This document shows, piece by piece, positions 1-50,611 of a stretch of 50,611 bases of DNA; positions within the stretch are counted from its first letter, which is position 1; every line of letters begins with the position of its first letter. The notes beneath the pieces were generated by a model. The model made no database searches, was not told where the DNA came from, and worked only from the letters and a program-made list of their open reading frames with translations. The DNA is from a virus, in IMG/VR virus record IMGVR_UViG_3300036466_000252, positions 1-50,611 of that record; one strand, given 5' to 3'. The position numbers and the translations under genes are program-made.

Positions 1-12
1 GCTTCAATTACC
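1..12. repeat. 12-bp terminal direct repeat, left copy
   Basis: The first 12 bases, GCTTCAATTACC, are identical to the last 12 bases of the window. This length matches a lambda-like cohesive end written at both termini. It could equally be an overlap left by a circular assembly or an att core at prophage borders. No integrase is visible, which makes the att reading weaker. Confidence 0.75.
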
Positions 13-149
13 CATCGGCAGGGGGTGGCTGTCCCAAGTACCTTCCCCGGGGGTGGGCCTGTGCGCCCGCTGACGCCACGTTCGCCCCCTATCCCCGGCC
101 TACGTACCGGATTGAGTATTGCGCCCCGTGTGCGCGCTTGTGCGCCGAT

Positions 150-815
150 CTAGCGTTGCGTGGTCAGTGCCTCCTCAAGCGCTGCCCTGAGCTGCTTGTC
201 CAGCTCCTTGCCTGCCACTGTGGCCGCCGTGCCCTTGAAGTCGTAGCGCTGCCGGTATTGCGGCGCACCCTGCACGAACAGGAAGGCGGGCTGCACCTTG
301 CTGCCCTTGCGCTGCCAGATACCCTCCTGCCCACCTGTGCCCGGTCGGCCTATGCGCCCAGCAAAGTAATCACCCCCCGGCCTTAGCCCGTCCACCACCT
401 TGGCCAGTGCAGCCCGGCTCACGTTGCCATGGCTATCCAGCCGCATACCGCTGGCAGGCACCGCATAGCTGCCAGCAGGCATCAGGCCGCGACCACGCAG
501 CATCCCTTCAGCAGCCTTGCCCCCACGCTTGGTGCCCTCCACTTGCGGCAGCAGGCGTTGTGCTGACTCGTCCCCGATGAAGACCACAGCGCTAGGCGTC
601 GGATCGCTTTTCTTGGCTGGCTGCACCCTGACGCTGTTGAGCGTCCACTTGGTCGGCCTGTCCAGTGACCGCTTCATGGTTTCCTGCTGCGCTTCCCGGA
701 TTTTCTGGGCGGTGCGTGTCAGCCCCAGCGCGGTGGCATACGGCGCTTGCTTGGCAGGCAGCTCGGACAGCTGCCCCATGACTTTGGCGATGTTGCTCTG
801 CACGTCGAATTTCAT
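150..815 (-). CDS. Unknown phage protein, possibly virion-associated
   Basis: A 221-residue soluble protein starting at ATG with a purine-rich GGGGTAGG upstream. No signal peptide or membrane segment is visible. The N-terminal third is helical and charged, the middle is rich in Gly and Pro (GRGLMPAGSYAVP), and the C-terminal part ends in a Lys/Glu helix. From memory, similar proteins occur in proteobacterial phages near head or neck genes, so a structural or neck role is possible but unproven. If the genome ends join, this gene lies directly upstream of the leftward late block. A TACAAT box (845-850, reverse strand) just upstream could serve as its -10 element. Function is not assigned. Confidence 0.7.
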   Translation of the reverse strand: MKFDVQSNIAKVMGQLSELPAKQAPYATALGLTRTAQKIREAQQETMKRSLDRPTKWTLNSVRVQPAKKSDPTPSAVVFIGDESAQRLLPQVEGTKRGGKAAEGMLRGRGLMPAGSYAVPASGMRLDSHGNVSRAALAKVVDGLRPGGDYFAGRIGRPGTGGQEGIWQRKGSKVQPAFLFVQGAPQYRQRYDFKGTAATVAGKELDKQLRAALEEALTTQR

Positions 816-907
816 GTCCTACCCCTGTCGTGTGGTGTCCGGCCATTGTACTGCACCCGAGCGCCCCGATTATCCAGACGCCAGCAAGCTGTGGACGCCT
901 CCCCGAA

Positions 908-946
908 ATCCTGTTGGCGTCTCAAAGCCCCGTACCATGCGGGTTT
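908..946. repeat. Left arm of imperfect ~40-bp inverted repeat
   Basis: This arm pairs with 1192-1234. The core GTTGGCGTCTCAA is a perfect 13-bp match and the arms continue imperfectly to GGGTTTC. The arms enclose about 245 bp containing the AT-rich core. Confidence 0.65.
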
Positions 947-1191
947 CAGGCTAGGCGCAAGCGGACGATGGACGGCAGCCGCCTACGGTGAAAGTTGCCG
1001 TAAGTGACTGAAACCAAAGGACTTTCCCCTATAATAATAATAATAATGTATTGTATTGATATATATATAGACGTCGTATGGTTGGGACGTCTTATACAGG
1101 TTTCCTTGTCTACTAGGTTCCTTGTACCGTCTGTTTTTCTCCCTATGGGTCTTCTTTCTGAAAAATCTTGCTGACGCCCCCCTAAAATCGA

Positions 1192-1234
1192 CCCGAAACC
1201 CAGCAACCATGCGGGCTTGAGACGCCAACAAGGG
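1192..1234. repeat. Right arm of imperfect ~40-bp inverted repeat
   Basis: Reverse-complement partner of 908-946. The core TTGAGACGCCAAC lies at 1218-1230 and GAAACCC at its left end. No target-site duplication or transposase was recognised, so this is not called an insertion element. Confidence 0.65.
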
Positions 1235-1311
1235 CCGCCACACTTTTTGCGGACAGCGTTGGCGCTTACAAGCCTGTCTGCCCTAAATTACAGGCATTCA
1301 TGCCGCAGGCG

Positions 1312-1341
1312 TTGCAAGGATGCACGGGCAAGAAGTACAAT
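1312..1341 (+). promoter_or_regulatory. Putative sigma70 promoter for the 1382-2805 operon
   Basis: TTGCAA (1312-1317) and TACAAT (1336-1341) are separated by 18 bases and lie about 40 bases upstream of the ATG at 1382. There is no experimental support. The same TACAAT box occurs on the other strand at 845-850, upstream of the divergent gene. Confidence 0.45.
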
Positions 1342-1381
1342 AGGCCAAGCAGCACACCACTCAATTGCATAGGGTTACATC

Positions 1382-2023
1382 ATGAGCGCACCGGCAATAG
1401 CACGATTGTATGAACGCCATATAAAAGGTCAGCAATCCTTCACTGTCGCGGCGCTGGCGGTCGTTTGCCAGTCCGTGGCGGACCCATCCAGCAAGATGAC
1501 CGGCCCTCGCGTCTGTGCCCTGCTGGATTGCAGCAAGCAGACGGCATATTCCCACCTGCAGCGGCTGGCCAGCATGGGCCTCATTGTGGATGGCTGGGCG
1601 ACGGATAAGGCCCGGGAGATGCTGGCGGACGATGGCGCTGAAGTGGTGTCCAGTTGGGAAAGCGGTGGTGACACCTACACGGTGACGCGCATCCGGTCAG
1701 GTGCTGCGCCTGTCGCTGGTAACGTGGAGGCCAAGCCGGTTGCCCCGTCCACCGTGGTGCCCATGCCGCGACCGCCTGCCCCTGTCGTGCCGGTCATTAC
1801 CCCGGAGCCGGAAGGCAAGCACGGCCAGTACGCGCGGGAAGAGGACAAGTGGGCTAAGCCGGGCATGTATAGCGGCGACGATGAGCCGGGCGAGCTGCTC
1901 TGGTGGGTCGATGGCGTGGAAGCCTATGTCGTGCGCCGGGCGGACTGGCCGACACTTGAGGCGGGTGCACGCAGCCCTGACAGCATCGAAGACCAGCTGC
2001 GCGAAGATGGGAGGATTGATTGA
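1382..2023 (+). CDS. Putative winged-helix DNA-binding protein
   Basis: A 213-residue protein. Residues about 15-75 resemble a winged helix: a helix, then GPRVCALLDCSKQTAYSHLQ as a possible recognition unit, then a beta wing with MGLIVDGW. A Pro/Ala/Val-rich linker (about 115-140) leads to an acidic C-terminal domain with LLWWVDGVEAYVV. The stop codon overlaps the next start (TGATG), so the two genes are probably translationally coupled. The gene sits directly downstream of the iteron/AT-rich region. That position suggests it binds there, as a replication initiator, partition adaptor or regulator, but no family is recognised and this is inference. Confidence 0.65.
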   Translation: MSAPAIARLYERHIKGQQSFTVAALAVVCQSVADPSSKMTGPRVCALLDCSKQTAYSHLQRLASMGLIVDGWATDKAREMLADDGAEVVSSWESGGDTYTVTRIRSGAAPVAGNVEAKPVAPSTVVPMPRPPAPVVPVITPEPEGKHGQYAREEDKWAKPGMYSGDDEPGELLWWVDGVEAYVVRRADWPTLEAGARSPDSIEDQLREDGRID

Positions 2024-2805
2024 TGGTCGCCAATGTCTACCACAGCGCCCTTGAGGACGTTGCGGGCCGTATGGGCTACCCGGCTTGCGAAAAAGGCACC
2101 TTGACCAAGCTGGACCGGCACCTCAAGGCGGTTGGCCTGCGGCGTGAAGCTGGCGGTCGCTATTTCGACTGCACCCGGCTAAGGGCGGAGGTAGCCGCTT
2201 TCATGAGCGGCGAGGGGGTAGATGTTGACCCGCTGCGGGCTGACCCGGCGCACCCTTGCCCGCCTTCGATTGACAATGGCAGTGCCCGCCAGTCGTTGGC
2301 AGTGTTCGGCCAGCGGCTTGGCTATACCCGGGATTACTTGCGGTGCCATGGCCGCGAGATACAGGCATTGGGCTACATCGCGAAGGTGCTCCGGATTGCA
2401 GGTATTGAGCCGGCCGTGGTCAAGTACAGCGGTCGCAATCTTTACGACCATTGCCCGGCCGTAGACGATGCCATCCGCACGGCCATGGACCATCTGGCCG
2501 TGCCCCGTCCGCCAGCACCGCAGGAGCCGCTCGAGCAGCCAGCAGCTGACCTGCTGGACCCGCTGGACCCGGCCCGCATGTACCGCCTGCTGGTGCGGCT
2601 GGGCAACGAAAAGCTCCCGGCGTCAAGCGTCATGCTGCTGTGCCATATGGCCGCCAATCCGGGCGAGCATTACAGCACCGTCAAGGCGGGCGAAGTATTG
2701 GGCAGCACGCAGGCGACCGGCAGCAAGGCGCTCAAGGCGTTGCGGGTTGCCGGGTACGCTTATGACAGCAAGGTGACGGCCAAGGGCTTGGCGCTGTTCA
2801 CGTAG
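2023..2805 (+). CDS. Putative DNA-binding protein, second gene of operon
   Basis: A 260-residue protein. I chose ATG at 2023 because GGGAGG lies a suitable distance upstream; a TTG three bases earlier is possible. The N-terminal half has two short helical modules that look like DNA-binding helices (near EKGTLTKLDRHLKAVGLRRE and FGQRLGYTRDYLRCHGREI). The C-terminal 90 residues look like a winged helix (SSVMLLCHMAANPGEHYSTV, then VLGSTQATGSKALKALRVAG). The architecture suggests a multi-domain DNA-binding protein. It forms an operon with the preceding gene and ends in a strong terminator. The family is not recognised. Confidence 0.65.
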   Translation: MVANVYHSALEDVAGRMGYPACEKGTLTKLDRHLKAVGLRREAGGRYFDCTRLRAEVAAFMSGEGVDVDPLRADPAHPCPPSIDNGSARQSLAVFGQRLGYTRDYLRCHGREIQALGYIAKVLRIAGIEPAVVKYSGRNLYDHCPAVDDAIRTAMDHLAVPRPPAPQEPLEQPAADLLDPLDPARMYRLLVRLGNEKLPASSVMLLCHMAANPGEHYSTVKAGEVLGSTQATGSKALKALRVAGYAYDSKVTAKGLALFT

Positions 2806-2828
2806 CCCGCCACCACGTAGCAGGACTG

Positions 2829-2854
2829 GCCCCGGCATTGCGCTGGGGCTTTTT
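2829..2854 (+). terminator. Rho-independent terminator of the rightward operon
   Basis: The stem GCCCC/GGGGC (2829-2833 and 2845-2849) is followed by a run of five T, 25 bases after the stop of the upstream gene. Confidence 0.8.
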
Positions 2855-2874
2855 GTTGGGCGTATGGCAGGCGC

Positions 2875-2897
2875 AAAAAAGCCCGCGCGGGGCGGGC
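2875..2897 (-). terminator. Leftward terminator downstream of the tRNA
   Basis: On the reverse strand the stem GCCCGC/GCGGGC is followed by six T (2875-2880). It lies ten bases beyond the encoded CCA end of the tRNA. Confidence 0.8.
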
Positions 2898-2906
2898 TTG
2901 GGTATC

Positions 2907-2993
2907 TGGTGGGCCGGACTGGATTCGAACCAGCGATGGGGTTTCCCCGGGCGGTTATGAGCCGCATGCACTCGACCGCTATGCGACCGGCCC
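2907..2993 (-). tRNA. tRNA with CAU anticodon and long (class II) variable arm
   Basis: An 87-nt reverse-strand cloverleaf with encoded CCA (2907-2909) and discriminator A. The acceptor stem is GGGCCGG/CCGGCCC (7 bp) and the T stem is GCTGG/CCAGT with loop TTCGAAT. The D stem is GCAT/GTGC with GG in its loop. The anticodon arm is TGCGG-CTCATAA-CCGCC, giving anticodon CAU with U33, and has one mismatched closing pair. The variable region is about 15 nt and forms a GGGG/CCCC stem. Long variable arms are normal for Leu, Ser and Tyr tRNAs but not for Met or Ile2, which carry CAU. The charged amino acid is therefore uncertain. The gene is bracketed by two leftward terminators, and no promoter was seen. 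Confidence 0.85.
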
Positions 2994-3002
2994 CGACGAC
3001 GC

Positions 3003-3029
3003 AAAAAAGCCGCCCCATGACAGGGCGGC
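3003..3029 (-). terminator. Leftward terminator upstream of the tRNA
   Basis: On the reverse strand the stem GCCGCCC/GGGCGGC is followed by six T (3003-3008). It ends the leftward small-gene operon, with the tRNA starting only about ten bases further on. Any tRNA transcription probably relies on read-through or RNA processing. Confidence 0.8.
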
Positions 3030-3066
3030 CAGTGACAATGCCTCCAATGACAGGGCAGATTGTGCC

Positions 3067-3402
3067 TCAGCCTGCAGCGTCCTTGCAATCTGTTTTCGCG
3101 CCGCCCCGCTTTTCGGTAATTGACTGGACGGTATCGCCCATGATCCGCCCGATTGTGCGGCGGGCGTCCTCGCTGCCACTTGCCGCGCATTCCAGCAGAA
3201 ACGACATTTCAGATATTCCGCTGCCCGGCGTTATCACCCGGCTTACACTCGAGAAGCTGGCGGTGGTGTAGAACAGGGCGAAGTGGTCGCCGTGTTCCGG
3301 GTGCTTGCTAGGGATCATGGCGACGGAAAAGCCGTCACAGTCAAACATGGCCCCGGCGTCGGTTATGGTGGCGCGGTCAGCGATAAGGCTATGGATGCTC
3401 AT
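3067..3402 (-). CDS. Hypothetical small phage protein
   Basis: A 111-residue soluble protein and the last gene of the small-gene operon. Its ATG overlaps the previous stop (ATGA at 3399-3402). It has a mixed alpha/beta composition with a central SFLLECAASGSEDARRTIGR helix and no clear motif. Not recognised. Confidence 0.65.
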   Translation of the reverse strand: MSIHSLIADRATITDAGAMFDCDGFSVAMIPSKHPEHGDHFALFYTTASFSSVSRVITPGSGISEMSFLLECAASGSEDARRTIGRIMGDTVQSITEKRGGAKTDCKDAAG

Positions 3403-3689
3403 TGGGCGCGGTCCTTGTTCGGTAAGGTGTAATTGCCATCACTACGCGGGCGCAGGTGCGTCATTGCCGCCAGCAGGCTTTCCGGGAAGGTTACGCTAAG
3501 GCTGCCAGCCGTCACGCATTCCCGCATATCGACGCCGTAAAGGTCCGCCAGCTTCCGGGCGCTGAAATAATGCCACTGCCCATCATTGGCGCTGATCAGG
3601 TGGCCCGGGTGCAGGACATACAGCGGCCACGGTCCGAACTCGTCATGCACCGTGACTACCGGGAAGCGGTTTTTGCGGTGGTCATCCAT
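3399..3689 (-). CDS. Hypothetical small phage protein
   Basis: A 96-residue protein beginning MDDHRKNRFP. I chose this start because it overlaps the end of the NinX-like gene by eight bases; longer in-frame starts would lie deep in that gene. The composition is soluble, with a Trp/His-rich middle (GPWPLYVLHPGHL). No known domain. It is translationally coupled to its neighbours on both sides. Confidence 0.6.
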   Translation of the reverse strand: MDDHRKNRFPVVTVHDEFGPWPLYVLHPGHLISANDGQWHYFSARKLADLYGVDMRECVTAGSLSVTFPESLLAAMTHLRPRSDGNYTLPNKDRAQ

Positions 3690-4122
3690 GGCCGTTTCCC
3701 CCTGCCAGTTCGTCGGGCACGTCCACGGTGCCGCCCATGCTGGCGAAGACCAGCGCACGCATCGCGGCCTCTAGTGGCGTGGCACCCCGCCACCAGCCTT
3801 TCGACGAGGCGGCGGTCGCCTCCCAGCCGCTTGGCGTGCTTTCCAGCGCAATGCGGTGTTGCGTGATAAGCGGCCCGCCCTGCGACCATAGCGACGATGG
3901 CGAATATGGATCAATGCCAGCGCTTTTCAGGCGCAACCGCTTAATGATGCTCGTACCCCTTGACAGGAAGACGCACGGCTCAGTCTTTCCTTCCTCGACC
4001 TCGCCCACGCCCATCATCACGCCATCGACTATGCGCCATGCCAGCCCCTTGCAGTTCCTATCAGCCTGCGCCGCAGCCCAATCCAGCGCCGGACCTGTCA
4101 GCTGTATGATGTCCCGTTTCAT
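3682..4122 (-). CDS. ninX: NinX-like protein (DUF2591)
   Basis: A 146-residue protein with the features of the lambdoid NinX/DUF2591 family: an early GPALDWAAAQAD helix, the central YSPSSLWSQGGPLI block, then GATPLEAAMRALV and VDVPDEL near the C-terminus. The family is widespread in phages, non-essential where tested in lambdoid phages, and of unknown biochemical function. The start overlaps the previous stop (ATGA). A longer linker than usual lies between the N-terminal helix and the YSPS block. Confidence 0.8.
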   Translation of the reverse strand: MKRDIIQLTGPALDWAAAQADRNCKGLAWRIVDGVMMGVGEVEEGKTEPCVFLSRGTSIIKRLRLKSAGIDPYSPSSLWSQGGPLITQHRIALESTPSGWEATAASSKGWWRGATPLEAAMRALVFASMGGTVDVPDELAGGNGHG

Positions 4123-4598
4123 GCCCCACCCCCGTGTGTCTTGCAGAAACTACATTCAGCCTCGGTCGCCAGTCGCACGCACAGGCACCTATCGCACGAC
4201 ACTACATCCGGCCCGGATTCGTCCTGCAGCTGGCGGATTGCCGTCACCACGTCCGCCAGCTTGTCGGTGCCGACCAGCTCGCGCATCGCCGCTTCCCAAG
4301 CCAGCGTTTCCTCCTTGGCCTGACGGGCCTCGCGGCGGTACTTGGCAATCAGGCTGCCCGGCCCCCGGCTGGTGTCCTGCACGCCTGACGGTGGCAGCAT
4401 CTGCCCGCAGCAGCTGCACGCGGCCCGGGCGTGGTTGATGGTCCGGCACGATGGGCACTTGACGCCCGGCACTTCCTTGAAGTCTTTGACCGCACCCACG
4501 CCGCAGTTCGGGCAGGTGCAGTGATACATGGCGTGGCGGACGCCCGGCCCGATCAGGTAGGCGCAGGCAGTGCATTCATACTTCACGTATTCACTCAT
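4119..4598 (-). CDS. Multi-zinc-ribbon protein
   Basis: A 159-residue protein starting MSEYVKYECTAC. It contains several cysteine knuckles: CTAC...CTCPNC, CPSC...CSCC and a C-terminal CDRCLC...CSFC. These fit two or three small zinc ribbons separated by an Arg/Lys/Glu helix. A role in binding nucleic acid or protein is likely, but no enzyme domain is visible. The start overlaps the stop of the upstream small membrane protein by eight bases, and a longer in-frame start has no better ribosome-binding site. Confidence 0.7.
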   Translation of the reverse strand: MSEYVKYECTACAYLIGPGVRHAMYHCTCPNCGVGAVKDFKEVPGVKCPSCRTINHARAACSCCGQMLPPSGVQDTSRGPGSLIAKYRREARQAKEETLAWEAAMRELVGTDKLADVVTAIRQLQDESGPDVVSCDRCLCVRLATEAECSFCKTHGGGA

Positions 4599-4743
4599 GG
4601 TCGTCTCGCTCGTTGGTGTATTGGTCGTCTTCCATCGCGTCATCAGCATTGCGGGCCGCCAGCACCGCGACCCATATCAGGGCCACTATGCCCACTGGGG
4701 GTGAAGTCCACAGCAGGCATATCAGCGTAGCGAGCAGCAGCAT
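4591..4743 (-). CDS. Small single-pass membrane protein
   Basis: A 50-codon gene whose ATG (4743) overlaps the previous stop as TAATG and whose stop overlaps the next start. The N-terminal 30 residues form one or two hydrophobic stretches (LLLATLICLLW, then VGIVALIWVAVLAA), followed by a strongly acidic tail with Asp/Glu runs. The tight coupling on both sides argues that it is a real gene. It lies in an early-type cluster far from the lysis genes, so a lysis role is unlikely. It may act at the inner membrane, for example in exclusion, but this is inference. Confidence 0.6.
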   Translation of the reverse strand: MLLLATLICLLWTSPPVGIVALIWVAVLAARNADDAMEDDQYTNERDDHE

Positions 4744-4991
4744 TACAGGGCGATGGCTTGGGCTGCGTGGCGGAGGAAGTGCTGCACGTTGCCAGCCTTG
4801 AAGTCTATCTGCACCAACGTGCGCTTGATGGCCTCTTGGTCGGCCGGGCTGGCCTGATGTTTCATGGCCTCGACTACATGCCCGTAGGTCATGTGGTTGG
4901 TGCCGCTGCGGCCTTCCACGGTCAGGGGCGCTTCAAGGTCGACACCCTTTTCCGCCATGAAAGTGTCAATCCACTGTTTGAAGTTGGTCAT
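4743..4991 (-). CDS. Conserved hypothetical phage/plasmid protein
   Basis: An 82-residue acidic, helical protein (WIDTFMAEKGVDLEAP near the start, RTLVQIDFKAGNVQHFLRH near the end). From memory, short proteins of this pattern, with a final KIDF-x-GD-x-x-HFF-like block, are common in proteobacterial plasmids and prophages, but no function is known to me. The stop is coupled to the next gene by one base, and the start lies three bases after the upstream stop. Confidence 0.7.
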   Translation of the reverse strand: MTNFKQWIDTFMAEKGVDLEAPLTVEGRSGTNHMTYGHVVEAMKHQASPADQEAIKRTLVQIDFKAGNVQHFLRHAAQAIAL

Positions 4992-4993
4992 GG

Positions 4994-5200
4994 TTACATG
5001 TCTCCGAATTGGTCGAGGTAGTCTTCAAGCTCGCTGGCGCACATCACCGGCTGCGGCTGGCTCCCTGCATCGTCGGTCAGCCAGTACGGGGCGGCGCTGT
5101 AGCCGTCACCCATGCTGCCGGCTGATTGCAGGTAGATGCTGTTGCCGACTTCCACCTTGCCTTCACGCGCTGCGCGGACGAGGGTGCTCACTGCTGCCAT
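4994..5200 (-). CDS. Hypothetical protein, first gene of small-gene operon
   Basis: A 68-residue protein starting MAAVSTLVRAAREG, preceded by GGAGCAGCACC, a good ribosome-binding site. A longer in-frame start would run through the promoter cassette and is rejected. The C-terminus is acidic (ASELEDYLDQFGDM). It is the first gene after the terminator-promoter cassette at 5253-5323, so it should be expressed early. Not recognised. Confidence 0.6.
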   Translation of the reverse strand: MAAVSTLVRAAREGKVEVGNSIYLQSAGSMGDGYSAAPYWLTDDAGSQPQPVMCASELEDYLDQFGDM

Positions 5201-5252
5201 GGTGCTGCTCCGGTAATGGCGGGCGGGCCGCATGCCCTGCCCCATGTCGTTT

Positions 5253-5283
5253 ACTATACCCGCATCATTACCAGTTGTGTAAT
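5253..5283 (-). promoter_or_regulatory. Promoter/operator of repeated cassette A
   Basis: On the reverse strand the dyad ATTAC-N7-GTAAT (5267-5283) is followed after 8 bases by TATAGT (5253-5258). The same arrangement occurs at 6905-6935, 12198-12229 and 22742-22772. It drives the operon starting at 5200. Confidence 0.75.
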
Positions 5284-5296
5284 ACCAATAAGTAAT

Positions 5297-5323
5297 AAAA
5301 AGCCCCACCGGTTAGGGCGGGGC
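5297..5323 (-). terminator. Leftward terminator of cassette A
   Basis: On the reverse strand the stem GCCCC...GGGGC (with further inner pairing around CCTAACC) is followed by T5ATT. It ends the operon 5349-6871 and is joined directly to the promoter of the next operon. Confidence 0.85.
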
Positions 5324-5348
5324 GTTATAAGCGGTTACGCTGGCCGTA

Positions 5349-5513
5349 TTACCTTATGCGCTTGTTGCGCCCGCCAGACGTCTGGCATCGCTTGCAGCGC
5401 TCAAGGACTATGTGCCGCCCCGTTGACGGGTCGAAATACTTCATCTCGCCTTCGCCCCGCCAGTCGCTGCACCCATGGCACCAGTGCAGCCCGTTTCCCC
5501 GTCTATCACTCAT
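5349..5513 (-). CDS. Small zinc-finger-like protein
   Basis: A 54-residue protein starting MSDRRGNGLHWCHGC. The pairs CHGC and CKRC, about 30 residues apart, form a likely single zinc ribbon, and the C-terminus is basic (GGRNKRIR). It probably binds nucleic acid. The start overlaps the end of the preceding gene by eight bases, and it is the last gene before the terminator. Confidence 0.6.
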   Translation of the reverse strand: MSDRRGNGLHWCHGCSDWRGEGEMKYFDPSTGRHIVLERCKRCQTSGGRNKRIR

Positions 5514-5907
5514 TTCCGCTTCCCTTGTGCTGCGCTCGTTTCTGTCGTCTTTTGCCGCCCTGCGCCCACTGGTCGCGCAGCCCCTGCCGCTCGATGGATC
5601 GCCCGCACCATGACGGTGACACCTTGAAGCCCATCTCATGGGACAGTGCCCCGGCAGTCTCCCGCAGGCTCATATCGGCCGCCACGCATTGTGCCACCTT
5701 GGCATCGGCCTTGGCGCGCGTGTCCTTGGTTATGCGCCCCTCGCTGCTCAGGCCCATGGAGCTGGCCTTGCTGCGCACCCCGTCTTCCGTCCGCTCGAGG
5801 GCTGTAGCAATCTTGGCCAGCGTCCAACCTTTCTGGCGGTGGGTGGCCAGCAAGAATGCCTCGTCTGTCTGGTCCCACCGCACGTATTTGCAATTCGGCT
5901 TGGCCAT
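5506..5907 (-). CDS. Putative HTH/Myb-like DNA-binding protein
   Basis: A 133-residue basic protein. Residues about 10-55 (WDQTDEAFLLATHRQKGWTL, then KIATALERTEDGVRSKASSM) look like a SANT/Myb or GcrA-type trihelical module with spaced aromatic residues. A second helical segment (KVAQCVAADMSLRETAGALS) resembles another helix-turn-helix, followed by an Arg/Lys-rich tail. The function is probably DNA binding or transcription control. The start overlaps the upstream stop by one base. Confidence 0.6.
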   Translation of the reverse strand: MAKPNCKYVRWDQTDEAFLLATHRQKGWTLAKIATALERTEDGVRSKASSMGLSSEGRITKDTRAKADAKVAQCVAADMSLRETAGALSHEMGFKVSPSWCGRSIERQGLRDQWAQGGKRRQKRAQHKGSGNE

Positions 5908-6281
5908 CAGACCGGCTCCACATCAAGGCCGGCAAAGCGGCGGTGCAGGTCATCCATCTGCTCGCGTGACAGGCTGCCAAGGTTGCGGTGCAGGCCGCGG
6001 ATGGTATTGCGCACCTTGGCATCCTTCTTCTGCTGGGCGTACTGCTCGGCAAGCTCGGCGGTGTGCGGGTGGATGCTTGGCGGGTGGAAGGTAGACGCGC
6101 CGCGCAATAGCCCGGTGCTGCGCATGTAGGCATCACCGTTCTCGATAATGATCTGCGTGGCCGTCACGCGCTTGATGGTGGTGCTGGTCAGCGAGACGCT
6201 CGCCATGCCCACGCGCTTGATGAAGACCCGCTCGCCTGCCTGTACTTCCTTGCGCCATTCGCGCTCTTGTTCCGGTGTCAT
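5907..6281 (-). CDS. Hypothetical protein with small beta domain
   Basis: About 124 residues starting MTPEQEREWRK. I prefer this ATG to the one six bases upstream because the AGGAG box is better spaced. A predicted beta-rich segment (VSLTSTTIKRVTATQIIIEN) follows the N-terminal helix. A C-terminal helical region, about 45 residues long, is rich in Gln, Lys and Arg. No known domain; cytoplasmic. Confidence 0.6.
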   Translation of the reverse strand: MTPEQEREWRKEVQAGERVFIKRVGMASVSLTSTTIKRVTATQIIIENGDAYMRSTGLLRGASTFHPPSIHPHTAELAEQYAQQKKDAKVRNTIRGLHRNLGSLSREQMDDLHRRFAGLDVEPV

Positions 6282-6333
6282 GTACATATCTCCTGTCGGG
6301 GCAGGCCGCCCGGTGGCGGCCCGTGGTGTTGGT

Positions 6334-6558
6334 TTACTGGCTGCGGCGCTGCTGGTGGTCCTGCTTGATTGCCCGGGCCTGTTCGACCCACTGCTCTAGG
6401 GTCAGGTCGCCAAGGCGCGGGACGAAAACGCTGGCAGTATCGGCGCTTTCAGTGTCAGGCCCGATGAAGTAGATGTAGCCGTCGCCCTTGACCGCCTCGG
6501 CCTTAATTCCGGCCGCCTGCACTGCCTTGGTGATCGCCTTGCACGTCAATTTTGCCAT
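6334..6558 (-). CDS. Small hypothetical protein
   Basis: A 74-residue protein starting MAKLTCKAITKAVQ after GGAGCAGCA. It has an alpha-beta-alpha pattern: helix, the strand GDGYIYFIG, an acidic loop, and the helix LTLEQWVEQARAI. From memory, similar small proteins occur in proteobacterial phages, with no assigned function. Confidence 0.6.
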   Translation of the reverse strand: MAKLTCKAITKAVQAAGIKAEAVKGDGYIYFIGPDTESADTASVFVPRLGDLTLEQWVEQARAIKQDHQQRRSQ

Positions 6559-6601
6559 GCTGCTGCTCCCGGTGGCCCCGGCTTCCCGGGGCGTTGTTGG
6601 T

Positions 6602-6871
6602 TTACTGGTCGGCCAGCTTGCCGGCTGCTTCATAGGCGCGGGCAAAAGCCATGCGGCGGGCTTGCGCGGTGCGCCAGACTTCAGCGCGGGCATGCTGGCC
6701 TTGGCCAGCGGCCAATTCTGCACGGGTGCGGGCGGTGTTGGCGTCCACGCGCCAATTGTGGGCGGTGCGCTCGCATTCCTTCTTGTCCATCTGGGCGGCC
6801 TTGCACTCAGCCATCACGGCCTCGGCAATCTGGTCAAGCGGCTTGCCGAAGGTGGTATCGGTCGGGGTCAT
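6602..6871 (-). CDS. Small helical hypothetical protein
   Basis: An 89-residue Ala-, Arg- and Glu-rich protein starting MTPTDTTFGKPLDQ, preceded by GAGG at good spacing. An ATG fifteen bases upstream is the alternative. It is predicted to be almost entirely helical, possibly a coiled coil. It is the first gene of the operon driven by cassette B. Confidence 0.6.
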   Translation of the reverse strand: MTPTDTTFGKPLDQIAEAVMAECKAAQMDKKECERTAHNWRVDANTARTRAELAAGQGQHARAEVWRTAQARRMAFARAYEAAGKLADQ

Positions 6872-6904
6872 TGCGGCGGTCCTCATGTCCTTGGGTGTGG
6901 TGTA

Positions 6905-6935
6905 ACTATACCCCGGACATTGCATGATGTGTAAT
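6905..6935 (-). promoter_or_regulatory. Promoter/operator of repeated cassette B
   Basis: On the reverse strand ATTAC-N7-GCAAT (6919-6935) is followed after 8 bases by TATAGT (6905-6910). One base of the second half-site differs from copies A and C. Confidence 0.75.
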
Positions 6936-6948
6936 ACCGAATGGCAAT

Positions 6949-6973
6949 AAAAAGCCCGACCGTTAGGCCGGGC
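6949..6973 (-). terminator. Leftward terminator of cassette B
   Basis: On the reverse strand the stem GCCCGGCC/GGTCGGGC with loop TAAC is followed by T5ATT. It ends the spike/lectin operon and is fused to the next promoter. Confidence 0.85.
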
Positions 6974-7003
6974 AGTTATTAGCGGCTGGCGGCTGGGCGT
7001 CTA

Positions 7004-7783
7004 TCAGCGGCCGGCACGCTCCATAAGCATGGCTTCCACCTGCGCCATTTCCGGGTCAGTCAGGTTCTTGCTGAACGCCACTGCAGCAGCGATGCCGCAA
7101 TCGGGCCGGACTATGGCGCTTGCGCCGTCAGGATTCAGTATTCCGAAGCCAAGGCCGTTGACGACTTCCCGGTCTGATAGGTCGTATTCAAGCGCGACAT
7201 ACTCGGCACCATTGACCCGGAAGACCACCCGGTTATTGATCTTATCGATGTTGACGATAAGGACGTTCAGTGAGCCGGCGTCCAGCTTTGGCCCGACATA
7301 CGCGGAGGCGTTCCCTGTCGTCACGCCAGCGAAGACAAGCTGAAGCCCGTCTTCTGAGCCTGTCGGACCGTTACTCATGTACCATGCGCGCTGGGCTGAC
7401 TCCGTGTTGGTGTTCGCTTCGAAAGAACCGAATGACACACCTTGAGTGCAGACAATGCCGACAGTGATGGAGCCTGACGCATCGAACCCCGGAATGGTCA
7501 GCGCAGCCGCTGGCGTGGTGGGCATGTAGATCAGGTTCCCATCAGGCCCGGGCGACATGTGGTCGCTGACTTTCTCGGCACCATACAGCAGGTATTCTTC
7601 GTCAGAAATGCGGTCTAAAAACCGGTCATCTGACGCCTGCATATCCCACTCCTCGACGCCCGGCCACGCGGCAAGGCTGTCAATGTTGGCCACCGCGATT
7701 TCGTTTGAGGTGACGTCTAGCGTCGGATACCCGGCGATTGACTCAGACCCCGGGAAAAAGATGCCTTTACGTACTGCTTCCAT
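7004..7783 (-). CDS. Putative lectin-like virion protein
   Basis: A 259-residue protein starting MEAVRKGIFFPG. The C-terminal 150 residues are beta-rich with short alternating strands (SITVGIVCTQGVSFGSF; LNVLIVNIDKINNRVVFRVN), consistent with a concanavalin A/LamG-like jelly roll. A final acidic helix ends in MLMERAGR. It lies eleven bases downstream of the tail-spike gene in the same operon, so it is probably a receptor-binding partner or cap of that spike. The fold is inferred from strand pattern only. Confidence 0.6.
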   Translation of the reverse strand: MEAVRKGIFFPGSESIAGYPTLDVTSNEIAVANIDSLAAWPGVEEWDMQASDDRFLDRISDEEYLLYGAEKVSDHMSPGPDGNLIYMPTTPAAALTIPGFDASGSITVGIVCTQGVSFGSFEANTNTESAQRAWYMSNGPTGSEDGLQLVFAGVTTGNASAYVGPKLDAGSLNVLIVNIDKINNRVVFRVNGAEYVALEYDLSDREVVNGLGFGILNPDGASAIVRPDCGIAAAVAFSKNLTDPEMAQVEAMLMERAGR

Positions 7784-7794
7784 GGTGTTGCCCC

Positions 7795-10221
7795 TTAGTT
7801 CAGTGTGATTTGGTCGCGGAAGGCTACTAGCCAATTGTATACCGGCTTCCCGTCATAGCGTGAAACGTCGCGGTAATCCTGATCTCTGATATTGCCCCGC
7901 GCTCCGTTGCTTGGCTGCGTGAACCCCGCAACCTGCATGGCGTAAGAAATGTAATCGCCTGCAGCGATGTTTTCGGCGGCAGTGATAATGATTTTCGTGC
8001 CGGTGTAGTCCACTTCAATTCCGGTAATTGTCCCACTTTCCAGTGTGAAACCATAGTCGCCCGGGTCGCTTATGGTGTCCGTGTCAATGACCAGCCTTCC
8101 GACCGGCCCCGGCGTGCGGTCATGCCCGCTCGGTGTGTTGTTCATTTGCAGGGTGATGGTGTTGCCGCTGGCGGTTATTGACAGCGGCATAAGAGGGTCC
8201 CAGCCGTACCCCATCAGCGCCAGACGCTCGACGCGACAATCAAGCTCGCCTGTCTTGACGTAGCCCTCTGCCAGCATGTGGTATCGGTCGAAATAGGGGT
8301 ACTGGTATTTTGGGCCGGTCAAGTAGAGGTCGCCATGTGCCTTATGGCAAATGAGCTGCCCCTGCGGGATAGCCGGAATGGTGCCGTCCTCACCAGTATT
8401 GGTCTGCGAGAAAAGCCCCACAGGGGGCACTGCCTGCCCGGTAACGGCCGGAATGTCCACCTGATAATCAGACACCCATTCACGCAGGATGGCCGCATAC
8501 TCCGCATCGGTTGTGGCCTTTTGGTTTTCCCCGTGAACGATCGACACCGACCCTACAAAATGCTGCCAGCCTTCTGCATCGCACAGTGTCTTCACGTTGG
8601 TGACGTTGCGCATGCCGTTGGTGTAGACCGTGCTTCCCTTTTTAAGAAGGGCGTAGGCTGCGCCACCAAAGCCTGATATTGACCCTAGCACCCTCGGATT
8701 GAAGCCTGTCTCCTGATCCGCCCAGCCGCGAAACTTAAAGCCCCAGCCTGAGACAATCGTTTCGCCCAATATTGAGGATGTCGGGTGTGGGCCTTCACGC
8801 ATGGGGATAAAGGTTGTGCTTCCTTCCGGGCTAGCAGGGCGCGGCCCGCCCTCGAGGGTAAGGCAGTATTCAGCGAGATCGCCGGTTTGGTCTTGGGTGA
8901 ACACGTAGCCGTGGCGGCCGTTCTCTATCTCATGATCTGCACTTTCGTCGAGCACAAACCCGCGCGAGCCGATGGATAGTGACTGGCCCGTAACATACTT
9001 GTGGTACAGGACTGCCGACTCGCGCAGCATCTGGCCGGCGGGGGTCAGGGAGACGGCCTCAACCGAAGTTCCATCATCACGCACGCAACGCAGTATCCCG
9101 GATGGCGTCTCGGCTGCTGCCGGCCAGCTGTAACCGTCCGGGGTAATCTGCACTTCAGTGCCAGCCTCCACGGCGAACACATGGTCTTCGGTCCCGGTGT
9201 TCATCACCTTCAGGATGCGCCGGCTGTTGGGGCGGTATTGCGGGTACGTGGCCCGCTCAGGCACAGACAGTTCCGGCTCCGGCTCTGGTGTGGGTACCGT
9301 GCCCCCGTCACGCGAGAAGTCTGTGATAACACTGTCGCCCATTATCATAAGAACGCCGCCAAACCCTTTCGGCCCGCGCGGCAGCACGGTGGAGGCGGTG
9401 ACGTCCTTTTCGCTGTCACGCGAGAAGTCCGTGATAACGCTGTCGCCCATGACAATAAGGACGCCATCGAACTTTCTGTATCCGCGCGGGATGTTGACTG
9501 GCGAATCGAAACCGTAAGGCTCTTTGGTGACCGGCTGCTCGATAACGCTGTCGCCAACAACCAGCACAGCGCCCGAATACCCGGCTGGACCCCGGGGCAA
9601 TGCGCGCACAGTCTCTTCCGTGCTTATATCGCGCGAAAGCCCATCAACGATGCTGTGCCCCGCCACCAACAGTAGGCCCGGGTTATAGAGGTTGCGGCCG
9701 CGCGGCAGTACGCGAAAGCTGGCGAGGTTGAAATTGCTTCCCGCCACCGACGTGAAGAAAGTCTGGTCGCCTGTCTTGCGGGTTCGCGGAAACTTTTTCA
9801 GCCCCGTTGACTTTGCAGCAGCGGCCACGCTGGCAGTGTATTCAGCTGACTCTATTGCGACTTGCGCACTGGCTTGGGCGGCATCGCTGCGCTCGAGCGC
9901 AATAACGGCAGACTCAGAAGCAGAGGCGCTACTTGCGCTAGCTTGCTGCGCCGCAGAAATAGCAGCGTCCAGATCAAGCACCTGAATGCGAGTCGTAAAC
10001 GACAGCGCGCCTTTTTCTGCGCGGAAGTCATAGTTACCGGTAGGGGCTACGAATTGCACCTGACCGTTTTCATCAGTGCTCATGGGGTTCGCCAGCGGGT
10101 TGCCGGCAATGTCCGTCAAGCCTCCGACTAAATCTGTCGTGCCCGCCGCATAAAGGAATACAGCGGCACTCGGAACGATGTTGCCATCGGCATCCTGAAT
10201 GAAACGCGAAATTACTTGCAT
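7795..10221 (-). CDS. Tail spike with SGNH-type (sialate O-acetylesterase-like) domain
   Basis: An 808-residue protein; ATG at 10221 follows GAGGG at good spacing. Residues 1-85 look like a virion-attachment domain, followed by an Ala/Ser-rich coiled-coil-like stretch (86-140). Four 36-residue repeats follow (about 172-305), each containing a (L/I)PRG...GDSV-like core. The catalytic-looking region has GQSLSIG (Ser 414), a Gly-rich FGG block (about 518), HGEN (563-566) and FDRYH (Asp 645, His 648). This order matches SGNH/SASA esterases, which remove O-acetyl groups from surface polysaccharides. It is located 17 kb from the tail genes, between terminators, which suggests separate acquisition. 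Confidence 0.75.
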   Translation of the reverse strand: MQVISRFIQDADGNIVPSAAVFLYAAGTTDLVGGLTDIAGNPLANPMSTDENGQVQFVAPTGNYDFRAEKGALSFTTRIQVLDLDAAISAAQQASASSASASESAVIALERSDAAQASAQVAIESAEYTASVAAAAKSTGLKKFPRTRKTGDQTFFTSVAGSNFNLASFRVLPRGRNLYNPGLLLVAGHSIVDGLSRDISTEETVRALPRGPAGYSGAVLVVGDSVIEQPVTKEPYGFDSPVNIPRGYRKFDGVLIVMGDSVITDFSRDSEKDVTASTVLPRGPKGFGGVLMIMGDSVITDFSRDGGTVPTPEPEPELSVPERATYPQYRPNSRRILKVMNTGTEDHVFAVEAGTEVQITPDGYSWPAAAETPSGILRCVRDDGTSVEAVSLTPAGQMLRESAVLYHKYVTGQSLSIGSRGFVLDESADHEIENGRHGYVFTQDQTGDLAEYCLTLEGGPRPASPEGSTTFIPMREGPHPTSSILGETIVSGWGFKFRGWADQETGFNPRVLGSISGFGGAAYALLKKGSTVYTNGMRNVTNVKTLCDAEGWQHFVGSVSIVHGENQKATTDAEYAAILREWVSDYQVDIPAVTGQAVPPVGLFSQTNTGEDGTIPAIPQGQLICHKAHGDLYLTGPKYQYPYFDRYHMLAEGYVKTGELDCRVERLALMGYGWDPLMPLSITASGNTITLQMNNTPSGHDRTPGPVGRLVIDTDTISDPGDYGFTLESGTITGIEVDYTGTKIIITAAENIAAGDYISYAMQVAGFTQPSNGARGNIRDQDYRDVSRYDGKPVYNWLVAFRDQITLN
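9307..9708 (-). repeat. Four 36-residue (108-bp) coding repeats in the tail spike
   Basis: The repeat units begin every 36 residues with L/I-PRG and contain a hydrophobic strand followed by G(D/H)S(V/I). The last two units are nearly identical (MGDSVITDFSRD in both). The strict spacing suggests a repeated beta-structural module in a trimeric stalk. Confidence 0.75.
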
Positions 10222-10349
10222 CAATCGGCCCTCGGGAGTGGCGGCCGGTTAGGCCGCTGGTCGTGTTGTACCGCGAAGATAATATCCGCGCGGGCACTTA
10301 TCATCACCAGTTTATCAGGGTGCAGGCGGGATGCCTTGACTACAGGGAC

Positions 10350-10375
10350 AAAAACCCCGGCGCGATGGCCGGGGT
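10350..10375 (-). terminator. Leftward terminator upstream of the spike gene
   Basis: On the reverse strand CCCCGG...CCGGGG is followed by five T. It separates the LPD29 operon from the spike gene. The following 125 bases contain TATTAT-like and GATAAA-like boxes that could form a separate spike promoter, and a GCGGCC/GGCCGC hairpin in the leader. Confidence 0.8.
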
Positions 10376-10395
10376 CGGTGGCGGTTGTGCCGGCG

Positions 10396-10683
10396 CTATG
10401 GGCTTCCCAGCTGGAAGCGGCGGTTGGCTATCTGCAGGCACTGGTTTATGGCCATTTCGTCCGCGACCAGCCCTAGCTCGCCCCACGTCTTCGCCGCCTG
10501 TTCCTCATGCTCATCGACCGCTACGCGCCCGGGGTCAGTCATGCGGATCATCTGACGGCTGTGCTCGTAGTCGTGCAGGTGGCGGCGCAGCCGGGGCGCT
10601 ATCTGGTCGCGCATCACCTGCCGGGTGCCGGCGTCATTCGGATTGCCGTGGATGCAGGCGGCCATCATGTCATTCATTTCCAT
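10396..10683 (-). CDS. Small hypothetical protein
   Basis: A 95-residue protein starting MEMNDMMAACIHG after GGAGCAACACC. It is helical, rich in His, Arg and Met (RRHLHDYEHSRQMIRM), and has no membrane segment. Translation is coupled to the small gene upstream, whose stop lies just inside this gene. Not recognised. Confidence 0.6.
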   Translation of the reverse strand: MEMNDMMAACIHGNPNDAGTRQVMRDQIAPRLRRHLHDYEHSRQMIRMTDPGRVAVDEHEEQAAKTWGELGLVADEMAINQCLQIANRRFQLGSP

Positions 10684-10846
10684 GGTGTTGCTCCTTCTCA
10701 TCATTGGCGGGTGCCACGCTGGCCACCCTGTCAGCGCCGAACTTGCTGTCGGCAATGGCTTGGGCTTCGTCCCGGGTGGCACCGCCCGTGCTCAGCATGG
10801 TCAGGGCGGTGCCGTCGCGCATGGTCACGCGGTAAACCTGCATCAT
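10670..10846 (-). CDS. Very small hypothetical protein
   Basis: A 58-codon gene. Its start ATGATG overlaps the stop of the upstream gene (ATGA) and its stop overlaps the next start by 14 bases. The sequence starts MMQVYRVTMRDGTALT and continues to an Asp/Ala-rich helix (DEAQAIADSKFGADRV). The coupling on both sides and regular codon use support a real gene of unknown function. Confidence 0.6.
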   Translation of the reverse strand: MMQVYRVTMRDGTALTMLSTGGATRDEAQAIADSKFGADRVASVAPANDEKEQHHGNE

Positions 10847-12165
10847 GGGGCGCAGGCCATCAGGGCTTTGCGCAGGGCAATGGCTTCAGCGAAGCACTCC
10901 TTGCTGCGCAGCGCCTTGATTGCGTCCTCGGCCGCCGCATACAGGTCGGGCAGGCCGCTGGGGGCGTCTTCCTGCTCGTCCTCGGGTGCTTGCACGAGTT
11001 CGCTGCTGTGCCACCAGCGCAGCCCCTGCAGGGGCGACATAAGCAGGCAGCCGCCGTTGTGCATCACCTCCGCCACCATGGCGCGCTCTGACTGGTCATT
11101 GTGCAGGGTGACCATCTGGCCCGGTTCGATGGGGTCAGGCTGGTGCTGTTCGGCGGCCGTAAACTTCAGCTCGACGGCTTCGATAGAGGTCTTGCCTTCA
11201 CCTGTGGGCAGCACCAGCGGGGCGACTTTCATCTCGCCTTCGCCCTGCACCAGCGCGGCCTCGTCGTAATGCTGGCCGTCATTGCCGTTCTGGCCGATGG
11301 CCTCGATGCGTGCGTCGGTGGCGTCCACCCACTGCTCGAGTTCAATGGTGCGCCCGCTCATGCTGACCAGATACCACTCTGCATCTGACCCGATAGCCCA
11401 CATCCAGCCGGTCAGGGCTTCCGGGACTTTCGCCACGCTGCCCGCACCGCCGTTTTCAGGCCAGATTTCAACCGCGTCGGCAACAATGGCCAGCGCTTCT
11501 TCGCGCGGCGTGGCGTCGGCCATGGCGGCCCGGTCCGGCAGGTCATCGTAATCAGCGGCGGTGACGACTTCGGCCGGGTTGTTGATGCGCTGCAGGGTCC
11601 AAACGCCTTCCGTGCAGCCCCACATCCAGCCATTGATGCTGACCGGCTCGGCAGCCATGCGCTTGCCGGCGCGGCCCTCGGTCGGCCACTTGGGCATGGC
11701 GTTGCGCAGCACTTCTATGACCTCTTCGCGCGGCGTAGTGGTGTCGACTTCTGACCGCTCGAAGATGGCCTGACGCATGCTCAACGCGCCCAGCTCCTGC
11801 ACGATTTCATCGTCGGTTGCGTCTTCGCTAAGGCCGGCATCATCCGCCAGCTCGGTGCGCAGCTTCGCCTTCATGCCGGGCGACAGGGTGCGCTCGACGT
11901 CAATGAACTTGACCGTATGATGCAGCGGGTTGTTCTCGGTGGTTTCGTAGCTGTCGGTCATGCCGTTGAAGGTGCCGGCTTTGAACTTGCTGACCACCGC
12001 CGCCACGTCTGCTTCACGCGGGCCGTCTGTCCAGCGGATATTCACGCTGTCGCCGCCTGCATAGGTTTCGCTGGTCACGCTGAATTTCACGTCGCTGAAG
12101 CGGTCCTTGAGTTCTGCGCGTACTGCCTTGGCGGTCATTGCTGCGTTGCTCGGGGTGCGGGCCAT
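10843..12165 (-). CDS. LPD29-like domain protein
   Basis: A 440-residue protein starting MARTPSNAAMTAKAV, chosen because GAGG lies nine bases upstream. Residues 10-70 (AELKDRFSDVKFSV, then SVNIRWTDGP and FNGMTDSYE) resemble the large-polyvalent-protein-associated domain LPD29, found in phage and conjugative-element proteins. Two central repeats follow (about 160-205 and 230-275), each with GWMW and an R/E-rich lead-in, perhaps a tandem small domain. The C-terminus is helical (AAAEDAIKALRSKECF). It may be delivered to or act in the host cytoplasm early; function unknown. First gene after cassette C. Confidence 0.6.
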   Translation of the reverse strand: MARTPSNAAMTAKAVRAELKDRFSDVKFSVTSETYAGGDSVNIRWTDGPREADVAAVVSKFKAGTFNGMTDSYETTENNPLHHTVKFIDVERTLSPGMKAKLRTELADDAGLSEDATDDEIVQELGALSMRQAIFERSEVDTTTPREEVIEVLRNAMPKWPTEGRAGKRMAAEPVSINGWMWGCTEGVWTLQRINNPAEVVTAADYDDLPDRAAMADATPREEALAIVADAVEIWPENGGAGSVAKVPEALTGWMWAIGSDAEWYLVSMSGRTIELEQWVDATDARIEAIGQNGNDGQHYDEAALVQGEGEMKVAPLVLPTGEGKTSIEAVELKFTAAEQHQPDPIEPGQMVTLHNDQSERAMVAEVMHNGGCLLMSPLQGLRWWHSSELVQAPEDEQEDAPSGLPDLYAAAEDAIKALRSKECFAEAIALRKALMACAP

Positions 12166-12197
12166 GTCGTCAATCCTCATTGCGTTGGTGTGGGGTA

Positions 12198-12229
12198 ACT
12201 ATACCGCGCATCATTACCAGTTGTGTAAT
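12198..12229 (-). promoter_or_regulatory. Promoter/operator of repeated cassette C
   Basis: On the reverse strand ATTAC-N7-GTAAT (12213-12229) is followed after 9 bases by TATAGT (12198-12203). The dyad is identical to that of cassette A over all 17 bases. Confidence 0.75.
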
Positions 12230-12242
12230 ACCGTTTGGCAAT

Positions 12243-12268
12243 AAAAACCCGGCTTTTTAGGGCCGGGT
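12243..12268 (-). terminator. Leftward terminator of cassette C
   Basis: On the reverse strand ACCCGGC...GCCGGGT is followed by TTTTAT. It ends the DUF2303 operon and leads directly into the next promoter. Confidence 0.85.
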
Positions 12269-12290
12269 CGTTATAAGGCGGGCAGGGTGG

Positions 12291-13079
12291 TTACAGGCGG
12301 CCATCCAGCAGCAGGACTTCAGGCAGCTGCTCGGCAAACGCCTTGCGCATGTGGTTGAAAGCGTCCTCGGCAATCACTTCCGGGTTGACCAGATCGACGC
12401 GCATTTTCAGTTGACCATCAGCGACGCGGTGACGAAGACGGGCCTGCATGGCGTAAGCCGCATCGCCACGGTAGACCGGGATCGTGACGGTCAGTTCGCT
12501 GGGCAGCTCGACGGTGCCCTTCTGGTTCTCTTCGCTGTACTGCAGGGAGAATTCGCCGTTGGCAAGGTTCTTGGCAGCGCCAAAGGTGGCCTTCTTGATC
12601 GACTTGAAGTTCAGCGCCATTTGCAGCAGCTCGCCGCCTGTCGGCTTGGTCACGTCGCCGCAGCGATCCTCAAGGAAGAGCGCGAATTGCTCCTGCCCCA
12701 TCCAGCTGCCATCGGCCTCCTTCCACGCCTGCCATTCGCGGGACAACGGGCACGCGTAGCTGGCGGCGTGGGTGCTGCGTGTCGGCAGGCCCGGGGCTTC
12801 GTGGTAGTCGAGGTGCGCGATAAAGGTGCTGCGGTCAGCGTCAGCCGCCACGATAGCGGCGTCAGTGGCAAAGCGCTTGACGTAGGCCACGAAGCTTTCG
12901 GCGGTCAGCATCTTGACGCTGGCCTCGATGCGGTACGGACGCTCCTGCAGGTGCTCAAGGTCGTGCAGGGTGTAGCGGTCAGACAGGGCCATGGCCGGGC
13001 GATCAACTGCGTCTTTGTCCTTGATGACAATGCCCGGCGTTTGCACGTCTGCTGCGGTGATGCTGGTCTGGTTGCTCAT
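12291..13079 (-). CDS. DUF2303 (YfdQ-like) family protein
   Basis: A 262-residue protein. The pattern of an early HDLEHLQERPYRI segment, SFVAYVKRFATD, FIAHLDYHE, LSREWQAWKEADG, QEQFALFLED and a beta-rich C-terminal half matches DUF2303, which includes prophage protein YfdQ. The family is common in phage early regions, but its biochemical role is unknown to me. It is encoded 30 bases downstream of the partner gene at 13110-13487, an arrangement I recall from other phages. Confidence 0.8.
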   Translation of the reverse strand: MSNQTSITAADVQTPGIVIKDKDAVDRPAMALSDRYTLHDLEHLQERPYRIEASVKMLTAESFVAYVKRFATDAAIVAADADRSTFIAHLDYHEAPGLPTRSTHAASYACPLSREWQAWKEADGSWMGQEQFALFLEDRCGDVTKPTGGELLQMALNFKSIKKATFGAAKNLANGEFSLQYSEENQKGTVELPSELTVTIPVYRGDAAYAMQARLRHRVADGQLKMRVDLVNPEVIAEDAFNHMRKAFAEQLPEVLLLDGRL

Positions 13080-13109
13080 AGTCTGGTCGTCTCGTCGGTG
13101 GGCGGGTGG

Positions 13110-13487
13110 TTATGCGTTGCGCACGATGCGCGGGGTGTCAGTCACGGCGCGGGCGTCCTGCTCGTTGCGCGTCTCCACTTCGCGCAGATCGAGGGCGCGC
13201 TGGTCCGGGTCGTTGCGCAGCAGGTCGCCATCGGCAGTAGACCACATGATCGCCTCGGCACGGTCGGCCTCCGGGGCTTTGTGCGTGATGGTCGGGGTGA
13301 TCTTCATGGTGTTCTCATCAGCGCGGTTCAGCATGCCGATCTTCAGGTTGAGGCTTACGGTACCCTGCTTGCCGGTTTCGCGGACGGCGCGCACAACTTC
13401 CGCCAGCACTTCGGTCAATTCGTCGTCAAGCATGCCCTTGGACATGAAGGCAATCTGCTGGCTGAATGGGGTCTTTTCTGCGGACAT
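13110..13487 (-). CDS. Conserved hypothetical protein next to DUF2303
   Basis: A 125-residue protein preceded by AAGGTG. The N-terminal half is helical (LDDELTEVLAEVVRAVRETG), followed by strands (GTVSLNLKIGML; TMKITPTITHKAP) and an acidic/basic tail. The upstream spacer contains a perfect GGCCTGC/GCAGGCC hairpin (about 13513-13537) that could act in transcript control. It probably works with the DUF2303 protein, based on position only. Confidence 0.65.
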   Translation of the reverse strand: MSAEKTPFSQQIAFMSKGMLDDELTEVLAEVVRAVRETGKQGTVSLNLKIGMLNRADENTMKITPTITHKAPEADRAEAIMWSTADGDLLRNDPDQRALDLREVETRNEQDARAVTDTPRIVRNA

Positions 13488-13595
13488 GTCGTTACACCTT
13501 ATGTAAACGGATGGCCTGCATTTCTGGGCGGCAGGCCGTGCGCCCTAGGGGTTCAATATTACCGTAGGCATTACGCGCAGCGCAATGCCTTGCCG

Positions 13596-16409
13596 TTAAA
13601 AAGGCGGCTCATCTCCGACGGCGGCATCAGGCGCGCATATCTGTGCGGCCGGGATGACCACTGCCCGTGACTTGGTGCCAGCAAAGCGCGCGGAGGTGCG
13701 ACGGTCAGCCCCCGGCAGGCGTGCCAGCATGACCGCCCAGCCCGCCGCCCATGGCGAGTTCTCGAGCGTCTTGGCCAGCCACGTGTGATTGTCCGACACG
13801 ACAAGCAGCCCGCCCGTGACGCCCAGACCATGACGGCGCAAGCTCTGGTCAGCAACGGCCGCCGTCAGGTTGCTATCGTCCGGGTCTTTCTCGTAGTTCG
13901 CCGCCACCTGTACCAGCTCGCCCACGGTCCTGCTGTGCGTGGTGGCACGCCCGGTGCCCGGCTCCGGCACGTCAACACGGATAGACGCCTGCATGATGCG
14001 GTTGAGGCAGCGCCATTCGTCCTCGTCTTCCTGCTGCAGACCTGACCCCTCGTCCCACTGGTAGCCGTTGACGATGGCCCGTGCGCCGTCAAGGTCGATG
14101 GTGTCGTCGTCGTCTGCCTGCATGGCCCACACGCAGGCCAGCAGCGTGCCGTACTGGTCACCGTCGCGGCGCTTGCCAAACTTCTCGGCGCAAGCCCGGG
14201 CGAAGGTGTCCTGCACGTCGCGGATCATGGCCACCCGGCTGGCGGCCCGCGCACGGAAAGCACCGCAAAATTCTGGCGTGAACATCTCGGCCCATTCGCG
14301 TTTTATCTGGTCGAACTGTTCGCCCGCATCCGGGTCGTTGTTGCGGCGCAGGTGCAGGATTGACAGGCGCGACACGTCAGCGGCTTGGCTGGCGGTGGCG
14401 TTGATGCTGCTGAAAGCGAAGCAGGACCGGATATGGAAGGACTGGGCTTTGCCGTTGGCGCTGCCCTTCAGGATCGGCGCGCCGCCTTCGCTGGACGCCT
14501 GACGCATCAGCTCAAGCACCTTTTGCATCCGGCTTTGGTCTTCCTTCTTTTCCGCTTCCGCCTCGTCAAAGATCACCGGGCGGCTGTCGCGCCCCAGTGT
14601 CTGGCGCAGGCCGGCTTCCGTGGTGCTGCTTTGCGCAGACAATGCCCAATGCCCCAGCAGCGTGCGCAGGACGTTATCGTATACCCACGATTTGCCCGAG
14701 CCGGACGGGCCGACGATCCAGATATGTGGCCGCCATGGCAGCGCGCCGCAAATGACTGCCCCGGCGATGAAGCCGGTCAGCAGGTCGGCATACACCGGGC
14801 GGACCCATGACAGGCGGCGCACGAAACTTATGAGCTTGTGCATGCCGTCCCGGCCCATGGGTGCCTGTCCGCCAGTCATATCCTCGCGCACGCCGGCTTC
14901 GTAGATGTTTCGGGTGCGGTGGTCTTGCACCTTGGTCGGCACGCCATCAACGAGCAGTTGATCGCCAAGGTGGATGACCGTCTGGCCGTTGTCGTACCAC
15001 GCGCCACGGCCGCGAATGTTGTCCGGGTTGTAGATGCCTGCACGGTGCTGGCGGCGCAGCAGGGCATTGAGCGCCATATCCCAATCGGCCCCACCCTTGG
15101 CCGGCCACATCGCTTCCCACCAGCCAAGGTCGGCAAGCATCATCAGATTGGCCTTGCTGTGCTGGCTGGGCGACAGGCGGCGGACCTTGCCGCCCTCGTT
15201 GTCGAGGTAGCAATAATATTCGCCATCATGCCCCAGCAGGCGGAAAGGCCAGTTGTCGGGGTTGTTCTGGTCGCCCAGCGCGGGCACCTCGTCTTCCGGT
15301 GCCGCCGCAGGCGGCAGCGGTGCCTCCATGGACGGCGGCGGCATGTCGTCTGCTTCCGGCGCGTTGGGCTGCATTGGCTGGCGCAGATTGGTGGTCATGT
15401 ACTGCCACGCCTGCTCCTGCGTCCAGTCCACATCCGCCAAGTCCCACCCCTCGGGCGCATCGCTCGGGGCAGTCATCACGCGCACGTCAGCCGCGCCCGC
15501 CAGCTGGGCGACGCCCGGATGCCAGACGTTGCCCCGGCCGTAGTAGCCTTCCATCGCGCCGATGCCGGTGGCGTCATTGTCCGGCGACAGCACCAGACGG
15601 CGACCCGCCAGCGGTGACCAGTCCACCCGGCTGATGGCCTTGGTGCCGCCCGGCCATGTCACGACGACCAGCGACGGGAACAGCTTGGCAGCTGCTTCGG
15701 CGGTCTTCTCGCCCTCCACCACCATCACATCGGCTTCCGGGTTGTTGGCCAGCGCGTGCAGGTTGAACAGTGGGCGCTTGTCCGCGAAGTTCTTCCAGCC
15801 CCAGCCCCAGCCCTTGCGGTCGTGCTCAATCCAGCGACATACGATGACGTCCTTGCTGTCAGGCTGACCGGGCCGGCTCGGCTGTATGCGGCTGGCGTAG
15901 CCAATCAGGTTGCCGCCCTCGTCGCGGTACGCCCAGCGGGCCACCACGGGCATTTGGTGCCATTGGTCTTCGTGCTTGCGCGGGAAGCTGTCGGGCGGCT
16001 CCGGCGCATCGACCGGCACGGCCACGGTTTCCGGCACGTCCTTGGTCTTGCGCGGCAGGTCATGCGGGCTGACGGGGCGCAGTGGCGGCCGGTCGTCATT
16101 GGCATGCGCGCCCAGCTGCTTGCCCAGCTCGCGTGCTGCGGCGGCTTGGTTGTCGCCGGTAAACAGGTATGCGTAAAGACTGATCGGGTCACTGCCGCTG
16201 GCGTCGTCGGCAAAGTCCATCCAGATGCCAGTGGCGGTGTTGATCTTGAAGCTGCCGAGCGTTTTGTCGCCGCGCACCGGGTTAAGGGCGACCCACTCAT
16301 TCCCCGATTGCTCGCCCTGCGGACACCACTCGCGGACCAACGAGCGAAACTGCGCCAAGGCAATGGCGTTGATGCCTGCAAAGTCTATGCGGTTCTGTGG
16401 CTGGCTCAT
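13596..16409 (-). CDS. Primase-helicase with TOPRIM and AAA domains
   Basis: A 937-residue protein; ATG at 16409 follows AAGGTG. Residues 1-110 hold a CHC2-like module with WCPQG but no clear full zinc site. A TOPRIM-like region follows with VVEGEK (about 231-236) and SPDND (275-279). After a Pro-rich linker (about 345-380), the C-terminal half has a Walker A motif GPSGSGKS (567-574) and a Walker B motif PVIFDEAE (611-618). This is a typical phage replicative primase fused to an ATPase that unwinds or loads at the fork. It is encoded with a small HTH protein and an SF2 helicase, forming the replication part of the early leftward region. Confidence 0.8.
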   Translation of the reverse strand: MSQPQNRIDFAGINAIALAQFRSLVREWCPQGEQSGNEWVALNPVRGDKTLGSFKINTATGIWMDFADDASGSDPISLYAYLFTGDNQAAAARELGKQLGAHANDDRPPLRPVSPHDLPRKTKDVPETVAVPVDAPEPPDSFPRKHEDQWHQMPVVARWAYRDEGGNLIGYASRIQPSRPGQPDSKDVIVCRWIEHDRKGWGWGWKNFADKRPLFNLHALANNPEADVMVVEGEKTAEAAAKLFPSLVVVTWPGGTKAISRVDWSPLAGRRLVLSPDNDATGIGAMEGYYGRGNVWHPGVAQLAGAADVRVMTAPSDAPEGWDLADVDWTQEQAWQYMTTNLRQPMQPNAPEADDMPPPSMEAPLPPAAAPEDEVPALGDQNNPDNWPFRLLGHDGEYYCYLDNEGGKVRRLSPSQHSKANLMMLADLGWWEAMWPAKGGADWDMALNALLRRQHRAGIYNPDNIRGRGAWYDNGQTVIHLGDQLLVDGVPTKVQDHRTRNIYEAGVREDMTGGQAPMGRDGMHKLISFVRRLSWVRPVYADLLTGFIAGAVICGALPWRPHIWIVGPSGSGKSWVYDNVLRTLLGHWALSAQSSTTEAGLRQTLGRDSRPVIFDEAEAEKKEDQSRMQKVLELMRQASSEGGAPILKGSANGKAQSFHIRSCFAFSSINATASQAADVSRLSILHLRRNNDPDAGEQFDQIKREWAEMFTPEFCGAFRARAASRVAMIRDVQDTFARACAEKFGKRRDGDQYGTLLACVWAMQADDDDTIDLDGARAIVNGYQWDEGSGLQQEDEDEWRCLNRIMQASIRVDVPEPGTGRATTHSRTVGELVQVAANYEKDPDDSNLTAAVADQSLRRHGLGVTGGLLVVSDNHTWLAKTLENSPWAAGWAVMLARLPGADRRTSARFAGTKSRAVVIPAAQICAPDAAVGDEPPF

Positions 16410-16600
16410 GCGGTCACCTTGCGGCTGCATTCCAGTTCCATCAGACGCACAGCGCTGGCCGGCACATTGCGTAGCCCGGCGAGCCAGCAGCGTACCGTTG
16501 ACGGCTTGCGCAGGGTGATGCGCGCCACGTCCGTGGCGGTCAGTTCGTGCTCAGTCATGAGCGACTGTAGTTTCATCAGCTGTTCAGCCTGCGTGGGCAT
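16406..16600 (-). CDS. Small helix-turn-helix protein
   Basis: A 64-residue protein starting MPTQAEQLMKL after GGAAAGGA. The segment LTATDVARITLRKPSTVRCW is a clear helix-turn-helix (positions about 20-40), followed by a third helix. It resembles XRE/MerR-type mini regulators. Its stop overlaps the primase start (ATGA), so expression is coupled. It may autoregulate the replication genes. Confidence 0.7.
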   Translation of the reverse strand: MPTQAEQLMKLQSLMTEHELTATDVARITLRKPSTVRCWLAGLRNVPASAVRLMELECSRKVTA

Positions 16601-16704
16601 GAGTCCTTTCCTTATGGTGTTGCATTGCAACGGCAATACTACCCGCTGTACCCGGGCGCGCGCAACGCCCGGCAATGCCCGAAAAGTCATTTCTTTTCCG
16701 TTGG

Positions 16705-18336
16705 TTAGCCGTTGACGCTCTTGCGAATACCGAAACCGCTGGGCGGCTGGTTGTCATTGGCGATTTGCTGCTGGCGGAGCGCGTCGATAGCCTGCTGCAG
16801 TTCCTTGGGCTTCATGCGCATTAGACTTGCGGGGTCGATACCTGCCTCGTTGACTTGCTCGGAGTTGCAGGCGGCCAGTTCATCGCGCAGCTGGTCGCGC
16901 AGCCGCTCCTTCGCTTCGCGGGCTTCCAGCACCCTTTCTGCGTGTTCCTTGCTGAAACCTGCGCTCAAGAAGTCCGCCACTGTCTTGCAGCTCTGTTGCT
17001 TCTTCTTCTTGTCCGCGCGCATCTGGGCAATGCGGGCATCGTCCAGTATTTTCAGCTCGGCCTCGACCTGCTTGAGCGTGCGGCCTTGGTGCGGGTAGAC
17101 GAAACCGCAATGCGGGCACGTAGGCTGCGGCTCGTGGGCAAAGAAGCATTCCGGGCACTGGCGCACGTTTATATCCGGCTCGCTTGGCCCGTTGCCGCCC
17201 CGGCCTTTGCGGCCGTCCAGCGTCCATTCGATTTCGTCCGTGATAAGGCCGTGCTTCAGCGTGTTGCCCACGTGGTCCAGAATGATGGCGCTTGACTTGC
17301 CCGGGGCCGGGCGCAACGCCCTGCCGGCCTGCTGGCGGTACAGCCCGAGGCTGTCGGTAGGGCGCAGCATAATGGCGGCCCGGATGGCGGGAATGTCCAG
17401 TCCCTCGCCAATCAGATCGGCGCTGGTCACCACCTGATATTTACCGCTTGCCAGACCGCCCAAGCGCTCCCGGCGCTCGGTATCCGACAGGGTGCCATCC
17501 ACTGACGTGGCGGCCCACCCGGCTGCGCGGAACTGCTCGGCAACGTCCTGCGCCGCCCCTACATCGACACAGAAGGCGACAGCAGGCTCGCCCGGGCACA
17601 GCCGGCCGTAATGGTCCACCGCGCTGCCATAGACGGCCGCACCCATGCGCTCCTTCGCCGCGCCCCGGGTGTAGTCGCCCCCTGACTTCTTCGCGCCGCG
17701 CATGTCGATAACGTCCGGCACGTAGACTTCCGGCTGTGCAAGGTATCCGCCATCAATAAGCTCCTGCACCTGCGGACCCATTACCAGCTGCTGAAAATAG
17801 CCGTCCGCATGCGCGCCCAAGCCTTTTCCATCGAGCCGCTCCGGGGTGGCAGTAAAGCCCACGCCGATGGCCTTGGGGTAGGCGTCGAACACCTTGCCCC
17901 ACGTATTGCCCTTGCTGACGTGGTGGGCCTCATCAATCAGGATTACATCGGGGTCAGGCAGCGCCTCCATGCGGCGGATATAGGTCTGCACGCTGGCCAC
18001 GGTTACCAGCGCCTTAGAATCCACCATGCTGCGGCCAATGGTGCGCCACTGCTGTGACTCGATTTCCTTGGCCTGCTGGCCTGCCACCACCAGCTGATGG
18101 CGAATGCCCAGCTTAGCGAACGTCAATGATGCCTGCGTCACAAGCTCCTGCCGGTGGGCGACGAACAGCACGCGCTTGCCATTGCTGGATGACTGGTGCG
18201 CGATGAAGCCAGCCGTGGGAGTCTTGCCCCCACCTGTCGGCACCACCACCAGTGGCAGGCGCGCCCCCGCCCTGATCGCCTGCCGGACCCCTTCAATTAC
18301 ATTCTTTTGGTAGTAGCGCAGCTGTATCACGGTCAA
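16705..18336 (-). CDS. SF2 DEAD/DEAH helicase
   Basis: A 543-residue protein. Motif I PTGGGKT (33-39), motif Ia FVAHRQEL, motif II DEAH (135-138), motif III TATP and motif VI QQAGRALR define an SF2 ATP-dependent helicase of the UvsW/RapA-like type. A four-cysteine zinc knuckle (CPEC...CPHC, about 393-411) and a coiled-coil C-terminus follow. The likely role is unwinding or annealing during phage replication and recombination. No ATG fits: TTG at 18336 directly follows the upstream stop and is preceded by GAGG, with GTG at 18330 as the alternative. Confidence 0.85.
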   Translation of the reverse strand: MTVIQLRYYQKNVIEGVRQAIRAGARLPLVVVPTGGGKTPTAGFIAHQSSSNGKRVLFVAHRQELVTQASLTFAKLGIRHQLVVAGQQAKEIESQQWRTIGRSMVDSKALVTVASVQTYIRRMEALPDPDVILIDEAHHVSKGNTWGKVFDAYPKAIGVGFTATPERLDGKGLGAHADGYFQQLVMGPQVQELIDGGYLAQPEVYVPDVIDMRGAKKSGGDYTRGAAKERMGAAVYGSAVDHYGRLCPGEPAVAFCVDVGAAQDVAEQFRAAGWAATSVDGTLSDTERRERLGGLASGKYQVVTSADLIGEGLDIPAIRAAIMLRPTDSLGLYRQQAGRALRPAPGKSSAIILDHVGNTLKHGLITDEIEWTLDGRKGRGGNGPSEPDINVRQCPECFFAHEPQPTCPHCGFVYPHQGRTLKQVEAELKILDDARIAQMRADKKKKQQSCKTVADFLSAGFSKEHAERVLEAREAKERLRDQLRDELAACNSEQVNEAGIDPASLMRMKPKELQQAIDALRQQQIANDNQPPSGFGIRKSVNG

Positions 18337-18525
18337 TCAGACCTCGTAAAAGTCGTTGGCTGTCACGGTTCCCTTAGACCACTTGGCGATCAGTCGCATG
18401 CTCTCGATATCCGGGATAGACTTGCCGGTTTCCCACCGCCAAAGGGTCACAGTTGACGTGCTCAAGTCGCGCGCCGCGTCCTTCGCGCTGATGTTCATGG
18501 CTTCGCGGTATTGCTTCAGTTTCAT
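18337..18525 (-). CDS. XRE/Cro-like transcription regulator
   Basis: A 62-residue protein with the Cro/CI helix-turn-helix NISAKDAARDLSTSTVTLWR, then WETGKSIP, the classic XRE turn after the recognition helix. Its size fits a Cro-like protein without an oligomerisation domain. It is transcribed leftward, divergent from the recombination operon at 18770. Two copies of the phage dyad (18574-18590, 18708-18724) lie in the intergenic region, so it is the best candidate reader of that dyad. This is inference. Confidence 0.75.
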   Translation of the reverse strand: MKLKQYREAMNISAKDAARDLSTSTVTLWRWETGKSIPDIESMRLIAKWSKGTVTANDFYEV

Positions 18526-18573
18526 GGCGGGTATGCCCTCGGTGCATTCAGGTTATGGTTGACGCCGCAAAGT

Positions 18574-18590
18574 ATTACACATGAGGCAAT
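18574..18590. promoter_or_regulatory. Operator-like dyad 1 in the divergent region
   Basis: ATTAC-N7-GCAAT, followed after 6 bases by CATAGT (18597-18602) on the plus strand. This matches the cassette dyad, but the -10-like box is two bases closer. It lies between the XRE gene and the rightward operon. Confidence 0.6.
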
Positions 18591-18707
18591 GCCTTGCATA
18601 GTCTGCCCGGCCTTTCCTGCTTTTCCCGCTTCGCCTGTCGCGCCCACAATAGCGCCCGATTATCAATGTGCCAGTTTTTTAGGCGCTTGCTTGCAATGCT
18701 GAAAAAC

Positions 18708-18724
18708 GTTGCGTAAAGTGTAAT
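18708..18724. promoter_or_regulatory. Operator-like dyad 2 in the divergent region
   Basis: GTTGC-N7-GTAAT, a copy with a degenerate left half, 46 bases upstream of the exonuclease start. With 18574-18590 it gives two sites about 134 bases apart, centre to centre, in one intergenic region. Confidence 0.45.
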
Positions 18725-18769
18725 TGCCTTGCGGTGCTCGCCGTTAGGCAGACTAGGAGATCCCCCCGC

Positions 18770-19723
18770 ATGAATCTTGACAAGTTGCCCGCCATGTTTG
18801 GCGGCGATGAATTGAGCAATGAGGCGTACCACTCAGGCCCGGGCATCAGCAAAAGCCAGCTTGACTATATCGCCAAAGAGCCGGCGCTGCTCCACTGGTC
18901 ACGCAATGCACCGCGCGACACGGAGGCGAAAACGGCCGTGGACCTTGGCGACGCCCTGCACGCCATGCTTCTTGAGCCAGACCGCTTTCACGAAGAATAT
19001 TGCTGTGACTTCGCCCCGCCAGCTGATGCACTGGTGACGACCGACCAGCTCAAGGCCCACCTCGACAAGATCGGGGCGGACTACAAGAAGACCGGCACGA
19101 AGGCCGTGCTTGAAGCCGCATGCCTTGAGGCTGACCCGGATGCACCGATAGCCAGCGTCCTGCGCAAGCGATGGGAGGAAAGCGTCGGCAAGCGGCACAT
19201 TTTCACCGCCGAGGAGTGGCGCAAGCTGCACCTCATGCAAGCCAGCGTGATGGCCCACCCGACAGCGAAGGCGCTGCTTGAAGACGACAGCGGCATAAAC
19301 GAAGCGAGCCTGTACTGGCGCGACGCCGAAACGGGCGTGCTGTGCCGGTGCCGCCCTGACCGTATGGTTCCGCGTTACAAGATGGTGCTCGACGTCAAAA
19401 GCACGGCCGATATCGACAAGTTCGAGCGCAGCTTGATGGACTACCGCTATCACGTGCAGGCACCGTTCTATAACGCCGGATATGAAGCCTACTTTGGCGA
19501 GCCGCCCCGGGCGTTTGTCTTCCTCGTTGTCAGCAGCAGCCGCAGCGCCGGGCGCTACCCGGTGCGCTTGGTCAGCCTGCACCCGGACGATTACGCGCAA
19601 GGGCTGGATGAAATGCGCGGCAATCTCGAGACATACGCCGAGGCTGAGCGCTCCGGCATCTGGTCGGGCATCGGCACCGTCAGGCTGCCCCGTTTCGCCC
19701 GCAGAGAAACCACCACCCGCTAA
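18770..19723 (+). CDS. RecE-like 5'-3' exonuclease (PD-(D/E)XK, DUF3799)
   Basis: A 317-residue protein; ATG at 18770 follows AGGAGA. The N-terminal HSGPGISKSQLDYIAKEP and VDLGDALHAMLLEP blocks are hallmarks of RecE/ExoVIII-type phage exonucleases. The catalytic PD-(D/E)XK core is visible as CRPDRM, then VLDVKST with Asp and Lys, and YRYHVQAPFY. Such enzymes resect double-stranded ends for single-strand annealing. The next gene is a Sak4-like ATPase, and SSB lies in the same operon, so this is the nuclease of a phage recombination module. Confidence 0.88.
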   Translation: MNLDKLPAMFGGDELSNEAYHSGPGISKSQLDYIAKEPALLHWSRNAPRDTEAKTAVDLGDALHAMLLEPDRFHEEYCCDFAPPADALVTTDQLKAHLDKIGADYKKTGTKAVLEAACLEADPDAPIASVLRKRWEESVGKRHIFTAEEWRKLHLMQASVMAHPTAKALLEDDSGINEASLYWRDAETGVLCRCRPDRMVPRYKMVLDVKSTADIDKFERSLMDYRYHVQAPFYNAGYEAYFGEPPRAFVFLVVSSSRSAGRYPVRLVSLHPDDYAQGLDEMRGNLETYAEAERSGIWSGIGTVRLPRFARRETTTR

Positions 19724-19732
19724 GGAAACGAC

Positions 19733-20740
19733 ATGTCAGTAATCAATATCCGCAAGGCGCAACGTGAAGGCGCACGCATGGTGCTTGGCCTTGCCGGCCA
19801 GTCAGGCGACGGCAAGACACTGACCGCCCTCTATCTGGCGTGGGGCTTGGCCAATTACGACAGCAGCAAGGTGGGCTTCCTCGATACGGAGAACCGGCGC
19901 GGCAGCCTGTATGCCAATAGCCTGCAGGACGCGAATGGCAAGGTGCACGAGTTTCTTATCGGTGACCTGTACCCACCCTTCACGCCGGAGCGCTATTCGG
20001 AAGCAATTCAGGCGTTTGTCGATGCCGGGGTGGAAGTGCTGGTGATCGACAGCGTTACGCATGAGTGGGAAGGCACTGGCGGGTGCGAAGAGATTGCCCG
20101 CAGCACCACGAAGAAGACCGCTGACTGGCTGCAGGCCAAGGCCCGCCATAAAGGTTTCGTGAACCAGTTGCTGCAGTCGCCGCTCGACGTCATTTGCTGC
20201 ATCCGGGCGCGTGAAAAGACGGACTTCACGAACCCGGCGCGGCCGCAATCAATGGGCGTCCAGCCGATACAAGAAAAGAACTTCATGTTCGAGATGACCG
20301 CCAGCCTGATGATGCATGACAAGGGGTGGAACCAGACCATCTTGAAGTGCCCGGAGGAGCTGCTGCCGATCCTTGGCCGCCAGCAAGGCTACATCGGGCC
20401 GCAGGACGGCAAGGCGCTGCGCGAATGGCGCGACGGGGGCAAGAAGGTTGACCAGAAGCTCGCCACCCTGCGCGACCGCCTGCAGCAGCAGACCGAGCAG
20501 GGCGAAAAGCACCTGCACAAGTGCTGGAAAGCCCTGACAGACGCCCAGCGCAACGCCGTGGGCGAAGACTACTACGCGACGCTGACGCAGAGCGCGCGGG
20601 CATACGACGACGCCCGGGAGACGGTGACCGATAGCCAAGTTGACGATTTGAATAGCGAGCTGGGGAGTATTGGCGGGCCAGCAGCGGCCGCCAATACGGA
20701 TGCACCGCCAGCAGCAGACCAGCAGCCCCGGCAGCGGTAG
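19733..20740 (+). CDS. AAA_24/Sak4-like RecA-fold ATPase
   Basis: A 335-residue protein. Walker A GQSGDGKT (about 22-29) and Walker B VLVIDSVTHEWEG (about 101-113) fit the phage AAA_24 family, which includes Sak4 single-strand annealing/strand-exchange proteins. The ATPase core ends near residue 225. A helical C-terminal extension (LRDRLQQQTEQGEKHL) and an Ala/Pro tail follow. Sak4 proteins work with the phage SSB, which is encoded 1.4 kb downstream, and the exonuclease is immediately upstream. The start has AAGGAAACG as ribosome-binding site. Confidence 0.82.
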   Translation: MSVINIRKAQREGARMVLGLAGQSGDGKTLTALYLAWGLANYDSSKVGFLDTENRRGSLYANSLQDANGKVHEFLIGDLYPPFTPERYSEAIQAFVDAGVEVLVIDSVTHEWEGTGGCEEIARSTTKKTADWLQAKARHKGFVNQLLQSPLDVICCIRAREKTDFTNPARPQSMGVQPIQEKNFMFEMTASLMMHDKGWNQTILKCPEELLPILGRQQGYIGPQDGKALREWRDGGKKVDQKLATLRDRLQQQTEQGEKHLHKCWKALTDAQRNAVGEDYYATLTQSARAYDDARETVTDSQVDDLNSELGSIGGPAAAANTDAPPAADQQPRQR

Positions 20741-20788
20741 ACCCGGTGACAGGCAAGGCATTCTGAGCAGCAAAAGAAAGGGCAGGAT

Positions 20789-20992
20789 ATGCATAACCAG
20801 CGCACGGATGCGCAGCTGCTGACGAGCGATGAAGTCGTCAGGCGGTACCGCGACCAGATTACAGTGAAAACGCTGTCCAACTGGCGCAGCGCCGGGCAAG
20901 GCCCGGCATACGTGAAGATCGGCGGCCGGGTGCTGTACCCGGTCGCGGACTTAGAGAGATGGGAACAGGAACGCCGTATCAGAACGGCATGA
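20789..20992 (+). CDS. AlpA/excisionase-like HTH protein
   Basis: A 67-residue protein with the HTH_17 pattern: LLTSDEVVRRYRDQITVKTL as the winged helix-turn-helix, SAGQGPAYVKIGGRVLY as the wing and YPVADLERW as the final helix. This fold is used by excisionases and small phage regulators. No integrase is visible, so an excisionase role is unsupported and transcription control is more likely. It is the third gene of the recombination operon. Confidence 0.78.
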   Translation: MHNQRTDAQLLTSDEVVRRYRDQITVKTLSNWRSAGQGPAYVKIGGRVLYPVADLERWEQERRIRTA

Positions 20993-21001
20993 GGCCACAA
21001 C

Positions 21002-21391
21002 ATGAGCGAGCAGCAAGCAGCAAATATCAACAGCGCACCCCTCCGGGTGTCGGCAGCGCTGGGCGACTTCTTTACAGCCGCCCGCGACCCCAGCCACCCA
21101 TACCACGAAGTTGCCGATGTACTGGTCAGGGCATACACCCAAGCGGCTGCAGGCAAGGGGCATGACCGCCACGGCAAAGACGACATCCCGTTCCGCGACC
21201 AGCGCATGCAGACCATCGCGCAAGGTCAGGGCCACTCGGGCGGCATGGTCTACCAGATTTGCAAGAAGGCCGAGGAGGCCGAAGGTCTGCCGACACCGGC
21301 AGCCGTGCACGAATACCTCGGGTGCATTATCTACGCATGCGGCACCGTGCTTTTCCGTGAAACCCAAGCGAAGAAGGAGCAGAGCCAGTGA
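21002..21391 (+). CDS. Conserved hypothetical phage protein
   Basis: A 129-residue protein. A central GKGHDRHGKDDIPFRDQRM block, the Gly-rich GQGHSGGMVYQICKKAEEA and a helical C-terminus are reminiscent of a phage family often located beside recombination genes, but I cannot name it. The stop overlaps the next start (ATGA-like arrangement at 21388-21391). Confidence 0.6.
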   Translation: MSEQQAANINSAPLRVSAALGDFFTAARDPSHPYHEVADVLVRAYTQAAAGKGHDRHGKDDIPFRDQRMQTIAQGQGHSGGMVYQICKKAEEAEGLPTPAAVHEYLGCIIYACGTVLFRETQAKKEQSQ

Positions 21392-22116
21392 ACCCGACAA
21401 GCTACCAGCAAGCCGCAATGCGCACCAACTCCGACACGGTAGGCACCTACGGCCGGGACAGCATCAACCTTGCGCACGCTGCGCTTGGTCTTTGCGATGA
21501 GGTTGCCGAGCTGCGGCAGGCGCTTGAGCGCCGTCCCTTCAATCCCACCAACTTCGCAGAAGAATGCGGCGACCTGCTGTGGTTTGTCGCCTTGGGGTTC
21601 GAGGGGCTGCATGTCGATTTTTGGGGAACGACTGATTATTACGTTGGCCGCTCTGGCGGGCATACCGCCACGCAGCTGCGCGACCTTGAGTCCCGCGCCA
21701 TGGCATTTGCCGCCACGGTCAAAGGTGCGTTCGCCTACGGCCGAGACGTCAATGACAGCCGGGCAACCATCCAGCTGGCAGAGATTGCCGAACTGGTGGC
21801 TGACATGCTGTCTGATTTCGGGCTGACGACCGAGCTTGCGATGCAGGCGAACATCAACAAACTGCAGGCGCGCTACCCTGAAAAGTTCAGCGCTGACCGG
21901 GCAAACCGCCGCGACTTGGCCGCCGAAGAGGCCGCGCTCGAGCTTGAGCCGGGGGCAATCGTCTGCACTACGCCAGACCATGCCGACATGGCCATCAGCC
22001 GCATGTGCGCTTACGACCAGCAGCCGCAGCGCCGCTTCGACAGCAAGCTCCGCCAGTGGGTCGTATGGCCCACCGCCAACATTGATGCAGACCGCCAGCA
22101 GGAGAAAGGGCAGTGA
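21388..22116 (+). CDS. MazG-like nucleotide pyrophosphohydrolase
   Basis: A 242-residue protein. The N-terminal YQQAAMRT, ALGLCDEVAEL and EECGDLLWF blocks supply the ExxE-(12-28)-ExxD metal site of the all-alpha NTP pyrophosphatase fold, and the ANINKLQARYPEKFS block is the typical C-terminal signature. An insert of about 60 residues (near residues 85-130) separates these blocks. The likely substrates are non-canonical or excess (d)NTPs; phage MazG has also been linked to (p)ppGpp. The last 60 residues are an extension of unknown role. The overlapping start couples it to SSB downstream. Confidence 0.8.
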   Translation: MNPTSYQQAAMRTNSDTVGTYGRDSINLAHAALGLCDEVAELRQALERRPFNPTNFAEECGDLLWFVALGFEGLHVDFWGTTDYYVGRSGGHTATQLRDLESRAMAFAATVKGAFAYGRDVNDSRATIQLAEIAELVADMLSDFGLTTELAMQANINKLQARYPEKFSADRANRRDLAAEEAALELEPGAIVCTTPDHADMAISRMCAYDQQPQRRFDSKLRQWVVWPTANIDADRQQEKGQ

Positions 22117-22673
22117 ACAAGGGATTTTATACCGGCAACGTGGGCCGCGAGCCGGAAGCGCGCAAGGTGGCGACAGCGAACGGCGAAATGACCGTCCTGA
22201 ATTTCCCGCTGGCGGTCAAGAAGCGCCAGAAGGGAAGTGACGGCAAGCCGCTTACACTTTGGATTGACTGCGCCATCTGGGGCAAGCGCGCGGAAAGCCT
22301 GCAGCGCTACATCCAGAAGGGCGACAAGCTGGCCGTGTCTGGCGAAACTGACGTGCGCGGGTACACCAATAGCAACGGGCAAGCCGTGGGCGTCATGGTG
22401 CTGACCATAGACGACATTGACCTCGATCCGCGCGGGGCCGACCGTGCCCAGCAGGGTGGCCAGCAGGGCTACCAGCAGGGTGGCCAGCAGGGTGGCCAAC
22501 AGCAAGCCCCCGCAGGTCAGGCGCAGCAGCAGCGCCCGGCAACCACCGCCCCATCAGTGCCGGCACAGGGCGCAGCAGTGCCCGGCCAGCCGGCAGGCCA
22601 ACCAACAGGCCCGGCTGTAGGTGCGCCTGCTCCCGGTAGCTTCGATGACTTCGACGACGAAATCCCCTTCTAG
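22113..22673 (+). CDS. ssb: Single-stranded DNA-binding protein
   Basis: A 186-residue SSB. The OB fold covers residues 1-110 (GNVGREPEARKV, LWIDCAIWGKRAESL, GDKLAVSGETDV). A flexible Gln/Gly-rich linker with short GGQQGGQQ-type repeats follows, then the acidic tip DDFDDEIPF that recruits partner proteins. It coats single-stranded DNA during replication and annealing by the Sak4-like protein. The overlap with the MazG stop (ATGA) couples expression, and a terminator follows at 22704. Confidence 0.95.
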   Translation: MNKGFYTGNVGREPEARKVATANGEMTVLNFPLAVKKRQKGSDGKPLTLWIDCAIWGKRAESLQRYIQKGDKLAVSGETDVRGYTNSNGQAVGVMVLTIDDIDLDPRGADRAQQGGQQGYQQGGQQGGQQQAPAGQAQQQRPATTAPSVPAQGAAVPGQPAGQPTGPAVGAPAPGSFDDFDDEIPF

Positions 22674-22703
22674 GCATTAAGCTGGCCGTAATGCCATATA
22701 ATG

Positions 22704-22730
22704 CCCCGGTCTATCGTCCGGGGTTTTTAT
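22704..22730 (+). terminator. Rightward terminator of cassette D
   Basis: CCCCGG...CCGGGG followed by TTTTTATT. It ends the recombination operon and is fused to the promoter at 22742-22772. Confidence 0.88.
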
Positions 22731-22741
22731 TACCATTCGGT

Positions 22742-22772
22742 ATTACACAAAGAGTAATGCTCGCGGTATAGT
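22742..22772 (+). promoter_or_regulatory. Promoter/operator of repeated cassette D
   Basis: ATTAC-N7-GTAAT (22742-22758) is followed after 8 bases by TATAGT (22767-22772). It is the only cassette in rightward orientation and drives the genes from 22806. Confidence 0.78.
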
Positions 22773-22805
22773 GTGACCATACCAACACGGAACGGAGCAG
22801 CGACC

Positions 22806-23321
22806 ATGAAACAGTTTGCCTTTGAATTTGAAGCCCAGATGCACGCAGCCGAAGAAGAAGCCACCGCAGCCAAGCACGGCAAGACAGTGACCTTCGAGGG
22901 CGGCCGAATCACCTACACCGTGGATATTTTTGTGCGTGTTGATGGCAGCCTCGCCGGCAAGCGCCGCTCCTTCACTGTCGATGGCAAGTTTGCCCCCAAG
23001 GCCAAGGCTGTGGCGCTTGCCAAGGAACTGGAACTCGAGCGCAAGAACGCCGAGGTGTCCGAGCCGGACACTGCCAGCATTGTTGCCCCGACCATCCAGA
23101 GCGAAGGCACCGTCAAAGGCTACAGCGTCACCAACTATGTTGAAGGCTATGAAGTCCTGATCTTCGAGGACGCCGCTGGCCAGCTTTGGCAGAGCGATAA
23201 GGTGAAGCTTCCGAACCCCAGCTTTGGCCAGAAAAAAGGCGCTGATTGGTCACCTGTGCCGACACTGCCGCGCCGGGCCTGCTTCATTGGCCACTACAGC
23301 ATCGAAAGCATGGCCCTTTAA
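22806..23321 (+). CDS. Hypothetical phage protein
   Basis: A 171-residue protein starting MKQFAFEFEAQMHAAEEE after GGAGCAGCGACC. An N-terminal helix with acidic residues is followed by a beta-rich region (GKTVTFEGGRITYTVDI), a helix, and a C-terminal strand-rich domain (YSVTNYVEGYEVLIFE). No known domain. It is the first gene after cassette D and is therefore probably strongly expressed early. Confidence 0.65.
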   Translation: MKQFAFEFEAQMHAAEEEATAAKHGKTVTFEGGRITYTVDIFVRVDGSLAGKRRSFTVDGKFAPKAKAVALAKELELERKNAEVSEPDTASIVAPTIQSEGTVKGYSVTNYVEGYEVLIFEDAAGQLWQSDKVKLPNPSFGQKKGADWSPVPTLPRRACFIGHYSIESMAL

Positions 23322-23374
23322 CCAGCCACCGCCCCGGGCAGCCGGGGCACCCCATTACCGCAAGGAGCACCGCA

Positions 23375-23557
23375 ATGACCATCTGGCCCGCCCAAATAGC
23401 CAATTCACTGGTTGAACACTTCGCCCTCCACGGCACCGCATGGCATCCCTTCCTCGGCATGTTTGTGCCCGTCGCGTGGTTTGCCATCACCTGCGGCCCC
23501 TTCATCGGCCTGCTGGTCTGGCACCTTGAACGCAAGGAGGCCCGCCGTGCACAGTGA
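23375..23557 (+). CDS. Small membrane protein
   Basis: A 60-residue protein starting MTIWPAQIANSLV after AAGGAG. A single transmembrane segment (FVPVAWFAITCGPFIGLLVW) is followed by a basic tail (HLERKEARRAQ), which predicts a cytoplasmic C-terminus. Its location in an early operon suggests host-membrane modulation rather than lysis, as inference. Confidence 0.65.
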   Translation: MTIWPAQIANSLVEHFALHGTAWHPFLGMFVPVAWFAITCGPFIGLLVWHLERKEARRAQ

Positions 23558-23717
23558 AGCCCTGATTGCGCTGGTCACCATGGCCCAAGCCCGCGCCAAT
23601 GACTACGGTACGCCAATGGCGATTTTCTGCGAGAATGATGCCTTGGTGGTGCGCCCTTTGCTGGGCGTGCGCGAGGACAGAATGGGCGCAGCGCTTGAGG
23701 TTTGCCACCCGCTATAG
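23547..23717 (+). CDS. Small hypothetical protein with GTG start
   Basis: A 56-residue protein starting at GTG 23547, eleven bases before the stop of the previous gene and preceded by AAGGAGG. It is mixed alpha/beta with MAQARANDYGTPMAIF in the first half. The strong ribosome-binding site decides the start. Confidence 0.55.
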   Translation: MHSEALIALVTMAQARANDYGTPMAIFCENDALVVRPLLGVREDRMGAALEVCHPL

Positions 23718-23764
23718 CCCGGCAATGCCGTGGCGCTGCCAGACGACGCGGGGCACTTTGGGAC

Positions 23765-24031
23765 ATGGCATTACGACACGCATGGCACGACCATATTGAG
23801 GCGATACTGGCAGGCCGCCAGCGCCTGCAGGACGTGCCAGACGAGCACCACGGGCCAGTAAGCCATCTGCTGAAAGGCCCGATATACCAGCGCGCTGACA
23901 GGCTGTTGACCAGCGCGAACTATCAGCCGCAAGCGATCAAGGACGGACTCGCCACCACGCCGGAAACCATCCGCGACATGGTGCAGGACGAAGCCCGGCG
24001 CTTGTGGCGCTACCGGAGCCAGAACCGATGA
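23765..24031 (+). CDS. Small hypothetical protein
   Basis: An 88-residue protein starting MALRHAWHDHIEAIL. A TTG start 63 bases upstream is possible and the ribosome-binding site at 23765 is weak, so the start is uncertain. The protein is helical and His/Arg-rich, with a final RDMVQDEARRLWRYRSQ helix. Its stop overlaps the start of the VRR-NUC gene (ATGA at 24028), indicating coupling. Confidence 0.6.
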   Translation: MALRHAWHDHIEAILAGRQRLQDVPDEHHGPVSHLLKGPIYQRADRLLTSANYQPQAIKDGLATTPETIRDMVQDEARRLWRYRSQNR

Positions 24032-24423
24032 GAGAGCAGAACATACAGCAGGCAATCCGCCTGCACATGAGCCAAGGAGGCATCGGAACGTACTTTCGGG
24101 CCAACGTTGGGACGGCATGGACGGGCGACGTTGAGAAGCTGGGCAAGGGCGATATCTTGATCCGCAACGCCCGGCCGTTTAGCACCGGCCTGCCGCCCGG
24201 GTTTTCGGACTTGGTGGGCGTCACGCCCCTGACAATAACTCCGGACATGGTGGGCAAGACTATCGGCGTTTTCACTGCCGTCGAAGTCAAGACACCGCGC
24301 AACGGGCCATCCAAAGAGCAGGCCCGCTTCATTACGGCCATCCAGCGCGCTGGCGGGCATGCCGGCGTAGCCCGCTCGCCAGATGAGGCAGAGCGTATCG
24401 CCCGTGGCGAGCTACTGCTATAA
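24028..24423 (+). CDS. VRR-NUC domain nuclease
   Basis: A 131-residue protein with a single VRR-NUC (PD-(D/E)XK) core. GFSDLVGVTP supplies the first Asp and FTAVEVKTPRNGPSKEQ the E-x-K pair, followed by FITAIQRAGGHAGVARS. Stand-alone VRR-NUC proteins in phages are thought to be structure-specific nucleases, possibly for branched DNA (Holliday junction-like) resolution, which fits the recombination set upstream. Last gene of the rightward block. Confidence 0.85.
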   Translation: MREQNIQQAIRLHMSQGGIGTYFRANVGTAWTGDVEKLGKGDILIRNARPFSTGLPPGFSDLVGVTPLTITPDMVGKTIGVFTAVEVKTPRNGPSKEQARFITAIQRAGGHAGVARSPDEAERIARGELLL

Positions 24424-24611
24424 TCTGTAGCGCGGACATGCCCCAGCCTTGGGGGTCATCCTTGCGGCGCGCCGGGCGTCGTGAATACAGGGCACCCGGC
24501 CACCATCCCCGCATGACCAATCCTTCCCGATCTTCTTGCCACCCCCCCCTGATCTTATCGGGCGTGTAGTCGCGCCTGTCATCCGGGTGCGCGGCCACCC
24601 CAGACAGGCAC

Positions 24612-24635
24612 AAAAAAGCCCCGGGGTTCCGGGGC
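24612..24635 (-). terminator. Leftward terminator of the late/lysis operon
   Basis: On the reverse strand GCCCCGG-loop-CCGGGGC is followed by six T. It lies just beyond the stop of the Rz1-like gene, at the convergence with the rightward early block. The remaining bases (24424-24611) show no convincing gene. Confidence 0.85.
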
Positions 24636-24653
24636 AATCACCACTCCCAAGCG

Positions 24654-24893
24654 TCAGGGCGTCGCGGACTTGTGGCCGCGTATCCAGCCCAATGTTTCGG
24701 CCTTGCCGGCACGTTCGCATTCAATGCCAGCCACCAGCCCCCGGGTCACGTCCTCGCCAGTACGTTTGCCGTAGTCAATCGGGCAGGGCTGCAGCGGACC
24801 TTCGGGCGGGTAGGCGTAAACGTATTCAGTCCGGCAGCCGGTCAATGACAGCATCAGACCAGCGCATAGACATGCAGGCAGCAAAATCCTCAT
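24654..24893 (-). CDS. Rz1: Rz1-like outer-membrane spanin lipoprotein
   Basis: A 79-residue protein starting MRILLPACLCAGLMLSLTGC. It has a lipoprotein signal peptide with lipobox LTGC, giving a mature N-terminal Cys at residue 20. A Pro/Tyr-rich segment follows (YVYAYPPEGPLQPCP). It overlaps the Rz-like gene by 68 bases in another frame, the usual spanin arrangement. With the inner-membrane partner it should fuse inner and outer membranes at the end of lysis. Mature length is about 60 residues, longer than lambda Rz1. Confidence 0.82.
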   Translation of the reverse strand: MRILLPACLCAGLMLSLTGCRTEYVYAYPPEGPLQPCPIDYGKRTGEDVTRGLVAGIECERAGKAETLGWIRGHKSATP

Positions 24894-25167
24894 CGGCTTG
24901 TTTCCCCTGTTCGATAGCGTCCGCCAAGTCGCGTGCCCTGTCGGCAGCCTCGGCGGTCCAGTCCGCAGCAGCCTGCTGCGCGGCCGCGGTAGCAGCCTGC
25001 TCGCGCGCCAGCCGGTCGCGCAGCTGGTCAATCTGGCCCTGCGCAGCCGTCAGGTCAGCCCGTGCACCTTGGTAGGCCGACACCAGCCACCACAGCGCCA
25101 CCACGGCAAGAACGGCCGCTATGGCGCGCCAGTACCGGGCAAGCTGCCCCAGCGCCTGCCACGGCAT
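24826..25167 (-). CDS. Rz: Rz-like inner-membrane spanin
   Basis: A 113-residue protein with an N-terminal transmembrane segment (AIAAVLAVVALWWLVSAY) and a long periplasmic Ala/Gln/Glu-rich coiled coil (DLTAAQGQIDQLRDRLAREQ). This is the classic i-spanin layout. The start overlaps the upstream holin-like gene by one base, and the 3' end overlaps Rz1. It is part of the lysis cassette. Confidence 0.82.
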   Translation of the reverse strand: MPWQALGQLARYWRAIAAVLAVVALWWLVSAYQGARADLTAAQGQIDQLRDRLAREQAATAAAQQAAADWTAEAADRARDLADAIEQGKQADEDFAACMSMRWSDAVIDRLPD

Positions 25168-25379
25168 TACTCGTCGCCCCTGCGGCCGTTACCGCTGTTC
25201 ACGTAGAACTTGAACCACGCGGCGGACGCGGCCACCGTGCCGGTAGCGAAGGCGGCCTGCTCGGGGCTTGGCGCATCCAGCCCGGCAAACCACTGGACGA
25301 CGAACCACGTCAGGGCGGCGTACAGCGCGCAAAGCAGCCGGGGCACTGGCCGCCACCTGTCGAATTTCTCAGCGGTCAT
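25167..25379 (-). CDS. Putative holin
   Basis: A 70-residue protein with two hydrophobic segments (LLCALYAALTWFVVQWF and AAFATGTVAASAAWFKFYV) separated by a short polar turn, with a charged C-terminus (GNGRRGDE). This is consistent with a class II holin. It sits directly downstream of the endolysin and overlaps it by four bases. Two other membrane proteins lie upstream, so its exact role (holin or antiholin) is uncertain. Confidence 0.65.
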   Translation of the reverse strand: MTAEKFDRWRPVPRLLCALYAALTWFVVQWFAGLDAPSPEQAAFATGTVAASAAWFKFYVNSGNGRRGDE

Positions 25380-25942
25380 GCCGGCACCTCCGTGCGGTTG
25401 TCGATCCAGCCATAGACGAATGCCTCGTTTTTCTCGCGGGCCTCCGCCAGCTCAATATATCGGGCGGCCTGCAAGTGGTCGCATGCTGCGCGCAGCACCT
25501 GCAGCCCATGCGGACCACGCTGCTCGATGAAGGCGTCCAGCGCATCCAGCGTGCGCCGGCCGATATAGCCGTCCGCCACAATATCGGGGTAGAGCTTGCC
25601 ACGGTTGTTGAAGGCATTTAGGGCGCGCTGCATGAACTTGACGCCCCACACCTGCCCCATATTGACGCCGGTATCGGTCAGCTCCTCCGCCAGCCGCTTA
25701 TCGCGCTGCGCGATCCAGTCGAAGTGCGGCCCCCGGTAGTAATCCTGCAGGTAGATTTCAAACGCCAATTCGCGCGGCAGGTCGCGCATTGCGCCTGCAT
25801 AGCCATAAGCCCGGGCAGTGGCCACGGTGATGCCGAAATTGGTTTCGCCGCCCGCGTCGCGCGGGTCATTAACGTAGCCGCCTTCAACCGCGATTATGTC
25901 GTCGATCATGCGGCGCACCTGCGCCGGTATGGTGGCAGTCAT
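25376..25942 (-). CDS. GH108 endolysin (N-acetylmuramidase)
   Basis: A 188-residue protein. The N-terminal GH108 signature EGGYVNDPRDAGGETNFGIT (from about residue 20) contains the catalytic Glu, and the YLQDYYRGPHFDWI and TGVNMGQVWGVKFMQRAL blocks follow. The C-terminal part matches the predicted peptidoglycan-binding domain often fused to GH108 (DGYIGRRTLDALDAF). No signal peptide is visible, so export depends on the holin. It degrades the glycan strands of peptidoglycan at lysis. Confidence 0.92.
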   Translation of the reverse strand: MTATIPAQVRRMIDDIIAVEGGYVNDPRDAGGETNFGITVATARAYGYAGAMRDLPRELAFEIYLQDYYRGPHFDWIAQRDKRLAEELTDTGVNMGQVWGVKFMQRALNAFNNRGKLYPDIVADGYIGRRTLDALDAFIEQRGPHGLQVLRAACDHLQAARYIELAEAREKNEAFVYGWIDNRTEVPA

Positions 25943-26229
25943 TTGTGAAAGCGCCTCCGCAAAGTGTAGGTGTACTGGTGGGCAAGAATGTTGACTAGCA
26001 CGCAGGTGTCGAAAAGGTGCCAGCCGGCTGCGCTGGTGCTGATTGCGAAGTCATAAAGGGGCGGGTTCTGGCGACTGGCAGCGGACAGTGTAAGGAACAC
26101 AACGGATACAACGATGTTCATGATTACCGGCTCAATCCGTCGCCCGGAAGGCAAGCAGCGAAGACCAACTATCCCGGCCAGTATGACCAATACTGCCAAG
26201 GTGGTATTGAGTACGCTGAAGAAAACCAT
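25939..26229 (-). CDS. Small membrane protein of the lysis cassette
   Basis: A 96-residue protein with three hydrophobic segments: an N-terminal one (FFSVLNTTLAVLVILAGIVG), a middle one (IMNIVVSVVFLTL) and a C-terminal one (LFDTCVLVNILAHQY). The tail is basic (RRRFHK). The layout resembles class I holins or antiholins. Its stop overlaps the endolysin start (ATGA-type) and its start abuts the next upstream gene. Holin versus antiholin cannot be decided. Confidence 0.65.
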   Translation of the reverse strand: MVFFSVLNTTLAVLVILAGIVGLRCLPSGRRIEPVIMNIVVSVVFLTLSAASRQNPPLYDFAISTSAAGWHLFDTCVLVNILAHQYTYTLRRRFHK

Positions 26230-26624
26230 TACTTGCGCCCCTTGTAAATGTCGACTATGACGCGACCGAAGTCGGCAAAGAAGCCTTGCGGGTCGTCCGC
26301 AAACGCCTTGCCCAGCTTGAGCAGCCCTGCCAGAAGGTTATCCGCCTGCAGCACCACCAGCGCCAATATCGGCCCCTTGGCACCCGAAGGCAGGCTTTGT
26401 TCTGGTATGTCGTTCAAGTAGCTCTGCAGCAGGTAGCCAACAAAGAGCGCGACAAAGATATGCCGCAGCCAGTCTTTCCATGACCGCTTAACGCGGACCA
26501 ATGTGGCCTTTAGAAGCACAACACCGATCATTATTGCAATCGGTAGCCCCCACTCTGCCGCCATCTGTTCAAGGTCATTTCGCACGTCGCCGCCCGTGTG
26601 TGTGTGTTGATTAATGGCCATCAA
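26229..26624 (-). CDS. Putative holin-like membrane protein
   Basis: A 131-residue protein with hydrophobic segments at about 26-42 (WGLPIAIMIGVVLLKA) and 56-70 (IFVALFVGYLLQSYL), and a third amphipathic one around 86-104 (PILALVVLQADNLLAGLL). The C-terminus is charged (VDIYKGRK). Phage holins of this size and pattern are known. It is the first gene of the lysis group, after an intergenic hairpin at 26701-26730. Confidence 0.6.
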   Translation of the reverse strand: MMAINQHTHTGGDVRNDLEQMAAEWGLPIAIMIGVVLLKATLVRVKRSWKDWLRHIFVALFVGYLLQSYLNDIPEQSLPSGAKGPILALVVLQADNLLAGLLKLGKAFADDPQGFFADFGRVIVDIYKGRK

Positions 26625-26700
26625 AATACCTCTGCTCTGCAGTGGTCTGGCCCTGCGTCGCGCCCAGCTGCGCCGGATCAGTTGTTTGATGCGAGTGTAT

Positions 26701-26730
26701 CACCCGGGGAGCATATAATCCCCCCGGGTG
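26701..26730. other. Intergenic hairpin between tail-fibre and lysis genes
   Basis: CACCCGGGG and CCCCGGGTG (9 bp) enclose an AT-rich loop containing TATAAT. There is no T tract, so this may be an mRNA processing or attenuation structure, or an operator over a promoter, rather than a standard terminator. Confidence 0.5.
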
Positions 26731-26758
26731 CAAGGCTGTTGCGGGCAGGGCCGGGCGC

Positions 26759-27157
26759 TTACTTGGGGTGGCGGGCTTTTATTTCCTGCACGGCGGCTAT
26801 CCAGCGGGCTTTTGCCGCATCAGCGTCAGCACCGCCTGTCTCCTTCAGGAACTGCCATTCGATGTAAAGCGGGTCGGACTCGCCGGCATAAGCGCGACGC
26901 CTTACCTCGTCTACGGTAAGCCCGGTGCCGTCGACAAGGCCAAGCTCAGTGCCGGGCGCATTGTCTTCGCTGCCAGCATCCGCCAGCTGCCAGCCTGACC
27001 CCGTAAACACGGCGACGGCGGTATCGCTTGCCTCGGGCGGCGCTATAGCCGTAGCAAACGCCGGCACAAGCCAGTTCCCCGAAACAACGGGGTCTGCGTC
27101 AGCCGTGTCGCTACCCAAGAGCACGCCGCTGCGGGGGTCGTAATGCCATATCTTCAT
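26759..27157 (-). CDS. Tail-fibre assembly-type protein
   Basis: About 132 residues starting MKIWHYDPRSGVLLG. I prefer this ATG to one six bases upstream because GAGGG is better spaced. The N-terminus (KIWHY...GVLLG...NWLVPAFAT) matches small phage proteins encoded right after tail fibres. The C-terminus has a W-x-x-AVQEIKA-type end that resembles fibre-assembly (Tfa) chaperones. It probably folds or caps the fibre encoded just upstream. Confidence 0.65.
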   Translation of the reverse strand: MKIWHYDPRSGVLLGSDTADADPVVSGNWLVPAFATAIAPPEASDTAVAVFTGSGWQLADAGSEDNAPGTELGLVDGTGLTVDEVRRRAYAGESDPLYIEWQFLKETGGADADAAKARWIAAVQEIKARHPK

Positions 27158-27167
27158 TCTCATGCCC

Positions 27168-29210
27168 TCAGTATTTAATGCAGTAAAGCAGCGCAACGTT
27201 GCGCGGGCGCGACTCGTCACCGCCAGACCCGCCTATCTGTTCCCCAGCGCTATTGGTCAGTGCCCCGGTATACTCGCCGTGGTTGCGCTGCGTGTTGCTG
27301 GAATCCATCGCCAAGCCGCCCGAAGGGTCGGTTTGGTCGTTACCGTCGCCAGTACGGAACGGGTGCCCGTGCAGTTTGTTGGCGCTGTCCTGCCAGCTAC
27401 CGAAGCCCCGGCTGCTATCAACGCCCCGGCCGTCATCCCAGCCGCGCACGAACTCGCCGCGCAGGTCTGGCAACCGGAAGTCGCCGCCGCTCTCGCCAAA
27501 CTGGGTGCCTATGGCCGCGTATAACTGCGGGTATGCGGTCTTGGATACGTATGCGCCGTTAGCCTTTAGCCACCCCACGGGGGCAGAACTGGTAGCAAAC
27601 GATGCCACCATGCCCGCCATGTTGTTGGTGCCCTCGGTATAGACTGAGTGCCATGGACCCCATCCAGACTCGCCGCCGCCAGCGTCGTCATTGCCCCGCA
27701 AGTAGAGGTTGCTGTTGCCGTTAGATGCTATCTGCGTGATCTGCAGCCCGTTAGCCATCTGCAAACAAAGTCCATCGAAGTTGCTGTCAGGGTCAGGGCA
27801 GTTGAGGGTGTCGTCGTGGTAACTGAAAACCTGATTACCGTCGATGCTGTTGAAGTCGGCTACGTGCCCCTCGTTGGCGTTGGCGTGCACATATCTATCG
27901 CTTCCGCGCCCGCCAAGATTGTCCGCGTCAGAGGCCGTGTCCGCATTACCGCTGACGTTGATGCCGTAGGTACCCGACAGCCGGGCGGCAGGCAGGGTGC
28001 CGGCATTCATGTTGCCCGCGTTTCGGTAGTAGCTGCCTGCCTGCCCGCCTAGATTATCAGCATCGGCCGCCGTCGCTGCGTTGCCGCTTATGTTGATGCC
28101 GTAGGTACCCGACAGCCGGGCAGATGGCAGGGTGCCGGCGTTCATGTTGGCGGCATCACGGTAGAATGCCGGCGCTTGACCGCCCAGCTGACTGGCGTTG
28201 CTTGCGGTGCCGCTGATATCAATGTCATAGCCACCCGACAGCCGGGCGCGCGGCAGTGTACCCGCCTCCATATGGTCGGCATTCAGAAACCAGCCCATGT
28301 CGCCGGCACGCACCACATCATCGCCAGTGCCGTTGCGAACCTCTGCTGACGTGGCAAGCTTCACGCCGCCTTCAGTGGTTTCGGTTGCGGCTGGCAGGCG
28401 CTGGTAAGGCAGGGTGCCGGCGTTCATGTTGGCCGCGTTGCGGTAGTAGCTGCCCTCCTGTCCGCCCAGTTTGTCAGCATCGGCCGCCGTCGCTGCGTTG
28501 CCGCCGATATTGATGCTGTAGGTGCCCGACAGGCGGGCGGCGGGCAGGATGCCGGCGTTCATGTTGGCCGCGTTGCGGAAAAATCCCATGTCGCTCGACT
28601 GCACGACTTTATCGCCGCCACTGGCGTTCTGTGTTTCTGGTGAGGTGGCTAGCTCAACCAGCCCCGTGCGGGTGGTCGTTGCGGTGCGGCCGCTAAGGGT
28701 GGCCGGCGTTACCGCAAGGGCTGCGGATTCTCCGCCAATAACCTCGGTCTGCGTCGCTATCTCAATCACGCCGAGCCTGTCCGTGGTGGCCGATGGCATA
28801 ATAAAGTCAGTATCGCCAAACGTCAGGGATTGGGCATCAAGAGTTTCCAGCACAACATCAACCGACAAAAGCATGATTGTCGCGCGGGCCTTATCAAGAA
28901 TAACGTCGGGCTGTGAATAGACGGCAAACAGAGTGCCATCCTCTAGATACAAGCCAAATTCTGACATGGAATATTCGTCGTCAGACTCATCCCGCACGGT
29001 CACATGAATAGTGTCCGCCGCCACCACGTCGCCCGAAAATGTAGTGAGCCTTTTGACCTCGCTATTTAGGCTTGTCTGGCCGGCTGACGGCGTGTAATTA
29101 CTAGTCCCGACGCCAATTTCGGTAACCTTTGTCGGGCTGGTGCCCATGTGTTCAGCTGTAACCAATGCCGCCCTGCCCGCATTGGTTATTTGCATCTTGA
29201 GATTGGCCAT
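27168..29210 (-). CDS. Tail fibre with collar domain
   Basis: A 680-residue protein. Residues 1-140 match the DUF3751/P2 gpH-type attachment region (MSEFGLYLEDGTLFAVYSQP). Residues 140-210 hold linkers with GLVELATS-type repeats. Residues 212-440 contain about five tandem repeats with a NAANMNAGTLPAARLSG core. The C-terminal part is a phage tail-collar domain (MVASFATSSAPVGWLKANG, then FRLPDLRGEFVRGWDDG) ending ESRPRNVALLYCIKY. It binds the host surface receptor. It follows gpI, as in P2-like phages. Confidence 0.88.
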   Translation of the reverse strand: MANLKMQITNAGRAALVTAEHMGTSPTKVTEIGVGTSNYTPSAGQTSLNSEVKRLTTFSGDVVAADTIHVTVRDESDDEYSMSEFGLYLEDGTLFAVYSQPDVILDKARATIMLLSVDVVLETLDAQSLTFGDTDFIMPSATTDRLGVIEIATQTEVIGGESAALAVTPATLSGRTATTTRTGLVELATSPETQNASGGDKVVQSSDMGFFRNAANMNAGILPAARLSGTYSINIGGNAATAADADKLGGQEGSYYRNAANMNAGTLPYQRLPAATETTEGGVKLATSAEVRNGTGDDVVRAGDMGWFLNADHMEAGTLPRARLSGGYDIDISGTASNASQLGGQAPAFYRDAANMNAGTLPSARLSGTYGINISGNAATAADADNLGGQAGSYYRNAGNMNAGTLPAARLSGTYGINVSGNADTASDADNLGGRGSDRYVHANANEGHVADFNSIDGNQVFSYHDDTLNCPDPDSNFDGLCLQMANGLQITQIASNGNSNLYLRGNDDAGGGESGWGPWHSVYTEGTNNMAGMVASFATSSAPVGWLKANGAYVSKTAYPQLYAAIGTQFGESGGDFRLPDLRGEFVRGWDDGRGVDSSRGFGSWQDSANKLHGHPFRTGDGNDQTDPSGGLAMDSSNTQRNHGEYTGALTNSAGEQIGGSGGDESRPRNVALLYCIKY
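27891..28577 (-). repeat. Tandem repeats in the tail-fibre gene
   Basis: About five units of 42-52 residues, each with MNAG(T/I)LP..RLSGTY and ADNLGGQ cores. Units starting near 28014 and 28143 are nearly identical at DNA level. Such repeats can recombine and change fibre length. Confidence 0.75.
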
Positions 29211-29234
29211 GTTGTCGCCTTGTTCCAGTAATAT

Positions 29235-29873
29235 TTAGAAAATAACGAAGTTGCTTTCTGACGCGACGCCAGTGCGCAAAGCTCCACCTGTCAAATCGCT
29301 TGACCGTATGCGCAAATAGCTCGCCGGGCGGGCGGCCGCCTGAATCCCGACGCCCGTTTCCGCCTTCAGGGACAGGCTCCAATCATACTGCGTGCGCACC
29401 GGCTTAACATCATCAATACGGCGCAGCAAGTCTTCCTGAATCTCTGTGCTGACCAGCTGGCCATCAAGCGTATTTATGTCGAGAACCATGGCGACCGTAT
29501 GCGGCGGCCCTTCAGGCGTTGTCTCCCACCACTCTCGGATGGCGATATTCGACCCATAGCTGCGCACCGCCTTTTCCAGTGCGTACCGGGTTCCCTTCTT
29601 TGCCTGCTCGGTGACCAGCGTTTTTACCGCGCTGCGCTTCAAGTCCAGCGACCAGCTGTCACGCCATGTCGTACTGTTCAGCTGCCACGCCAAGTGGTCG
29701 AGGACGTCGGCCGGGGCTTCGTCGATCCTTGCAAAGATGGAGGGCACCACAGCCAATGCGGTGATCTCGGCAAACTCACCATCAAGAGCCTGCATGGCAG
29801 CCGTCACCGTGGGGTCATCCCGGATGCTTTCGGGCACCAAATCCGCGAAGCTGACCTGTCCTAAATCAAGCAT
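29235..29873 (-). CDS. I: P2 gpI-like baseplate protein
   Basis: About 212 residues. ATG at 29873 follows AGGGGG and overlaps the end of gpJ; TTG at 29879 is a poorer alternative. VPESIRDDPTVTAAMQALD, LDHLAWQLNSTTWRDSW and GTRYALEKAV are hallmarks of the P2 gpI tail family, which links the baseplate to the tail fibres. Order J-I-fibre is the same as in P2. Slightly longer than P2 gpI. Confidence 0.88.
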   Translation of the reverse strand: MLDLGQVSFADLVPESIRDDPTVTAAMQALDGEFAEITALAVVPSIFARIDEAPADVLDHLAWQLNSTTWRDSWSLDLKRSAVKTLVTEQAKKGTRYALEKAVRSYGSNIAIREWWETTPEGPPHTVAMVLDINTLDGQLVSTEIQEDLLRRIDDVKPVRTQYDWSLSLKAETGVGIQAAARPASYLRIRSSDLTGGALRTGVASESNFVIF

Positions 29874-30996
29874 CCTCAACCCCCTGATAGTTCGCGGTAA
29901 CGCCAGTCTCCTGCGCCACTTGAGTATCGCTTAGGACGGCGAAAACGGGTGCGCGCACAACAACACGCTTTGCCCCAGCGGCCTTGACGCGCTGCACCAG
30001 CTCATCTGGGTTGATGTCACGGCCGATTGAGCCGCGCTGCCACAGGCGGTAATCCTCTACAGCCGCAGTTACGGCCGCCTGTATGGCGGCCGCCTGCGCG
30101 ACATGCTCGACGCTGACGTAATAATCGAAGTCTATAGCGTAACTGGCTGAGTCCGGGGCCAGCACCACCACCTTATCGGATAGCGGGCGCACCGTGTCGG
30201 CAGACAGGACGCCGTAAACCTGCGCAAGTATGTCGGCATCCGGCAGCACGCCCCCTTCAAGCAGCGGACGCACGTAGACCGTGCCCGGCTCGTCCTTCAG
30301 CCCGTAAACCGAAACATCAGTGATTGACTGGTTTGCTGTGCGCGCCCAGAACACGTAGGCAGCGCGAGGCCCGGCAACACTGAAAGACCCCGGGGCAAGG
30401 CGAATGCGGGTCCGCAGGTTTTCATCGCTTTCGGTGTCGGCACCGCCGCTGGTGGTGGTCGTGTTGGCGACTGCCTGCACATAAGGTAGCGGCTCGACCA
30501 GCGTATCAATCTGGCCCGGCAACAGACCGTTACCCGCAACGCCCGGCTCCTTCGCTTCCACAGTGACTTCCCCGGACAGTTGGCCGGCTGGTATATCGAG
30601 CGTCCCCTGCGTCACGAATATGGTGTCGGATGCTGAAACCTCGGCCCCGGGCGGTATTGTCGTAGCGGCCGGGCGGGCGGCCGACAGGGTGACGCGGACA
30701 GTGGCAAGCGCCGGCTGCGGGTCAAGACGGCCGCTATCCTCGCCAAGCACCAGCTCGCCCAGCGCGTCAAGGAATTCGCCCTGTGCATACGACAGCAAGT
30801 TCATCTTGCCCGCATAGTCGATGATGCCCCGCTGTTGGACGATCAGCGCGGCGATTGACTCGAGAAACAGGCGGCGCGGGTCGCCCGGGAAAAGGGTGGT
30901 GCCGGCCACAGCTTCAAAGCCGGTAATGACGGCCGCCTCAATCTTGGCCGCGTCTGTCTCTGCAAATGTCACATCGGGCAGGTTGTTGTTAGCCAT
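29866..30996 (-). CDS. J: P2 gpJ-like baseplate wedge protein
   Basis: A 376-residue protein starting MANNNLPDVTFAETD, overlapping the gp25-like gene by eight bases. GTTLFPGDPRRLFLESIAAL, YAQGEFLDALGELVLG and ESDENLRTRIRLAPGSFSVA identify the baseplate J/gp47 family, which forms the wedge. The C-terminal part (QRGSIGRDINPDELVQRVKA) also fits. Coupled to gpI downstream. Confidence 0.9.
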   Translation of the reverse strand: MANNNLPDVTFAETDAAKIEAAVITGFEAVAGTTLFPGDPRRLFLESIAALIVQQRGIIDYAGKMNLLSYAQGEFLDALGELVLGEDSGRLDPQPALATVRVTLSAARPAATTIPPGAEVSASDTIFVTQGTLDIPAGQLSGEVTVEAKEPGVAGNGLLPGQIDTLVEPLPYVQAVANTTTTSGGADTESDENLRTRIRLAPGSFSVAGPRAAYVFWARTANQSITDVSVYGLKDEPGTVYVRPLLEGGVLPDADILAQVYGVLSADTVRPLSDKVVVLAPDSASYAIDFDYYVSVEHVAQAAAIQAAVTAAVEDYRLWQRGSIGRDINPDELVQRVKAAGAKRVVVRAPVFAVLSDTQVAQETGVTANYQGVEDA

Positions 30997-31306
30997 CAAT
31001 CTTGATCCTTACGGTTGGTTTCATTCGGCCATCACCTGCACCGCTATCCTCTACATCGACCGCCAGCACGACCGCGCGGGGTTCCGCAGTCGCCAGACCG
31101 TCCACGATGCGCTGTGCCAGCTGCGCCCGGGCAATCTGGTAGGGCATGTCCACGATGCCCCAGTCCCAGCCGAACGCCCGATCAAGGGGCACGCTTCCTT
31201 GCCGGGTGGCCAGATAGGTGCGGACGTTTTGCAGCACCTCCGCTTGAACTGTTGATGGGGCGAAATCTATCGGCCCCAGCTGGTCGGTAACAATAAACTC
31301 TGCCAT
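30989..31306 (-). CDS. Baseplate wedge protein, gp25/P2 gpW family
   Basis: A 105-residue protein. QNVRTYLATRQGSVPLDRAF and WDWGIVDMP, with the helix LAQRIVDGLATAEPR, are typical of the T4 gp25/P2 gpW lysozyme-like (inactive) wedge family. It helps assemble the wedge around the hub and connects to gpJ, with which it overlaps. Confidence 0.85.
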   Translation of the reverse strand: MAEFIVTDQLGPIDFAPSTVQAEVLQNVRTYLATRQGSVPLDRAFGWDWGIVDMPYQIARAQLAQRIVDGLATAEPRAVVLAVDVEDSGAGDGRMKPTVRIKIDG

Positions 31307-31308
31307 TT

Positions 31309-31695
31309 TTACCCCGCGTATTCCTGCAGTTTGATGGTGACTGTTGACGCCATGACCACGCCGTTATTGCTGACGTGCTCCCAGCTGTCAGACACCGACT
31401 TGACCGCGAAGCGACCCTGCGGAATGCCGCCGATCATCAGGGTGTGGTATTCGCCATTTCGGGCCATGGAGCGCACGCGGCCAGCCTCGTCAGCTGGCAC
31501 GATGCCGAGACTGGCATTGAACGTCATGTCGAACTCGATTTCGTCCAGACCAGCGCCGATGAATTCTAGCTTGGGTTGCGTGTTAACGACGTCATGCACG
31601 CCCCAGCGACCGGCGTGCTCGCGCCGCAGCCCGGCAAACGTGCGCACCTTCTCGCTGCTCGATTCAAACGTTACAGGCCCGAATGTCCCGATCAT
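31309..31695 (-). CDS. U: P2 gpU-like tail protein
   Basis: A 128-residue protein. RREHAGRWGVHDVVNTQPKL, FIGAGLDEIEFDMTF and MARNGEYHTLMIGGIPQGRF with a final LQEYAG fit the phage_GPU family. P2 gpU is needed for tail completion. Here it lies after the spike (gpV) gene rather than between tape measure and X, so the order differs from P2. It is shorter than P2 gpU. Confidence 0.8.
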   Translation of the reverse strand: MIGTFGPVTFESSSEKVRTFAGLRREHAGRWGVHDVVNTQPKLEFIGAGLDEIEFDMTFNASLGIVPADEAGRVRSMARNGEYHTLMIGGIPQGRFAVKSVSDSWEHVSNNGVVMASTVTIKLQEYAG

Positions 31696-31704
31696 GTCAT
31701 TCCC

Positions 31705-32373
31705 TTATACGTTGCCGGGCACTTCGCCCTTATGGTTGTGGGTGCGGACGCTGACCCCACCGGCCGTAATGTCGCCATCGCCAGTCAGCTTGCCAGCTAC
31801 CCGGACGTCGCCTGTGATGGTCGCCTGCGCGCCGCTGCCGCCCGTCACGCTCATGCCGCCCTGCACGGCCACCGCGCCAGTAAAGGTCGTCTGAGGGCAG
31901 TCCACGTCCAGCTGCGGGCATGTCAGCGACACGTTACCGCCTGACGTTATGGTGATGGCGTTAGCGTTGTTGACGACGATTTCGCCCACGCAATCCACAG
32001 TCAAACGGCTGGCCTCTCGGTCGTATTCTATCATCGTCCCATCGGAATAAGTGACGTGATCCACGTCACCGCTACTGGTGGGCGTGTCATCGCTACTGCT
32101 GTAGACCGCGCCCAGCACGAAGCCAGCTTCAGCGCCTACCGGCATGAAAAGGCACAGCACGTGCTCGCCAATATCCGGCAGATGCGCATGCTTGTCCCGG
32201 TGCGTCTTGTCGGCCAGCACCTGCAGATTGTAGCTGACCATGTTATCGCGCTCGGCAAAGGTGACCCGCACGGTATAGCTGCCCGCGTCGCGGCTGGTCA
32301 CCTTGCCCACGCGGATCAACTCTTTGAACTTGGCGGCCAGCTGGCGAAGGTCGCGGCTTTGATTGTCGATCAT
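31705..32373 (-). CDS. V: P2 gpV-like baseplate spike
   Basis: A 222-residue protein. The N-terminal OB-fold (VGKVTSRDAGSYTVRVTF and DIGEHVLCLFMP) is followed by a triple-stranded beta-helix stretch with alternating short strands. The tip region has THNHKGEVPG, where HxH-type histidines in P2 gpV bind iron at the spike tip. It punctures the host outer membrane. Size matches P2 gpV (about 211). Confidence 0.9.
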   Translation of the reverse strand: MIDNQSRDLRQLAAKFKELIRVGKVTSRDAGSYTVRVTFAERDNMVSYNLQVLADKTHRDKHAHLPDIGEHVLCLFMPVGAEAGFVLGAVYSSSDDTPTSSGDVDHVTYSDGTMIEYDREASRLTVDCVGEIVVNNANAITITSGGNVSLTCPQLDVDCPQTTFTGAVAVQGGMSVTGGSGAQATITGDVRVAGKLTGDGDITAGGVSVRTHNHKGEVPGNV

Positions 32374-32374
32374 C

Positions 32375-33388
32375 TCAATACCCCAGTGTCTTGCGTGCAG
32401 TCAGCTCGGTGGAATACCCGCTGCTGCCGTCATAGGTGTGGCGCGCGCGCTCGATCAGGTAGGGACCGTCCAGCGCGCCGAAGCTGGTCAGCAGTGCCGT
32501 CACGCCGGCCTGCATTGTCGTGTCGCCAGCCATGGTGATGGTGGCCGTCACCTCGTCGCGGTTCTTTTCGCGCAACCGGGCAGCAGCCAATTCCCGGGCG
32601 TCTGCCAGTGATTCGACCCGCTCCTTAACTTCCAGCGTCTGTCCGGTGGCCGGCGCGCCCTCTGGCTCGAACACGTATTCAAGGTCGGCATCGTTCTGGG
32701 CGTCGTGGTAACGCACTCGACACTTGGAGTACTTGTCATTGGACTTGGTGCGCAGCCGGGCGGAAGTCACCCTGCTTGTGTCGGCATCAATGAAGCGCGT
32801 CGGGACCGTAGCCTCGGCGTCCTTCTCGCTGTACACCACCAGCCTGCCCTCGGTGAACTTGACGGACAGCCCGCGCTCCTTCGCCTTGCGCCGCAGAAAC
32901 GCAAGGTTGCTTTCTTCGAACTGGTCCACGCGCTGATAACTGACTTTCGGGCCGTCATAGTAGCTTTCGACGCCGGACTCACTAGCCAGCTGTTCCACGA
33001 TTTCCTGCAGCGTGGTGCCCTCCCACGTGCGCACCTTGACTTCCCGGCGCAGCGCCCCGGGCGCGCTCTCGATAGGCGTGCTGGCGGCCTTTATCGTAAC
33101 CGTGTGGGGCATCAGGTTGACCGTCACATCGTCAATCTCAAACGTCCCGCAAGGCAGCACCTGACCGGTAAAAGCGTCCACTATGGCGGCGGTCAGCACC
33201 GCGCCTTTCTGCGGGAACCACGGGCCTGCCCAGTAGCCGTTCCGATCCTGCAGCGTCACCTGCAGGTCATCGGCCTTGTCGCCGTCATTGTCGGTGTAGC
33301 TGAAAGACAAGAGGTCTTTCGATACATCAGCCGTGATGCTGACATTATTGTAAAGCAGCGTCAGCGACGCCCTGCGCGCGTTGGCCAT
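32375..33388 (-). CDS. P2 gpD-like baseplate hub / late control family
   Basis: A 337-residue protein. SYTDNDGDKADDLQVTLQDR and YWAGPWFPQKG, the QFEESNLAFLRRKAKERGLS block, and RARHTYDGSSGYSTELTARK at the end identify the phage late-control gene D/gp27-like hub family, which connects tube and spike. Follows gpX, as in P2. Confidence 0.88.
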   Translation of the reverse strand: MANARRASLTLLYNNVSITADVSKDLLSFSYTDNDGDKADDLQVTLQDRNGYWAGPWFPQKGAVLTAAIVDAFTGQVLPCGTFEIDDVTVNLMPHTVTIKAASTPIESAPGALRREVKVRTWEGTTLQEIVEQLASESGVESYYDGPKVSYQRVDQFEESNLAFLRRKAKERGLSVKFTEGRLVVYSEKDAEATVPTRFIDADTSRVTSARLRTKSNDKYSKCRVRYHDAQNDADLEYVFEPEGAPATGQTLEVKERVESLADARELAAARLREKNRDEVTATITMAGDTTMQAGVTALLTSFGALDGPYLIERARHTYDGSSGYSTELTARKTLGY

Positions 33389-33391
33389 GCG

Positions 33392-33595
33392 TCACCCCCT
33401 CCGCCATGGTGGCAGCTCGACCGTGGCCTCGCTGGCTATGGTGGGCACCGTCAGCACAGTGCCAGCTGGAAAAACCACCCGGAACCGCTGCCCCGGGTTG
33501 GCCTCGATCAATGTGCTCATCTGCTTTTCGTCGCCGTAAACGCGAAAGGCGATGATGTCCCATGTGTCGCCCTGCAGGGTGGTGTAATCAGTCAT
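33392..33595 (-). CDS. X: P2 gpX-like (LysM-type) tail protein
   Basis: A 67-residue protein starting MTDYTTLQGDTWDIIAFRVY. The TLQGDTWDxIA...YGDEKQM...NP and FPAGTVLTVP patterns match the small LysM-like gpX family, and the length equals that of P2 gpX. It is a tail/baseplate component. It overlaps the tape measure gene by eight bases. Confidence 0.88.
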   Translation of the reverse strand: MTDYTTLQGDTWDIIAFRVYGDEKQMSTLIEANPGQRFRVVFPAGTVLTVPTIASEATVELPPWRRG

Positions 33596-36050
33596 AGCTC
33601 AAGCGCTCCTCGTCCTCGTACTGCTCGCGCAGCTTCATGAGCAGGTCGTCATGCCCTGCCGTTAGCGCTTGGGTAACGTCCTGCCGGGTTGTGCTGCTGC
33701 CGCCTTGCACGGTTATTTGCGGGCGATAGGTCAGCTGCACCACTTGGCTGCCGCCTGACGCCGGGCCGGAAAGGCTGTCTGCACCGATGGTGCGTGACAG
33801 GGCAGCTTGGGAGTCCTGCAGCACGCCGCCCTGCCCGTATGCGGTGACGGGCACGTGAATGCCTTGCGATGCCACTGCCATGCCTGCGGACAGGCTGGCG
33901 GCCATGCCTGCGGCCATAGGCTTGGCGATAGCGCTGCCGCCCGCCTTGGCCACCCCATCGCCAAGCGTGGTCATGATCCGCTGCCCGCTTAGGGTCAGCT
34001 GACTGAGCGGGCCTTTCTTGGCGTCGGAGAACGGCAGGTATTCGCGCACTTCCGCAAACGCGCCTTCGACCTTGGCGACAAGATCATCTTTCATGGACAG
34101 GATGCCATCGGCCAGCGTGCCCATGATGGCCTTGCCGCTCTCGAAAAGATTGATGCCTTCGATGTAGTCCATGACTGATTGCCACGCGCTGACCATCCAC
34201 TCGACCGGCTCGAAGGTCATCAGGTATTCCACCATGCCATCAACGGCATTGCCGACACTGGCTTTGATGGTACCCCACAGCTCGGACGCCTTGGCTGACA
34301 GGTAATCCCAGTTCTCGTAGATCAGGTAACCAGCCGCTGCCAGCGCCGCGAGGCCGGCGATTATGAGGCCGATTGGGTTTGCCGTCATTGCGGCATTGAG
34401 CAGCCATTGCGCGCCCGCAAGCGCCTTGGTGGCGGCGCTGGCGATAGCGCCAGACTTGGCCAGCAGATAGAGGCCGCGCCCGGTCTGCCATAGTGCCGAC
34501 ACCATGCCCAGCGCTGACGCAATAACCTTGGCGCTGAATACCCCGGCCACGATCAGTGCGAGGTTGTCATAGCCGCCCACCAGCTCCGCGACTTGCGCGG
34601 TAACCTTGGCCATGGTGCCCAGATACGAGCCAATGCCTTTCGCCGCCTCGATTATATGCGGCAGCGCGTCACCCAAGCGGGACTGCAGGACGTTGCCCCA
34701 CTCCTCAATCTGGTCGCGGTTTTCCGCCACCCACTGGCTCATTTCGCGCATGCCTGTGGTTAGCGCCGGGACCAATGCAAGCGCCATGGTATTGCGCACG
34801 CCGATAAGCGCACCTTGCGCCTCCCGCATCGCCTTGGTGTATTCGCGCGCTGACTTGCCGCCCTTGTCGCCCAGCGTGTACCCCAGTTCGTCGGCCCGTT
34901 CTTTCAGGCGCTCAATCTGGTCAGCCGATGCACTGGCCAGCTCGGCCATCTGTTCACCGCCAGTACCGCCGAACAGTTCGTCAACAATGCGCTGCCGGGC
35001 AGCCACGTTTTCGATGCCCCGCAGCTTCTCCGCCACCACGTCGAACAGCTTGGCGGTATCGCCCGACAGGTCCGCCACTTTCTGCTGAGACAGGCCCAAG
35101 CGGCTGAATGCCTCTTCTGCCGGCCCCACCCCGGTGACGGCGAATTCATCCGCCCGCAGTGACAGCTCCTTGATACCGTCAATCATGGCGTCTTGCTGCA
35201 CGCCATACTGCCGCCCCACGTACTCGAGACGGGATAGCTCGCTGACGGTCAGGCCAAGGCGCTCGGCCCATTGCGCGGTTTCGTTGGCGCTTTCAGCAAA
35301 GCCGTGAACCATGAAGGTGGTAGCGCCACCCACGACACCCGCCGCCACGGTAGCGTTCCGCCCAAGGGTGCCCAGCTCGGTGCCGAACTTGCCGGCAGCA
35401 CCCGGCAGGTCGGCACCCACGACACGCCGCCAGCCTTCCGCGCGCCGCTGCGTGCGCAGCAGCTGGCGGGCCAGACGTTCCTGCTCTTCGGTGAGGTTTT
35501 CAGTGGACTGGCCGGCCTCGGCCATCTCCGCGCCCAAGCGGTCCAGCTCTGTGCGCTGCTGGTCGGCTGCGGTGCCCAGCTTGCGGGCGTCGCGGGCGGC
35601 GCGTTCCATTTCGCGGCCAAGGCTGTTTGTTTGGCGCTCGGACGCCCGGAACTCTTTGCGCACCGATGCGGCCCGGTCACGGGCTGCAGCAAGCTGCTGC
35701 ACCATGGCTTCGGTGGGTTCCTCGGTGTTGCGCATTTCATGCGCCAGACGTTGCACTTCGCCTTCGGCATCTTGGAGGGTCCGCGCAAGGGCGCGTGTCG
35801 GCCCCTTGGCGGTTTCAAACTCTTGCGAAAGCCGGGCGGCCTCCGCCTGCGCTTGATCGAACTTCTGCTGCGTCTCGGTCACTTCGCGCTGCAGGTTGTC
35901 AAAGCGGGTCACGCGGTTGCGCTGCGTCTCTAGTTGCTGCGCTCGCTCGTTTAGCTGGCCAAGGTTGTTGCTTGCGGACAGCACCGAGCTATTGAATGAC
36001 CGGGAAACCTTCCCGGCCAATTCGACGGCTATTTGGTATGCGTTTGCCAT
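33588..36050 (-). CDS. T: Tail tape measure protein (P2 gpT-like)
   Basis: An 820-residue protein. Residues about 25-205 form a long coiled coil (LQREVTETQQKFDQAQAEAA). The TMP core follows with ESANETAQWAERLGLTVSEL and LFDVVAEKLRGIENVAAR, then hydrophobic segments (about 495-600) and a C-terminal region with ADGILSMKDDLVAKVEGAF. Length is close to P2 gpT (815) and sets the tail length. It starts two bases after the E' extension stop. Confidence 0.92.
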   Translation of the reverse strand: MANAYQIAVELAGKVSRSFNSSVLSASNNLGQLNERAQQLETQRNRVTRFDNLQREVTETQQKFDQAQAEAARLSQEFETAKGPTRALARTLQDAEGEVQRLAHEMRNTEEPTEAMVQQLAAARDRAASVRKEFRASERQTNSLGREMERAARDARKLGTAADQQRTELDRLGAEMAEAGQSTENLTEEQERLARQLLRTQRRAEGWRRVVGADLPGAAGKFGTELGTLGRNATVAAGVVGGATTFMVHGFAESANETAQWAERLGLTVSELSRLEYVGRQYGVQQDAMIDGIKELSLRADEFAVTGVGPAEEAFSRLGLSQQKVADLSGDTAKLFDVVAEKLRGIENVAARQRIVDELFGGTGGEQMAELASASADQIERLKERADELGYTLGDKGGKSAREYTKAMREAQGALIGVRNTMALALVPALTTGMREMSQWVAENRDQIEEWGNVLQSRLGDALPHIIEAAKGIGSYLGTMAKVTAQVAELVGGYDNLALIVAGVFSAKVIASALGMVSALWQTGRGLYLLAKSGAIASAATKALAGAQWLLNAAMTANPIGLIIAGLAALAAAGYLIYENWDYLSAKASELWGTIKASVGNAVDGMVEYLMTFEPVEWMVSAWQSVMDYIEGINLFESGKAIMGTLADGILSMKDDLVAKVEGAFAEVREYLPFSDAKKGPLSQLTLSGQRIMTTLGDGVAKAGGSAIAKPMAAGMAASLSAGMAVASQGIHVPVTAYGQGGVLQDSQAALSRTIGADSLSGPASGGSQVVQLTYRPQITVQGGSSTTRQDVTQALTAGHDDLLMKLREQYEDEERLSYD

Positions 36051-36051
36051 G

Positions 36052-36512
36052 TCATTTCCGCTTGGTTGACTGTTTTACGGCTGCCGTCCAGCCGGACAGT
36101 CTGCGGATCGGAATACTCATCCAGTAGCTGACCGGCGTGCTGCTGACGCCTTGCGACAGATGCAGGGCGGTCACCCGGACTTCATGCGCGGGATTGCGCC
36201 CTAGCCTAGCAAAAAAGCCTGCGCTCTCCGGCACATCTCGGACACGTCAGCGGCGCTCATCTTGCGCGTGGCCTCATAGCTGATGCCACAAGCACGGCAC
36301 GCGATAAGACGCTGGTAGGCAGGTGACAGCGCGGGCACGGATGCAAACTTGCCCAGCGCTGCAAATTCGTCATCGACAGCCTCAAGGTCGTCGCCGGTCA
36401 GCTGGTCGAAGTCGAACGTAATAGTGGCGATTTCCTTTTCGTCGTGCATGACCGGCTTGCGCAGTTTCATGACGTTGGAAACGGGATTGTTGGCGGGTTT
36501 AGCTGCGGCCAT
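36052..36512 (-). CDS. Tail assembly chaperone, frameshifted E-E' product
   Basis: Predicted product of -1 frameshifting at 36210-36216: the first 101 residues from the E frame, then 52 residues from the overlapping frame (ARLGRNPAHEVRV onward to STKRK), about 153 residues in all. The E' frame ends at 36052, two bases before the tape measure start. In P2 and lambda a minor frameshifted chaperone binds the tape measure during tail assembly. The E' extension is basic. The location, overlap and slippery site all match P2 E+E'. Confidence 0.82.
36201..36512 (-). CDS. Tail assembly chaperone, P2 gpE-like
   Basis: A 103-residue protein starting MAAAKPANNPVSNVMKL. TITFDFDQLTGDDLEAVDDE and SPAYQRLIACRACGIS resemble the P2 gpE family. 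Ends LLG then TAG, just after the slippery site. It lies between tube and tape measure. A GCCCCGG/CCGGGGC hairpin without T tract (36552-36571) precedes it and may adjust its expression relative to the tube. Confidence 0.85.
   Translation of the reverse strand: MAAAKPANNPVSNVMKLRKPVMHDEKEIATITFDFDQLTGDDLEAVDDEFAALGKFASVPALSPAYQRLIACRACGISYEATRKMSAADVSEMCRRAQAFLLG
36210..36216 (-). other. -1 ribosomal frameshift site T TTT TTG
   Basis: On the reverse strand the E frame reads GCT TTT TTG, placing the heptamer T TTT TTG in the correct phase for simultaneous slippage. P2 uses the same class of site for E/E'. The downstream mRNA could fold GGGCGC...GCGC, but this was not computed. Confidence 0.82.
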
Positions 36513-36589
36513 TTCATGGCTCCTTGTGGTGTCAGTCTTTTGGGATTGGTGACGCCCCGGGGTTGCCGGGGCGCTTGCTCATTGTACCG

Positions 36590-37114
36590 TTAATTGAAGC
36601 CCAAATGCTCGCGCACGGAATCCAGAATGTCGGTATCGCCGGTCTTGTCGATATAGTTGAACTTGTCGATCTCGCGCACGGCCGTGCCGTCATACCAGAC
36701 CTTGATACGGCGGACTTCATACTCGCCGCTGGCGTCCATGGTGCTACCCATGGCGACAGAGCCAAGGTCGGTAGACTTGGGCACCACCGTCATGGCAACG
36801 CGCAGCGGTACGCTCTTGATGCCGCCGCCACCTGCGTCCTCGACCTGAATTGACCCGCGCACTTCGATATTGTGGGTGGTGGTTGCCGACAGCTCGATGA
36901 TGCTGCGGGTGACGGTGCGGAAGTTGATGCTGGTCGTCATGCTGCCGTAGTGACCCATAACCGGCTGGTCGACTTCGCCCGCGATGCCTGCACCGGATAC
37001 CGTCTGCGTGATTGCGGCGATGGTCGGCAGCGTGACATCCGCGACGCCCAGCATGTTTTCCGCATCGTTGTATACGCGGAAGTTGATCAGCATTTCCGGG
37101 ATTTGATTAGCCAT
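36590..37114 (-). CDS. FII: Tail tube protein (P2 FII-like)
   Basis: A 174-residue protein. IPEMLINFRVYNDAENMLGV and AGIAGEVDQPVMGHYGSM, with EVRRIKVWYDGTAVREIDKF and NYIDKTGDTD, identify the P2 FII major tail tube family; the length is close to P2 FII. It forms the inner tube. Encoded right after the sheath. Confidence 0.92.
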   Translation of the reverse strand: MANQIPEMLINFRVYNDAENMLGVADVTLPTIAAITQTVSGAGIAGEVDQPVMGHYGSMTTSINFRTVTRSIIELSATTTHNIEVRGSIQVEDAGGGGIKSVPLRVAMTVVPKSTDLGSVAMGSTMDASGEYEVRRIKVWYDGTAVREIDKFNYIDKTGDTDILDSVREHLGFN

Positions 37115-37125
37115 TTGCTATGTCC

Positions 37126-38580
37126 TTAGCCGAAAAGGGTTTCGAGGTACTGGGGATCGTATTCAATCACGAAATCCAGTTCGCGCGCCGGGCTGGGCGG
37201 GGTCAAGTAGACGTGGAAACGGGCGATGCCGTCCATCAGGTCAGTGGCCGGGTTTTCGTCAGACTGGAACTCTACGCGGCCGCCAAGCAGGTATTCGCGG
37301 GCGGTCAGGCCGTTGATCCAGATGTTGGCGCTGTCGGTCACCGTCTCGATAAGGCGGCGGCGTAACGGGAAGTCGACGCGCTGCCAGAAGGTGGTCACCA
37401 GCGTATTACCCACCCAACTATTCATGCGACGGATCGGGATGAAGGTGTCCTTGGGGTCAGTGCTGCCCGGGTAAGCGCTGGTGCGGTTGCCCCAGACTTT
37501 CCAGCCGCCGATGAAGTTGAGGCCAGTCACAATGCCCTGGCCGTTCAGGTAATTGGCCATGTCCGGGCCAAGCACCACTTCGCTGCCGTCTGCAAGAACG
37601 AGGCTGTCTGCTTGCAAGTCGAGGTTGCTGGGCGAACGGTACGGGATGCCATCGCTGTCGGCATCGGCCTGCAGGTTGACCGCTGCCACGTGCAGCGACA
37701 TGCGCATGCGACGGCTGCCCAGACCGACGCGCGGCCAGCACGCCACCAGCTTGGGCGCTGTGAAGCCGTTGTCGTTCTTCCACGCGGGTGCCTTGGTGTA
37801 CTGGTCCGCGCCGCTGGCGTCGGTCGGAATGTCCGCCAGAGCCAGTGCGGTGAAATGGTTGTTGATGTTGCCGGCCTTTGCTTCGAGCACAGCGCCCACG
37901 GTGGTATCGGTGCCGAAGCGCGGGGCAAGAATCTGACCCGGGATGATGCGGAACAGCGGGAAAATGCTGTTGACCAGCTCAAGCCCAGTGGCTGCGCCTG
38001 ACGCCACGTCAATGCCGCCCACGACGTCATCAGCCGTCACCGCGCTGGGGTCCAGCGCCGAGTAATCGATCGTCGCTGCGCCTGACAGGCTGCCGCCCGG
38101 CACCTTGGTGATGACGCCGAAACCTTCGTCATTGATGGCGAAGGTGTAATCAGTGCCTTCAACGTAGGTGGTGCCGCCGCCTGACGCCTTGACGACGACA
38201 GTTGAGGCGACCGGGTGCAGGACCGACAAGACAGCCTCATCGTCGCTATCGAAGGTCAGGGTTTCATCTGTTTGATCGGTCTTGTGGGTCGCCGGGTCCA
38301 GTACGTTGATAAGCACCAGCGGGCCTACGTTGTACAGGCTGAAGAACGTGAACAGGGCTTCGGACAGATCGAAGTTTTCGTGGTCGTCGTGGTAGCCCAG
38401 CGCCGCGACTGCCTCGGCGTAGGTGTAGGCCAGTACCGGCTTATTGACGCTGCCAGCGCCATCTGCAGCCATGTGCACCGGGGCACAGCCCACGATAACC
38501 GGCAGACCAGATTCCACCCGGGTGGGCGGCAGGATGGAGGTGGGCACCTCAGAAGAATACGCCCCGTGCTTATACGCCAT
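37126..38580 (-). CDS. FI: Tail sheath protein (P2 FI-like)
   Basis: A 484-residue protein, longer than P2 FI (about 396). YKHGAYSSEVPTSILPPTRV at the N-terminus, PLVLINVLDPATH, and RRMNSWVGNTLVTTFWQRVD with AREYLLGGRVEFQSDENPAT in the C-terminal half are sheath hallmarks. The extra length lies in the central beta-rich insert (about 100-190). This is the contractile sheath. Confidence 0.92.
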   Translation of the reverse strand: MAYKHGAYSSEVPTSILPPTRVESGLPVIVGCAPVHMAADGAGSVNKPVLAYTYAEAVAALGYHDDHENFDLSEALFTFFSLYNVGPLVLINVLDPATHKTDQTDETLTFDSDDEAVLSVLHPVASTVVVKASGGGTTYVEGTDYTFAINDEGFGVITKVPGGSLSGAATIDYSALDPSAVTADDVVGGIDVASGAATGLELVNSIFPLFRIIPGQILAPRFGTDTTVGAVLEAKAGNINNHFTALALADIPTDASGADQYTKAPAWKNDNGFTAPKLVACWPRVGLGSRRMRMSLHVAAVNLQADADSDGIPYRSPSNLDLQADSLVLADGSEVVLGPDMANYLNGQGIVTGLNFIGGWKVWGNRTSAYPGSTDPKDTFIPIRRMNSWVGNTLVTTFWQRVDFPLRRRLIETVTDSANIWINGLTAREYLLGGRVEFQSDENPATDLMDGIARFHVYLTPPSPARELDFVIEYDPQYLETLFG

Positions 38581-38583
38581 GCG

Positions 38584-38916
38584 TTACCCCTTGATCTCGT
38601 TCAGTTTGTTTGCGGCGGCTGCAAAGTGCCGCGCTTCGCGTGAGCCACGCTGCGCCAGTCGCTTGCGGGCCTCGGCCAGACCGGAGACTGGCACGAACAG
38701 GTGGTGCAGCTCGGGAACCTGCCCGACCAGCGCATCAATGTGTGCCGGCTTGCCGCCACGGTAGATAGTGAATTGCCGGAGTGCATGGCGCTGCACTGTC
38801 GGGCCAATGTAAATGACGGTGGCAGGTGCCGGCTTTGATGCCGGGGCCGCCGCTGCCTTTGGCGCTGCTTCGTCCTTCGGTGCCGCCTGCTGGGCTTTAC
38901 TCGTATCCCGAGCCAT
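38584..38916 (-). CDS. Small basic hypothetical protein of the tail module
   Basis: A 110-residue protein. It has a low-complexity Ala/Pro/Lys N-terminus (about 1-35), then a short beta/alpha domain (ATVIYIGPTVQRHALRQFTI). It overlaps the upstream neck gene by 20 bases and lies three bases before the sheath gene. Function unknown, perhaps a head-tail assembly factor. Confidence 0.65.
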   Translation of the reverse strand: MARDTSKAQQAAPKDEAAPKAAAAPASKPAPATVIYIGPTVQRHALRQFTIYRGGKPAHIDALVGQVPELHHLFVPVSGLAEARKRLAQRGSREARHFAAAANKLNEIKG

Positions 38917-39412
38917 AAAAGTCTGTCTCCATTTTCTCGGCAGTATGTGGCAGCTGCATGGTGATATTCAGCATGGCTATCCACTGGGGGTAAGGCTGTT
39001 CTTCCGGCATTTCCCACGACATGCCCGGCATTACCCGGCAGCGGTCGCCCACCTGCGGGCGGTGGTTCAGGTCGATCATTATGCGCTCGATTACCTGCAG
39101 CGCTTCGCGGTAGCCCGTGGCGTCATCACCGAACGTGCCCACATATATGGAGACGTCCACCGTGTTGCTGCTTTGCCCTGCCGCGCCGCCCTGACCGTTG
39201 CGGCCACCTTCCCGCAGGTGTTCGCCACGCCCGGGCCTGACCATGATGAAAGGGTATTCATTATCGTCAGTCTGTCCGCGCCGCTTGGGCGGTATCCAGC
39301 CATCATAGATGGTCAGATTGCGAAGCTCACCGCCCTGCGTGGGCAGCTGCATTTCGCCCAGCACTTCCCGCAGCCGCTGCCGCAGGTCGTCGGCCATGAG
39401 TAGGATGCTCAT
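38897..39412 (-). CDS. Putative tail terminator / neck protein
   Basis: A 171-residue protein starting MSILLMADDLRQRLRE, coupled to the head-tail joining gene by TGATG-type overlap. EYPFIMVRPGRGEHL and SIYVGTFGDDATGYREALQV, with IMIDLNHRPQ and WIAMLNITMQLP, resemble tail-completion or terminator proteins encoded between neck and sheath in other myophages. Assigned by position and pattern, not by a certain family match. Confidence 0.65.
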   Translation of the reverse strand: MSILLMADDLRQRLREVLGEMQLPTQGGELRNLTIYDGWIPPKRRGQTDDNEYPFIMVRPGRGEHLREGGRNGQGGAAGQSSNTVDVSIYVGTFGDDATGYREALQVIERIMIDLNHRPQVGDRCRVMPGMSWEMPEEQPYPQWIAMLNITMQLPHTAEKMETDFYGSGYE

Positions 39413-39738
39413 CAGTAATCGTGCGCCTTCATTTCGATGTTCAGAATGTCGCCGTAGTCGTAGGCGTCGGCCACTATGTACACCGAGCCATTGACCTCGA
39501 GGCGCTCGCCCGGCGCGGGCGGGATGCCCCAGTCGGCAGCCCACACGCTTAGTTCCACGACCGTAAGGAAGCTGCCGCCAGTTGGGTCAGCGGCAGCCAT
39601 TTCCTCGCGTCGATCAATGACGCCCGGGAGGGAAAGCGGCGGCTCGCCACCGCCAAACTCAACGGCCACCAGCTCGGCAAACCATTTCATATTGACGCGC
39701 TGCGCCCGTAGGCGCATGGCATCCCAGCGAGCCGCCAT
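39412..39738 (-). CDS. Head-tail joining protein (lambda FII-like)
   Basis: A 108-residue protein, close to lambda gpFII (117). The small beta-barrel pattern (TVVELSVWAADWGIPPAPGE, then NGSVYIVADAYDYGDILNIE) fits the head-tail joining family. It probably connects the portal complex and tail. Its stop overlaps the downstream start. Confidence 0.7.
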   Translation of the reverse strand: MAARWDAMRLRAQRVNMKWFAELVAVEFGGGEPPLSLPGVIDRREEMAAADPTGGSFLTVVELSVWAADWGIPPAPGERLEVNGSVYIVADAYDYGDILNIEMKAHDY

Positions 39739-39741
39739 TGG

Positions 39742-39954
39742 TTACTCTCCCGCCTTGGTGTCGGCCTTGGTGTCGGCCTTGGTGGTCTGCGCCTTGGCCG
39801 GGCGACCAGCAACGCCAGACGCCAAGCCCGCCTCTATCAGCTCTTTGGCCAGCGCATCGCCAACTTCATGCGGGTTGCTGGCCGCGCGCAGGGCAACGCG
39901 CTTGCCGCCGTCAACGGCATGCACGCAGCCTTTCACGTTGATTGTCTTAGCCAT
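39742..39954 (-). CDS. Small hypothetical protein downstream of capsid
   Basis: A 70-residue protein starting MAKTINVKGCVHAVDGGKRV. Its C-terminus contains a short tandem repeat (KADTKADTKAGE) encoded by an exact 12-bp duplication. A protein of this size at this position often occupies the lambda FI slot. Role uncertain; possibly head assembly. Confidence 0.65.
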   Translation of the reverse strand: MAKTINVKGCVHAVDGGKRVALRAASNPHEVGDALAKELIEAGLASGVAGRPAKAQTTKADTKADTKAGE

Positions 39955-39978
39955 GGTCCTTCTCCTTGCGTGGGCGGT

Positions 39979-41001
39979 TTAGAGGACGGTCGCGCAGAAC
40001 GCAGCGTCGGGACGGTACGGCACCAGCAGCGGTGCGGACTGCATCAGGAAGATGCGCTCGGACGGGTCTTCGATGGTCCACGACTTGACGAAATACTCGC
40101 GCGGCTGGAAGCCAGCTGCCTCGTCCTTGATCGCGCCGAAGTGACGGACGCCCATAATGTCGCCCACACCCAGCACGGTGCCAGACGGCAGCAGAGCTAC
40201 TTCGGTATTGGTTTCCGGGTCAACGTACCAGTCAGCGACCACCCAATAATCGAAGGTTCCGTCATTGCCCTTGTACTGGACGCCTTCCGGCAGCACGCCC
40301 ACGTTGATGGTGCCGGACTCTACGCGGCGCAGGTCCAGACGCTTTTCGACGTCCACAGAATCACGGAACGCGCGCCATGCGTCCACGTCCATGACGATAG
40401 AGCGAATGGTGGTGCCGGTCTTCTGAAGGCGGTCCATGGCCCAATCTTCGAGATCGGTCTGGGGCTTCACGCCAGTCTGACCCCAGCGAGCGCCGCCAGT
40501 CAGAGTGATGGTGGCGTCAGGGTCGCGCTGGAAGTCGACCACGGCATCAATGCCGTCGCCCTTCACGGTGATCTTGCCGGTGCGTAGGGCTTCCACGGCC
40601 ATGACTTCCATGCGACGGGTCAGCATCTCGGTCTGGTCTTTCAGGTCGCGGCGCACGTTCAGTTGGCGACGCTGCAGCGGGGTCAGCTCTTGACCGGTGC
40701 CGATGGACTCACCTGCAACGCGCTTGAACGGGCGGTCGCTGTCGTGGGTGCGCTTGTCCTTGATGTAGGCCGGCTTGAATGACTTGGTGGTGAAGCCAGC
40801 GCCTTCCACCAGCTTGCCGCCACGCTTGGGGTGAACGAACGGGGCGAGGCGGCGCTTTTCGCCGTTGTGCTCGATGTCGAAGAACACTTCTTCTTTGTCG
40901 CTGGTTTCCACCTGCGGGAAGAAGCGGTTCACGAAGAACGCCTGCGGACGCTTCAGCGTGTCCACGGTGCGGTTCATTTGGGCTGTGCTGTAAAGGCTCA
41001 T
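39979..41001 (-). CDS. Major capsid protein (lambda gpE-like)
   Basis: A 340-residue protein (lambda E is 341). MSLYSTAQMNRTVDTLKRPQ, FFVNRFFPQVETSDKEEVFF, APFVHPKRGGK and the C-terminal REYFVKSWTIEDPSERIFLM with QSAPLLVPYRPDA match the lambda E family. It forms the icosahedral shell. Its neighbours are the decoration protein upstream and FI-position gene downstream. Confidence 0.95.
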   Translation of the reverse strand: MSLYSTAQMNRTVDTLKRPQAFFVNRFFPQVETSDKEEVFFDIEHNGEKRRLAPFVHPKRGGKLVEGAGFTTKSFKPAYIKDKRTHDSDRPFKRVAGESIGTGQELTPLQRRQLNVRRDLKDQTEMLTRRMEVMAVEALRTGKITVKGDGIDAVVDFQRDPDATITLTGGARWGQTGVKPQTDLEDWAMDRLQKTGTTIRSIVMDVDAWRAFRDSVDVEKRLDLRRVESGTINVGVLPEGVQYKGNDGTFDYWVVADWYVDPETNTEVALLPSGTVLGVGDIMGVRHFGAIKDEAAGFQPREYFVKSWTIEDPSERIFLMQSAPLLVPYRPDAAFCATVL

Positions 41002-41016
41002 GCGTCTTGCTCCCGT

Positions 41017-41394
41017 TTAGTAGGCGACTGCCGGTTCGATGAAGATGGACTGGGCGGCCAGCGCGTCGCGCACGCTGTCGGCAGTGTGGCCGGTGCCGAA
41101 GGTCATGGCGTTGCTGTTGAAGTCGCCGGTAATGTAGACGACCGCTTCGACCGCGCCATCGGTAGCATCGGCGTCTTCGGCCAGAATGGCGACCGGCGCT
41201 TCGCTGCCGTCAGCGGCAGCGCTGGCGGACAGGTCGTAATTGCCGTCAGCGGTGATCTTGCCCAGCAGCTCGCCGCGCACATGCGCAGCCCCTGCAGCGA
41301 TGGTGACAACGGCAGTGCGCACCGGGAAATCACCTGCGCGCAGGTGGTCCGGGGTGAAGGTGCCTTCGGTCTGGAAAGTCGGCTTGAAGCTCAT
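41017..41394 (-). CDS. Head decoration protein (lambda gpD-like)
   Basis: A 125-residue protein with LLGKITADGNYDLSASAAAD and PVAILAEDADATDGAVEAVV with VYITGDFNSNAM, typical of the lambda gpD family that stabilises expanded capsids. Encoded between protease/scaffold and capsid, as in lambda. Confidence 0.92.
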   Translation of the reverse strand: MSFKPTFQTEGTFTPDHLRAGDFPVRTAVVTIAAGAAHVRGELLGKITADGNYDLSASAAADGSEAPVAILAEDADATDGAVEAVVYITGDFNSNAMTFGTGHTADSVRDALAAQSIFIEPAVAY

Positions 41395-41413
41395 GTGTCG
41401 TTACCCCCTTGGG

Positions 41414-41851
41414 TTAGATGCCGTACTGCTCGCCCAGACGGGCGGATTCGGCGGCGTAGTCGGTTTCAGTTTCCCCAGTGCTTTCCGGGTCCGCGTCAAT
41501 GTCCGGGTTCGGTGCGTCGGCACCCATCAGCGCATCGAAGTTTGCGCCGCCAGTGCGGGCCTCCGGGGCAGCAGCGGCCAGAATGGTGGCAGCGGCTTCA
41601 GCAGTCATGCCAGCCTGACCAGCCAGCGCCATGGCCAGCTTCGGCTTGTCCGCCGCAGCCTCGGCATTCAGGATGCCCATGATACGGCCATGCTCTGCCG
41701 TGGCGGCTTCAGCGCGGGCGTCTTCGACCGCTGACGCTTCAACCATGCCTTCGCGGGCCGAGGCTTCGATCTGGTCGACTAGATCGCCGTGGTCGGCGCG
41801 CAGGGCGGCCATTGTCATTACCGGCTGTGCCGGGGCGTTCGGGTTGCTCAT
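41414..41851 (-). CDS. Scaffold protein, in-frame internal start (Nu3-like)
   Basis: Predicted 145-residue product from an internal ATG (Met 287 of the protease) preceded by AAAGGTG at good spacing. It starts MSNPNAPAQPVMTMAALRAD and is helical and acidic. This corresponds to lambda Nu3 nested in gene C and would form the assembly scaffold that the protease later degrades. Confidence 0.75.
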   Translation of the reverse strand: MSNPNAPAQPVMTMAALRADHGDLVDQIEASAREGMVEASAVEDARAEAATAEHGRIMGILNAEAAADKPKLAMALAGQAGMTAEAAATILAAAAPEARTGGANFDALMGADAPNPDIDADPESTGETETDYAAESARLGEQYGI

Positions 41852-42709
41852 GTTGGCACCTTTGTTTGATTGATACTGCCCGGCTGCGGGCGTGGTATTT
41901 CCGGCACTGCCGGACATTTCAGCAATGACACTTTCCAGCGTGCCCAGCCCATCCGCCATGCCTGCAGCAACTGCAGCTTGACCGATCAACTCGCCACCTT
42001 GCCCGAAATCTGCCATTACCTTTTCGCTGGTGACGCCCCGGAATGCGGCCACGTCATCAATGAAAACTTGCGCCAGCCCGTCGATGGTTGCCTGCACTTG
42101 TGCGCGGCCTTCGTCGGTGCTGGGGTCGCTGCGCTTCTTGGGTGATTGGGTGCTGACAATCTCAAACGAACCATCGTCCGACCTGCCACCCTGCACGCCC
42201 ATAACCGCGCCGATACTGCCGACCATCGCTGATTTGTTCATTACAACACGACCAGCGGCAGCCGTCAGGTAATAACCAGCGCTTGCGCCCAAGCCCCCTA
42301 CATAAGCTGTAACGGGCTTGACGCTGTTTGCGTCACGGATCATGGCGGCCATTTCCGACACGCCATTCACCATGCCGCCCGGGCTGTCGACGTCTAGGAT
42401 TATCCCAGAAACCTGCGGGTTTTTCACCGCTTCATTCAGGTCGCGTGCCAATATTTCATAACTTGTAGCACCACTGATTTCCGTCATGAGGTTGGCGCGC
42501 TTGAACAGTGGTCCCGCCACCGGAATGATCGCCACGCTGCCGCGCAATTCTGCCCGGCGTGTGTTCTCTAGCGCTATGCCTTGCTCCTTTGCCAGCGCCT
42601 TGATGTCGGCATTGTCGCGCTGTGCAACGGCAATAATCGTTTCCAGCATCTGCGGCTGAATAGCCCACTGGGCAGACGTCAGCTGCCCCCAGATTCTCGG
42701 TAATGTCAT
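41414..42709 (-). CDS. S49 head maturation protease (lambda gpC-like)
   Basis: A 431-residue protein (lambda C is 439). The ClpP/SppA-fold S49 core lies at about 55-265: SGIILDVDSPGGMV (101-114), GGLGASAGYYL with nucleophile Ser 143, and a Lys-rich segment (191-192) as candidate base. The C-terminal third is the Nu3-like scaffold region. It processes the portal and scaffold during prohead maturation. Overlaps the portal stop by four bases. Confidence 0.92.
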   Translation of the reverse strand: MTLPRIWGQLTSAQWAIQPQMLETIIAVAQRDNADIKALAKEQGIALENTRRAELRGSVAIIPVAGPLFKRANLMTEISGATSYEILARDLNEAVKNPQVSGIILDVDSPGGMVNGVSEMAAMIRDANSVKPVTAYVGGLGASAGYYLTAAAGRVVMNKSAMVGSIGAVMGVQGGRSDDGSFEIVSTQSPKKRSDPSTDEGRAQVQATIDGLAQVFIDDVAAFRGVTSEKVMADFGQGGELIGQAAVAAGMADGLGTLESVIAEMSGSAGNTTPAAGQYQSNKGANMSNPNAPAQPVMTMAALRADHGDLVDQIEASAREGMVEASAVEDARAEAATAEHGRIMGILNAEAAADKPKLAMALAGQAGMTAEAAATILAAAAPEARTGGANFDALMGADAPNPDIDADPESTGETETDYAAESARLGEQYGI

Positions 42710-44295
42710 GCGTCTGCCTCGTCGGGTTCGTTGCCGTTGTCCGGGTCATTGGACGGTAGTTCGTCGCTGTCCGGGTCGGTTACTGCCTGTCCGTTCACGT
42801 CCACGCGCTGCAGGCCAAGCTCGCGCATGTAGTCGTCTTCCGCCGCGCGCTGTTCCAGCATGTCGCGCCAGTCCATTCCGCGTTCCATGGCGACTTCCTG
42901 CAGGGTGGTTTGGTAGCTATCCATTTCCAATTTCTTGGCGGATGCTTCCTTGAGCGGGTCCACATTACCACGACCGTTGCCGATCCATGCGGCGGAGGTA
43001 TAGGCGGCAAAGTTGTCGTAGAAGTCCGGGGCTTCGACTTCACCGCGCTGCACGGCCTCTTCAAGCCACAGCTCGAAACACGGCTGGCACCAATAGCTGG
43101 TGAGCCATGCGCGGCGACCCGAGAAGAAGCGCCATGCTTCCAGCAGGGCAGCCCGGGCGCTGGAATAATTCGTCTTGCTGAAATCCTTCATAATCAGCTC
43201 ATAGGGCAGCCCGTAGCTGACGCCTATTTCGCGCACGATGGTTTCGACGAAATCCTTGTAGACGCCTGACGGGCGGTTCGGGTTGAAGCCCGTCACCTTA
43301 TCGCCCGGGTACAGCGGGATTACCGCGCCGCCCTCGAGGTTCACGTCCCAGCCGTTGCGGTCCTGCATGTAGCGCTTGGCCGCCTTGCCTTCACCCGCAG
43401 CCTCGCCGCCGAACATGTCAAGCAGCTGCTCCGGCCCCATGGGTGACTCGACAAACGCCGCCACCATGCTGCCGACCAGTGCCGACTTCAGCTCGCTGCG
43501 CTGGTACTCGCCCAGCATGCGGAAATTGCCCAGCACGCTGGACATGATCGGCTTGCCGCGTGACTGGCCGGTGCGCTCCTTGTCGTGCAGGTGCAGGACG
43601 CGGCGGCGACCGAAGCGGGTTCGGGCCGGCACGTATTCCCATTCGTCAATGCCAAGGTGCGTGAATGGCACGTCAACCGGGTGGCGCTTGGCGATCCAGT
43701 AGCCCAGCGGCTCCCCGTAGCGGTTCTGCTTGATACCGCTGCGCACGTTGGGGTCAGTAGTCAGTTCGGCCGGCGTGTCCATGCGGTCAGGGTCGACCAG
43801 CTGCAGCGCTGTGCGCCACTTGGCCCCGTTGCGCCGCAGGTAAACCGGCACCGCGAGCGCTTCGCCATTCATCATGCCCGTGCGGAACTGCAGGGCGGTC
43901 AGGCTGGCAAAGTTCATCTGCCGGGCGGCGTCGCATTCGGTGGTGTCCGCCCACGTGCGCCACTTGGCCTCCACGTCGCGTGACCACTCGTCTGCTTGCT
44001 GCTTCGTCCAGCCGAGCACCCGGTGGTTGGGGCGGCTGGACAGCCGGAAGCCGGTGCCCACGACGTTATCAACCAGCGTCTGCACGCTGCCTTGTGCGAT
44101 GCCGTGGTTGCGCACGAGGTCGCGCTGGCGGCCCACAAGCGTTTCCAGCTCGCCCAGCAGGTCAGCATCCGCGGATGCCACGCCGGGCTGCCAGTTGCGC
44201 ATCTCGCGCGACATCATGCTCGCGCCGTGGTGGGCGGAATCATTCAGCGCCATAGGCTGGCCCCGGTGGTCCAATATCTCGACTTTCTGGGCCAT
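42706..44295 (-). CDS. Portal protein (lambda gpB family)
   Basis: A 529-residue protein starting MAQKVEILDHRGQPMALNDS, chosen because it lies one base after the gpW stop; a longer in-frame start overlaps gpW. GEALAVPVYLRRNGAKWRTA, LQLVDPDRMDTPAEL and DFSKTNYSSARAALLEAWRF identify the lambda portal family. It is the dodecameric DNA channel and the base for terminase docking. Confidence 0.93.
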   Translation of the reverse strand: MAQKVEILDHRGQPMALNDSAHHGASMMSREMRNWQPGVASADADLLGELETLVGRQRDLVRNHGIAQGSVQTLVDNVVGTGFRLSSRPNHRVLGWTKQQADEWSRDVEAKWRTWADTTECDAARQMNFASLTALQFRTGMMNGEALAVPVYLRRNGAKWRTALQLVDPDRMDTPAELTTDPNVRSGIKQNRYGEPLGYWIAKRHPVDVPFTHLGIDEWEYVPARTRFGRRRVLHLHDKERTGQSRGKPIMSSVLGNFRMLGEYQRSELKSALVGSMVAAFVESPMGPEQLLDMFGGEAAGEGKAAKRYMQDRNGWDVNLEGGAVIPLYPGDKVTGFNPNRPSGVYKDFVETIVREIGVSYGLPYELIMKDFSKTNYSSARAALLEAWRFFSGRRAWLTSYWCQPCFELWLEEAVQRGEVEAPDFYDNFAAYTSAAWIGNGRGNVDPLKEASAKKLEMDSYQTTLQEVAMERGMDWRDMLEQRAAEDDYMRELGLQRVDVNGQAVTDPDSDELPSNDPDNGNEPDEADA

Positions 44296-44296
44296 G

Positions 44297-44524
44297 TCAG
44301 AACCTCGGGTAGAGTGGCTTTCGGCCGCGCCGGCCTTCAAGGCGGGCTATGTCGGCCTGCAGCTGCGCGATGTACTGCTGCAATCGCGTGTAGCTGGTGG
44401 CCGTGAAGGTCACGCTACGGCCGCTGCCGTGCGTCACCTGTACTTCTTTCTCGCCAAGCATCAGCGCATGCAGGGCTTCATCGGCCTGCACTAGCCGCTG
44501 GCGCAGCGTTTCAAGGTCGGCCAT
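44297..44524 (-). CDS. Head-tail connector (lambda gpW-like)
   Basis: A 75-residue protein, close to lambda gpW (68). MADLETLRQRLVQADEALHA, VTHGSGRSVTFTATSYTRLQ and YIAQLQADIARLEG fit gpW, which attaches below the portal and stabilises packaged DNA. Encoded between TerL and portal as in lambda. Confidence 0.9.
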   Translation of the reverse strand: MADLETLRQRLVQADEALHALMLGEKEVQVTHGSGRSVTFTATSYTRLQQYIAQLQADIARLEGRRGRKPLYPRF

Positions 44525-44563
44525 GGAATAGGTTTCCTTGGTGGGTTAATTGAATTGTGAATC

Positions 44564-44607
44564 GTCCCGGGCATTACCGCAACCATGGCAGCGGTAAGCC
44601 CCGGGAC
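44564..44607. other. Long hairpin between terL and gpW
   Basis: GTCCCGGG/CCCGGGAC (8 bp) and TTACCGC/GCGGTAA (7 bp) form one stacked stem with a small internal loop and a 10-base apical loop. No T tract follows in either direction, so it is more likely an mRNA processing or translation-control structure, or an early/late transcript boundary. Confidence 0.6.
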
Positions 44608-44618
44608 TCGTTGGGATT

Positions 44619-46550
44619 TTACAGGTATGCGCTGTCACTTGTGCGGCGTTTCTTTGGCTGCATTGCCGAAAGGCTAAATCCATCGTCTTCGTCGTCGTCA
44701 CTGCTGGCGGCCGGCTTCGTGGCCATGGCCTCAAGCTCCGCGCGACGGTCAGCCCATGCGTCTTCATTCCAGCGGTCAATGCCCACCACGTAGGCCGCTG
44801 CCCGGTTGTAGACGTGGGTATCGAGCGCCTCGTTACGCAGGCGCGTTTGCTCCCACACGTATTTCCGGTATCCCTGCTTATCCACGCGCATGACCAGTTG
44901 TTCGGCAGTCAGCTGCTCGAAATACTCGGCATCGTATTGCGGGAAGTGGCAGTAGCCGTGCGGCACGTCCGCGCTTTCGTCCACTGGCATATCCTGCTTC
45001 AGCCAGCCGTATATTTCAGCCTTGACGTGGTTCGTGCCGATGTTCCATGCCTGCACCCCGCCCTTCACCTTGCGCCCCTTCCGGTTGACGTCCTTGAGGC
45101 GCGGGATGTTGATAACTTGCTGCTGCGTGGCGTTACCCATGACCGGGATGATCGTGCTGCGCGGGTAGCGGCGGCAGAAGTCATAGACCACCTGCGTATT
45201 GAAGCCCGCATCGACGGCCGTTAGCTGAATGCCAAGCTCTGCGCCATTCGCGTGGGTGAACTTCTCCCGCATAAGCGCAGCGAAGGCTTCCCAGCAGCCG
45301 CCCGGCTCATCAAGGGCTGACGTGTCGCCCGGCAGTACCCGGTAATCGACTGACCAATGCTCCATGCCCGGTGCCCACGCCATGACCTCGGCCTCGATGC
45401 GGTCTTTCTGCACGTCCGCCGCCATGGTCAGGATGATGCCGCCGTCTGGCACGGTGCCGATGGTGTAGGTTTCGCGGCGGTCATACAGCCTGCGCCACTC
45501 GGGCGCGTCGCCCTTCTCTGCCCATGTCTCGCCCAGCACGGTGTTCACGAACGCGCGGAGCTTCTCCGGGTTGCCCTGCGCCGCCATGAAGTCATCACGG
45601 GCATCGCTCCAGCTGTACCAGCCCAGCGGGCTGTAAAGGCTGTTCACGTGGAAGCCTACGGTGCCGGGCTTGCGGGCCTTGGCTGTGGCCCTGTATTCGC
45701 CCTTTGCCAGCATGCCGGTCTTCTCGTGCTCGTCTATCAGGACGCCGCATTCCTCGCACATGTACTGGGCGGGCTTGGTGGTGTCGTCCTTGTCATAGAC
45801 CACATTGCCCCAGCGCAAGGGCTGGTAGTGGTTACAGTGCGGGCAGGGCACGTAGTAGTAACGCTTGTCGGACTGCTCGAACCCGGCTTCGATCTTGCTG
45901 CGCCCGTGGAAGGTGGGCGTGCTGACGTAGAACAGCTTCCGGCGCTTGTACGTCCTCGCGCGCGCTCGAGCCAAGTCCAGCGGGTCGCCCTCGCCGTCAA
46001 GGTCGCCCGGGTAGGCGTCCACCTCGTCAAGGAACAGATAGCGGGCCGGCATAGAGCGCAGCCCGGTGGCGCTGTTGGCCCCGGTCAGGATCAGCACGCC
46101 GCCCGGGAAGTCCTTGCTGAATTGACTGTTGCCGCCGTCGCGGCTGCGGGCCGTCGCCACCTTCTCCGCCAGCCGGGGCGTCTCGGTGAGCATGGGGTCG
46201 ATACGGGTGCGCACGTTACGCTTCTGCATGTCCAACGTTGGCTGCACCGCCAGCATGGGGCCGGGGGCATTGTCGATCACGTAGCCGATCCAGTTGTTCC
46301 CGGTTTCAGTCGCGCCGATCTGGGCACCCTTCATGAACCAGACTTCTTGCGTAGGGCTGGTGACGCTCAATTCGTCCATGATCGCGCGCAGATAAGGCGT
46401 GCGGCTGGTCCGCCACTGGCCCGGCTCTGCCGCAGCGCGCTGCGATAACCTGCGGTGCTTATCGGCCCACTCGCTGACCGTCAGGATGGGGTCAGGGCGC
46501 AAGCCGCTGGAAAGCGCATCACCTACCGCTTGCGAGGCTTTCAAAAGCAT
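44619..46550 (-). CDS. terL: Terminase large subunit (lambda gpA/GpA family)
   Basis: A 643-residue protein (lambda A is 641). KGAQIGATET (about 74-83) is the ATPase Walker A region and YLFLDEVDAYPGD (171-183) the Walker B region. The C-terminal nuclease domain has AVDAGFNTQVVYDFCRR and NHVKAEIYGWLKQD. A CPHC...CEEC zinc-like knuckle lies between. It cuts and translocates DNA. The start overlaps the terS stop by 32 bases. Confidence 0.95.
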   Translation of the reverse strand: MLLKASQAVGDALSSGLRPDPILTVSEWADKHRRLSQRAAAEPGQWRTSRTPYLRAIMDELSVTSPTQEVWFMKGAQIGATETGNNWIGYVIDNAPGPMLAVQPTLDMQKRNVRTRIDPMLTETPRLAEKVATARSRDGGNSQFSKDFPGGVLILTGANSATGLRSMPARYLFLDEVDAYPGDLDGEGDPLDLARARARTYKRRKLFYVSTPTFHGRSKIEAGFEQSDKRYYYVPCPHCNHYQPLRWGNVVYDKDDTTKPAQYMCEECGVLIDEHEKTGMLAKGEYRATAKARKPGTVGFHVNSLYSPLGWYSWSDARDDFMAAQGNPEKLRAFVNTVLGETWAEKGDAPEWRRLYDRRETYTIGTVPDGGIILTMAADVQKDRIEAEVMAWAPGMEHWSVDYRVLPGDTSALDEPGGCWEAFAALMREKFTHANGAELGIQLTAVDAGFNTQVVYDFCRRYPRSTIIPVMGNATQQQVINIPRLKDVNRKGRKVKGGVQAWNIGTNHVKAEIYGWLKQDMPVDESADVPHGYCHFPQYDAEYFEQLTAEQLVMRVDKQGYRKYVWEQTRLRNEALDTHVYNRAAAYVVGIDRWNEDAWADRRAELEAMATKPAASSDDDEDDGFSLSAMQPKKRRTSDSAYL

Positions 46551-47139
46551 CAGCTATCTCCTCGAGCGCGTTGGTGATTTCCGTCTGAAGCATGAGCGCC
46601 ACGGCGTGCTGGTCGGTCATGCCCGCCAGCTCGCCCGACAGGCGGTCAGGCAGCTGCCCCAGCCTGTCACGCATGCCACGGGACGCATTGAACAACTCGA
46701 CCCGTAGATCGTCGCGGCGCACCAGCTCGCCGGCCTTTTCTTCGTAGTCCAGCTGCGCCAGCTTGGCCTGATAGGTTTCGCGCACGGTGCGCGCCTTCTG
46801 GTACTGCCCGGCACTGGTGTTGGCTGCGGACTGGTCAAGGCTGGCGGTAGACTCGCCCGCCAGCGCCCCACGCTGGTCATCAACGCCGCCAGTCTTGCCC
46901 CGGGGCGTGCCGATCTTATCCGCGCGCCGCTGGCCCGCTGCATGGTTCTTGCCCTGCATGGTGTTGTCGCGCCAGTGCTTGGCCGCGCGCTCATAATCCA
47001 GAATGACCGGCCGGCCGTTGGTCGGGTGCACCCCCACGCAATCAGCCGGGATGCGCCCGGTATTGATGGCCTTGCGCACGGCTACGCCTGACACGTCCAT
47101 GCGACGCCCCATTTCGCGCAATGAAATACCGTTTTCCAT
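46519..47139 (-). CDS. terS: Terminase small subunit (Nu1-like)
   Basis: A 206-residue protein. The N-terminal winged helix-turn-helix ISLREMGRRMDVSGVAVRKA with TGRIPADCVG and NGRPVILDYERAAKHW resembles Nu1-type packaging proteins. A Gln/Ala-rich linker is followed by a helical oligomerisation domain (AKLAQLDYEEKAGELVRRDD). It recognises cos. It is the first gene of the head operon proper, with the phage dyad 38 bases upstream. Confidence 0.88.
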   Translation of the reverse strand: MENGISLREMGRRMDVSGVAVRKAINTGRIPADCVGVHPTNGRPVILDYERAAKHWRDNTMQGKNHAAGQRRADKIGTPRGKTGGVDDQRGALAGESTASLDQSAANTSAGQYQKARTVRETYQAKLAQLDYEEKAGELVRRDDLRVELFNASRGMRDRLGQLPDRLSGELAGMTDQHAVALMLQTEITNALEEIADAFESLASGR

Positions 47140-47176
47140 CGTATCGCCCTATGGCTGCGGCTGTGCTACCTTACGC

Positions 47177-47193
47177 ATTACACATGACGTAAT
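47177..47193. promoter_or_regulatory. Operator-like dyad between terS and divergent gene
   Basis: ATTACACATGACGTAAT is a perfect ATTAC-N7-GTAAT dyad with the same spacing as in the four cassettes. It lies 13 bases upstream of the ATG at 47206 and 38 bases upstream of terS, so it could control one or both genes. No clear TATAGT box is visible on either side. Confidence 0.6.
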
Positions 47194-47205
47194 GAGGACA
47201 GCCGC

Positions 47206-47433
47206 ATGCCCGTGAAAAAAATTGACACCCTGCGGGACTACATGAGCGCCGGCCAGTGGCATGAAGCCATCAAGCTGGCGGCCAAGTTCCCGCGCCTTGG
47301 CGAGCACAAAGTCGCCATCACCCGGGCCAAGGATGCCATCGTCAACCCGGGGTTCTGCAGGCAGCTGGGCCGCGACCCTGACGCGCTCATCGTCGCCGGG
47401 ATCGCGGCCCTGCAGGACCGTTATTCTTCTTGA
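47206..47433 (+). CDS. Small conserved-looking protein, opposite strand
   Basis: A 75-residue protein starting MPVKKIDTLRDYMSAGQWHE with GAGGA upstream. It is helical, with KLAAKFPRLGEHKVAITRA and a final LIVAGIAALQDRY helix. It is the only plus-strand gene inside the late leftward block and converges with the methyltransferase gene, overlapping its 3' end by 13 bases. An early function under the adjacent dyad is plausible. Confidence 0.7.
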   Translation: MPVKKIDTLRDYMSAGQWHEAIKLAAKFPRLGEHKVAITRAKDAIVNPGFCRQLGRDPDALIVAGIAALQDRYSS

Positions 47434-49661
47434 TCCTCGACGCCATCGACCGCGCCAAACTCGACGGGGCCGATGGCCTGCGTTGCCAGCTTCGCATCGC
47501 CCTTGACAAAAACGAGAATATTCTGATGGGTCTTGCCCATCTTGCGCCCGGCCTCGAACTGCTTGCCTGCACGTAGCGGCAGCGTCCCGGCCGGGGTCAC
47601 CAGAATTGCCTCGTTGTAGTAATGCAGGCCAGCCGCCCGGAAGGCCTCAACCGTGTCGCCCACGAAGTTGTAATAATGCCCCCGCTTATCCCTGACGTCG
47701 CCCACCACAAAGCACGCGAAACGGTTGTCTTTCAGCAAAGTGCACGTTTCGCGGATTATCTCGAAATATGCGTCCTTGAATTCCTCATATCCCAGCGTTG
47801 ACAGGTCGTTCGGGTCGTCGCTGTACACCTCAAGGTCAGCATACGGGGGGCAGCTGAATACCATGTCACCTTCGACGCCTGTTAGCGTTTGGGTAATGAA
47901 ACGGCTATCGGCATTGTGCCATGTCGGCTCGCCCACCGGGGCCGCAACCACCTCGCTGGCCCGGATGCCCACCACCCACAGCAGATCGCCATCCTGCAGG
48001 TGCGGCAGGCACTTCGCCTCATAGATCGGGTCAAGCCGCAGCCCGTGCAGGTCGGTCACCGGGGCGCTGTCGTGGTAGTCCAGTCCGCTTTCCACCAGCG
48101 TGACCATATCGCGCCAGTCAGCCGGGGCGTACTCGTCAAGCCTGCCCACGGGGTCAGCGCCCACCCGGACACCCACCACGGGCACATCAAGCCCGCGCTG
48201 CTTGAGGCCGTGCAGGATGCCCGCCAGTGACATGCCGCTGCCCACCGGGACCACGATGCGCTCAATGTCGTCTGGCAGGTTGGCCACCTGACCGGCAGTC
48301 GCGTGGATGGCAGCGTGGCACTCCATGCCAAATGGGATTTCCCGCCAGCCAGTCTCGGCAGCGTCTTCCCGGGCACGGGCGATGATGACGTTGTTGTAAC
48401 CGGCTTTGTGCTGGACCACCTCAGCGCCGGCCGCTTGGGCCATGCGCACCTCTGGCGACAGTTCGCCCTGCGGGGTGTGGACCCGGCACGGGATGCCCAG
48501 CTTGCGGGCCACCTGCGCCACGATGTTGACTTGCGGGCTTGACCGGCTGCCGGCAGTCACAAGCCCTTGCGCGCCCTGCGCCAGCGTCCAGCAAGTGCGG
48601 ACCTTGCCGCCGCGACCACCGCCCACACAGAACGCATCGTCGCGCTTGACGCGGTACGGGCCGCGATCCTCAACCGGGGTCAGGTCCGGCGTGTTGTCGT
48701 CCGCGAAGTCAGGCAGCGGGATTTCGATGCCGGACTTGTCGCGCATTTCCGCCCACTGCAGCCGGTTGGCCTCGACTTGTTCGGCGCGCAGCTCGCTGCC
48801 GTGGTAGTTGCGCCCCAGCTTGGCCGCCACAACGCCCCGGACACTGCCGCCAGCGAACGGGTCGATAATCGTGCCGCCCAGCGGGCAGAACCAGCGGTAG
48901 GCCAGCTCGGTCATTACCGGGTCAAAGACACTGCCGCCCTCGGCGTTACCCCGGCCGCTGAAATACTCGTACTTGCCTTCGCTGCTGTTGACCGTGGGCG
49001 TTGCCAGTCCGTCACGCCCCAGCTCGCTGCGGATACCCAGCGCCATCCATCCGCGCTTGCGCGCCTGCCACCAGCCATCACGGGCAGACAGGACGGTAAA
49101 CGGCGGCACGCCGAAGCGGTCACGCAGCGCCCCGACCTGCTTGGCCTGTTGCGGCTCTTCGTCGTCTTCGTCGTCTTCGTCTTCGTCGTGGTCACGGTCG
49201 CCCGGCGCGCCCTCGTTGTCGTCCAGTTCGCCCAGCAGGCCATCCAATTCGTCAGCGTCGAAGCCGGTCAGGTCAAGGTCAAAGCCGCTGGACTCGAGCG
49301 CCGCCAGCTCGCTGGCCAGCATTTCTTCATCCCAGCCGCCCAGCTCCGCCAGCTTGTTATTAGCCAGCACGTATGCCCGGCGCTGGTCTTCGGTCATGTG
49401 GGTGAGGGGCACCACCGGCACCTCGTCCATATTCAAGCGCTGCGCCGCCATCAGGCGGCCGTGCCCGGCAATGATTTCGCCGCTGGCCTCGTCCACCAGA
49501 ATCGGATTATTGAAACCCATTTCGGTGATGCTGGCGGCGATCTTCGCCACCTGCACCGCGTCATGGGTCTTCGCGTTGCGGGCGTAGGGCATGAGCCGCT
49601 CAAGCGGCCAGTGTTCAATCTTGTTGGCCATCTGCGGCCGGAATGTGCGGGGTGCGTTCAT
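47421..49661 (-). CDS. ParB-like / DNA methyltransferase with inserted PLP enzyme domain
   Basis: A 746-residue protein. Residues about 17-110 form a ParB/sulfiredoxin-like domain (GEIIAGHGRLMAAQRL). An acidic linker follows (147-170, almost only Asp/Glu). The amino-methyltransferase then has motif I DPFAGGSVRG (267-276) and motif IV SCPPYADLEVYSDDP (603-617). Between these motifs sits a fold-type II PLP enzyme domain (about 335-570). It has GGGRGGKVRT (347-356) with Lys 353 at the Schiff-base position, GSRSSPQ (371-377) and the phosphate-binding loop GSGMSLAG (474-481). The order I-insert-IV resembles alpha-class methyltransferases, with the PLP domain in the target-recognition position. It probably modifies DNA bases; the chemistry is unknown. 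Confidence 0.85.
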   Translation of the reverse strand: MNAPRTFRPQMANKIEHWPLERLMPYARNAKTHDAVQVAKIAASITEMGFNNPILVDEASGEIIAGHGRLMAAQRLNMDEVPVVPLTHMTEDQRRAYVLANNKLAELGGWDEEMLASELAALESSGFDLDLTGFDADELDGLLGELDDNEGAPGDRDHDEDEDDEDDEEPQQAKQVGALRDRFGVPPFTVLSARDGWWQARKRGWMALGIRSELGRDGLATPTVNSSEGKYEYFSGRGNAEGGSVFDPVMTELAYRWFCPLGGTIIDPFAGGSVRGVVAAKLGRNYHGSELRAEQVEANRLQWAEMRDKSGIEIPLPDFADDNTPDLTPVEDRGPYRVKRDDAFCVGGGRGGKVRTCWTLAQGAQGLVTAGSRSSPQVNIVAQVARKLGIPCRVHTPQGELSPEVRMAQAAGAEVVQHKAGYNNVIIARAREDAAETGWREIPFGMECHAAIHATAGQVANLPDDIERIVVPVGSGMSLAGILHGLKQRGLDVPVVGVRVGADPVGRLDEYAPADWRDMVTLVESGLDYHDSAPVTDLHGLRLDPIYEAKCLPHLQDGDLLWVVGIRASEVVAAPVGEPTWHNADSRFITQTLTGVEGDMVFSCPPYADLEVYSDDPNDLSTLGYEEFKDAYFEIIRETCTLLKDNRFACFVVGDVRDKRGHYYNFVGDTVEAFRAAGLHYYNEAILVTPAGTLPLRAGKQFEAGRKMGKTHQNILVFVKGDAKLATQAIGPVEFGAVDGVEDQEE

Positions 49662-49684
49662 GCGGTCGGGTGTCCGTGGTTGTG

Positions 49685-50380
49685 TTATCGGGTGGTGGCG
49701 TTGGCCAGCATGGCGTGTAGGCGGTCGCCGGCTTCCAGTGCGCCGCCTATGCGGTCCAGATCGGCAATCATGCCAGTGCTTGCCGGTTGATCGCGCAGCG
49801 CTTCCATCTGCTGCCGGGCGGCAGACATGGCGAAGGCCAGCAGGGTGTTCGTGTCAGCCAGCATTGTGCGGGCTGTGGCGCGCGACAGGACTGCGGCTGT
49901 CTCCGGGTCAGCGGCGACGCCTGACGGGTGGCGGTTGTCCGGGGTTTGACTGGCCGGCACCTTGCGCGGCGTCCAGCCAGTGCACTCGGCCTGCACTGGC
50001 TTGGGGCGGGGCTTGGGCTTGGCAATGACCGGCTCCGGGGCTGGCGACTCGCACAGGCCCGCATTATCGCTGGGCTGCGCAAGCTCGGAACCCGGCTTCG
50101 TTTCCGGGGCGTCAGCGCCCAGCGCGTAACCCATCATGACGGCCGCCAGCTGTCCATCGGTGGTCAGCCCAAACCGCAGGCCGTACTTCGAGTGGTAGAC
50201 GTGCACGAGGTCGGTCTGGGCGGATGCCATCTGTCGCAGGCGTAGGCCAAGCCAACGGCGGCCGCCACCGCTGTCCTCGTCAATCTCATGGGCAATGTTC
50301 GCCAGACTTGCATCACGGCCGTTGCCCTTAACCAATACTTTGCAAAGCCCGTGAAAGATGCGCTCGTGTTCGCCGGTCAT
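49685..50380 (-). CDS. Unknown protein, possible DNA-binding N-terminus
   Basis: About 231 residues starting MTGEHERIFHGLCKVLVKGN, chosen for the AAAGG box; an upstream ATG at 50461 has no ribosome-binding site. The N-terminal 90 residues look winged-helix-like (LANIAHEIDED...RRWLGLRLRQM). A Lys/Pro-rich linker (KPKPRPKPVQ) leads to a helical C-terminus. It lies upstream of the modification and packaging genes, so it could be a late regulator or packaging accessory. Unassigned. Confidence 0.6.
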   Translation of the reverse strand: MTGEHERIFHGLCKVLVKGNGRDASLANIAHEIDEDSGGGRRWLGLRLRQMASAQTDLVHVYHSKYGLRFGLTTDGQLAAVMMGYALGADAPETKPGSELAQPSDNAGLCESPAPEPVIAKPKPRPKPVQAECTGWTPRKVPASQTPDNRHPSGVAADPETAAVLSRATARTMLADTNTLLAFAMSAARQQMEALRDQPASTGMIADLDRIGGALEAGDRLHAMLANATTR

Positions 50381-50611
50381 GTGGTTTGCCTTTTGGGTGG
50401 TTACCAATGCCGCAGCCCGCGCGGTTGCGGGGGTGCCGTGGTTTGCAAACCATTCTCCCATAGGTTGCCAAGTTAGCGAAACAAGCGTGCCGGGATTTTT
50501 CGGGCGGTTTATTGGGAAAACTGATAAGCGCCCGGTGATTCATAAGCCGGGCGGATTACGCAAACCCAATATCTGGCCAGACGCTGGCGCTAGCCCGGGG
50601 CTTCAATTACC
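50381..50611. other. Non-coding right end, continuing into 1-149 if circular
   Basis: There is no convincing gene. A CGCCCGG/CCGGGCG hairpin lies at 50530-50553 and AT-richer DNA at about 50480-50525. If the ends are joined, about 380 bp of non-coding DNA surrounds the 12-bp repeat. This is a plausible place for cos, about 3.4 kb from terS, which is further than in lambda. Confidence 0.5.
50600..50611. repeat. 12-bp terminal direct repeat, right copy
   Basis: GCTTCAATTACC, an exact copy of positions 1-12. See the left copy for interpretation. Confidence 0.75.

Follow-up and report, generated by a model that had tools for sequence, protein, structure and literature searches.

A gene in the packaging region of a virus record of 50,611 bases, analysed at full length and called the window here, encodes a DNA methyltransferase (MTase) of the N6/N4 type with a ParB-like N-terminus and, between MTase motifs I and IV, a fold-type II PLP enzyme domain. 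The PLP unit is a partner enzyme that recurs in many phages and prophages and not one phage's structural oddity, because ParB-MTases of one family are accompanied by it as an insert, as a C-terminal fusion or as a neighbouring gene, with the association scattered over the MTase tree. By its sequence the PLP domain belongs, among phage proteins, to the family of the PLP protein that Salmonella phage ViI encodes. A sister clade of these MTases is paired with a SAM decarboxylase (AdoMetDC) and has a switched motif I. We tentatively propose, giving the idea a little under an even chance, that the MTase half takes the 3-amino-3-carboxypropyl arm from SAM and attaches it to a base and the PLP half then decarboxylates it, the sister clade decarboxylating SAM first.

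Architecture and position of the gene

The open reading frame at 47421-49661 on the minus strand is open from its ATG over 746 aa. Its parts and the two genes downstream are:

47421-49661, minus strand: whole gene, in the order ParB, MTase motif I, PLP insert, MTase motif IV; 746 aa; phrog_498, E=1e-137
49257-49622, minus strand: ParB/Srx-like N-terminal domain, residues 14-135; ParB_N, E=6e-5; phrog_15396, E=4.5e-65; folded in the model
49014-49127, minus strand: conserved block around RFGVPPFTVLSARDGWWQARKRGWMALGIRSELGR, residues 179-216, from alignments
48744-48932, minus strand: N-terminal half of the MTase with motif I, DPFAGGSVRG (residues 267-276, 48834-48863)
47946-48686, minus strand: fold-type II PLP domain, residues 326-572, with Lys353, Arg340/Asp342, Ser375, GSG 474-476 and Tyr547-Glu548-x-Lys550
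47457-47933, minus strand: C-terminal half of the MTase, residues 577-735, with motif IV SCPPYADLEVYSDD (SCPPY, residues 603-607) and HQNILVFVKGD
46519-47139, minus strand: terminase small subunit, the next gene downstream (packaging locus); phrog_57, E=1.4e-29
44619-46550, minus strand: terminase large subunit; phrog_15, E=5e-243

Pfam places ParB_N at residues 31-92 (E=6e-5, its bits slightly below the curated cut-off), PALP at residues 361-509 (E=1.2e-18) and N6_N4_Mtase in two stretches that flank PALP (E=2e-10), and the phrog_498 profile (E=1.1e-137) matches both MTase halves and skips the PLP insert. Pfam and PHROG together bear out all four blocks named in the preliminary description, and the motifs that it cited are in place: DPFAGGSVRG (267-276), GGK (351-353), GSGMSLAG (474-481) and SCPPY (603-607). 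Its fold type for the insert stands as well, while the length of about 235 aa has to be corrected to about 247 aa (326-572), some 90 aa shorter than cellular ACC deaminase. The joined MTase halves match phrog_498 and thereby place the protein in the phage ParB-N6/N4 MTase family, of which both motif I (DPFAGG..RG) and motif IV ([ST]CPPY..LE.Y) are present; the RFGVPPFTVLSARDGWWQARKRGWMALGIRSELGR block is shared in alignments by the PLP, AdoMetDC and orphan MTase classes. The predicted structure of the whole protein has a mean pLDDT of 76.6 and a pTM of 0.46, with the relative arrangement of the domains not fixed by the model, and most of residues 320-570, the PLP region, reach a pLDDT of about 86-97. 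The architecture is confirmed as real and beyond chance, since the cited residues are invariant or nearly so in 20 full-length homologues and the PLP region is predicted with confidence.

The gene lies directly upstream of those for the terminase small subunit, the terminase large subunit and the portal, the same 'ParB-Tls' placement as that of the ParB-MTases of Paracoccus prophages (PMC6536676). Together with phiFL3A gp36 and Listeria B054 gp77, these represent the ParB-fused N6/N4 MTases of phrog_498, with which the window protein shares a similar ParB N-terminus, the VPPFSVLD block, motif I DPFAGGSVRG, motif IV CPPY and the place just upstream of terminase genes; the window protein differs in having a PLP enzyme between the two motifs. 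No gene for 5-hmdUMP synthesis, a 5-hmdU kinase or an amino-acid transferase was found among the 10 window ORFs scanned. A small ORF at 47206-47433 on the plus strand, opposite to and between the MTase and terminase genes, resembles by eye small ORFs near the MTase or PLP gene of two other loci (3111-3359 in our locus L036 and 6251-7120 in L043).

On the MTase side a fold search returned ordinary methyltransferases, Trm11 being the best match, and no homology was found to known aminocarboxypropyl- or aminopropyltransferases. The prophage ParB-MTase BCE_0392, a candidate member of the phrog_498 family, gave weak m6dA in E. coli (PMC3459991). A comparison of classes found no residues, at motif I or elsewhere, that distinguish MTases with a PLP partner from partnerless ones, and the latter may be plain methylases.

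The PLP unit and its distribution

As the preliminary description had supposed, the middle region has a PLP fold. It is predicted confidently and, within the PDB, comes closest to D-cysteine desulfhydrase and ACC deaminase (E=2e-12; Foldseek 4d8t, E=1.9e-12, and 1j0a, E=1.2e-11). The insert holds the PLP lysine, the carboxylate-loop Ser and the Gly-rich phosphate loop of fold-type II enzymes, Lys353 aligning with the PLP lysine of the cellular enzymes (GGNK), and an alignment of 20 fused homologues has Lys353, Arg340, Asp342, Ser375-Pro-Gln, PFGMEC, GSG and Tyr547-Glu548-x-Lys550 invariant. The PLP domain is therefore probably catalytically active. Aligned with cellular enzymes, Tyr547-Glu548 corresponds to the DPVYEGK motif of ACC deaminase and does not match the YTGK of D-cysteine desulfhydrase; the SPQ Ser and the Tyr-Glu/Asp-x-Lys of phage PLP units also align with ACC deaminase. 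The fold, PLP lysine and carboxylate-loop Ser are thus common to the window domain and both cellular enzymes (PDB 1j0a, 1f2d, 4d8t), and its Tyr-Glu-x-Lys is as in ACC deaminase, whereas SPQ replaces SN[QH] and the C-terminal HLGG loop is missing. It is not ACC deaminase proper: the NCBIfam equivalog TIGR01274 gives 14.7 bits against a cut-off of 392, the SNQ loop is absent and the C-terminus is shortened. By fold the insert falls in the ACC deaminase group, far under the cut-offs of the named enzymes.

Its nearest phage relative is the PLP protein of ViI. The window domain matches phrog_3650 (E=4.2e-38) over its residues 12-180, its C-terminal part lying outside the profile match, and Vi01_182 of phage ViI matches the same PHROG (E=2.5e-241); aligned directly by hhalign, the two give E=7e-16. 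They share SPQ, GYN..I..R, QVAN[IL]PD and L[FL]W.VG, all absent from the cellular enzymes, and also YE[GA]K. A search with the separate PLP protein of Mycobacterium phage Vincenzo matched 335 phage records, for the greater part from phages of Ackermannviridae size, ViI among them. A second PLP clade, from Rhodobacterales and Erythrobacter phages, is only weakly related to the ViI family. Vi01_182 is a free protein of 424 aa in a phage with a 5-hmdU-derived thymine modification, unlike the window unit, a 247-aa insert within an N6/N4-type MTase. Vi01_182 is a putative PLP decarboxylase of DNA-linked serine; Lee et al. reportedly described, in 2018 and 2021, how serine is joined to 5-hydroxymethyl-dU in DNA and then decarboxylated by a PLP enzyme to give the ViI base. 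In ViI DNA about 43% of thymidines are 5-(2-aminoethoxy)methyl-dU (PMC6449724).

A scan of viral contigs yielded 52 loci, in most of which the PLP unit lies between motifs I and IV. It is fused C-terminally in five (L038, L039, L044, L048 and L052) and encoded as a separate gene in L036, L045, L046, L050, L051 and the phages Vincenzo (L056) and Mae-JY30 (L059); Mycobacterium phage AlanGrant, which like Vincenzo has M. smegmatis mc2 155 as host, also has MTase and PLP in separate genes. The cultured phages Pam4 (of Pseudanabaena), Erythrobacter ZS04 and R6L carry the insert. In bacterial genomes a further scan found the unit once more as an insert (L304), once as a C-terminal fusion (L305) and over 20 times as an adjacent gene; many of these adjacent genes belong to Rhodobacterales. 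When only MTase patterns were used, 77 loci resulted; 6 have a PLP gene no more than 1.5 kb away, and in the other 71 none was in reach. In a tree made from 110 MTase domains without their motif-I columns, the insert label changes at least 14 times, the starred branches force 3 changes, and PLP neighbours are scattered; by this tree the association has been gained, or lost, repeatedly. No recurrent neighbouring enzyme families were found around the PLP loci beyond phage genes.

Homologues with and without the insert, both of which the search found in the ParB-MTase family, also bear on the idea that the insert takes the place of a target-recognition domain. This idea was rejected: in relatives that lack the insert, motifs I and IV are just a few tens of residues apart with no such domain between them, and the same PLP unit is found fused C-terminally or as a separate neighbouring gene.

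A sister clade paired with SAM decarboxylase

Two insert-less relatives, from Pseudomonas phage ZRG1 and Croceibacter phage P2559S, have an AdoMetDC gene downstream that overlaps their own. With both MTases as seeds, a scan found AdoMetDC immediately downstream, mostly overlapping, in 73 of 80 loci. Its patterns included the motif-I sequence but nothing of the decarboxylase, so the scan itself did not produce the pairing. The AdoMetDC keeps its pyruvoyl-forming Ser as well as its catalytic His and Cys. In the reverse scan the decarboxylases nearest the query adjoin sister-clade MTases and a second, pelagiphage-like group does not; this second viral AdoMetDC group (L257-L303) has no MTase and often stands beside clamp-loader-like genes. 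PLP and AdoMetDC are mutually exclusive, no examined locus having both and no AdoMetDC-class locus having a PLP gene nearby.

The pairing goes with a switch in motif I. After removal of near-copies GDxxF is present in 35 of 35 AdoMetDC-paired MTases and in none of 53 PLP-paired ones, whereas GGxxR is found in 51 of the 53 PLP-paired and 94 of 98 partnerless MTases. Both columns are switched in all 54 AdoMetDC-class proteins compared, and the equivalent of Arg275 is lost only in this class; three partnerless MTases also have GDxxF and by that motif are members of the sister clade; one of them is included in the tree, where it groups inside the clade. The AdoMetDC class is one clade, so the switch counts as one or few events.

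The change from GGxxR to GDxxF, a basic residue lost and an acidic one gained, is as expected if decarboxylated SAM is the cofactor, since decarboxylated SAM has no carboxylate and the loop binds the methionine end of SAM. By motif position, placed by eye, the acidic site falls on the x that separates the second and third Gly of GxGxG; in aminopropyltransferases the Asp/Glu of GGG(D/E)G in the motif-I loop binds decarboxylated SAM (PMC11107197). The sister clade, and only this clade, thus combines an AdoMetDC partner with an acidic motif-I residue, like spermidine synthase SpeE, which also uses the AdoMetDC product. The likeness is one of motif position only, as hhalign found no homology between AdoMetDC-class MTases and SpeE (probability 0.2%), and the target of the MTase, unlike that of SpeE, would be DNA.

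Proposed reaction and its alternatives

Under the proposal the gene would encode a two-step DNA-hypermodifying enzyme. Its ParB-guided MTase-like half would give the 3-amino-3-carboxypropyl arm of SAM, and not a methyl group, to an exocyclic base amine of phage DNA; the PLP half would then form a Schiff base with the DNA-linked amino acid and strip its carboxylate, so that the base would end up with a 3-aminopropyl side chain; this positively charged group might block host nucleases. In the sister clade the same product would be reached in the other order, the phage SAM decarboxylase making decarboxylated SAM and the altered-loop MTase transferring the aminopropyl group. The transferred group, the order of the steps, the target base and the protection are all parts that we infer. 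A base with 3-aminopropyl would be the simplest product common to both classes, because the partners are mutually exclusive and both are enzymes of alpha-amino-acid chemistry; Arg275 would be kept in the PLP class because this class would use intact SAM, and decarboxylation on DNA is proposed by analogy with the ViI relative, which presumably acts on serine. That the two classes make up a natural family of DNA aminocarboxypropyl- and aminopropyl-transferases, losing the carboxylate through a built-in PLP decarboxylase after transfer or through AdoMetDC before it, is somewhat less probable.

The recurrence of the PLP unit with one MTase family, its conserved catalytic residues, its homology to the ViI protein and the AdoMetDC pairing with the motif-I switch in the sister clade argue for the two-step proposal. 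Against it, the PLP-class MTase is indistinguishable from the partnerless ones, so that it may just methylate, and the partnerless MTases are left unexplained. The fold search gave ordinary methyltransferases, no homology to the known transferases was found, the motif switch is one or few events, and the second PLP clade is only weakly related to ViI. Decarboxylation would be unusual for a fold-type II PLP enzyme. Products may also vary, as a putative Asp/Asn hydroxylase stands between MTase and PLP genes in L213. A precedent for using modified SAM on DNA is the phage CmoA/CmoX/CmoY carboxymethylcytosine system (PMC12783734), which follows the same logic of a phage DNA MTase homologue with a SAM-changing enzyme and subsequent editing of the group; it differs in its C5-cytosine MTase, carboxy-SAM and amide ligase, and has no PLP enzyme or AdoMetDC. 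A CmoA-like partner suspected in halovirus HCTV-2 was rejected, gp12 being another N6_N4 MTase-like protein.

The main rival, an ordinary N6-adenine or N4-cytosine MTase to which a PLP enzyme with a separate function, such as altering an amino-acid pool or a small substrate, was fused merely because the genes were close in an operon, is unlikely. Its resemblance to the partnerless class, the Pfam N6_N4_Mtase match, the m6dA signal of the candidate relative BCE_0392 (PMC3459991) and the 71 of 77 MTase-pattern loci with no PLP gene in reach all fit this reading; against it, PLP units were repeatedly inserted and fused into the same MTase family, they are akin to a PLP protein from a phage whose DNA bases derive in part from amino acids, and AdoMetDC is paired in parallel with a changed cofactor motif. 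It is quite improbable that the PLP enzyme acts before transfer, turning free SAM (deaminated, for instance, or with its arm edited) into another donor as AdoMetDC would in the sister clade. The two partners replace each other and both act on alpha-amino acids, CmoA/CmoX offers a precedent (PMC12783734), and Glu548 is ACC-deaminase-like, ACC being a product of SAM; yet motif I of the PLP class is the same as in partnerless MTases and changed only in the AdoMetDC class, and the nearest phage relative belongs to a pathway that works on DNA-linked amino acids.

Depletion of SAM as counter-defence, with PLP or AdoMetDC starving host restriction or SAM-based signalling, seems very improbable: phage SAM lyases are known (mentioned in PMC12783734) and both partner types could use SAM, but the PLP unit is fused to an enzyme that requires SAM, sits in a packaging locus and not among early genes, and the motif-I switch would go unexplained. 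A catalytically dead PLP fold, kept for target recognition or as a scaffold, is barely credible. Its place between motifs I and IV would fit, but Lys353 and the phosphate loop do not vary among homologues, the unit is elsewhere a separate gene or C-terminal fusion, and insert-less relatives need no domain there. A role in an amino-acid-bearing DNA modification, as put forward in the preliminary description, is probable, given the ViI PHROG and the AdoMetDC-paired sisters; its new modified base is a step that we infer.

The PLP-ParB-MTase fusion already stands in public records, where that of Pam4 is annotated as a PLP enzyme and that of R6L as a DNA modification methylase; no discussion of the fusion, and no description of a PLP or AdoMetDC partner of ParB-MTases, was found in the literature searched. 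Iyer et al. (NAR, 2013) are said to have predicted phage DNA modifications that use modified SAM derivatives, may already have proposed part of the scheme, and are probably the source that PMC6536676 gives for the ParB-Tls locus. If the proposal is true, MTase relatives that many phage and prophage records label plain methylases would use SAM or decarboxylated SAM to put bulky cationic groups on DNA, and viruses with such genes may attach amino-acid-derived groups rather than plain methyls to their DNA against host defences. Aminopropyl and aminocarboxypropyl chemistry is known for RNA and polyamines, and none was found for DNA in the literature searched; the proposal would directly predict a mass and a cofactor and possibly offer new DNA-labelling tools. 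Even if the donor chemistry is wrong, two findings stand: a link between the ViI PLP family and an uncharacterised PLP family of ParB-MTase loci, and a switch in motif I that goes with having a SAM decarboxylase as partner.

Several loci carry further modules. A Cys-rich domain of about 180 aa, with a weak match to DUF3109 / CxxCxxCC and possibly metal- or Fe-S-binding, is fused in L025 (612-793), L029, L037, L044, L048 and L052, separate in L045 (6991-7566) and also found in L113, L196, L373 and L375; it accompanies PLP-class, AdoMetDC-class and partnerless MTases and is thus a third module. At 3968-7309 in L213 the ParB-MTase is followed by an Asp/Asn beta-hydroxylase (PF05118), the PLP gene and a weakly phosphoribosyltransferase-like ORF, with a 2OG-Fe(II) oxygenase upstream; this operon suggests a hydroxylated amino-acid side chain. 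In L180 (1612-3686) the PLP gene precedes an ORF that is PRTase-like by eye and a radical-SAM protein with a CPNSCFNC motif, and in L043 (3675-5747) some 300 aa with YGNEIE follow the PLP unit, amidoligase-like by eye and with no Pfam match. Staphylococcus phage Alsa_1 (Herelleviridae; L065, 1924-4684) has close together a divergent MTase (TSPPYFNLELY, motif I DPCCGWGMRM), a small CxxC protein and a PLP relative, and in L040 (4597-6762) a PLP gene with no MTase nearby adjoins a NUDIX protein and a ThyX-like protein.
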